This document shows positions 1 to 24,902 of a stretch of 24,902 nucleotides of DNA, piece after piece. The position numbers and the translations under genes were made by a program. Position 1 is the stretch's first letter. Every line of letters starts with the position of its first letter. The notes beneath the pieces were generated by a model. That model worked only from the letters and a program-made list of their open reading frames with translations, was not told the DNA's origin and ran no database searches. Source of the stretch: a virus; IMG/VR virus record IMGVR_UViG_3300030331_001159, positions 1-24,902 of that record. One strand, given 5' to 3'.

Positions 1-1
1 T

Positions 2-40
2 GACTGGAGATCTTATTATGGTTCTTCTGGTTCATCCTAG
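2..40 (+). CDS. C-terminal tail of an upstream gene (partial)
   Basis: Only the last dozen codons are inside the window. This frame reads DWRSYYGSSGSS followed by TAG at 38-40 and uses codons typical of the rest of the window (TCT, GGT, TAT, AGA). It ends 10 bases before a strong terminator hairpin, the usual place for the end of a highly expressed structural gene such as a major capsid protein; that identity is inferred from position only. The adjacent frame (3-47, ending LLVHPRM then TAA) is also open to the window edge and cannot be excluded, so the reading frame itself is uncertain. Confidence 0.35.
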   Translation, partial: DWRSYYGSSGSS

Positions 41-50
41 AATGTAAATG

Positions 51-86
51 ATAATAGGGGTCAGTAATGGCCCCTATTGTTTTATT
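51..86 (+). terminator. Intrinsic terminator
   Basis: The arms AATAGGGGTC (53-62) and GGCCCCTATT (69-78) pair over 10 bp with a single T-G wobble. The loop is AGTAAT (63-68). A T-rich run, TTTTATT, follows at 80-86. This is a textbook rho-independent terminator placed just after the upstream gene and before the next ribosome-binding site. It probably lowers transcription of the small-gene cassette relative to the upstream gene. Confidence 0.82.
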
Positions 87-98
87 AAGGAATTAATT

Positions 99-380
99 AT
101 GGCAACAAATATAAAAGCAATATTCGCAACATCTACATCTACGATAGATTCGGTTCCCGGTAGACTTAGAGGATACAGTTTAGTAAACGGAATGGCTTCG
201 GCAACTGATATTGTATTAAGAGATGGTGGCGCTGCCGGATCAATTATTATGAAACAGAGACTAATAGCTGGAGGTTCGTCTGATCAGTATATTGAAGATG
301 CGGGTATTCGTTACGAAACAAATTTACACGTAACTATGAATGCAGGAGTTAGTGTAGCCGGTACATTTTTTGTAGGATAG
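99..380 (+). CDS. Small beta-rich phage structural protein (93 aa)
   Basis: The start at ATG 99 is chosen because TTAAGG (85-90) lies 8 bases upstream. An earlier in-frame ATG at 48 would run through the terminator hairpin and lacks a Shine-Dalgarno. The protein is Ser/Thr/Gly-rich and predicted all-beta, with a central LRDGGAAGSI turn and a C-terminal TMNAGVSVAGTFFVG strand. Proteins of this size with an LRDGGxxG segment are common next to head genes in phages and are probably minor virion or decoration proteins, but no function is established from the sequence. It is the first gene after the terminator, and the next gene starts 3 bases after its stop. Confidence 0.7.
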   Translation: MATNIKAIFATSTSTIDSVPGRLRGYSLVNGMASATDIVLRDGGAAGSIIMKQRLIAGGSSDQYIEDAGIRYETNLHVTMNAGVSVAGTFFVG

Positions 381-383
381 CAC

Positions 384-686
384 ATGGCTGTTCGTAAGAA
401 AAAGAAGGGCATGGGCATAAAGTCTAGTGTTAAGTCTGGAAACTTTAGACCGACTAGACAAGGTGCTGGTATGACAGCTAAAGGTGTGGCTGCTTACCGT
501 CGTGCTAATCCTGGTTCTAAACTAAAAACTGCTGTTACAGGTAAAGTCGCAAAAGGTAGCAAAGCTGCCAAAAGAAGAAAGTCATTTTGTGCACGATCTG
601 CGGGTCAAGCCAAAATGCATAATATTAACTGTCGAAAGACACCAAACAAAAGAATTTGTCAAGCAAGAAGGAGATGGAAATGTTAG
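384..686 (+). CDS. Lys/Arg-rich Cys protein, orphan marine phage family (100 aa)
   Basis: About 31 of 100 residues are Lys or Arg. The N-terminus is MAVRKKKKGMGIK. The middle carries GMTAKGVAAYRRANPG, and the C-terminal third has KSFCARSAGQ and ends in RRRWKC, with four Cys in the last 35 residues (KSFC, NINC, RIC, WKC). From memory this KSFCAR...RRxWKC pattern recurs in small proteins of marine phages and belongs near the DUF6321-type group; the domain number was not checked. The Cys spacing could bind a metal. A role in coating or condensing packaged DNA is only a guess from charge and from its position near head genes. A good Shine-Dalgarno for the next gene lies inside its 3' end. Confidence 0.72.
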   Translation: MAVRKKKKGMGIKSSVKSGNFRPTRQGAGMTAKGVAAYRRANPGSKLKTAVTGKVAKGSKAAKRRKSFCARSAGQAKMHNINCRKTPNKRICQARRRWKC

Positions 687-799
687 ACATGAGTATGATA
701 TGGGAAAAAATAAAAGAAAAAGTTAAGTGCACTACGTGTAATAGACACTGGTATATTATAGCAGCTGTAGCGGTAGTCGCTTGGTGTTGGATTTGGTAA
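680..799 (+). CDS. CxxC membrane microprotein (39 aa)
   Basis: This short gene overlaps the previous one (ATG 680, previous stop 684-686) and is preceded by a strong AAGGAGA at 668-674. It encodes an amphipathic charged N-terminus (WEKIKEKVK), a CTTC motif at residues 17-20, and a single C-terminal hydrophobic segment (about residues 24-39, WYIIAAVAVVAWCWIW) that runs to the stop. It ends 1 base before the ATG of the next small membrane protein, so the two are probably translated together. Similar tiny single-span proteins occur in marine phages. A role in lysis is possible but unproven. Confidence 0.7.
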   Translation: MLDMSMIWEKIKEKVKCTTCNRHWYIIAAVAVVAWCWIW

Positions 800-800
800 C

Positions 801-1022
801 ATGACCAACAAAGAATTAACTGATATTAAACTTGAATTGACTAGACACATAGAACGTGAGCAACAATTGCGTGAAGATGTGTCTGAGTTAAAAACAGATA
901 TGGGTTGTGTTAAACGATCTATCTTTCAAGTTAAATGGTTAGTTATAGGAGCTGTGTGTGCCACTGTTGTTATGCAATCAGGGGCATCAACAGTTATTGC
1001 AAAGATATTAGTAGGTATTTAA
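801..1022 (+). CDS. Coiled-coil plus single membrane span protein, XhlA/holin-like (73 aa)
   Basis: Residues 1-40 form a charged heptad-like helix (ELTDIKLELTRHIEREQQL) and residues about 45-70 a hydrophobic span (WLVIGAVCATVVMQSG). This layout, a short coiled coil followed by one C-terminal transmembrane helix, is that of the XhlA/BhlA haemolysin-like phage lysis accessory proteins. It suggests a holin or holin partner. No endolysin is visible in the window to support a lysis cassette. The gene starts 1 base after the stop of the CxxC membrane microprotein and its TAA is almost contiguous with the next GTG start, so it is part of the coupled small-gene chain. Confidence 0.62.
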   Translation: MTNKELTDIKLELTRHIEREQQLREDVSELKTDMGCVKRSIFQVKWLVIGAVCATVVMQSGASTVIAKILVGI

Positions 1023-1023
1023 T

Positions 1024-1179
1024 GTGGCAATAAGTCGTGCTAATATAAAACAACAGGTAACGAAAGGACCACAAAAGAAAAAGTGGACCAGAAAGTACAA
1101 AAAGTCTATTAACTGTAAAAACCCAAAAGGTTTTTCACAACGAGCACATTGTGCTGGTAGAAAGAAAAGAGGTAGATAA
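1024..1179 (+). CDS. Basic two-Cys microprotein (51 aa, GTG start)
   Basis: Read from GTG 1024 directly after the previous TAA (1020-1022), it encodes MAISRANIKQQVTKG, a KKKWTRKYKK basic stretch, then INCKNPKGFSQRAHCAGRKK and a short basic tail. The last block, C-x11-C within a Lys/Arg-rich context, is one I recall as strongly conserved in small marine phage proteins, which supports the reading despite the short length and non-ATG start. The stop TAA overlaps the next ATG (TAATG). Metal binding through the two Cys and one His is conceivable. No function is known. Confidence 0.72.
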   Translation: MAISRANIKQQVTKGPQKKKWTRKYKKSINCKNPKGFSQRAHCAGRKKRGR

Positions 1180-1304
1180 TGCAAGTAACAAAAAACGTAA
1201 TAAGGTTTAATAAGTTAATGATAAAGATTCCACAAGATACAAAAAGAGTGTGGGATTTATCAGAGAATCGATGGGGGTATAAATATGACAAAGTTATGTC
1301 CTAG
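1179..1304 (+). CDS. Microprotein of unknown function (41 aa)
   Basis: The ATG at 1179 overlaps the upstream stop (TAATG). The product reads MQVTKNVIRFNKLMIKIPQD, then a segment containing KRVWDLSENRWGY, and ends at TAG 1302-1304, about 20 bases inside the following gene. The aromatic and basic make-up, the coupled start and the fully used space between neighbours argue that it is real. There is no recognisable domain. It could be a leader that couples translation of the next gene, whose start lies inside it. Confidence 0.5.
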   Translation: MQVTKNVIRFNKLMIKIPQDTKRVWDLSENRWGYKYDKVMS

Positions 1305-1539
1305 AGGTAAAGCTGCTGCCAAACGTAAGTTCGCAGTCTATCCAAGTGCTTATGCAAATGCCTATGCATCAAAGATTTGTGCGGGTAAAATAAAAGATCC
1401 TAGTGGTAAAAAGAGAAAAGATTTTAAAGGACCAAAGCCTAGAAAAGCTGGAGGAGGCACTATTAAATTAAACGGTGGTGGAAAGGTTGCTCGTGGTTGT
1501 GGTATAGTAAAAAGAAAGAAGAAAACTAAATACAGATAA
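1285..1539 (+). CDS. Lys-rich Cys protein with GGGK motif, orphan family (84 aa)
   Basis: The start ATG 1285 follows GGGGG at 1272-1276. The N-terminal half reads LCPRGKAAAKRKFAVYPSAY and continues into a second Ala/Tyr-rich stretch ending KICAGKIKDP. From memory this is a widespread small marine phage family. The C-terminal half is Lys/Gly-rich with AGGGTIKLNGGGKVARGCG, so it also contains the GG-K motif seen in several other proteins of this window. There are three Cys in total (residue 5, one in KIC, one in RGC). The function is unknown; packaging with the genome or a scaffold role is speculation. Confidence 0.75.
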   Translation: MTKLCPRGKAAAKRKFAVYPSAYANAYASKICAGKIKDPSGKKRKDFKGPKPRKAGGGTIKLNGGGKVARGCGIVKRKKKTKYR

Positions 1540-1540
1540 C

Positions 1541-1639
1541 ATGACTAAAAAAAACTATTATACACAAAGAGAATGGGACAGAGTTGTTGGTTATGGAAAA
1601 GTTCCAAAAGAATATAAGTTAAAAAAACATCATGGCTAA
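1541..1639 (+). CDS. Microprotein (32 aa), translationally coupled
   Basis: It begins 1 base after the preceding stop and encodes MTKKNYYTQREWDRVVGYGK followed by VPKEYKLKKHHG. Its last 8 bases overlap the start of the next gene in another frame. The YTxxEWxxVVGxGKVP pattern looks like small basic phage proteins I have seen, and the gene exactly fills an otherwise unexplained 92-base gap. There is no identifiable domain, and short length limits certainty. Confidence 0.55.
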   Translation: MTKKNYYTQREWDRVVGYGKVPKEYKLKKHHG

Positions 1640-1907
1640 AAAAGGTTTAAAAACATGGTTCAAAGAAAACTGGGTAGATATATCTACAGGTAAAAAGTGT
1701 GGCCGTAAATCAGCTAAATCATCAAAAAGAAAGTATCCAGTCTGTCGTCCAAAGGCAGTAGCTGATAGAATGACAGCAGGTCAGAAAGCTGCGGCTGTTA
1801 GAAGAAAAAGAGCCAAGACTAACGTAGGTCCAAAGCCTACATCTATTCGTTATCCTATTAGTGCGAGTGGACGTAAACAGAAGGTTAAAACTAAACGAAG
1901 GAGATAG
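1632..1907 (+). CDS. Highly basic two-Cys protein, DUF6321-like (91 aa)
   Basis: 31 of 91 residues are Lys or Arg. The N-terminal half reads LKTWFKENWVDIST, then GKKCGRKSA and KRKYPVCRPKA (two Cys), followed by MTAGQKAAAVRRKRAK. From memory, WFKxNWVDI with CGR and KYPxCxP is the signature of a small family common in algal viruses and marine phages, near DUF6321; this was not checked by search. A compact Cys-based fold that binds nucleic acid would fit the charge. The extreme C-terminus is a run of basic residues. The 3' end provides the Shine-Dalgarno (1898-1904) for the next gene. Confidence 0.75.
   Translation: MAKKGLKTWFKENWVDISTGKKCGRKSAKSSKRKYPVCRPKAVADRMTAGQKAAAVRRKRAKTNVGPKPTSIRYPISASGRKQKVKTKRRR
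1898..1904 (+). promoter_or_regulatory. Strong ribosome-binding site
   Basis: AAGGAGA, 9 bases before ATG 1914. It is the best Shine-Dalgarno in the first 2 kb and fixes that start. Confidence 0.75.
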
Positions 1908-1913
1908 ACGACG

Positions 1914-2372
1914 ATGATTGATCCATTGACAGCTTTTGCAGCATTAAAAACTGCAAGTTCGGCTATATCCTCTGCCGTAAAAGCTGGTAGAGATTTAGGA
2001 TCTCTCGTTGGTCCTATCACAAAACTAGCAAAAGCAGAAGCTGATTTAAGCTTTGCAGCAGAAAAGAAGGGTGGTATACTTGGGAAATTGACGGGAGCTG
2101 AGCAGACAGCAATTGAAGCTCACTTTCGGAAAGAGGAGGCCAAACGTATTCGTGATGAAATGCGTGAATTGTTTTTATTGTTTGGCTCTCCTGGACAGTG
2201 GGAAAGACTACAAGGTGAAATTGCTAACGAAAGATCTCGTCGAAAGAAAGCTCTTGAAGAATTAGCAGCAAAGAAACGTCGACTCAAAAATACAATTATT
2301 ATAACTGTATCTATTGTGGCGGCGGTGATAATATTAACATTTGAAATCATGTACTTAAAAGGAGCACTATAA
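1914..2372 (+). CDS. Helical phage protein with C-terminal membrane anchor (152 aa)
   Basis: The start is well set by AAGGAGA at 1898-1904, 9 bases upstream. The N-terminus, MIDPLTAFAALKTA with an Ala/Ser-rich helix, is one I associate with a common phage virion-associated family. The middle is strongly helical and charged, with GSPGQWERLQGEIANERS then a Lys/Arg/Glu coiled coil. Residues about 126-150 form a single hydrophobic helix (IIITVSIVAAVIILTFEIMY). A C-terminal span is not obvious in the family members I recall, so this one may sit in the host membrane. Possible roles include a lysis or superinfection factor, or a virion protein; none is proven. Confidence 0.68.
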   Translation: MIDPLTAFAALKTASSAISSAVKAGRDLGSLVGPITKLAKAEADLSFAAEKKGGILGKLTGAEQTAIEAHFRKEEAKRIRDEMRELFLLFGSPGQWERLQGEIANERSRRKKALEELAAKKRRLKNTIIITVSIVAAVIILTFEIMYLKGAL

Positions 2373-2373
2373 A

Positions 2374-3006
2374 ATGGTAATGATAAAAAACAGAAAGACA
2401 GTGAAGGGTAAGTTAGGTAGCACTAGACCAAAAGATACCGACTTTGCTGGTATAGCAAGAAAACAAAGTAGAAAGAAAAAGACTACAACTAAAAGTAATA
2501 GACCTACTGATGCTAGAACTAAAGCTCTTAGAACAGCTTTAAAAGAGAAACAGAAACTAGCGGGTAAAGGATTAGGTCAAGCTGGTCAAGCATTCTTAGG
2601 AGGATCTGCAAAACAGACACCAGTTTCTCCAAAGAAAAAACCAACAGGTAGGCCTGGTGGAAAGATGAGTAGGCCTGCTGCTAAATCACCACCTAAACGA
2701 AGACGTGGCTTTGGTTTTACATCCAGAACAGGACCAATTAAATTAAAACCAAGATTTGCTGGTGGTGGTAAGACTTCTAAATATCGCATGGCCGGAGGAG
2801 GTAAGACTTCTAAATACCGTATGGCCGGTGGTGGGAAGACCTCCAAGTATCGTATGGCTGGGGGTGGAAAGACTTCTAAATATCGTATGGCTGGGGGTGG
2901 TAAAACATCTAAGTACAGAATGAAGGGTGGAGGTAAGACATCTAAGTATATGGCTAAAGGTGGTAAAACTTCCAAGTACATGAGACGAGGCGGCAAGGTT
3001 AAGTAG
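2374..3006 (+). CDS. Basic protein with C-terminal GGKTSKY repeats (210 aa)
   Basis: The start ATG 2374 follows AAAAGGAG (2357-2364). Residues 1-128 are disordered-looking and Lys/Arg/Pro-rich (KQSRKKKTTTKSNRP; KSPPKRRRGFGF). From residue 129 come five exact copies of an 11-residue unit, AGGGKTSKYRM, then two 10-residue variants (KGGGKTSKYM, AKGGKTSKYM) and a tail RRGGKVK. The heptapeptide GGKTSKY is kept in all seven. Low-complexity basic GGK-repeat proteins are seen in marine phages, but their role is unknown; DNA binding, RNA binding or a docking scaffold are all possible. The stop TAG overlaps the GTG start of the next gene (TAGTG). Confidence 0.78.
   Translation: MVMIKNRKTVKGKLGSTRPKDTDFAGIARKQSRKKKTTTKSNRPTDARTKALRTALKEKQKLAGKGLGQAGQAFLGGSAKQTPVSPKKKPTGRPGGKMSRPAAKSPPKRRRGFGFTSRTGPIKLKPRFAGGGKTSKYRMAGGGKTSKYRMAGGGKTSKYRMAGGGKTSKYRMAGGGKTSKYRMKGGGKTSKYMAKGGKTSKYMRRGGKVK
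2758..2982 (+). repeat. Tandem 33-bp (then 30-bp) coding repeats
   Basis: Seven in-frame units: five of 33 bp (2758-2922) and two of 30 bp (2923-2952, 2953-2982). The protein unit is invariant in the first five, but the DNA differs at many third positions (Gly as GGT/GGA/GGG, Thr as ACT/ACC/ACA, Lys as AAA/AAG, Arg as CGC/CGT/AGA). The array is therefore old and kept by selection on the protein rather than freshly duplicated. Confidence 0.9.
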
Positions 3007-3680
3007 TGGCATATACAATTTCTAACATCCCACACTTTAAGTGTTGGGTGAGGAAAGAGTTCACACATAACCACGAGAAATACCAAGGAGAGTTTCTCCA
3101 TGCTTTGGCTTTTGCAGTGTGCACTATCCCAGACCGTTGTTTAAGTTTTCAAGTTGTGTTTACAGGATGTGGCGAAGATCACCCTAATCCTCACGGTGGA
3201 GCTATGTGGGCACGTATACCAATAACGTCTTTAGTGGGGGACACACCGTTTGATGAATGGCCACCAAACATACAGACTCATTTAGCCCAACCATGGGATT
3301 GCTCCAGTCGTAATCATGCCATCATCAGAATGGACAGAATTAGTTCAAGTCCGTGGTTGTGTAAGATAGCAGGTGAGTTCTATAATGGTAAGTATATGTT
3401 TACGGTTGACTATACCGACAGTTATATATCAGATGATCCAGCACAACATAAACAATCACATGTGTTGGAATTGACATCGGGTCCGTATAAAGGTTGTATA
3501 GTGGCATTACCAAACAATCGTGTACGTGTAACCAACCCTGCGCTATGGGCAGTTGGAGAAGGACCACCAGACTTTGTGCCGTCACAGTGGGAACACTCCG
3601 CAGAACAACACGATAGTTATATGGACTGGGAAACAACATTTGATAACCTATATGAATGGGGAAAGGATAAGAAAAAATGA
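3006..3680 (+). CDS. Conserved orphan marine phage protein (224 aa)
   Basis: It starts at GTG 3006, overlapping the upstream TAG (TAGTG), and reads MAYTISNIPHFKCWVRKEFT. It is rich in Trp, His, Cys and Pro. Notable segments are NPHGGAMWARIPITSLVGDT, QPWDCSSRNHAI, WLCKIAGEFYNGKY, FTVDYTDSYISDDPAQHKQS and GCIVALPNNRVRVTNPALW. From memory this protein is very well conserved in uncultured marine phages while having no assigned function. The many conserved His/Cys/Asp positions could suggest an enzyme or metal-binding protein, but no known catalytic motif is recognised. Its GC (about 46% over 3061-3360, hand-counted) is higher than flanking genes. It overlaps the next gene by ATGA. Confidence 0.8.
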   Translation: MAYTISNIPHFKCWVRKEFTHNHEKYQGEFLHALAFAVCTIPDRCLSFQVVFTGCGEDHPNPHGGAMWARIPITSLVGDTPFDEWPPNIQTHLAQPWDCSSRNHAIIRMDRISSSPWLCKIAGEFYNGKYMFTVDYTDSYISDDPAQHKQSHVLELTSGPYKGCIVALPNNRVRVTNPALWAVGEGPPDFVPSQWEHSAEQHDSYMDWETTFDNLYEWGKDKKK

Positions 3681-3835
3681 AATTAACAGATCTTAGTGGA
3701 GATGGAAAAGTAACTCAAAAGGACAAACTTATTGGTGCCGGTGTTTTGGACAAGGACGGTAATAAAGTTAAGAAAAAGTTTTTTAATGGTGGTAAAGTAC
3801 ATGCATCATTTGGAACTGACTTCGACGATAGGTAA
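3677..3835 (+). CDS. EF-hand/dockerin-like microprotein with GGKV motif (52 aa)
   Basis: The ATG overlaps the upstream TGA (ATGA). Residues 5-16, DLSGDGKVTQKD, match the 12-residue EF-hand/dockerin calcium loop at positions 1, 3, 5, 6, 8, 9 and 12 (D, S, D, G, V, T, D). The next segment reads KLIGAGVLDKDGNKVKKKFF, followed by NGGKV and a short acidic end. A single loop is unusual, so binding might need a dimer. The GGKV motif recurs in the larger virion-associated proteins downstream. I recall similar DGKVTxxDxLIGxGV microproteins in marine phages. Function unknown. Confidence 0.72.
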   Translation: MKLTDLSGDGKVTQKDKLIGAGVLDKDGNKVKKKFFNGGKVHASFGTDFDDR

Positions 3836-3840
3836 ATATT

Positions 3841-3951
3841 ATGGATAATAAAAAAGTACGTAAAATTATTAGTGGTTTAAAAAAAGCATCAAAGCTACAT
3901 GCTTCTCAGGCTAAACAACTTGAGGGCATGTTAAAACAAAAGAAGAAATAG
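3841..3951 (+). CDS. Basic helical microprotein (36 aa)
   Basis: This 36-codon gene fits exactly between the EF-hand-like microprotein and the first adaptor, whose ATG follows its TAG directly. It encodes MDNKKVRKIISGLKKASKLH then ASQAKQLEGMLKQKKK, which is one amphipathic basic helix. I recall the pattern KIIxGLKxASxxHAxQAxxLE in small proteins at this point of related phage genomes, which supports it as real. It may be a small assembly or scaffold factor for the head-tail connector; this is inferred from position only. Confidence 0.68.
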   Translation: MDNKKVRKIISGLKKASKLHASQAKQLEGMLKQKKK

Positions 3952-4644
3952 ATGGCAACTTCAGGTACAACAACATTCAATCTCGATATAGCTGATGTAA
4001 TTGAAGAAGCCATGGCTATGTTAGGTGGTGAGCAAACTCTAGGGTTTGAACCGTTAGAGGCACGTCGCACACTTAACCTTCTTCTTATCGATTGGATGAA
4101 CCGTGGTATATTACTTTGGAAACAAAACTTAGCCACATTGGATATAACAAGTGGCACAGCTGAATATACATTACCAACTTCACTTATAGATATAACTGAA
4201 TTAGTTCACAGAACAGTCAGTGGTTCAACAACCACAGACTTAGCTTTAGAACGTATTACTATGGAAGCTTATCAAAGAATTACAAACAAGACACAAACGG
4301 GTAGACCAACACAGTATGCTATCAATAGATTAAGAGATGCAGCTGAATTATATTTATGGCCTACACCTGATACCACAACTTCAAGTGGCACACCTATATT
4401 ATCATATTTCAGCTTTAACAGAGTTGAAGATATAACAAAGTCCGATCAAGATCCTGATGTTCCTTTTAGATTCTTACCATGTTTAGCTACCGGCTTAGCT
4501 TATAAAATGTCTATCAAAAGACCAGGCATTACATCCGAAAGAGCCAGTATGTTAAAACAAATGTACGAAGAAGAATTAACATCAGCAATGTATGCAGATA
4601 AAGAAAGAGCTAGTCTTTTGATTAAGCCATCGTTTAGGTTATAA
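3952..4644 (+). CDS. Head-tail adaptor-like protein, P22 gp4/T7 gp11 type (230 aa)
   Basis: The protein starts with an alpha-helical bundle region (DVIEEAMAMLGGEQTLGFEP, EARRTLNLLLIDWMNRGILL). A beta-rich insert follows (TSGTAEYTLPTSLIDITEL, LYLWPTPDT), then a C-terminal helical pair (PFRFLPCLATGLAYKMSIKR, MLKQMYEEELTSAM). This helix-bundle, beta-insert, helix order and the length are those of podovirus adaptor rings that sit under the portal (P22 gp4, T7 gp11 tail tubular A). The role would be joining the portal to the tail nozzle. The assignment is by architecture and by the nearby second adaptor and nozzle genes. Its TAA overlaps the next ATG. Confidence 0.68.
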   Translation: MATSGTTTFNLDIADVIEEAMAMLGGEQTLGFEPLEARRTLNLLLIDWMNRGILLWKQNLATLDITSGTAEYTLPTSLIDITELVHRTVSGSTTTDLALERITMEAYQRITNKTQTGRPTQYAINRLRDAAELYLWPTPDTTTSSGTPILSYFSFNRVEDITKSDQDPDVPFRFLPCLATGLAYKMSIKRPGITSERASMLKQMYEEELTSAMYADKERASLLIKPSFRL

Positions 4645-4913
4645 TGGCAAAAGGTAAGTATGCATACTTTATCTGCGACCGATCAGGGTTTAGATTTAAA
4701 TACTCTGAGAGAGTCAAAGAGCCGACGGGGTTGGTTGTTGGAGCTTCGGAAACGGATGGTCGATATAATATATTAGATCACCCGCAGAACAAAACTCCAA
4801 GAATTAATGACGATGAAAACTTGAGGGATGCACGTCCGGAAGTCGTACTAGCTACAACTGGCGATGCTGGATGGAGTCCCGATGATTCAACATTTACAAA
4901 GAGAGGTAACTAA
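4644..4913 (+). CDS. Small ICDRSGF-motif phage protein (89 aa)
   Basis: Coupled to the adaptor by TAATG. The N-terminus carries YFICDRSGFRFKYSERVKEP and a later SETDGRYNILDHPQNKTPR stretch, then an acidic Pro-containing tail. From memory, ICDRSGxRF...SETDG is a short conserved phage family found in connector regions, often with the Cys-Asp-Arg-Ser-Gly segment intact. It is probably a virion or assembly protein, but its role is not known. It has no transmembrane segment, signal or catalytic motif. Confidence 0.7.
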   Translation: MAKGKYAYFICDRSGFRFKYSERVKEPTGLVVGASETDGRYNILDHPQNKTPRINDDENLRDARPEVVLATTGDAGWSPDDSTFTKRGN

Positions 4914-4915
4914 AA

Positions 4916-5353
4916 ATGGCCATAACACAAGCTGTATGTAATTCCTTTAAGTCAGAAGTTTTACAAGAAGGGCATCAGATTAAAACTGATACCTTAAAGA
5001 TAGCTTTATTCACAAGTGCGGCTTCTTTGTCTGCGGGTACGGCTGCGTACTCAACGTCTAATGAAGTTGTATCAAGTGGTGGGTATGCTCCTGGGGGTGG
5101 TACACTAACTGGTGTAACTATATCGCTCGGCGCAACATCTGCTGCTGGTGGAACAGCAATTATTGATTTTGCTGATATATCTTTTACGAGTACAACATTC
5201 TCAGCTAGAGGAGCACTAATATATAATTCATCTAATAGTAATAAAGCTATTGCTGTTTTAGACTTTGGGTCTGATAAAGTGTCGACTAACGGTACATTTA
5301 CAATTTCATTCCCAGCTGCTGCTGCATCGACTGCTATTATCACACTTTCATAG
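4916..5353 (+). CDS. Ser/Thr/Ala-rich phage structural protein (145 aa)
   Basis: The N-terminus reads VCNSFKSEVLQEGHQIKTDT then LKIALFTSAA, followed by SNEVVSSGGYAPGGGTLTGV and several beta strands (TAIIDFADISFTSTTFSARG, LDFGSDKVSTNGTFTISF). This is the recognisable NSFKxELLxGxH...D(T)LKIALYTS family, found widely in tailed-phage structural operons. The proteins are predicted to be a beta-sandwich. It probably decorates the tail or connector, but no member has an assigned role that I can cite. It lies 2 bases after the previous gene. Confidence 0.7.
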   Translation: MAITQAVCNSFKSEVLQEGHQIKTDTLKIALFTSAASLSAGTAAYSTSNEVVSSGGYAPGGGTLTGVTISLGATSAAGGTAIIDFADISFTSTTFSARGALIYNSSNSNKAIAVLDFGSDKVSTNGTFTISFPAAAASTAIITLS

Positions 5354-5369
5354 TCGAGGTTAATCGTCT

Positions 5370-6353
5370 ATGTCTGTGGTTACTAGTGGATACAGTAGAA
5401 ATACTTGGAACTCAGGTGCATGGAACCGTAGTGTAGTTGATCGTTCGGTTACAGTTAGTGGAGTTGCATTATCCACTACTGTTCGTTCTGTGGACGTAGT
5501 TATTCCGGGAACGGCTTTTGTATCTAACGTAGGAATAAATTTATCTCTTCGTAGTGTATCTACAACAGCTAATGCAAACGTATCGGTAACCAGAGCAAAT
5601 ATAGGATTTAGTTTACGATCAGCAACCGTTGAAGTTGTTAAGACAAGTAATGTAACAGGGGTATCTTTAACGACTACATTAAGAAGTCCAACACTCACAG
5701 GTAGCCCAAAAGTTTCTTTAACAGGATTAGCACCAAGATTTACCGTAAGAGATGCCATAGCTTTTTTTGGAACAAATGTTATACCATCACAAACATCGGC
5801 GACATTTACAACAGGTAATGAAAACATAGAAGCTGGAGCTAATCCAGTAATTTACACAAGTAAAACATTTAAGGTAACAGTAAAAAGCACTAGTGGTGGT
5901 AATAAATATTTAATAGATGGTAAACAACAGTATGGTTTAAATTTAGTTAAAGATAGAAATTTATTTACCTTTGATCAATCTGATAGTACAAACACTGGTC
6001 ACCCTTTTAGATTTAGTTTAACACCAAACGGTACACATGGAGGAGGAACTCAATACACAGTTAATGTACAAACTGTGGGAACTCCAGGTAATCCCGGGGC
6101 ATATACACAAATATTTGTTGAGAATGATGGTCCAACTACATTATATTATTATTGTACAGTTCACTCAGGGATGGGTTCTGTTGTTAATTTTCAACCAGTA
6201 ATTAGAACAAGAGTTATATCACCAAATATAAATGGTGACGGTAACTTGGTATTAACAGGAGTTAGTGCTAGATTTAGAACACACATAAGAGGAATATGGA
6301 CACCTAAAGTTTTTGGTGGTACTTCTGAAATATGGAAGGCTAAGAAGATATGA
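5370..6353 (+). CDS. Repeat protein with inserted cupredoxin-like domain (327 aa)
   Basis: Residues 5-19 (TSGYSRNTWNSGAWN) match the G(W/F)xRxTWxSGxWN start common in marine phage structural proteins. Residues 29-138 hold five beta repeats of exactly 22 residues, with Arg at 39, 61, 83, 105 and 127 in LRS/VRS/VRD. Residues about 160-275 form a cupredoxin-like domain: FTFDQSDSTNTGHPFRFS supplies His211, and TLYYYCTVHSGMGSVV supplies Cys262, His265 and Met268, a full type-1 copper-like ligand set. A sixth repeat-like segment (LTGVSARFRTHIR, 295-307) follows. It lies between two adaptor genes and is probably a virion protein. Electron transfer or copper scavenging is speculative. Confidence 0.78.
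   Translation: MSVVTSGYSRNTWNSGAWNRSVVDRSVTVSGVALSTTVRSVDVVIPGTAFVSNVGINLSLRSVSTTANANVSVTRANIGFSLRSATVEVVKTSNVTGVSLTTTLRSPTLTGSPKVSLTGLAPRFTVRDAIAFFGTNVIPSQTSATFTTGNENIEAGANPVIYTSKTFKVTVKSTSGGNKYLIDGKQQYGLNLVKDRNLFTFDQSDSTNTGHPFRFSLTPNGTHGGGTQYTVNVQTVGTPGNPGAYTQIFVENDGPTTLYYYCTVHSGMGSVVNFQPVIRTRVISPNINGDGNLVLTGVSARFRTHIRGIWTPKVFGGTSEIWKAKKI
5454..5783 (+). repeat. 22-residue (66-bp) coding repeat, five units
   Basis: Protein-level repeats at residues 29, 51, 73, 95 and 117 of the cupredoxin-containing protein, each of the form hxxxxhxxxhR(S/D) with no insertions or deletions between units. DNA identity is low, so the repeat is visible mainly after translation. Confidence 0.72.
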
Positions 6354-7012
6354 GTATAACATTTAACCAATTAGTAAACAGAATTAAAACAACAAGTGAA
6401 GATACTAGCACAGAGTTTGTAGGTGACATCCCAGCTTTTATTGAAAGAGCTGAAGCAAGATTAACAAGAGAAATAGATTCATATGGTGTTGTGCAATATG
6501 CAACATCAAACATGGTTATCGGTGATCCATTTATTACCAAACCTGTAAATACATTAATTATAAAAAATTTAAATATTATAAAGTCTGACGGCACACGTAT
6601 TAATTTATTACAAAAGACAGACGAATATTTAAATGATTATTGGCCACAACGTACAAGTGTGGGAGTGCCTAGATATTATGCAAACTTTGGTTTTAATAAT
6701 TTACTTATAGCTCCTACACCCGTGTCGGCTTATGATTGTGAAATGTCTTATATCGTTCAACCAACAGCAGCTACCTCAGTGCATCAAGAGAATTTCTTTA
6801 CTGAATATTGTTCTAATGCATTGTTTTATGCTAGTATGAAGGAAGCTTGTATGTTTATGAAAAATTACTCTGCGGCTCAAATTTGGGAACAAGAGTATCA
6901 ACGAGCCTTTACTGACTTATTAAATGAAGCCAGAAGGACAAGACAGGATGATATGAGAAATAATGCCTCACCAGCTGGAGGCGATAATACATTAGTAAAA
7001 GGAAGTAATTAA
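6350..7012 (+). CDS. Tail adaptor protein, SU10-adaptor-like (220 aa)
   Basis: The ATG overlaps the upstream TGA (ATGA). The N-terminal helices read FNQLVNRIKTTSEDTSTEFV and IPAFIERAEARLTREIDSYG. A beta insert follows (NTLIIKNLNIIKSDGTRINL, NDYWPQRTSVGVPRYYANFG, LLIAPTPVSAYDCEMSYIVQ), and then C-terminal helices (FFTEYCSNALFYASMKEACM, QEYQRAFTDLLNEARRTRQD). This layout and the motifs P-x-x-I-x-x-A-E-x-R-L-x-R-E and GxPRYYA are those of the SU10-type phage adaptor family. It is a second adaptor beside the one at 3952, so two stacked rings may exist between portal and nozzle. Confidence 0.78.
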   Translation: MSITFNQLVNRIKTTSEDTSTEFVGDIPAFIERAEARLTREIDSYGVVQYATSNMVIGDPFITKPVNTLIIKNLNIIKSDGTRINLLQKTDEYLNDYWPQRTSVGVPRYYANFGFNNLLIAPTPVSAYDCEMSYIVQPTAATSVHQENFFTEYCSNALFYASMKEACMFMKNYSAAQIWEQEYQRAFTDLLNEARRTRQDDMRNNASPAGGDNTLVKGSN

Positions 7013-7014
7013 TT

Positions 7015-7953
7015 ATGCCTAGTAGTTATACAACAAGATTAAGATTAGAGAAACAAGCTGATGGCGAAAATGCAAACTCTTGGGGTGATCGTCTTAACCA
7101 ACAAGTTATTGATATGGTTGACGAAGCCGTTGGTGGTGTAGTCGTTGTCAGTACAACAGGAGCCACAACATCATTAACAGCCAGTAACGGTGCAGCCGAT
7201 CAGTCTCGTAATGCTGTATTAAGAATTGAAGGAACATTAGGATCTGACTCAACTATAGTAATTCCTAGTGTTGAAAAATTATATGTTGTTGACAACCAAA
7301 CAACTGGTGGTGCACATACAGTTAAAATAAAAACAGCCGCAACAACAACGAATATTATTGCTCCTCGTGGTGGTTCAAAGTTTATTTATTGTGATGGTGT
7401 AAATGTTCACAACTCCGTTGACCCAGTAGGTGTTAGTGCACTATCTACCGAAGGTGGTGCTGTTGGCCCGATCACAGTTGGTGGTACGGTATCAGCCACA
7501 GCCGTAGATTCAACACGAGTTATTACAACAAGTATTTCAAGCTCAATCACAGATACAACTAAACTATTTGCAACAACAGCTATATCTGTAAGTGCTGTTG
7601 ACTCACTGGGTAAACAACTTAGAATTACAAAGTCAGCCGTTGCTGATATTGTTTCATTAACTGATGCATCAACGATCTCAGTAAACTTTAACAGTGGTCA
7701 AAACTTTGATGTTAGATTAGGTGGTAACAGAAACTTAGGTGCTCCTACCAATGTTCAATCAGGACAAACCGGAAGCTTCTTTGTTCGTCAGGACGGTACT
7801 GGATCAAGGACGTTATCATTTAATAGTGCTTACAAGTTTGTTGGGGGTACGGCTCCTACATTGACAACGACAGCTTCTGCCGTTGACCGTATTGACTACG
7901 TTGTGTTATCGAGTTCTAGTGTGCATATGGCAGCATCACTAGATGTTAAATAA
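7015..7953 (+). CDS. Tail fibre/appendage protein with LRLEKQxxGENxNxWG N-terminus (312 aa)
   Basis: The N-terminus, RLRLEKQADGENANSWGDRL, is a hallmark of marine phage tail fibre or appendage proteins and probably anchors the protein to the tail. The rest is Ser/Thr/Val-rich beta structure. Near the C-terminus lie DVRLGGNRNLGAPTNVQSGQ, SFFVRQDGTGSRTLSFNSAY and KFVGGTAPTLTTTASAVDRI, a compact beta domain common at the ends of such proteins. It opens the fibre island and is followed, after a short ribosome-binding region, by the LamG-type genes. The receptor is unknown. Confidence 0.75.
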   Translation: MPSSYTTRLRLEKQADGENANSWGDRLNQQVIDMVDEAVGGVVVVSTTGATTSLTASNGAADQSRNAVLRIEGTLGSDSTIVIPSVEKLYVVDNQTTGGAHTVKIKTAATTTNIIAPRGGSKFIYCDGVNVHNSVDPVGVSALSTEGGAVGPITVGGTVSATAVDSTRVITTSISSSITDTTKLFATTAISVSAVDSLGKQLRITKSAVADIVSLTDASTISVNFNSGQNFDVRLGGNRNLGAPTNVQSGQTGSFFVRQDGTGSRTLSFNSAYKFVGGTAPTLTTTASAVDRIDYVVLSSSSVHMAASLDVK

Positions 7954-7967
7954 TACAAGAGGTATAA

Positions 7968-8237
7968 ATGGTATTTCAAAATAATGTTCTTTCAGGTGCT
8001 GGTGGATCAGGCACAACCGTATATGAAATAGACCAATCAATAAGATTTAATGAAGCTGATAGTCCATATATGCAAAAAACATATAGTGGAGACGGAAGTC
8101 GTACGACTTGGTCATTTAGTTTTTGGACAAAGCTAGGTAAATCACCACCTTATAATTCAACAAGAGGTAATTTTTTAATTGCTTATAATACTACTAGTGG
8201 TGCGCAAGAAGAATGTATATTAATGGTCAAAGAGTAA
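7968..8237 (+). CDS. 5' part of a split LamG-SPRY fibre gene (89 aa, broken)
   Basis: After a short anchor, residues from about 22 read SIRFNEADSPYMQKTYSGDG and TTWSFSFWTK, the first strands of a LamG/concanavalin-type domain. They are paralogous to FNDGDSPYMRR...TISFWVK in the 787-aa protein downstream. The reading then stops at 8235-8237 (ECILMVKE), while the continuation of the same domain resumes in another frame from 8198-8213. The expected middle strands (about 45 residues compared with the paralogue) are missing. The likeliest explanation is an internal deletion that also shifted the frame, in the phage or in assembly. It is best read together with the next feature. Confidence 0.65.
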   Translation: MVFQNNVLSGAGGSGTTVYEIDQSIRFNEADSPYMQKTYSGDGSRTTWSFSFWTKLGKSPPYNSTRGNFLIAYNTTSGAQEECILMVKE

Positions 8238-9235
8238 CTGACTTTGCTACTGAAACATATCCATCACAAAGTGCTGAAGGTCATGTAGGAAAGAGTGCAG
8301 ATGTACATTACATTGGCAGTAGAGGTGGTAATTCCAATACACGAATTGATGGTTATATGGCTGAAATACATTATTTAGATGGTCTAGCTTATGACCCTAG
8401 TTTCTTCGGCGAGTTTAATAATTCTGGAATCTGGATAGCAAAAGAATACACTGGCAGTTATGGAACAAATGGATTTAAAATTGATGGCAGAGATGCATCT
8501 GACTTAGGAGATGACGAATCAGGTAATGGTAATGATTTCACCTCATATAATCTTGCAGCACATGACCAAGTTAGTGACTCACCTTCCAATAATTTTTGTG
8601 TAATGAGTCCTATTGATTTTACCTATAATACAATTAAAAATGGAAATTTAGAAACTATTGGTGGTAATAACAATAAAGGTGGTAGAGGTACTATGGGATT
8701 TACCAGTGGTAAATTTTATTGGGAAATGTTAGCTACAACACTGTCTGATAGATATCCAGGTAGTGGTGTGGTGTATGACGAATATGCATCTAGTATGCCT
8801 ACTGCATATGCTGGAGGTGGCACTAATCATGGTGCAGGAGCATCACACAATGGAGCCAAATGGTATAAACAAAGCACATCAGGAACACAGTATGGAAGTC
8901 ATCCATCTAGTGGAGACATTTATATGTATGCATTAGATAGAGATAATAATAAAATATTTTGGGGTGTTAATGGCACTTGGAGAAATAGTGGTGACCCAGC
9001 TAATGGAACTGGAGCAGTGGCTTCTAGTTTAACACATTATGGGGCATGGATGCCTTTTGTAAATCATGGTTCAAATGCTGGTGCTTCAGCATCTACCTTT
9101 AATTTTGGACAAGATGGAACTTTTGCTGGAGCTAAAACAGCTCAAGGTAATAGTGATGGTAATGGAGTTGGTAATTTTTACTATAGTGTTCCAAGTGGGT
9201 ACTTAGCACTTTGCACAAAGAATTTAGGGAGTTAA
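8213..9235 (+). CDS. 3' part of the split LamG-SPRY fibre gene (340 aa)
   Basis: This frame is open from about 8198. It continues the LamG domain with YINGQRVTDFATETYPSQ, the DGYMAEIHYLDGLAYDP strand and YGTNGFKIDGRDASDLGDDE, all of which align with the 787-aa neighbour (LYVDGDLMTSFATSTYPPQ, DGYLAEVNLVDGTALTPD). From residue about 160 a SPRY-like domain follows (GKFYWEM, IYMYALDRDNNKIFWGVNGT, FNFGQDGTFAG) and it ends with VPSGYLALCTKNL. There is no good Shine-Dalgarno before ATG 8213, so independent translation is doubtful. As part of an intact gene it would be a receptor-binding or glycan-binding fibre. Confidence 0.65.
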   Translation: MYINGQRVTDFATETYPSQSAEGHVGKSADVHYIGSRGGNSNTRIDGYMAEIHYLDGLAYDPSFFGEFNNSGIWIAKEYTGSYGTNGFKIDGRDASDLGDDESGNGNDFTSYNLAAHDQVSDSPSNNFCVMSPIDFTYNTIKNGNLETIGGNNNKGGRGTMGFTSGKFYWEMLATTLSDRYPGSGVVYDEYASSMPTAYAGGGTNHGAGASHNGAKWYKQSTSGTQYGSHPSSGDIYMYALDRDNNKIFWGVNGTWRNSGDPANGTGAVASSLTHYGAWMPFVNHGSNAGASASTFNFGQDGTFAGAKTAQGNSDGNGVGNFYYSVPSGYLALCTKNLGS

Positions 9236-9236
9236 T

Positions 9237-11600
9237 ATGGCAGCACCAACAATACCAAATGGCGAAACACAGTTCTTCCCGATCATCTACGAAGGCGACG
9301 GAAAAGGCCAGAGGGTCGGTAAGTTCGTACCTTTTACAGACAATGGTACTATTGCTAATAGTTTGATATTTAATGATGGAGATAGTCCATATATGAGACG
9401 AACACCTTCAGGAGCTAGTAATCGTAAAACTTTTACCATAAGTTTTTGGGTAAAAAGATGTCAATCAGGAGTACTTCAACTAATAATTGCACAAGGTGCA
9501 GATCACAATAATTCTAGTACTATAGCATTTTCTTCTTCTGATCAACTACGCTTTGGACATAATGATAGTGGTTCAACAACTTATGCTTTAATAACAAACA
9601 GAACATTTGAAGATACCTCTAAATTTTATCATATACTTGCATCTTTTGACACCACTCAATCAACAGCATCAGATAGAGTAAAATTGTATGTTGATGGTGA
9701 TTTAATGACTTCCTTTGCAACATCTACTTATCCACCACAAGATTTTGATTTGGATTTTAATTCTACAGGAACTATTGCAATAAGTGGTCAAATTCCATCT
9801 GGAACTTTATTTCCTTTTGATGGATATCTGGCTGAAGTTAATCTCGTGGATGGCACAGCACTAACACCTGACACTTTTGGACTTACGAACACATCAACTG
9901 GCAGATGGATCCCCAAAGCATTAACAGGTATTACTTATGGAACTAATGGTTTTAGATTAAAGTTTCAAGACAGCTCAGCACTTGGTGATGATACCAGTGG
10001 TAACACAAATGATTTCGGTACGGTAAATGGTCTTGTAGCTGGAGACCAGACCACCGATAGTCCGACACAGAATCATGCGACACTTGAAGATGGTGGAAAT
10101 GGAGGAACTTTATCTGAAGGTAATTTAAAACTAGCTACCACAACAAGTCAATATAATATTAAATGTGCAACATTAAGACCAAAATCAGGAAAATATTATG
10201 CAGAATTTAAACAAATAAATTCTGGTGGAAGACCGAATGTTGGAGTTGCTTTATCTGATAATATGCCTTATTCAGGCACAAATGTTTTTACACCAGTTAC
10301 ACCAGTTTCTAGTAATATACCAGGATATGGATATTATGGTTATAATGGTATAATTTATACCTCGTTAGATGGAGGTCCTACTTTTACTACTGTTAATAGC
10401 ACAGGAACTACTTATGCACAAAATGATATAATAGGTATTGCATTAGATTTAGATACACCACAAGTAAGTTTTTATAAAAATAATTCTTTAGTTATTACTT
10501 TGAGTCTTCCAAGTGGTTCAAATGGTTATTCATATTTTGTTGGAGATACTGCTGCTGGTTATAGTGCGACTTGGGAATGTAACTTTGGTCAAAAATCTTT
10601 CGCCTACACCCCACCAACTGGCTTTGTGGCTTTACAACAAGACAACTTGCCAGAGACTGCAAAAGGCATAACTGGGTTTACTTGGATTAAAGATAGAGAC
10701 AATGCACTTAATCATAATAGTTATGATAGTAGTAATGGTGTATTTAATAGATTAGTTCCAAATAATAACTCTACCATACTTAATACTCAAAGTGGTGTTT
10801 CAAAATTTTTAAAAGGTGGTATCGCTGTTGGTGATTTATCTAATATAAATAATAGTGGTGCATCTATGGTGTCTTGGAACTGGGTAGCAAATGGAGGGGT
10901 CACTAGCACCAACAATGATGGTTCAATTAGCTCAACTGTTCAGGTAAATTCTGATGCTGGGTTTAGTATTGTGCAAGGTAAATATTTTCAGGGCACTATG
11001 GGACACGGGTTATCACAAACTCCCGAATGGATTATTTACAAAGAAACTTCACCTAATGCAAATAGTTGGTATGTTTGGCATAAAGGTTTAACATCAACAA
11101 CTTATTATTTGTTATTCGATTCAACTCAAGCTCAAACTAATTATGGTGCTACATTATGGGCACCAACATCAACTACTTTTTCAACTAATTTATCATTATC
11201 AGGAGATAGAGATGCTATTGCCTATTGTTGGCACGGAGTAGATGGTTTTAGTAAATTTGGTAGATACGAAGGAAATGCTAACTCAAATGGTCCGTTTGTG
11301 TACTTAGGATTCCGACCAGCTTTTTTAATGATAAAAAATGCAGATAGGAGTGTTGACTGGATTATTATTGATAGTAAAAGAGACCCTTTTAATGATGGTG
11401 TGAGTAAATTACTAAAACCAAGTTCTAGTGCTGCTGAATCTGAAGCTAATAATCAAGGTATAGACCTTTTAAGTAATGGTTTTAAAATTAGACAATCATC
11501 ATCTAATGCTTTTAATGCTAGTTCAGAAACTCATATCTACATGGCATTTGCTGAACATCCATTCGTTGGGGACGGAACGAGTCCTGTAACTGCGAGATAG
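9237..11600 (+). CDS. Large receptor-binding fibre: LamG + SPRY + DUF7483-like C-terminus (787 aa)
   Basis: The N-terminus reads IPNGETQFFPIIYEGDGKGQ, a conserved anchor. Residues about 40-240 are a LamG-type domain (DSPYMRRTPSGA, TISFWVK, KFYHILASFDTTQ, VKLYVDGDLMTSF, DGYLAEVNLVDGTAL). Residues about 290-470 are SPRY-like (GKYYAEFKQIN, IIGIALDLDTPQVSFYKNNS, CNFGQKSFAYTPPTGFVALQ). The C-terminal about 240 residues (GFSIVQGKYFQGTMGHGLSQ, DAIAYCWHGVDGFSKFG, YLGFRPAFLMIKNAD, IYMAFAEHPFVGDGTSPVTA) match the phage fibre domain I know as DUF7483. It probably binds a surface glycan. The ends are GC-richer than the middle, suggesting domain swapping. Confidence 0.82.
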   Translation: MAAPTIPNGETQFFPIIYEGDGKGQRVGKFVPFTDNGTIANSLIFNDGDSPYMRRTPSGASNRKTFTISFWVKRCQSGVLQLIIAQGADHNNSSTIAFSSSDQLRFGHNDSGSTTYALITNRTFEDTSKFYHILASFDTTQSTASDRVKLYVDGDLMTSFATSTYPPQDFDLDFNSTGTIAISGQIPSGTLFPFDGYLAEVNLVDGTALTPDTFGLTNTSTGRWIPKALTGITYGTNGFRLKFQDSSALGDDTSGNTNDFGTVNGLVAGDQTTDSPTQNHATLEDGGNGGTLSEGNLKLATTTSQYNIKCATLRPKSGKYYAEFKQINSGGRPNVGVALSDNMPYSGTNVFTPVTPVSSNIPGYGYYGYNGIIYTSLDGGPTFTTVNSTGTTYAQNDIIGIALDLDTPQVSFYKNNSLVITLSLPSGSNGYSYFVGDTAAGYSATWECNFGQKSFAYTPPTGFVALQQDNLPETAKGITGFTWIKDRDNALNHNSYDSSNGVFNRLVPNNNSTILNTQSGVSKFLKGGIAVGDLSNINNSGASMVSWNWVANGGVTSTNNDGSISSTVQVNSDAGFSIVQGKYFQGTMGHGLSQTPEWIIYKETSPNANSWYVWHKGLTSTTYYLLFDSTQAQTNYGATLWAPTSTTFSTNLSLSGDRDAIAYCWHGVDGFSKFGRYEGNANSNGPFVYLGFRPAFLMIKNADRSVDWIIIDSKRDPFNDGVSKLLKPSSSAAESEANNQGIDLLSNGFKIRQSSSNAFNASSETHIYMAFAEHPFVGDGTSPVTAR

Positions 11601-11654
11601 GGTTGTATATATGAAACAAATATTTAATAATAGAAACATACGTAAAGGAGTATT

Positions 11655-12248
11655 ATGTCTTGGGCAATAGTAAAAAACAATCAAGTAATTGAAATACTAA
11701 ATGGTGCAAAAGCTGTAACCATAAACGGTATCCAATACCCTAGTAATATTTTTAGTGTATGGCCAAAAGCCGATCTTAAAAATATTGGTATTTATCCAAC
11801 ACAGATTACAAGCACAATAAATGATAGAACTCATGCAGGAACAGGCGGTGTAACGTATACAATTAATACTGACCACGTAGCTATACACTATAATAAAAAA
11901 GCACATGTTTTAGAAGATGTTACCAATGAAGATAAAAGTGTAACAGCAGGTTTAAAATCAAAACTACTCGCAGAAGTTGACGACAATGCATACAAAGTAT
12001 TAGCACCGTCAGATTGGATGACTACACGTCAAATCGAAACGGGTGTAACTATAGCTGATAATTGGAAAACATGGAGAGCTAGTGTACGAACTCAAGCTAA
12101 AGCTATGAAGACGGCTATCAATGCTGTGACAACAATCACTGACGTTCCAGGATTATATGTAACTTATGCAACAGCTAGTGATGGAACAATGACATCTGTG
12201 TCTAGTGGTCATCTATGGCACTGGCCTAAAAATCCAGATGAGGCTTAG
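11655..12248 (+). CDS. Probable tail fibre assembly/chaperone-like protein (197 aa)
   Basis: The start ATG 11655 follows AAAGGAG (11644-11650). The N-terminus reads MSWAIVKNNQVIEILNGAKA with IQYPSNIFSVWPKADLKNIG. The C-terminal part has YKVLAPSDWMTTRQIETGVT and WKTWRASVRTQAKAMKTAIN. The pattern Y-x2-L-x3-DW-x3-R-x2-E-x-G followed by WR-x2-VR is typical of fibre-assembly chaperone-like or DUF4376-like proteins placed directly after fibre genes. It would help fold or attach the 787-aa fibre. The close position just downstream supports this; direct proof is absent. Confidence 0.62.
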   Translation: MSWAIVKNNQVIEILNGAKAVTINGIQYPSNIFSVWPKADLKNIGIYPTQITSTINDRTHAGTGGVTYTINTDHVAIHYNKKAHVLEDVTNEDKSVTAGLKSKLLAEVDDNAYKVLAPSDWMTTRQIETGVTIADNWKTWRASVRTQAKAMKTAINAVTTITDVPGLYVTYATASDGTMTSVSSGHLWHWPKNPDEA

Positions 12249-12267
12249 AGAAAGGTGGAGAGAATAA

Positions 12268-14112
12268 ATGTCCACCGATACAATTCTATTTGATGTAAAT
12301 TTCAGACCGGGGATAGACAGAGAGTCTACACAATATGCCTCCAAAGGTGGGTGGTATAATGGTGACAAAGTACGGTTTCGTGCTGGTAAACCAGAAAACA
12401 TTCGTGGTTATGAGAAAAGAGTACAAGAAGAATTTATAGGAACAGGTCGTTCAGCACATTCATTTACAAGTAACGATGCTCTAAAATATCATTCCTTTGG
12501 TACACCTAGTCACTTATATATCTATGCCGGTGGTAAAAATTTTGATATTACACCATTACGAACATCAACAACATCGAGTGTTACCTACAAAACAGTAGCC
12601 TCTAGCACTCGCATACTTGTATCATCTACAAGTCATGGAGCTAATGTTGGTGATTATTTTATTCTCGTATCGTCAGCTACCGTGGGCGGTAATCATAGAT
12701 TTTTAAACAGTCAGTTTGAGGTTGTATCAGCTACATCTAATAATTTTACATTCAATACAACAGTAGCTTCATCGGCAACCACAACAATAACAACACGATC
12801 TAAGTTTCAATTCTATATACACTCAGGTGGGTCACAAAATATTCCTGAACTTGGTTGGGGTGTTGGGGTTTATAATGCTGGTGTTTCAATTACCGGAGCC
12901 AGAGCATGGAATAGTCCTGCAAGTATATCTGGTGATACACAAACACAGCCACTACGACAATGGGCACTTGACAACTTTGGCGAAGATTTATTAGCTTTAC
13001 CACGAGAGGGTAAATTACATGTATGGGAAGAATCAGACGGTACCGGTACAAGAGCTGTGGTTGTTCCAACAGCTCCAAGTGCATCCAACTTTATGTTTGT
13101 ATCACAACAAGATAGACACGTTATTTGTTTAGGCACACATGGTGTAGCCAGTGGTTTTGATCCAATGTTAGTTAGATGGTCAGACCAAAATGATTATACA
13201 AATTGGAATGTTAATGTTAGTAGCACATCGGGTGAAAACCAACTGGGTGACGGTAGCGAATTAATAACTGGACTTAACACTCGTAACCAATCATTAATCT
13301 GGACGGACAATGCTGTACATGCTATGGAGTTTGTTGGTCCACCGTTTATATTTAACTTTAGACAATTAGGTTCTAACTGTGGTATAGCTGGGCAACATGC
13401 AGCTATAGAACTTGACGGTCGTATATTCTGGATGGGTGCAAAAGATTTCTTTGTATATGATGGTGCTGTTAAAGCATTACCGTGTACAGTTCGTCGTTAT
13501 GTTTACGATGATTTTAACTTTGATCAAAAAGAAAAAGTATATGCTGGTACAAACCAAGAATTTAGAGAAGTAACATGGTTGTATCCAAGTAGAAATTCTA
13601 CAGAGGTGGATCGATATGTAAGTTATAATCCTGTTGAAAACTATTGGACATTTGGTACAACTATATTTACAACATGGGAAGATAAAGAAGTATTTCAAAA
13701 CGTGATAACAACTGGTCAAGAAGCAGACGGCGATAACTATTTATATACAAACGAACCCGAAGGTATTTATACAGCCGATGGTCAGAGACAAGAAGCATTT
13801 CTTGAATCATCAGAATTTGATACAACTCCGCCATCGTATGGACCAGGAGATAGCATTATGTACTTGGATAGAATCGTTCCAGACTTTACAATAAATGATG
13901 GTGGTCGTGTTACTTTAAATATGAAACTTAAAAACTTTCCAAACGGAGAGATTAGAGAAAAGGGACCATTTTTTGTAACACCGACAACACAATTTATAAG
14001 AACACGTGCTCGTAGTCGTCAAGCTATTATTCGTATCTCGACATCTACGGGTGGAACTAACTGGCGACTAGGATCTTTTAGAATGGATGTAACACAAGAT
14101 GGCAAAAGATAA
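12268..14112 (+). CDS. Tail nozzle/hub protein, P22 gp10/T7 gp12-like (614 aa)
   Basis: The N-terminus reads LFDVNFRPGIDRESTQYASK, GGWYNGDKVRFRAGKPENIR and GYEKR, a signature I link to phage packaged-DNA-stabilisation/nozzle proteins. The long beta-rich middle shows propeller-like blades (LRQWALDNFGEDLLALPREG, FDPMLVRWSDQNDYTNW, LITGLNTRNQSLIWTDNAVH, GRIFWMGAKDFFVYDGAVKA). The C-terminus is beta-rich with RTRARSRQAIIRIS. Its length and place after the adaptor genes fit a protein closing the tail tube below the adaptors. The ribosome-binding site is AAAGGTGGAGAG just before ATG 12268. It overlaps the next gene by 14 bases. Confidence 0.75.
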   Translation: MSTDTILFDVNFRPGIDRESTQYASKGGWYNGDKVRFRAGKPENIRGYEKRVQEEFIGTGRSAHSFTSNDALKYHSFGTPSHLYIYAGGKNFDITPLRTSTTSSVTYKTVASSTRILVSSTSHGANVGDYFILVSSATVGGNHRFLNSQFEVVSATSNNFTFNTTVASSATTTITTRSKFQFYIHSGGSQNIPELGWGVGVYNAGVSITGARAWNSPASISGDTQTQPLRQWALDNFGEDLLALPREGKLHVWEESDGTGTRAVVVPTAPSASNFMFVSQQDRHVICLGTHGVASGFDPMLVRWSDQNDYTNWNVNVSSTSGENQLGDGSELITGLNTRNQSLIWTDNAVHAMEFVGPPFIFNFRQLGSNCGIAGQHAAIELDGRIFWMGAKDFFVYDGAVKALPCTVRRYVYDDFNFDQKEKVYAGTNQEFREVTWLYPSRNSTEVDRYVSYNPVENYWTFGTTIFTTWEDKEVFQNVITTGQEADGDNYLYTNEPEGIYTADGQRQEAFLESSEFDTTPPSYGPGDSIMYLDRIVPDFTINDGGRVTLNMKLKNFPNGEIREKGPFFVTPTTQFIRTRARSRQAIIRISTSTGGTNWRLGSFRMDVTQDGKR

Positions 14113-14410
14113 CAGAAGAATACCAAGAAAAAAAGGACAGCCAGTCGGTAGTAAAAAACACTCTGATTTATATACCGATGAGAATCCAAAAGGCACAATA
14201 CGTGGTTTAAAATTTACAACAGTTGCAGACGCTAGAGCTTCGGTGGCTAAGATAAAAAGATCAGGTCGTAGTCATGCCCATAAAACACAGGCTGCGATTG
14301 CTATGGAACAACGAGCTAGAGTTGCAGGTAAAAGTAAACAAGCTGCTGTGTATAGAGCTTTTATAAATCAACAAAAGAAAAAGACAAAACAAAAAAGGAG
14401 TGTAGCATAA
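14099..14410 (+). CDS. Basic orphan protein with SKKHSDLYTDENPKGT motif (103 aa)
   Basis: It overlaps the nozzle gene by 14 bases. The N-terminal basic arm MAKDNRRIPRKKGQPVG is followed by SKKHSDLYTDENPKGTIRGL, a helix TTVADARASVAKIKRSG, and SHAHKTQAAIAMEQRARVAG, ending with YRAFINQQKKKTKQK. From memory this whole pattern, HSDLYTDExPKGTIxGLxF...SGRSHAHKxQAAIAMEQRA, is strongly conserved in marine phages and giant-virus-type genomes with no known function. The double His (SHAHK) and the charge may bind nucleic acid or metal. It is a separate basic protein far from the first cassette. Confidence 0.74.
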   Translation: MAKDNRRIPRKKGQPVGSKKHSDLYTDENPKGTIRGLKFTTVADARASVAKIKRSGRSHAHKTQAAIAMEQRARVAGKSKQAAVYRAFINQQKKKTKQKRSVA

Positions 14411-14827
14411 ATGGCAGATTATCCAAGATTCCCAAGAATAACGCCTAACATGGAAAACAGTTCGACGACGTTTACAACAGGATCTCCACAAAGCACTGGG
14501 TTTGGTCCACCAGCACCCGCACCAACAACGACTGTATCGTTTCTTGATGCCGGTAATGCTAATGCTTTTTCAGACGATGCACTTAATAAAATGGAAGCAT
14601 GGGCTGATTCTTTAAATGATAAACTATCAGCTGACCAAGTAAAGATTCGTAATAGTGTACAACAAGATCAGTTTGGATCTATAAGTATACAAGGACGACT
14701 AAGACTTAATAGTAATTTATCTAATCCAGATACGGCTGGTCCTTTTGTAAAAGGTCAGATTAGGTTTAATGCTGCTACCAATAAGTTTCAAGGCTATGAT
14801 GGTACAGATTGGAGGGACTTTCACTAA
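14411..14827 (+). CDS. Short fibre-like virion protein (138 aa)
   Basis: It starts directly after the previous stop. The N-terminal third is Pro/Thr-rich and flexible (TTGSPQSTGFGPPAPAPTTT). A helix follows (FSDDALNKMEAWADSLNDKL), and the C-terminus reads VKGQIRFNAATNKFQGYDGT then DWRDFH. The G(x)IRFNxxTNxFQGYDGxxW motif is a common short beta segment near the ends of phage fibres. The protein may be a small spike or adaptor for an appendage. Its TAA overlaps the following ATG (TAATG), and its 3' end carries the Shine-Dalgarno GGAGGGA for the next gene. Confidence 0.7.
   Translation: MADYPRFPRITPNMENSSTTFTTGSPQSTGFGPPAPAPTTTVSFLDAGNANAFSDDALNKMEAWADSLNDKLSADQVKIRNSVQQDQFGSISIQGRLRLNSNLSNPDTAGPFVKGQIRFNAATNKFQGYDGTDWRDFH
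14811..14817 (+). promoter_or_regulatory. Ribosome-binding site that decides the next start
   Basis: GGAGGGA lies 9 bases before ATG 14827. This favours the TAATG-coupled ATG over the in-frame TTG at 14809, which the site itself would overlap. Confidence 0.7.
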
Positions 14828-16680
14828 TGTTTGGAAGTATAGGTGGTTTTTTTAGAGATATAGTTGCGCCGATTGGGCTAGCATTTATTCCAGGAGCAGG
14901 TCCATATTTAGCGGCAGCATATTCTGGTATTAAAACAGGTATTCAAACTGGTAGTCCATTAGCAGGTATTGGTTCAGCTGGTTTAAGTTTAGGTTTAGCA
15001 AGCGCATTTAAAGGACTTACGGATGCAGCAACTAAACCTGCTACAGCTTTACCGGTGTTTAAAACATCAGCTGAAAAGGCAGCACAAGCTGGTACAACAG
15101 GTTTTATGGCTGCTGGAGAAGGAATTAAGTATGGTGCTTCATCTCTTGCAAATCAAGCATCAAATTTAGCAACCAATGTTGGAAGCACATTTGGAAAAAT
15201 TGGAACAGGTATTTCAGAGGGAGTTAAAAATTTAACAGCCGAGGGTGTAACTTTAGGTGGTCAGTTACCAGGGACCAAAGATATTTTACCAGAATTTATA
15301 ACTAAACAATCTCCAGGAACTATAGCTTTAGGTGGTCTTGGTTTACAAATGGTAGCAACACCCCCACCAGAACCAGCTCCATTTGTTCCAATGCAGCCAC
15401 AACGTAGAACCACTGACCTCAGTAAGTATGGCTACAAAGGCCCGCTTGATCGTGGTGAATATACTTATGCTGATCCAGAGGATATTGCTTACGGTCGAGT
15501 CACTCCAGGTTCTTATGGTTATCTTGGCGCTAAAGAGGGTGGTAAAATCAAAGCTCAAGGTGGTGGAGTCATGATGCAGTCTGGTCCATACAATCCACAG
15601 ATAGAAGCACAAAAAGGCACATTCCGCCCAACGGGTTCTATGGTTTCACCACAAGCTGCGCCAGGTATATCTAGTATTGCCCAGACCCAACCAATGATGT
15701 CAGTTAGTCCACAAAAGATTGCCGGTCTAGCTCAACCCGTAGCTCCAACCATACCAACAACTAATGTACCTATGGCTCAACCACAAGCACCAGCACCTAT
15801 GCCGATGCCAATGCCGCAATCACAACAAGGTGGAATAGAACAACAAGCTCAACAACTAATAAATGATTTACCAAAAAAAGATATTAATGTTAACATTGAT
15901 CAGATTCGTCAGTTTATTGGATTAGCTGAAGGCGGTAAAGTACCGACAACCGAAAAAGAATTTGCCAGAATTGGTGTATATAAAAGACCGGAAGATTATG
16001 ACTCAAAGAAAATGAATGTCGGTGGCGAAGTTCCCGGCATGGCTAGACAAGCTCCCGCAGGAATCACAGGACCATCATCAGGTTTAGGTTTTTCTGATAT
16101 GCGTCGTAAAAAAATGAGTGAAGAAGAATTTATAAATTTTGTGGGCAATGATTTGTTTAAAGGTAACTTTATAGGAAGAGCGGTTGCCGAACTTCAAGGA
16201 CCTGAGTTATATAAACAATTTGACGACCAAGGCGCATTTGATATGGCCGAAGGTGGAGAAGTAGATTCCAACCAAACATTACAAGAGAATGCATTCGTTA
16301 TACCAGCAGATGTCGTGGGTCACATAGGTGACGGTTCATCTGATGCTGGTGCTCAAAGATTACAAAGTTATTTGGGTATGAACCCGCAGCAATACCAAGC
16401 GGGTGGGATTATGGCGGGTGAACTACAAGGACCGGGTGGTGGTATGGATGATCTTATCCAGACTAGCATCGAGGGTAAACGAGCCGCAGCTGTTAGTCCA
16501 CAAGAGTTTGTAGTACCACGAGATATTGTTGCAGAGTTAGGACAAGGTAGTTATGATAAAGGATCAAACAAATTATATGCATTGATGAGAAATGTGCGTA
16601 AAGCGAAAACAGGAACGACGAAACAACCAGCTGAACTTACAAGAGGTCTAGGACAGTTGATGAGAACAGCGGTTGCTTGA
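14827..16680 (+). CDS. Internal virion/ejection-type protein with GGxV motifs and duplicated FVxPxDxV motif (617 aa)
   Basis: Residues 1-60 are hydrophobic and Gly/Ala-rich (GGFFRDIVAPIGLAFIPGAG, GIGSAGLSLGLASAF), which suggests membrane insertion. The middle is Pro/Gln/Met-rich and disordered. Four GG-motifs occur: KEGGKIK (GG at 238), AEGGKVP (369), NVGGEVP (399) and AEGGEVD (476). Two copies of a 28-residue motif start at F490 (FVIPADVVGHIGDGSSDAG) and F561 (FVVPRDIVAELGQGSYDKG); the second leads into ALMRNVRKAKTGTTKQ, conserved in marine phages from memory. Order and composition fit an ejected core protein; its precise role is unknown. The last 8 bases overlap the next gene. Confidence 0.72.
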   Translation: MFGSIGGFFRDIVAPIGLAFIPGAGPYLAAAYSGIKTGIQTGSPLAGIGSAGLSLGLASAFKGLTDAATKPATALPVFKTSAEKAAQAGTTGFMAAGEGIKYGASSLANQASNLATNVGSTFGKIGTGISEGVKNLTAEGVTLGGQLPGTKDILPEFITKQSPGTIALGGLGLQMVATPPPEPAPFVPMQPQRRTTDLSKYGYKGPLDRGEYTYADPEDIAYGRVTPGSYGYLGAKEGGKIKAQGGGVMMQSGPYNPQIEAQKGTFRPTGSMVSPQAAPGISSIAQTQPMMSVSPQKIAGLAQPVAPTIPTTNVPMAQPQAPAPMPMPMPQSQQGGIEQQAQQLINDLPKKDINVNIDQIRQFIGLAEGGKVPTTEKEFARIGVYKRPEDYDSKKMNVGGEVPGMARQAPAGITGPSSGLGFSDMRRKKMSEEEFINFVGNDLFKGNFIGRAVAELQGPELYKQFDDQGAFDMAEGGEVDSNQTLQENAFVIPADVVGHIGDGSSDAGAQRLQSYLGMNPQQYQAGGIMAGELQGPGGGMDDLIQTSIEGKRAAAVSPQEFVVPRDIVAELGQGSYDKGSNKLYALMRNVRKAKTGTTKQPAELTRGLGQLMRTAVA

Positions 16681-17098
16681 GGTAGAAGAGGTTAAATCTT
16701 TTGATGATATTGAAGAATTGTTTATGTTATTTCCCGTGGAAATCGAACGAATACCGTTTGAAAACAAATACACGCCAGAAATACTTAGACAACATATTGA
16801 AACAGGAGTGTTAGGTTTGTTAAGAATAAAACATAATGGTAGAATAATCGCAGGTTATGTAATAAAGATAAATGTTTATCCAACAACAAAACGATTATTA
16901 GAAATATTGTTTATCTTTGGAAGAAACCTTAACTTTCGTGTGGGTAAACAAATATTTAAGAAGCTTGAAGACTTAGCTCAACAGTTAAAGTTAGACGGCA
17001 TTGAATTAACCGGTCGTATGCAGTGGAATAAAGTATGCGATAAGCTTGGTTTCGATAACCAACAATTTATACAGAGAACAAAATGGCTGACTTATTAA
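16673..17098 (+). CDS. GNAT-fold acetyltransferase-like protein (141 aa, TTG start)
   Basis: The start TTG 16673 overlaps the upstream stop; no in-frame ATG appears until about 50 bases later. The protein has a beta hairpin (GLLRIKHNGRIIAGYVIKIN), a long strand (RLLEILFIFGRNLNF), a helix (VGKQIFKKLEDLAQQLKLDG) and the GNAT-like end IELTGRMQWNKVCDKLGFD. The usual acetyl-CoA loop (Q/R-x2-GxG/A) is not evident, so catalysis is doubtful. T7-like phages carry a related GNAT-fold protein (gp13 region, DUF2833-type) beside their internal virion genes, and the position here matches. It may serve as an assembly or ejection factor rather than an enzyme. Confidence 0.65.
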   Translation: MLEVEEVKSFDDIEELFMLFPVEIERIPFENKYTPEILRQHIETGVLGLLRIKHNGRIIAGYVIKINVYPTTKRLLEILFIFGRNLNFRVGKQIFKKLEDLAQQLKLDGIELTGRMQWNKVCDKLGFDNQQFIQRTKWLTY

Positions 17099-19365
17099 AA
17101 CGATTACAAATTTCTGAACAACATTACGGTGTAGGAATGGAGGACAATCCATTCAAAGATGCATCACCAGATGAGTGCATGAGTGTATGCTTCGGTGGTG
17201 GTGGTGGACGATCACCTCCCCCTCCCCCGCCTCAAACAGTTACACAACAAACAAGTAACATACCAGAATATTTTCAACCGTATTTAGAAAGATTGTTTGA
17301 AAGAGCTGAAGGTGTAACAACAGAACCATTTGAAAGATATGAAGGACAAAGACTAGCTTTACCAACCCCGCAACAACAAGCTGCATATCAAGGTGTTGAA
17401 GAAATGGTTGGTGGCTACAAACCATATATAGCTACGGCTGATCTATTGACAGCTCAAGCAGCGCAACAATCAACAGACCCAACAGCTATTGCTTCACGTA
17501 TGAGTCCATACCAACAAGCTGTTGTTGATATACAAAAAAGAGAAGCTTTACGTGATGCTAATAAACTACAACAACAAATAGGAGCATCAGCAGTTGGTGC
17601 AGGTTCTTTTGGTGGATCACGACAAGCTTTAGCTGAAACAGAATTAGCCAGACAGACTGGACAAAGACTTGCTGACATACAAGCCGTTGGATCACAACAA
17701 GCTTTTCAACAAGCTATGAATCAATTGTCTGCTGACAGAGCAGCATCACTTGCGGCTGGTCAACAGTTTGCTGGTCTTGGCGCACAACAACAGCAGTTAG
17801 GATTAGCTGGGTTAGGTGCACTTGAAACTGTCGGTGGTACACAACAAGCTCAACAACAAAAAGCACTAGACATTGCATATGAAGACTTTGCACGAGAAAG
17901 AACTTTCCCATCTCAACAAGTACAAGAGATGTCATCTGTACTTCGTGGATTTAATTTACCAGTATCGACATACACAACATCTCAAGCACAACAAGCACCA
18001 CCAACATTCGGACAACAAGCAGCCGGTCTTGGTTTGGGTGCACTAGGTATCTATGGTGCGGGTAAAGGTGTAGGACTATTCGCCAAGGGTGGTGATGTTC
18101 CTGATAATCCGGGTATAAAAAAATTAGCCGCCAAAGCTCCACAAGTTGTAGAGAAGATGGGCTTTGATCCACAGGAAGTTATGAATGCTTACGTTGGTGG
18201 TAAGATGACATATGCAGAAGGTGATAGAGTTTCTGATCCATTTACAGAGGGTGGTATTAATTATTTAATTTCTACATTTGGACCACTTGAAAAAGCAAGA
18301 TACGAAGGAGCACTTAAAGAAGGACTATCAAGAGAAGAAGCCATTGAGTTTGCAAAAGACGTAAGTGGTAAGGCTGATCCGTTTTATCCAGAAGTGGCTC
18401 TACCATTTATAGGACCAGCAGCAAGAACTTTAGGTACAGCTAAAACTATTTATGATAAAGCTATTCAATCACCAGCAAGACAAGGAACGACAAAAGAACC
18501 ACCAAAGAAAACTATTAGTCAAAGAATATCTGAGGCTACTGGTGGCACAAAACAGATCCAACCTAAAGCTTCGCCTCAACAAAGAGCAGAAGCAGTAATA
18601 CCAGCTAGAATAAGAGGACCTAAAGATGCTGCACAGTTTGGGACTGGTCGTTTTCAACAAGCTAAAGCTCTTGAAGCGCCAATAAATTTAGAGGCACAAA
18701 AGAAAACAACAATGATGGACACTGAAGAAGCAAATAAAAAAACAACAATAGAAGAGAAAGATACAACAGATAAAAAAGACCCAGTCATAGATCCAAATAA
18801 AATTATTGCTAAAGAAGAAGAGTCATCATTGGATATGTTAAAAAACATGTTAAAACCAAAAGAAGAAGGTATTGATATCATGGCAGCTAAAACTGGTTTA
18901 CTTGATTTCATAGCGGCTGAAGATATTAGAACTGGTAAAGCCGGTGCCGAAGAAGCGGCTAAAAGAATAACTGAAAGAGGACTAGCTCAACAAAAATTTA
19001 AAGCTGATGAACAACAAGAACAATTTAATAATGCTGTAGCTATCGCAGGTCTAGATTTAAAACAACAAGAACTCGTTGCTAATGAAGCGGCAAGTATTCG
19101 TAAGTACATAACTGAAACATTAAAACTAGATGCCGAGAGAACAAATAAATATATGGCAGAAATATTAGGTAGTCCACAACTTGTTTCAATGTTACAAGAT
19201 CCAGAAACAAAAACACAGATTATTAAACAAATACTTGAAACCGAACAAGACATAAAAAAAGGACTAGGTGTTGAAAAAGATTCAACCGATAAAGCTAACC
19301 TAGGCACCACTGATAGTGGTGTTACTTTTTCAATAAAAGGTATTCCTAAACCACAGGAGCAATAG
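17083..19365 (+). CDS. Gln/Ala-rich internal virion protein (760 aa)
   Basis: It overlaps the GNAT gene by 16 bases. Residues 38-50 are GGGGGRSPPPPPP. A second possible start, M33 (nt 17179), would give MSVCFGGGG, a start seen in some relatives, but it lacks a good Shine-Dalgarno. Residues 140-290 form a long Gln/Ala-rich helical region (MSPYQQAVVDIQKREALRDA, SFGGSRQALAETELARQTGQ, YEDFARERTFPSQQVQEMSS), a pattern known to me from marine phage internal or tape-like proteins. AKGGDVP (GG at 336) repeats the GGxV motif. The C-terminal half is Lys/Glu-rich coiled coil. A role in the ejected channel, like T7 gp14/gp15, is inferred. Confidence 0.72.
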   Translation: MADLLKRLQISEQHYGVGMEDNPFKDASPDECMSVCFGGGGGRSPPPPPPQTVTQQTSNIPEYFQPYLERLFERAEGVTTEPFERYEGQRLALPTPQQQAAYQGVEEMVGGYKPYIATADLLTAQAAQQSTDPTAIASRMSPYQQAVVDIQKREALRDANKLQQQIGASAVGAGSFGGSRQALAETELARQTGQRLADIQAVGSQQAFQQAMNQLSADRAASLAAGQQFAGLGAQQQQLGLAGLGALETVGGTQQAQQQKALDIAYEDFARERTFPSQQVQEMSSVLRGFNLPVSTYTTSQAQQAPPTFGQQAAGLGLGALGIYGAGKGVGLFAKGGDVPDNPGIKKLAAKAPQVVEKMGFDPQEVMNAYVGGKMTYAEGDRVSDPFTEGGINYLISTFGPLEKARYEGALKEGLSREEAIEFAKDVSGKADPFYPEVALPFIGPAARTLGTAKTIYDKAIQSPARQGTTKEPPKKTISQRISEATGGTKQIQPKASPQQRAEAVIPARIRGPKDAAQFGTGRFQQAKALEAPINLEAQKKTTMMDTEEANKKTTIEEKDTTDKKDPVIDPNKIIAKEEESSLDMLKNMLKPKEEGIDIMAAKTGLLDFIAAEDIRTGKAGAEEAAKRITERGLAQQKFKADEQQEQFNNAVAIAGLDLKQQELVANEAASIRKYITETLKLDAERTNKYMAEILGSPQLVSMLQDPETKTQIIKQILETEQDIKKGLGVEKDSTDKANLGTTDSGVTFSIKGIPKPQEQ

Positions 19366-19367
19366 TC

Positions 19368-22300
19368 ATGCCAAGAGTGGTTGACTATGGTGGCTTTGGT
19401 AACTTAGAATTTGAAGATCACGTTACCGACGATCAGATAAAAGAATACATCGATGATAACTATAAAGAGATAGAGAATAGACTCAACGTCCCTCCTCCTA
19501 AACTAAGAGGTATACCATTGGTACCTGATGCGATTGAACGTGGTATTCGTCGGGTTCAAAAAGGTATTAATGTTAATATGCTTGAGCTAGGGTTTGAGGA
19601 CCCACAAAGCGCAGCTTATGACATTCGTCAGTATGAACAACGTATAAAAGAAATACCTCTTGATGACGATGACTTCACAACCTTACAACAAATATCTAAA
19701 GCTAAAACTACAGGCGAGGCTCTCAAGGCTCTTGCTAAGAATCCATCGGTTATCTTACCAATTATTGGTGAATCTATTGGTACTTATTTACCAACTCTTG
19801 CTGTTGCGGGTGGTGTAGCTTTAGCCACTAAAGGTTTAGCTATACCGTTACTATCCCGTATTGTTGGTGGATTAGCCACTGGTGCTGGTAGCGCAGCAAC
19901 AGAATACGGTCTGTCATTTATTGAATCTGTTAGTGAGACTGGTGTTGATATCAATGATGGTATTGCTTTAGCTGCCGCCTTTAATGACCCTAAAGTTTTA
20001 GCCGAAGCCAGAGCACATGCAAAAAAACGTGCCATACCTATTGGTGCCTTTGATGCACTAGCTTTTGGTACGGCGGGTCTGTTAACAAAAGCTATTAAAG
20101 ATGCTGGTCGTGCAGGACTAGGGGCACGTGTCGCAGGTGCTCTTGGCGAGACAGTCCAAGCGGGTTCACTCGGTGCTTTGGGTGAGGCTTCGGCACAGAT
20201 TATGACGGACGGCTTTGTGTCCAGACCTGGTGAAGTCTTACTCGAAGGTATAGCCGAGGGTCCTATCGGTATCGTGGAGGCTGGCTTAGCGGCAAGACCC
20301 GACAAAAATTATGATGTCAAAGAGTTTAAACCCGAAGACGATGATGGTAGTCCACTTAAAACACCAGAGATAACAAAGAAAACAACACCAAAGAAAAAAC
20401 CAAAAACAAAAGTAACTGAACCAACACCAGAGAAAAAAGAAACCATCGACCAACTTGCCGACGATGAGTTTGCCGATATGGAGATTGGTGAACTTGTTGG
20501 TAAGATATATAACAACGTATCAGAGGTTGCACAGACACGAACCAAAGACGGTGTTGGTGGTTCAAAAATAAATCCAAAAAAAGTTAGGGAAAAATTATTA
20601 AGTAAAGTTGAACAAAAGTTTTTAGAAGAGAATCCAGATGTTGAAGCAAAGATATATCAACAACTAGCCGAAAACAATGTTATTAAACAAGAAGGTAAAG
20701 ATTTTACAACGTGGTCGCCATACGACAAAGACACCGTTAAACAAACAGAAAAAGCAAAAAAGAAAGTTAGAAAAAAAAAGGTTGAGGCTGTTAAATTATC
20801 GACACCAATGTTTGCAGCTCAGTTTGAAAAGAAAGCTCCGACTGACGAAGAAGTATTCGAATCAAGAAAGCAACCCTTAGAAAACGCTTTTTTCGATAAC
20901 GAAAATGTTACAAGTCCGCTACAAAACAAAATTGAAAAGACAGAACTTGATGCAGTATTACAACAAAAAGAACAGCAATCAGTAGTTACCAAAGATATTT
21001 ACAATTTAAAAACAAATAAAGTATTAGGTAAGATACAACAGATACGAGCAAGTGGTGCAAAGCCAATTAAGTTTGGAGCCGTAGCTATAAACAACCCATC
21101 ATCGGCAAAAATATTTGAGACAGAAGCAGAAGCTACAACATATTTAAATAATCAATTACAAAATGAAAAGCAAGAGATTGCCGATAACGAAGAAACAAAT
21201 GAAACACCAAGTGTTGCTCTTGATCCAGACCCAACATCAAGTATTGATACCAATGCTAAAGCTATAGACTTTAATGTGTTCCAAGATTTCATAGCACGTA
21301 GTTATAGAAGTGGTAAAAAAACAAACAATCCCGGTGTTACTGAAAACGAACGACCTGCAAATAAAACTCAAGAACAGATAGAGAAGACAGATGAAAGACT
21401 AGCGAATGAAGATACACCAGAAGCACAAGAAGCTGACGAGATAAACGATGCGGGTGATGATGAGTTAGAATATAAGAACACTCCAAAAGAACAAGCTGAT
21501 AATAGAACATTATTTAAAAAAGCCACGGATTTTTTAAAAGGAACTAAAACATCCATAGGTCGTTTGGTTGGTAATTGGTTTGCTGATCTACGACATTTAG
21601 CTTCAAAAGATAAACCACTCGCAAAAGTTTTAAATGCGATTGTTAAACGATCAGAATTTAGGGGCAGAATATACGAAGAGTTAATGGCAATTATGAAGCC
21701 GTGGGCAAACTTAACAGAAGCACAAGCCGAACGTGTAGCCAAGGTTGCAATCTTTGCTAGAAACGAAGCCTCTGTAAAAGGAAACAGAAGAGTATTAACA
21801 CCAGTAAATGGAGAGATTACAGTAACTGAAGATGAGTTTAGATTTGGCACACAAGTTGATGAGGATGGTGAGAAAAAATTTAAGTTCGGTGTATCTCGCA
21901 TGTTTGACCCAGAGACTATTACTCTTACTGGCGAGGAAATAGAAGCATATAATGCCTTAACTGAAATGGGTAATTATGAAAGACAATTAATAATTGAACA
22001 AACAATAGACCAATTAAAAAGTAATGACGTTACAAGTTCAACGGTAACACGTTACTTACAAAACATTGACTTGACTACAAACTATGCCAGAGATCCAGAG
22101 GCTTTACAAAAACTCATAGATCAATTAGGAACAGCAAGTGAGAGTTTAGTGGTTATTGATGAGGCAGGAGCACAAGCAATTAAAAATGCTATCAGTCGTA
22201 TTGAAAAAATAGGTAGCCAAATGAACACGGTTTATTTTCCCATGAGTCGATCAGGTGATAAGTATGTTGCGGTTACAAAGAATGTTTTAAAAGATGGTAA

Positions 22301-24620
22301 GATTAAAAAAGAAGTTGTGTTGTGGAAAGCATATGACACGAACAAAGGTATTAATGTTGCCGAAACTAATAGAGCTAAAAGCATGGCTGCGCAACTACTT
22401 GATAAATTTTCTAAAGATGAAGTTGTAAGAGATCCAAATACTAATGAAATATATAAAGATGAAAATGGTAAGACTGTAAAAAAATATATACATTCTGGTG
22501 TTCAAGCTAATACATATAACAATATAGCTAAAAGAGTTGGTCCAGACTTTATTGAAAGTCTTGATGCGTTTTTACAATTATCCCCAACAGATACAGATGC
22601 TATAAACCCTGATGTAAATTTTTATGAGAGTTTAAAAAACAGAGCTGAAGCATTAAAAGCAACCAAAGGTATACCGACATTTTTAAGAGAGTCACGAATG
22701 ATTGCGGGGTTTGATCCGAAGGATGCACTTGATGCTATTGGTAAACATATTAACTCTTTCGCTACTTGGGATGCTGGTTTTGTTTTTGATGGTAGAATAA
22801 AAGAAGCTTTTGCTCAAGCTAAAGAAGATCCTAATTCCCAAGCGGGGCAATACTCAGAAAAACTAGAACAGTATTTAGATAATGATCCACACGAGTTTCA
22901 ATCACTAAGACAAATTGGTTTTTTATATTTCTTAACAGATGTCAGTGCCTCGGTTATGAATATGTTTCAAGGTATACCTGCTATGGTATATAACGGTATA
23001 TATGCGGGACAGTTTAGAGCCGCTAAGAAACAAGCAGCAGTCACTAAAGAACTATTTGCCAAAGGTATTACACCGACAACAACCTCAGATAATCAGTTTG
23101 ATTTAGAAAAACTATCTAAGGCATTTGGACAACGAATACCATTGTTCAGAGATCCTAATAATTTATTAAGTTCTGTCATAAATCCAAGTCGTGCCAATGA
23201 ATATTTAGGTAAACAAACTACAGATTTTATAAAAGGAGAAAAGCTAATTAACAAGGCTGGTATACCAAGAGGTAAAGCTAAACTTGAAAAGTTTGTAAGA
23301 ACACTTGGTTTGATGTTTACAACAACAGAGGTAGCAAACAGATTGGCTTCGTATATCTCATCGTATGAACTAACTGCTGACCGTAACACACTTCGTAAAG
23401 CTATTAACTATGCCTTACAAGATGAAGTATTTAAAGTTAGACTACAAGATGATTTAAAAATAAATCCAAACACAATACTACAAAACATAGACAATCTAAC
23501 AACAGAGCAGAACGAGGGTGTTAGAGATTTAATTGCACGTAATGCTGTTGAAGAAACACAGTTCCTTTATGGTAAAGACACTAAACCAAGAATCAGTAGA
23601 GGGTGGGGCGCTTTAGCATTTCAGTTTAGTGAATATCCAACAATGATGTTAGCCTTAATGAAACGATTAGCATTTGATAAAGGACCAGAAGGGAGAAAAG
23701 CTTTTGGTGTTTATATGTTAGCCCTTCTTATGACATCAGGTTTGATGGGTTTACCTTTTGTAGAAGACTTAACAGAATTAACTGAAGGTGTATTAAAAAC
23801 TTCGGGTTATAAAAATGCAAATGCAACTAAGCTATGGTATGACATTACTGGAGATATCATGCATCCAAAGTTTGCCGAAGCAATTTATAGAGGTGGCTTT
23901 AGGTTTGCAGCTGGTGTTGATATCGGTAGAAGAGTTGGTCTTGGTTCACACCCAGTCAGTGGTGGTTTAATAGATTTCTTGTTTAGTGATAAAGGTTTTT
24001 CAAAAGCAAGTATACCGTTGTTTAGTGTATTAAGTAAACCATCCATTGCTTATGACTACCTACAAGTAGATGATGTTGGATTAGCCGTAGCTGAGCTAAT
24101 GCCTAAACCGTTCGCAAATGTAATGAAAGCAACATACTTAAAGTCTGATGGATATAAAACAAGATTTGGTGATAAGATTGTTGTACCTGATGATGTGTCT
24201 TCTTTCGATGCAATCATGCAGGGTTTAGGATTTACACCAGCAGACATTGCTAGAGAACGAGAAGCTATGTATTTAACAAAGACAGAACGAAATGCTTCGG
24301 CATATATCAGTAGAAGATTTTATAGAAGACTACAAAAATACCAAGGACAATTACACAGAGCCATACAAGCTAAAGATCAACAAGCTATTCGAAGTTCACG
24401 AGACGATATAAGAGAAATGTTCGAAGACATTGCCGAACATAATAAGAAAATGATTAGTGATGGTAAAATTAATATGATTGTTGATCTACGTGCCGACACA
24501 GTAGCTGATAATTTTTTTAACGAGATAGGTGGTTTTAAAGCAACAAAATCTAAACTCCCATCTGACGATCTTTTTGCAGCCGATAAGATTGTTAAAAAAC
24601 TACCACGAGGTATTGACTAA
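19368..24620 (+). CDS. Giant ejection-type protein with LPD38-like C-terminal region (1750 aa)
   Basis: Residues 125-185 and 223-310 are Gly/Ala-rich and hydrophobic (LPTLAVAGGVALATKGLAIP, RIVGGLATGAGSAATEYGLS, GARVAGALGETVQAGSLGAL), suitable for crossing membranes. Residues about 320-720 are charged and low-complexity. Residues about 740-1250 are a long helical region. FLYFLTDVSASVMNMFQGIP starts a hydrophobic stretch near 1190. Residues about 1400-1550 contain GWGALAFQFSEYPTMMLALM and YMLALLMTSGLMGLPFVEDL, resembling large-polyvalent-protein domain LPD38. No lytic transglycosylase, protease or polymerase motif is visible. It is probably the main DNA-ejection protein, comparable in position to T7 gp16. 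Confidence 0.75.
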   Translation: MPRVVDYGGFGNLEFEDHVTDDQIKEYIDDNYKEIENRLNVPPPKLRGIPLVPDAIERGIRRVQKGINVNMLELGFEDPQSAAYDIRQYEQRIKEIPLDDDDFTTLQQISKAKTTGEALKALAKNPSVILPIIGESIGTYLPTLAVAGGVALATKGLAIPLLSRIVGGLATGAGSAATEYGLSFIESVSETGVDINDGIALAAAFNDPKVLAEARAHAKKRAIPIGAFDALAFGTAGLLTKAIKDAGRAGLGARVAGALGETVQAGSLGALGEASAQIMTDGFVSRPGEVLLEGIAEGPIGIVEAGLAARPDKNYDVKEFKPEDDDGSPLKTPEITKKTTPKKKPKTKVTEPTPEKKETIDQLADDEFADMEIGELVGKIYNNVSEVAQTRTKDGVGGSKINPKKVREKLLSKVEQKFLEENPDVEAKIYQQLAENNVIKQEGKDFTTWSPYDKDTVKQTEKAKKKVRKKKVEAVKLSTPMFAAQFEKKAPTDEEVFESRKQPLENAFFDNENVTSPLQNKIEKTELDAVLQQKEQQSVVTKDIYNLKTNKVLGKIQQIRASGAKPIKFGAVAINNPSSAKIFETEAEATTYLNNQLQNEKQEIADNEETNETPSVALDPDPTSSIDTNAKAIDFNVFQDFIARSYRSGKKTNNPGVTENERPANKTQEQIEKTDERLANEDTPEAQEADEINDAGDDELEYKNTPKEQADNRTLFKKATDFLKGTKTSIGRLVGNWFADLRHLASKDKPLAKVLNAIVKRSEFRGRIYEELMAIMKPWANLTEAQAERVAKVAIFARNEASVKGNRRVLTPVNGEITVTEDEFRFGTQVDEDGEKKFKFGVSRMFDPETITLTGEEIEAYNALTEMGNYERQLIIEQTIDQLKSNDVTSSTVTRYLQNIDLTTNYARDPEALQKLIDQLGTASESLVVIDEAGAQAIKNAISRIEKIGSQMNTVYFPMSRSGDKYVAVTKNVLKDGKIKKEVVLWKAYDTNKGINVAETNRAKSMAAQLLDKFSKDEVVRDPNTNEIYKDENGKTVKKYIHSGVQANTYNNIAKRVGPDFIESLDAFLQLSPTDTDAINPDVNFYESLKNRAEALKATKGIPTFLRESRMIAGFDPKDALDAIGKHINSFATWDAGFVFDGRIKEAFAQAKEDPNSQAGQYSEKLEQYLDNDPHEFQSLRQIGFLYFLTDVSASVMNMFQGIPAMVYNGIYAGQFRAAKKQAAVTKELFAKGITPTTTSDNQFDLEKLSKAFGQRIPLFRDPNNLLSSVINPSRANEYLGKQTTDFIKGEKLINKAGIPRGKAKLEKFVRTLGLMFTTTEVANRLASYISSYELTADRNTLRKAINYALQDEVFKVRLQDDLKINPNTILQNIDNLTTEQNEGVRDLIARNAVEETQFLYGKDTKPRISRGWGALAFQFSEYPTMMLALMKRLAFDKGPEGRKAFGVYMLALLMTSGLMGLPFVEDLTELTEGVLKTSGYKNANATKLWYDITGDIMHPKFAEAIYRGGFRFAAGVDIGRRVGLGSHPVSGGLIDFLFSDKGFSKASIPLFSVLSKPSIAYDYLQVDDVGLAVAELMPKPFANVMKATYLKSDGYKTRFGDKIVVPDDVSSFDAIMQGLGFTPADIAREREAMYLTKTERNASAYISRRFYRRLQKYQGQLHRAIQAKDQQAIRSSRDDIREMFEDIAEHNKKMISDGKINMIVDLRADTVADNFFNEIGGFKATKSKLPSDDLFAADKIVKKLPRGID

Positions 24621-24647
24621 GCATGACTAAGGTATATATTTAATTTT

Positions 24648-24902
24648 ATGAAAGATGTCCATGTGGCGATCGGTTGGGACTCAAGAGAAATAGATGCATA
24701 CCAAGTGTGTGAACACTCGCTTGTTAGACGATCGTCAATCCCAGTAGCCGTTACCCCCTTAATGCATAATGCTTTGCGTGGTTTTAATCTCTTTGATAGA
24801 GAGTGGCGCATAGATAAAAACGGTCAGCATTGGGATGTGTTGGACAACGCCCCTTTCTCTACAGAGTTCAGCCATACTCGATTTCTTATACCAGAGTTGG
24901 CA
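24648..24902 (+). CDS. Glycosyltransferase-like protein, N-terminal fragment (at least 85 aa, runs off the window)
   Basis: It starts at ATG 24648 after TAAGG (24628-24632), a weak site with long spacing. The sequence reads VHVAIGWDSREIDAYQVCEH, SLVRRSSIPVAVTPL, then WDVLDNAPFSTEFSHTRFLI. The pattern (I/V)xIGWDxRExxAYxVxxHSL...APxSTEFxxTRFLxPxL matches a family of glycosyltransferases common in alphaproteobacteria and their phages, as I recall it. It may modify host surface glycans to block other phages, or glycosylate virion proteins. Its GC is about 45% (115 of 255 by hand count) against about a third in the gene before it, and it uses TCG, CGC and CCC codons, which suggests recent acquisition. 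Confidence 0.7.
   Translation, partial: MKDVHVAIGWDSREIDAYQVCEHSLVRRSSIPVAVTPLMHNALRGFNLFDREWRIDKNGQHWDVLDNAPFSTEFSHTRFLIPELA

Follow-up and report, generated by a model that had tools for sequence, protein, structure and literature searches.

Small basic cysteine-bearing proteins encoded beside a phage head-tail adaptor gene: a candidate kit of virion head modules

The viral sequence analyzed here, a window of 24,902 nucleotides (IMG/VR record IMGVR_UViG_3300030331_001159), carries near its start a chain of small open reading frames bounded by a head-tail adaptor gene (Table 1; proteins are named by first nucleotide). The chain is real, and every frame named by an earlier sequence-only reading of this DNA was found at the start that it gave. 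That reading singled out four Lys/Arg-rich, Cys-bearing proteins (384, 1024, 1285 and 1632), and we found 31 to 35% Lys and Arg, 2 to 4 Cys and a pI of 10.8 to 12.0 in this set; the residue counts it gave for 384 and 1632 were exact. Proteins 2374, 3841 and 14099 are also very basic and contain no Cys. The genes had been described as joined by TAATG or ATGA overlaps, which holds at some junctions only (TAATG at 1179, ATGA at 3677). Gene 3006 begins at a TAGTG, and the remaining junctions are overlaps of 7 nt (680, whose start lies within the stop region of 384), 20 nt (1285) and 8 nt (1632), or gaps of 0 to 6 nt.

Table 1. Genes of the chain and its neighbors, with presence among close relatives, median pairwise dN/dS and Lys plus Arg (K/R) content.
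Position	Strand	Feature	Present (of 29)	Median dN/dS	Remarks
384..686	+	DUF6321 module, 100 aa	27	0.08	31/100 K/R (31%), no Asp or Glu, 4 Cys, C-terminal residue Cys
680..799	+	39-aa protein, 3 Cys, hydrophobic C-terminal segment	26	0.08	membrane segment judged from sequence only
801..1022	+	73-aa protein, charged N-terminus then hydrophobic segment	29	0.11	
1024..1179	+	51-aa module, GTG start	26	0.31	18/51 K/R (35%), 2 Cys
1179..1304	+	41-aa syntenic microprotein	24	0.12	no family match (Pfam, PHROG)
1285..1539	+	84-aa PSAYAN module, phrog_27331	27	0.15	27/84 K/R (32%), 3 Cys
1541..1639	+	32-aa basic microprotein	21	0.24	
1632..1907	+	91-aa module, DUF5872-like, phrog_23735	27	0.08	31/91 K/R (34%), 2 Cys
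1914..2372	+	152-aa protein, C-terminal hydrophobic segment, phrog_32327	29	0.18	syntenic
2374..3006	+	210-aa basic protein, about 8 GGKTSKY repeats	29	0.45 (weaker constraint; 9 distinct sequences)	63/210 K/R (30%)
3006..3680	+	224-aa acidic protein, strongly conserved, phrog_3704	28	0.05	
3677..3835	+	52-aa protein with calcium-loop-like DLSGDGKVTQKD stretch	27	0.66 (weak; set probably mixed paralogs)	resemblance seen in the letters alone
3841..3951	+	36-aa basic microprotein	9	0.27	12/36 K/R
3952..4644	+	SU10-type head-tail adaptor, chain-bounding gene		0.06 (for comparison)	PF24175, E 1.9e-14
14099..14410	+	103-aa basic protein			28/103 K/R; outside the range of the sequence-only reading

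Family searches showed that the label "orphan" given to these proteins was wrong for 384, which matches Pfam DUF6321 (PF19846; E 7.7e-15, 55.7 bits against a curated cut-off of 28.5); for 1285, 1632 and 1914, which have PHROG families, it overstates the case. DUF6321 also scores 40.8 to 79.5 bits, against the same cut-off, in four cyanophage proteins that have the module at their C-terminal end. Protein 1632 reached 25.7 bits with DUF5872 (PF19197), below the cut-off of 27.5 and over residues 3-44 only. Both Pfam families are named as being of unknown function, as are the PHROG families of 384, 1285, 1632 and 1914; 801 had no family match below E 0.02, and the Pfam and PHROG searches detected no enzymatic domain in the modules of the window. 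In the papers searched by name there was no mention of DUF6321 and just a table row for an algal virus for DUF5872, and no prior account of the module set was found, judged by titles and abstract openings. A structural model of 384 (pLDDT 72.6; predicted helices at 32-41, 60-78 and 90-97) had no PDB match by Foldseek, and its sequence gave a single hit to solved structures at E 0.29; no PDB sequence match was found for 3006. For 1285 the model has low confidence (mean pLDDT 58.7); it predicts a hairpin of two helices (6-15 and 22-32) with a Cys pair at its open end.

The sequence-only reading had named loss of synteny in relatives, or absence of purifying selection, as grounds against its proposal that these genes share a job; neither was seen among close relatives. 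We counted 29 relatives anchored on an adaptor more than 80% identical and with enough upstream DNA (25 distinct upstream sequences), and gene order was kept in 29/29. The frames of the chain are under purifying selection, with low dN/dS for most. In more distant relatives, whose adaptor is 44-45% identical, tblastn found the chain upstream in 0/7 of those with sufficient upstream DNA; three of these seven have 1024/1285/1632-type genes downstream instead. Three further loci of the distant-adaptor kind (L158-L160), with upstream DNA too short for the count, carry 1285- and 1632-type genes upstream in a different order, and two of them also have the 384 type there.

Searches across phages revealed the same modules joined in single proteins in many T4-like phages. 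The 609-aa gp206 of S-SRM01 contains 1024-, 1632-, 1285- and 384-type modules, and the 14099 module forms the start of the fused protein in S-SM2 (73% identity) and Bellamy (72%). The 1024 core, KYKKSI.C.NPKGFSQ.AHC, is also found in T4-like cyanophages. Among 171 DUF6321-bearing ORFs (from loci found via two cyanophage DUF6321 sequences, plus named records), 99 have at least two modules, and in 155 DUF6321 forms the extreme C-terminus. The modules recur as adjacent genes in several kinds of podovirus; of the 80 loci found through 1285, 79 contain the 1632 type as well, at a median distance of 312 bases, and in HTVC023P the 3006 homolog is the gene immediately after the DUF6321 gene. The modules are homologous across podoviruses and T4-like phages, linked by fusion and neighborhood, which supports the proposed shared job for the modules. 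For the membrane microproteins 680, 801 and 1914 the finding is synteny only. Three viral scans gave at least 600 matches each, and 418 and 487 phage records match a fused protein over at least part of its length; in nearly all the records listed, the module-bearing proteins are called "hypothetical". A further 59 loci lie in contigs whose titles name MAGs, single-cell genomes or environmental genomes from many phyla, Pelagibacteraceae single cells among them. A cellular origin of the modules was considered and set aside, these contigs being presumed to be phage.

Cys residues change in pairs, in few independent events. Among 259 distinct DUF6321 sequences we counted 154 with the pattern CxxC, 85 with CCCC, 9 with C-xC, 1 with xxxC and 10 others that are gapped; in rows with all columns filled, pairs were never split except in the one xxxC row. 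The Cys states of 1285 are exclusive (n=126: columns 4/31 in 45, columns 7/30 in 63, none in 15, gapped in 3), and the pair of 1632 is conserved in every ungapped row. Trees of Cys pattern (111 and 42 rows) contain just 4 and 2 changes, numbers with which a sign test is unable to reach significance. The four Cys of 384 had suggested a C4 zinc finger; because most DUF6321 sequences are CxxC, and because there is only a single pair in each of the 1632, 1024 and 1285 types, we rejected a C4 metal site as the common design.

The prohead protease gp21 of T4 recognizes the motif L/I-x-E (PMC9026906). This motif occurs within 12 residues before 71 of 188 distinct module starts, compared to 30.0±4.2 after shuffling, in boundary windows that are not mutually independent, whereas the mirror motif matches expectation (32 compared to 30.3±4.5). 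A looser earlier count of [IL]xE in 15-residue windows gave 81/196 compared to 36.6±4.2.

A role in the virion or its assembly, one of the jobs suggested by the sequence-only reading, gained support from T4-like cyanophage homologs, the phages to which the virion reports belong; no virion data were found for phages with the modules as separate genes. In S-CREM2, which has 52 virion proteins (PMC10665884), mass spectrometry detected ORF137 (DUF6321) by 4 unique peptides at a coverage of only 4.1% and ORF160 (1632 and 1285 types) by 7 unique peptides (PMC10665884 Table 3). In S-SCSM1, for which mass spectrometry of CsCl-purified virions has been published (PMC9602691), gp029 contains all three module types and its record is labeled "virion protein". 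Every module that we found in S-CREM2 and S-SCSM1 sits in a protein reported or labeled as virion. Counting against this, the virion of S-SM1 has also been analyzed by mass spectrometry (PMC3037559), and the record of its fused gene says only "hypothetical protein". In ORF160, residues 21-44 align with residues 61-84 of S-CREM2's own capsid protein with a score of 95, compared to at most 48 in 1000 shuffles; ORF160 copies the N-terminal arm of that protein. Matches to phrog_696, "major head protein" (E 4.8e-10 to 7.6e-11), were obtained for ORF160 and for the corresponding proteins of S-B68 and MA01, while gp029 of S-SCSM1 showed no such arm.

Together our results lend partial support to the sequence-only interpretation and lead us to propose that the four basic Cys proteins and 14099, probably with 2374 and 3841, form a kit of cationic head-virion modules resembling T4 internal proteins, to which we assign a probability of roughly 0.53. 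The kit probably helps to build or load the virus head. Modules would enter the head during assembly and come to rest on the inner shell or on the DNA, and their positive charge could bind the packaged genome. The window's own versions would likewise be in the virion, in the head and not the tail. In T4-like phages gp21 would cut the fused chain into modules, so that gene chain and fused chain would yield the same products, and the paired Cys may form disulfides, locking the helical hairpins after the particle has left the reducing cell.

The same observations could fit structural parts of the portal-neck-tail axis, with the modules serving as tail, neck or connector proteins outside the head interior. 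An SU10-type adaptor gene abuts the chain, and among the 80 loci found through 1285 the adaptor (32) and portal (24) are more frequent than capsid, scaffold or cement genes (20). A portal, capsid, scaffold or cement marker is present in 36 of these loci and, with the adaptor counted too, in 61, of which 25 have this head-tail connector as their sole marker of these kinds. The mass spectrometry data, too, show the virion and not specifically the head. However, the shell is indicated by the capsid arm copied in ORF160 and in the corresponding S-B68 and MA01 proteins, the module set of P-SCSP2 lies between the scaffold and major capsid genes, and the fused gene is located between the terminase subunit genes in six T4-like records; we consider a tail or connector role unlikely. 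Lysis is a weaker contender. The hydrophobic segments of 680, 801 and 1914 could make these holin- or spanin-like proteins with basic helpers, and an M15 endolysin gene is close to the modules in the pelagiphages HTVC023P, HTVC100P, HTVC106P and HTVC010P. Yet M15, the sole endolysin type sought, occurs in only 4 of the 80 loci compared to the 36 that carry a portal, capsid, scaffold or cement marker, no lysis family was matched by any small protein of the window (680, 801 and 1914 included), and basic-module proteins are reported in cyanophage virions, making a lysis cassette very improbable.

A host-directed function would take one of two forms: late intracellular proteins for host takeover or anti-defense that are left unpackaged, or effectors packaged mainly for action in the following host, in the manner of polyvalent proteins. 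Such a function would suit a set of small basic Cys proteins whose membership varies, the T4 proteins IPI and Alt are packaged effectors (PMC9026906), injected multidomain proteins are common in phages (PMC5512222), and DUF192 or DUF5661 is also present on the S-SM2 and S-SRM01 chains. The unpackaged form is at odds with the homologs reported in virions (by mass spectrometry in S-CREM2, by label in S-SCSM1), and the Pfam and PHROG searches of the window's modules gave no enzymatic domain; overall we regard a host-directed function as improbable, although the packaged form may hold.

We put forward a more specific form of the head-module reading only tentatively and with considerable doubt. T4-like marine phages would encode disulfide-stapled DNA-binding mini-proteins in a single polypeptide, some would have a sister chain anchored to the shell through its capsid-arm copy, and the prohead protease would dice both in the head, while podoviruses use tiny genes. 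If true, aquatic phage heads would share a common, previously unrecognised condensing and anchoring layer, which would be switched oxidatively when the particle is released and reductively when it enters. The modules are very common in aquatic phages, and the virion link gives this class of unknown genes one testable job, with identical parts as gene chain and as fused chain providing a natural comparison.

Several known systems share features with this kit. Polyvalent proteins of phages and plasmids combine several unlike domains in a packaged polypeptide and are likened by their authors to polyproteins, but they are rich in enzyme domains and processed by zincin-like metallopeptidases (PMC5512222), and the main text of that paper does not use the word "cyanophage". 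In a scan of three fused proteins plus ORF137 and ORF160, we found at most DUF6321 with DUF192 or DUF5661 and no peptidase domain above cut-off. The ejection proteins of the giant phages phiKZ and SPN3US are also packaged in the head, and the prohead protease cuts some of them behind a short motif whose last residue is E; by description they are not basic Cys-paired mini-modules (PMC5694885). The closest likeness is to T4 IPI, IPII and IPIII, which are small, basic, packaged in the prohead and matured by gp21 after L/I-x-E, and which are poorly conserved among relatives (PMC9026906). The modules would resemble these in how they work, and their Pfam and PHROG matches do not name T4 internal proteins. 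Unlike T4 internal proteins, each of which has its own gene and an N-terminal targeting peptide, the modules are fused in T4-like phages, carry paired Cys and are also found in podoviruses.

The window, 24,902 bases of a single IMG/VR virus record, appears to be part of a tailed-phage genome. Reading its ORFs, named here by start position, yielded a chain of thirteen consecutive genes on the same strand, joined by overlaps of at most 20 nt or gaps of at most 6 nt. The sequence-only reading had described these junctions as TAATG/ATGA overlaps, which is accurate for some of them, but the remainder are of mixed types. The four Lys/Arg-rich Cys proteins it claimed were borne out: the 384, 1024, 1285 and 1632 proteins contain 31-35% Lys/Arg, with 0, 0, 2 and 3 acidic residues and 4, 2, 3 and 2 cysteines, respectively. 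The 2374 gene carries about eight in-frame GGKTSKY repeats whose codons differ between repeats, and its protein varies from 146 to 229 aa among aligned relatives. Further downstream, two ORFs overlap but use different frames; by eye they resemble the beginning and remainder of the 9237 protein, and the first could be a copy of the 9237 gene that has been shifted or shortened.

Coordinates of features in the window
Feature	Position	Match	Remark
Small gene	at 99		boundary of chain on 384 side
Gene chain	384-3951		
Repeat-bearing gene	2374-3006		
3006 gene	3006-3680	phrog_3704	label 'ferredoxin'
SU10-type adaptor	starts 3952	PF24175	other boundary of chain
ORF	7968-8237		
ORF	8213-9235		
14099 gene	14099-14410		stand-alone, 10 kb from other modules

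The 384 protein is DUF6321, and 1632 scores slightly below the DUF5872 cut-off. PHROG families were assigned for 384, 1285, 1632, 1914 and 3006, all lacking a trusted functional label; PHROG and Pfam searches gave no other support for the label on 3006. For this family, the HTVC023P member (L002:7376-8020) carries the annotation 'PurM' and PHROGs gives 'ferredoxin', and neither name is backed by a Pfam match for the window protein. A literature search found no paper naming DUF6321, and the sole mention of DUF5872 it found was a table of an algal virus.

We fetched relatives using the adaptor as a marker from outside the gene set. As close loci we took those with an adaptor more than 80% identical and sufficient upstream sequence. 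Chain order was conserved in all 29 of them (25 distinct in sequence), with 384, 1285 and 1632 each found in 27 and 3841 in only 9. Median dN/dS (Nei-Gojobori) was 0.05-0.31 for eleven of the thirteen chain genes, 0.45 for 2374 and 0.66 for 3677, where the comparison probably mixes paralogs. Where adaptor identity was 44-45%, all 7 loci with sufficient upstream sequence lacked the upstream chain, and three of the 7 have 1024/1285/1632-type genes downstream instead. L158-L160, loci with this kind of adaptor whose upstream DNA was too short for that count, carry 1285- and 1632-type genes upstream in a different order. Together, these results indicate that the chain is under selection and keeps its order within its own clade, and that beyond this clade it is rearranged. 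Neither of the findings that would have counted against the shared job proposed from sequence, broken synteny or a lack of purifying selection, occurred among the close relatives. In L127, a relative of the window, an insertion of ~3 kb in the chain separates the 801 gene from 1024, and neither 1285 nor 1632 has a match.

At least two modules occur as separate genes or open frames in pelagiphages HTVC027P, HTVC023P and HTVC106P, phages 023Pt_psg01 and C75C1, and freshwater DSL-LC04, and HTVC100P and HTVC010P have a DUF6321 gene. In the T7-like Prochlorococcus phage P-SCSP2, the interval between the scaffold and major capsid protein genes holds the 1285 type (E 3e-10), the 1632 type (E 4e-5), the 384 type (32% identity by alignment) and two genes matched by eye to 3677 and 3841. 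Among the best 80 of 568 1285-anchored viral loci, we found the 1632 type in 79, 384 in 42, 14099 and 1914 in 39 each, 3841 in 19, 3677 in 9 and 1024 in 3; in the 21 of these flanked on each side by 2.5 kb or more, the counts were 21 for 1632, 17 for 384 and 9 for 14099. The same best 80 included a capsid, scaffold or cement marker in 20, these or a portal in 36, and 61 with the adaptor included, compared to an M15 endolysin in 4 (3 also with a head marker). Markers were absent in 17, and some were likely missed because ten reference phages plus the window supplied all the markers.

When proteins encoded separately in some genomes are fused in others, this is classically taken as a sign of a shared job. 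In T4-like cyanophages, S-SRM01 gp206 carries modules 1024-1632-1285-384 in one polypeptide, as do S-CAM9 and S-PRM1 in identical order; S-SM2 and Bellamy have 14099-1632-1285-384, with 1024 in the immediately preceding gene, and S-SCSM1 and ACG-2014f have 1632-1285-384. S-SRM01 gp206 also has a DUF5661 domain, and the S-SM2 chain (L173:4093-6219) a DUF192 domain (E 3.6e-24). We surveyed 160 environmental loci, fetched via the terminal DUF6321 segments of S-SM2 and MA01 (best 80 of each), and 13 loci of named records; some contigs duplicate named phages, and the phage type of individual contigs is presumptive. Their 171 DUF6321-bearing ORFs comprised the module alone in 72 (12 extending past the locus start), 1632-1285-384 in 55, 1024-1632-1285-384 in 17, 14099-1632-1285-384 in 12 and other combinations in 15. 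The fused or DUF6321 gene is placed between the genes for the two terminase subunits, small and large, in S-SRM01, S-B68, S-SM2, Bellamy, ACG-2014f and S-CREM2, after the small subunit in MA01, S-PRM1 and S-CAM9 (large subunit not in view), and upstream of the large subunit in S-SCSM1.

The T4 protease gp21 cleaves after L/I-x-E (PMC9026906). Across 74 non-redundant fused proteins with 188 distinct boundary windows, [IL]xE occurred in 71 windows compared to 30.0±4.2 when shuffled (mirror Ex[IL], 32 versus 30.3±4.5), and [ILV]xE in 122 compared to 50.9±5.4 (mirror, 62 versus 50.4±5.2). Per 100 positions, [IL]xE frequency was 3.19 at boundaries, 1.11 in other linker and 0.28 in modules. Because boundary windows are phylogenetically non-independent, this enrichment is suggestive of prohead-protease cleavage at module boundaries.

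In S-CREM2, residues 21-44 of ORF160 align with residues 61-84 of its own major capsid protein (95 points versus at most 48 in 1000 shuffles). The matched capsid stretch lies a little beyond L54-T55-E56, the expected site of a prohead-protease cut. The same arm occurs in the S-B68 and MA01 counterparts, and PHROGs places it in a major head protein family in 3/3. Another small ORF with a capsid-like arm, G(F/Y).G...GP.AG(F/Y)DPV, is present in four environmental DUF6321-anchored loci (L188, L192, L247 and L248).

The whole S-CREM2 record has one DUF6321 site (ORF137), one 1285 and one 1632 site, both within ORF160 (128342-129235), and no 1024- or 14099-type site at E 0.01. Both ORFs are among the 52 proteins from CsCl-purified virions in Table 3 of the S-CREM2 study (PMC10665884), ORF137 with 4 unique peptides (4.1% coverage) and ORF160 with 7 (13.1%); given 52 of ~221 annotated features, the chance of detecting 2/2 is ~0.055. 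S-SCSM1 gp029, which has all three types (384, 1285 and 1632), is labelled 'virion protein' in its record, and mass spectrometry identified 45 S-SCSM1 virion proteins in a paper whose covered text does not name gp029 (PMC9602691). For S-B68, the ORF160 counterpart carries the label 'structural protein'. Against a virion role, S-SM1, a phage whose virion was also analysed (PMC3037559), has its fused gene annotated as 'hypothetical protein'. The comparison covered S-CREM2, S-SCSM1, S-B68 and S-SM1; a virion table also exists for S-SZBM1.

The Cys pair was kept in all ungapped rows of the 1632 (186/186) and 1024 (43/43) types. DUF6321 retained the complete middle pair in 85 of 259 distinct sequences and lacked it in 154; the remaining 20 were gapped or, in one case, xxxC. 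In 126 1285-type sequences, the pair lay at columns 4/31 in 45 and 7/30 in 63 and was absent in 15, never mixed, with 3 gapped. A low-confidence structure model of 1285 places the pair at the open end of a helical hairpin. These patterns fit a disulfide staple, although the trees hold few independent changes.

The modules may act by binding DNA, by anchoring to the shell or by being ejected as effectors. The most economical account would be that these basic modules with paired Cys form a virion kit, which podoviruses make from a gene chain and T4-like phages probably from a polyprotein, and which we propose to be functionally akin to T4 internal proteins.

What the first reader, a model, noticed from the sequence alone, without database searches (positions are those of the whole stretch)
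2758..3003. Perfect protein repeats (GGGKTSKYRM) with scrambled synonymous codons
Five consecutive 11-residue units are identical in protein but differ in Gly, Thr, Ser, Lys, Tyr and Arg codons, and two further units keep GGKTSKY. This shows strong selection on the peptide itself and argues against recent slippage. A seven-fold basic, Tyr-bearing short motif looks like a multivalent binding ligand (for nucleic acid, lipid or a virion partner).
Basis: seen in the sequence. Interest (0 to 1): 0.72.

Follow-up and report, generated by a model that had tools for sequence, protein, structure and literature searches.

The report
Shared tail on swappable phage proteins
In an uncultured marine virus of bacteria, a repeated Gly-Lys-Tyr peptide is a constant tail that related viruses keep while swapping the rest of the protein; this resembles the address tags some phages use to load small proteins into their heads, but that role is not yet shown.

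Summary
The repeat is real: 2758-3003 encodes five perfect AGGGKTSKYRM units plus two degenerate ones, the C-terminal tail of a 210-residue, strongly basic protein (ORF 2374-3006; net +59). Units differ by synonymous codons about as much as random draws would; the terminal cap evolves at dN/dS 0.07-0.09. In near relatives the tail stays while the N-terminal body is replaced from the start codon on. Of 30 relatives with a complete gene in this slot, 27 have this tail, 2 a diverged one, 1 a different "FDDR" tail. The next-but-one gene (3677-3835) also has a constant FDDR tail on 14 body clusters, and two body modules occur with either tail. The tail gene abuts a PurM-like gene in 71 of 80 loci found by pattern alone. 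The cluster lies between capsid and tail-adaptor genes. Best reading: small basic late proteins, possibly head-packaged like T4 internal proteins, with the repeat as constant docking or DNA-binding tail. Packaging is inferred only; there is no virion evidence.

The parts
2374..3006 (+). Gene of the tailed basic protein, 210 aa, K+R 63, D+E 4, net +59, computed pI 11.9
   Evidence: no Pfam hit over cut-off and no PHROG or NCBIfam hit
2359..2364 (+). AAGGAG, ribosome-binding-site-like, 9 nt before the start codon; conserved in front of different bodies
   Evidence: Sequence
2374..2757 (+). Exchangeable N-terminal body (two short predicted helices, otherwise low confidence)
   Evidence: Body absent, tail kept in L123, L127, L132, L106, L156, L121 and others; AF2 mean pLDDT 52
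2758..3003 (+). GGGKTSKY array, constant C-terminal tail; no acidic residue; no fold predicted
2923..3003 (+). Terminal cap KGGGKTSKYMAKGGKTSKYMRRGGKVK, the most conserved part, shared by unrelated bodies
3006..3680 (+). PurM-like gene (phrog_3704, named ferredoxin/PurM in phage records); adjacent to the tail gene in relatives
   Evidence: fold not resolved (pLDDT 39)
3677..3835 (+). 52-aa gene with a second constant tail (FFNGGKVHASFGTDFDDR) on a variable body
1914..2372 (+). Upstream neighbour (phrog_32327, C-terminal hydrophobic segment), used to sample the slot without regard to the tail
384..686 (+). DUF6321 protein of the same cluster of small basic genes
   Evidence: Pfam E 7.7e-15; PHROG matches lie at or near the C-termini of long profiles
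1285..1539 (+). Basic protein homologous to HTVC023P gp51 with a different C-terminus
1632..1907 (+). Basic protein homologous to HTVC023P gp52
3952..4644 (+). Tail-adaptor-like gene (phrog_399 head and packaging), end of the cluster

Best explanation
Shown: the array is the constant C-terminal tail of a small basic protein at a fixed locus between capsid and tail-adaptor genes of marine podovirus-like phages; bodies are replaced from the start codon on, the tail is kept under purifying selection, a neighbouring gene repeats the design with another tail, and two body modules occur with either tail. Inferred: these are late proteins that enter the head with the DNA, as T4 internal proteins do; the repeated, wholly basic, Tyr-bearing tail is the docking or DNA-binding element whose several copies give avidity, and the body is the exchangeable part that acts on DNA, the envelope or the next host after ejection.
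For: Body swap with kept tail: L123 is 96-100% identical to the window up to the start codon, unrelated in the body, 98% identical again at 3001-3050 (by feature). Cap DNA identical between different bodies: L017 and L047; L071 and L103. Cap dN/dS 0.065 against body 0.32 (28 pairs of 8 genes; 3 of 11 left out); 0.088 over 17 distinct caps. Sample by the upstream gene at 80% identity or more: 33 loci, 30 with a complete next gene, 27 GGKTSKY tail, 2 diverged, 1 FDDR-type tail on body type 1 (L260). Two body modules found with both tails (E 1e-8 and 5e-5; 0 of 20 shuffled sets gave a hit). In two 59-kb records the tailed genes form one cluster of about 4 kb; in L121 the cluster follows a major head protein (PHROG E 1e-18; 54% to HTVC023P capsid). 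One variant body is a LysM domain (E 1e-12). Precedent: T4 internal proteins are small, basic, bind DNA at low salt, carry a short targeting sequence, vary between phages, and IPI and IPIII act against host defences or help on some hosts (passages of PMC9026906 and PMC9391042).
Against: No virion proteomics, and no isolate with this tail found (with BLAST low-complexity masking on). T4's targeting sequence is N-terminal and cleaved; here the tail is C-terminal, and no Peptidase_S78 was found in 3 of 3 related records (other protease families not searched). All bodies in the GGKTSKY set are themselves basic, which fits plain polycations as well as diverse payloads. The tail gene is tied to the PurM-like gene, which the packaging idea does not explain.
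Confidence: 0.42

Rival explanations
1. Polycationic nucleic-acid-binding protein that acts in the infected cell and is not packaged: tail and body together condense DNA or bind RNA, with Lys and Tyr as the contact residues. Body identity hardly matters as long as it is basic and disordered, so bodies drift and swap.
For: All bodies in the GGKTSKY set are basic (net +7 to +36); the window's tail has no acidic residue; AF2 gives no fold for the tail (only six sequences).
Against: Body modules are recognisable and shared between two tails, one variant body is a LysM domain, and body dN/dS is 0.32, not near 1. FDDR-tail proteins are less basic.
Confidence: 0.27
2. The tail is a docking site for the neighbouring PurM-like protein: tail and PurM-like protein form a complex, and the body is the part positioned by it.
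For: Two-way linkage: 71 of 80 pattern-found loci have the PurM-like gene within 200 nt of the array; 53 of 80 (strict filter) or 69 of 80 (loose filter) PurM-like loci have a GG-K basic ORF beside it, upstream in one group and mostly downstream in others. The PurM-like protein is mildly acidic (pI 5.8).
Against: The PurM-like family also occurs in 108 phage records, mostly cyanophages; five of their neighbourhoods were displayed and no tailed partner is named there, though their small proteins were not all translated. Linkage can reflect shared recombination rather than binding. No usable structure (pLDDT 39).
Confidence: 0.18
3. The tail is kept mainly because its repeated DNA and the conserved genes beside it serve as a recombination handle for swapping bodies; the peptide itself has little function.
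For: Cap DNA nearly identical between unrelated bodies; the tail is next to conserved DNA on its 3' side.
Against: Cap synonymous sites differ at 0.29-0.35 per site while amino acids are kept, which a DNA handle does not need; repeat DNA within a gene is scattered as by random codon choice. Distant groups keep the peptide style with other wording.
Confidence: 0.08

Closest known systems
T4 internal proteins IPI, IPII, IPIII with capsid targeting sequence
   Same: Small, basic, a constant short tag, bodies that vary between relatives (passages of PMC9026906, PMC9391042)
   Different: Tag C-terminal and repeated here; no Peptidase_S78 found; no sequence relation known to me; P22-like rather than T4-like virion genes; packaging not shown
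P22 ejection proteins gp7, gp16, gp20
   Same: The phage is P22-like in virion genes: stabilization-protein and DNA-ejection-protein homologues; scaffold-dependent loading is described there (passages of PMC8402733)
   Different: The ejection-protein homologue is another gene of this window (17083-19365); the tailed protein hits no such family
HTVC023P-type pelagiphages
   Same: Capsid, adaptor and two basic cluster genes are homologous; the PurM-like gene also lies soon after the capsid gene in HTVC023P
   Different: In HTVC023P the slot holds gp53, with another C-terminus and no GGKTSKY array
DUF6321 C-terminal domain proteins
   Same: Another shared C-terminal domain in the same cluster; PHROG matches lie at or near profile C-termini
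   Different: Cys/Arg-rich domain, no repeats, no sequence relation seen

Membership tests
T4-type internal (IP) proteins | Packaged in the mature head and injected with DNA | not testable with these tools
   No virion data for these phages; a paper search on HTVC023P, pelagiphage, mass spectrometry and structural protein listed five papers, none seen to treat this cluster (listing only)
T4-type internal (IP) proteins | Short constant targeting sequence on variable bodies | tested here: met
   Constant tail on variable bodies; that it targets anything is not shown
T4-type internal (IP) proteins | N-terminal targeting sequence removed by a prohead protease | tested here: not met
   The N-terminus is the variable part; no Peptidase_S78 in 3 of 3 records; other protease families not searched
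P22 ejection proteins | Homology to gp7, gp16 or gp20 | tested here: not met
   No PHROG family and no Pfam family over cut-off for the tailed protein
Spt5 C-terminal repeat (Pfam CTD) | Score over Pfam's curated cut-off | tested here: not met
   19.6 bits against 25.4; likely a compositional resemblance
DNA-condensing polycation (protamine-like) | Very high net charge and disorder | tested here: met
   Net +59 of 210; AF2 without fold for the tail, from a shallow alignment
DNA-condensing polycation (protamine-like) | Binds and condenses DNA | not testable with these tools
   Needs purified protein

The most novel reading that the evidence does not exclude
A tag-and-payload system in marine podovirus-like phages: C-terminal, multivalent loading tails (GGKTSKY arrays, FDDR tails and others) address a shuffled repertoire of small proteins into the head, perhaps with the PurM-like protein as reader or loader of the tail, so that payloads against host defences can be exchanged without changing the loading machinery.
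Probability: 0.22. Interest if true: 0.86.

Novelty: new variant of a known kind. Interest (0 to 1): 0.6.

Why it matters
If the tails are loading tags, they give a sequence handle to find virion-delivered proteins in uncultured marine phages, whose counter-defence genes are little known, and a second solution to protein loading beside T4's targeting sequence. Even without that, the data show a genome slot where a protein's front part is exchanged while a repeated tail is held under selection, in a lineage related to pelagiphages.

Tried and rejected
Antisense coding across the array (the 171-aa ORF 2586-3101 on the minus strand): rejected, the codon-aligned antisense frame is broken in 19 of 55 distinct related genes. 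Codons specially scrambled to avoid recombination: rejected as a claim, codon identity between units equals random draws. A first number for cap paralogues (0.13) was wrong through a one-codon offset; one search gives 0.38. Structure of the PurM-like protein: 35-row alignment, pLDDT 39, not used for a fold search. Structure of the tailed protein: pLDDT 52, six rows, read only as no fold predicted. PDB sequence search for the PurM-like protein: nothing. Genome contigs: 93 pattern matches, none a relative. Phage isolates: only a Salmonella contig with a weak hit. Literature: the peptide strings gave 8 papers, by their titles unrelated word matches (listing); a search on tandem repeat, lysine-rich and internal protein gave none; DUF6321/DUF5872 gave one paper, on an algal virus (listing); a search on C-terminal motif, hypervariable and cargo listed nothing that looked relevant. 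So I found no description in print within these searches; the library lacks most subscription journals. The repeat filter was chosen after seeing examples; the looser one is the check (69 of 80 loci; 30 of 993 far ORFs also pass, several of them other tailed genes of the cluster).

Full report
What is there. ORF 2374-3006 on the plus strand encodes 210 residues. From 2758 it holds five AGGGKTSKYRM units, then GGGKTSKYMA and KGGKTSKYMR and a last RGGKVK. An AAGGAG lies 9 nt before the start. The protein has 63 Lys+Arg and 4 Asp+Glu; the tail has no acidic residue. It has no family over a cut-off in Pfam and none in PHROGs or NCBIfam; the weak Spt5 CTD match is under its cut-off.

Codons. Mean pairwise codon identity among the five perfect units is 0.41; random synonymous draws from the window's usage give 0.46 +- 0.07. 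In 10 of 11 related genes with four or more cores the value also lies within the random range; L097 is more alike. So the units are old enough to be near saturation, with Ser always TCT or TCC in the window, but there is no sign that codons are pushed apart on purpose.

Where it sits. The window is a fragment (a virus record of 24,902 bases) of a podovirus-like phage: 12268-14112 matches P22-type stabilization proteins, with HTVC023P and HTVC027P pelagiphages and a freshwater phage covering most of it at 29-35%; 17083-19365 matches a DNA ejection protein family. In relatives a major head protein lies before the cluster (L121) and an adaptor-like gene after it. HTVC023P has homologues of ORFs 1285, 1632 and 3952 in the same order, with another protein, gp53, in the slot.

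The tail is constant, the body is not. A viral-contig search gave 133 relatives, 80 kept, and a DNA pattern for GGGKT.KY gave 84 stretches. The 52 distinct proteins (a few of them chance matches, such as L112 and L143) put the tail on many different N-terminal bodies. In L123, DNA is 96-100% identical to the window up to the start codon, the body is unrelated, and identity is 98% at 3001-3050 and 92-98% beyond. L127, L132, L106, L156, L121, L125, L122 and others show the same by feature. Caps are identical in DNA between different bodies (L017 and L047; L071 and L103).

Sample by the upstream gene. The gene 1914-2372 was used as bait, so the tail was not asked for. Of 33 loci at 80% identity or more, 3 end before the tail; of the other 30, 27 have the GGKTSKY tail, 2 (L252, L259) a diverged GG-K-Y tail, and 1 (L260) has body type 1 with a different tail ending in FGKDYDDR. 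Several of these contigs are near duplicates, so events are fewer than loci. Below that identity the next gene is usually something else, as the same table shows.

Selection. For body type 1, eight genes (L012, L013 and L103 of eleven left out), cap dN/dS is 0.065 and body 0.32. Over 17 distinct caps from all bodies it is 0.088, bootstrap interval 0.014-0.23. Counts of units vary: 3 in 15, 5 in 7, 4 in 3, 2 in 2, 7 in 1 and 1 in 1 of 29 distinct proteins; the single 1 looks cut by the end of its stretch.

A second tail nearby. The gene at 3677-3835 ends in FFNGGKVHASFGTDFDDR. In relatives this ending (or NPSFSNKFRG) sits on 32 distinct proteins in 14 body clusters, in up to 3 genes per locus. 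Two body modules occur with both tails: L033/L017 against L078 (E 1e-8, 5e-7) and L005/L071 against L080 (E 5e-5, 4e-4); 20 shuffled sets gave none. Of 63 GGK-tail proteins, 28 had bodies too short and were left out of that comparison; the other 35 fall into 5 clusters, which single linkage merges through shared pieces.

The neighbouring gene. The PurM-like gene 3006-3680 (phrog_3704) abuts the tail gene. With it as bait, 53 of 80 loci have a strongly repeated GG-K basic ORF within 160 nt, against 0 of 993 other same-strand and 0 of 1363 antisense ORFs. A looser filter gives 69 of 80 loci, 30 of 993 far ORFs and 0 of 1363 antisense. In the other direction, of 80 loci from the pattern scan (of 84 stretches) 71 have the PurM-like gene within 200 nt; of the 9 others 3 have no basic array ORF, 2 are 24-codon chance matches, 3 are cut by the end of the stretch and L150 is a true exception. 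In the nearest group the tail gene is upstream, in most others downstream.

Mechanism. The closest precedent is the T4 internal proteins. Passages I read say they are small basic proteins that bind DNA at low salt, with a short targeting sequence enough for loading foreign proteins and bodies that differ between phages, and that IPI inhibits a restriction system and IPIII is needed on one host strain. P22 loads its ejection proteins through scaffold (passages). By analogy I propose that the tail docks these basic proteins in the head or on DNA and that the body is the exchangeable effector. That is inference: no virion data exist here, the tag is at the other end, and all GGKTSKY bodies are themselves basic, so a plain DNA- or RNA-binding role in the cell is nearly as likely. 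The tie to the PurM-like gene suggests a third reading, a protein-protein dock.

Limits. Filters were set after seeing examples; contigs overlap in ancestry; the AF2 models are too weak to use beyond saying that no fold was predicted; BLAST masking may hide isolates.

Noticed in passing
window 384-686: DUF6321 domain matches the C-terminal ends of long PHROG profiles, so it too looks like a shared C-terminal domain on varied proteins.
   Followed up: partly
window 1285-1539: Constant N-terminal part shared with HTVC023P gp51 but different C-terminal ends (ARGCG...KKTKYR here, RGGGAAVRGMGFKGVF there): the converse of the tail gene.
   Followed up: partly
L197 (also L202, L217 by eye), ORF before the PurM-like gene: LysM domain (Pfam E 1e-12 for the L197 protein) in front of KGYSKGGA repeats: a repeat protein with a peptidoglycan-binding body.
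   Followed up: partly
window 3841-3951: 36-aa ORF with KKASKLHASQ, similar by eye to the N-terminal part of DUF6321 proteins in L185, L188 and L214.
   Followed up: no
L102 2178-4865: An 895-aa ORF takes the place of ORFs 1285 and 1632 in this relative; no Pfam hit.
   Followed up: partly
window 3006-3680: The family is called PurM or ferredoxin in phage records, yet no Pfam family or solved structure matches it by sequence; the names look unsafe.
   Followed up: partly
L150 906-1211: The one array gene in the pattern scan without a PurM-like gene near it although its contig goes on at both sides.
   Followed up: no

Follow-up and report, generated by a model that had tools for sequence, protein, structure and literature searches.

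A probable type-1 copper site in a cupredoxin domain of a marine phage virion protein

The gene at 5370-6353 of the window, which is a 24,902-nucleotide stretch of the IMG/VR virus record IMGVR_UViG_3300030331_001159, probably codes for a virion protein from a marine tailed phage, built as a fibre-like repeat body into which one cupredoxin domain is inserted; this domain would bear a mononuclear type-1 copper site. In the proposed site His211, Cys262 and His265 would be the equatorial ligands and Met268 the axial one, the last three in a loop of the amicyanin type; the coordinates of the model were not read. The original prediction, that a structural protein of a phage contains a cupredoxin domain with all the type-1 ligands, is supported by the invariance of the ligands, by the fold model and by profile matches to copper proteins. 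Copper binding by the domain is likely, with no copper measurement available, while the identity of the metal, its loading, the display of the domain on the particle and a role in adsorption are inferred.

The carrier protein starts with a GAWN motif, followed by about six β-hairpin-like repeats of 21-22 amino acids, the cupredoxin domain and one more repeat. It contains a single cysteine (262), four histidines (211, 223, 265 and 305) and two methionines (1 and 268). The residue numbers proposed for the four ligands were right, and the segments GHPFRFS and YYYCTVHSGMGS are found where they had been placed in the open reading frame. The features of the gene and its nearest neighbors are as follows:

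3952-4644, + strand: SU10-adaptor-like head-tail connector gene (Pfam PF24175, 1.9e-14)
4644-4913, + strand: neighbor gene of the CDRSGF type, 89 amino acids, lacking the domain but related to a protein on which it is found in other phages
5370-6353, + strand: carrier gene, ATG start, 327 amino acids
5448-5837, + strand: quasi-repeats xVTGVxLxTxLRSxxx, residues 27-156 (direct reading of the protein sequence)
5850-6200, + strand: cupredoxin domain, residues ~161-277 (AF2 model, structural matches and profile)
6000-6002, + strand: codon for His211, the N-terminal ligand, in GHPFRF (ligand conservation)
6153-6155, + strand: codon for Cys262, the thiolate ligand and sole cysteine of the protein (conservation and residue count)
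6162-6164, + strand: codon for His265, the second histidine ligand (ligand conservation)
6171-6173, + strand: codon for Met268, the axial ligand with amicyanin spacing (conservation and comparison with amicyanin)
6350-7012, + strand: second SU10-adaptor-like gene, directly downstream of the carrier (Pfam PF24175, 4.4e-21)

In the full-length AF2 model, confidence is high for residues 161-275 and nowhere else. Strand pairs are predicted for the quasi-repeats at residues 27-156, with very low confidence (pLDDT 26-38); this region is likely to be fibrous, and since the model is poor outside the domain nothing firm is drawn on the repeat body. The domain was also modeled alone (5844-6221) from an alignment of 33 sequences, from which rows belonging to annotated phage records had been excluded. 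This gave a nine-strand sandwich with a pLDDT of 91.3 and a pTM of 0.86. Numbered within the domain, the first histidine lies just ahead of the strand at 55-58, the cysteine ends the strand at 99-104, and the second histidine and the methionine are in the loop preceding the strand at 112-117. In the predicted structure the ligand positions thus match the cupredoxin layout, where the cysteine, histidine and methionine share one loop after a strand. The geometry was seen as topology and structural alignment only, and no side-chain distances were read from the model.

The best solved structural matches of the domain model are mostly copper proteins. Laccase, rusticyanin, blue copper oxidase, nitrite reductase and pseudoazurin are found at the top ranks of the Foldseek search, and two of the matches are proteins engineered with an amicyanin loop. 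In the VIA comparison a nitrite reductase cupredoxin domain aligned over 107 residues (Z 9.1, rmsd 5.2 Å) and rusticyanin over 108 (Z 8.6, rmsd 3.1 Å). These structural scores are moderate (Foldseek E ~1e-3, TM ~0.5) and the copper-free cupredoxin-like protein 3njh is also among the structural matches; copper is therefore not shown by the fold alone.

The window protein used as a single query gave no match in Pfam, including its cupredoxin models, or in sequence searches of the PDB, and an earlier profile of 10 sequences gave only chance matches, mostly to antibodies. A profile of 39 sequences matched, among copper oxidase/nitrite reductase sequences, the C-terminal cupredoxin domain of the copper oxidase 9cck in the PDB (2.6e-5), and also plastocyanin (0.003), in both cases with H, C, H, and M in register. 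Seven of the 39 family members match Pfam Copper-bind (PF00127), the best at 2.7e-5. The domain thus displays three features of the cupredoxin superfamily, namely a predicted Greek-key β-sandwich, the His-Cys-His-Met set and homology at the level of the family profile. In PHROGs the carrier protein matches families of tail fibres, baseplate wedges and connectors, and the matches mainly cover the cupredoxin domain.

Copies of the domain came from IMG/VR scans, from a single scan covering genomes of bacteria and archaea, and from phage records. Since patterns containing CxxH would bias a test of conservation, one IMG/VR scan was made ligand-blind, using a query of 49 residues between the first histidine and the cysteine that excluded all four ligands. 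H-C-H-M was present in 79 of the 80 complete unique copies found in this way, the sole exception (locus L321) reading D-C-H-L. Over all loci, covering many phages, the set is intact in 278/279 complete copies, and it is present in every complete ortholog gathered with the N-terminal half (residues 1-160) alone. Among 39 diverse sequences no column is invariant apart from those of the four ligands; these are also, sparsely filled columns aside, the only fully conserved ones among 23 representatives sharing less than 62% identity. Each of the 277 unique copies checked has exactly one cysteine, so there is no disulphide inside the domain. Judged by sequence, the invariance of four ligands together with the single cysteine is the signature of a metal site, and the H-C-H-M pattern is not due to chance.

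Free loss of Cys262 or His211 among homologs would have refuted the original prediction, and is not seen in orthologs or near relatives. The 17 annotated phage records examined contain 19 intact and five degenerate copies. In the cyanophages P-RSM4 and S-SZBM1 the C..H..M loop is absent, and Syn1, ACG-2014j and S-B64 have a decayed second copy beside an intact first one. These losses in remote cyanophage copies affect the whole loop or site and not single ligands, which is the pattern expected of an abandoned site and not of drift. They also mean that copper is not required by every carrier. The S-SZBM1 and P-RSM4 copies (loci L377 and L378) keep much of the domain sequence without the C..H..M loop and are natural copper-free controls.

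The domain is found on several types of protein. In the window it is carried by the GAWN repeat protein, and elsewhere by a CDRSGF-type protein, by the N-termini of GW-repeat proteins (sometimes in tandem) and, at the C-terminus, by tail fibres from Pelagibacter-associated contigs. Cyanophage carriers include baseplate connectors of the T4 type, fibres and structural proteins. The S-SCSM1 carrier is annotated as "virion protein", and the virion proteins of this phage were determined by mass spectrometry (PMC9602691); that of S-TIM5 is called a virion structural protein. In a collection of cultured phages 351 records match the P-SSM2 form, including many near-identical isolates, and all are by name cyanophages, pelagiphages or marine viruses. 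From this distribution of homologs the domain is a mobile module on varied virion proteins. Most of the domain tree lacks resolution, with 60 of its 102 inner branches open, hence no claim is made on the direction of transfer.

The fetched loci contain 148 ORFs homologous to 4644-4913, of which 63 have the cupredoxin domain, at the C-terminus. Some of these homologs have CxxC pairs resembling a zinc ribbon, and these pairs are lost in the window copy. Related phages (n = 23) have one domain copy in 19 records, two in one record and none in three, which may be fragments. The domain seems to alternate between the two neighboring virion genes, being on either the CDRSGF or the GAWN/GW protein and absent from the other; as the records may be incomplete, this is only suggestive.

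Some other parts of the window deserve mention. The carrier gene sits between two SU10-adaptor-like genes of one phage. A basic protein with tandem GGGKTSKYRMA repeats is encoded at 2374-3006, and similar GGK repeats are found at about this place in related phages (L243 and L256). The ORFs at 7968-8237 and 8213-9235 overlap in different frames and resemble one protein; a relative (L368:3926-5368) is a single ORF of 480 amino acids, so a frameshift or a sequencing indel is likely here. The protein encoded at 9237-11600 combines DUF7483 with a lectin-like SPRY domain and is a probable receptor-binding tail fibre.

To our knowledge, type-1 ligand sets are copper sites in all families where they occur. 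The near-constancy of the ligands across hundreds of phages from the ocean suggests a copper site on the particles of many marine phages, with a purpose that has not yet been described. A literature search found no description of virion cupredoxins, which is weak evidence of absence as most subscription journals were outside its scope. As virions assemble in the cytoplasm, copper loading is placed after lysis: the domain would fold without metal in the host cytoplasm, and copper would be taken up at lysis, on exposure of the virion to periplasm or seawater. The domain would be displayed on the particle by exposed neck, baseplate or tail-fibre proteins, and once loaded it might help adsorption, either by resembling or contacting copper proteins of the envelope or by providing a rigid binding head. 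Taken on its own, such a role in adsorption is conceivable but falls somewhat short of an even chance. The wider proposal, that this is a functional type-1 site that is selected, passed between virion genes and used to recognize or sense the host envelope in many abundant marine phages, can only be put forward as a tentative hypothesis, less likely than not. The location of the domain varies among carriers (N-terminal, internal, C-terminal, baseplate), and this fits poorly with a single role at the receptor tip.

The same variation in position and carrier, sometimes with tandem copies, would suit a purely structural function, where copper or another soft metal merely stiffens an exposed β-sandwich against proteases, light and seawater without taking part in recognition or redox chemistry. 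One invariant cysteine without a disulphide partner is also in keeping with this. However, ordinary phage β-sandwich modules need no metal, the strict retention of a weak axial methionine exceeds what stiffening would demand, and degenerate copies lacking the site remain in virion proteins. A purely structural role is possible, but doubtful.

The second alternative builds on an analogy with the iron Trojan Horse, or Ferrojan Horse, idea: envelope partners of the host involved in copper uptake, or its envelope copper proteins, might recognize the copper of the phage, coupling adsorption to copper acquisition. Metals have a precedent in tail fibres, as the T4 gp37 tail fibre holds iron at HxH sites (review, PMC11705849). 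The cultured carriers found are all marine by name, and predicted envelope lipoproteins of marine bacteria are among the nearest cellular relatives. Many proteins from SAR86, Woeseiaceae and similar bacteria have a signal peptide and lipobox (CGGGG) at the N-terminus and the domain at the C-terminus; by this prediction the domain is also found at the bacterial envelope. By a strict pattern, a signal peptide and lipobox were detected in 14 of 43 complete cellular proteins versus none of 210 complete viral ORFs; some matches in bacterial genomes are phage contigs within single-cell or metagenome assemblies. Against this, no receptor is known, the lipoproteins are mainly of the SAR86 type and have not been shown in the phage hosts, and the domain is not always located at a fibre tip. 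Coupling to copper acquisition must for now be regarded as rather unlikely.

A change between Cu(II) and Cu(I) on meeting host electron carriers might alternatively signal contact and help to start DNA ejection. The ligand set is complete, including the axial methionine, as in electron-transfer cupredoxins, and the domain is present in baseplate connector and neck-region genes. However, a partner-docking surface and a suitable distance to periplasmic electron carriers are only assumed here, and we know of no precedent. This explanation is improbable. Ig-like and other β-sandwich domains commonly decorate phage virions and some copies lack the site, but a metal-free, Ig-like adhesion domain whose ligands merely survive from a cupredoxin ancestor is highly improbable, as a relic should erode residue by residue while here only the four ligands are invariant in a domain otherwise at 25-60% identity.

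If the site does bind copper, cyanophages, pelagiphages and their relatives would be carriers of an extracellular copper redox center. The trace-metal chemistry of the sea would then be tied to phage adsorption, and marine phages might be considered as copper ligands. Recognition of the host envelope by means of copper, if true, would parallel the iron Trojan Horse idea, with copper in place of iron. The single cysteine per domain and the existence of carriers in culture (S-SCSM1, S-TIM5, P-SSM2 and HTVC028P) make a clean test possible.

Among known copper proteins, amicyanin from Paracoccus denitrificans (His53/Cys92/His95/Met98) shares with the phage domain the type-1 ligand order, the short loop and the β-sandwich. 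The C-x2-H-x2-M spacing is, as originally claimed, shorter than that of plastocyanin, and it equals the natural spacing of amicyanin, where the residues are Cys92, His95, and Met98 (PMC12723479). The short loop is therefore not odd, and the methionine has a known structural precedent. The loop reads CTVHSGM in the window protein and CTPHPFM in amicyanin, and the first histidine is followed by proline instead of the asparagine of amicyanin. The best amicyanin match of the 39-sequence profile is not significant (E 0.45), and the likeness specific to amicyanin is, as far as seen, one of the loop. Amicyanin is also a free electron carrier, whereas the phage domain is one module within a virion protein. 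The plastocyanin/Copper-bind (PF00127) and Cupredoxin_1 (PF13473) families have the same fold with the ligands in register, and some members of the phage family score against them; however, two residues separate the second histidine from the methionine in the phage domain and four in plastocyanin, and the window copy is not matched by Pfam.

The best structural and profile matches are the cupredoxin domains of multicopper oxidases and copper nitrite reductases (2dv6, 9cck and small laccases). Unlike these enzymes, the phage protein has a single such domain in a structural protein, without ligands for type-2 or trinuclear copper. The His-Pro at the first ligand recalls the HPxH motif of the oxidases. 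With four histidines and no HxH motif of a trinuclear cluster the protein itself was rejected as a multicopper oxidase, and a CuA domain was rejected because it needs two cysteine ligands (C-x3-C) where this protein has one cysteine. T4 gp37 is comparable in that metal is placed on a phage tail protein, as is proposed here, but there iron is bound octahedrally by paired histidines in the fibre; with histidines at 211, 223, 265, and 305 and no HxH, an iron-binding fibre of this type was also rejected for the window protein, which instead has a cupredoxin domain. In marine bacteria, SAR86 among them, the predicted lipoproteins have a C-terminal copy of the same domain family with the same four ligands, and differ from the viral ORFs in having a signal peptide and lipobox.
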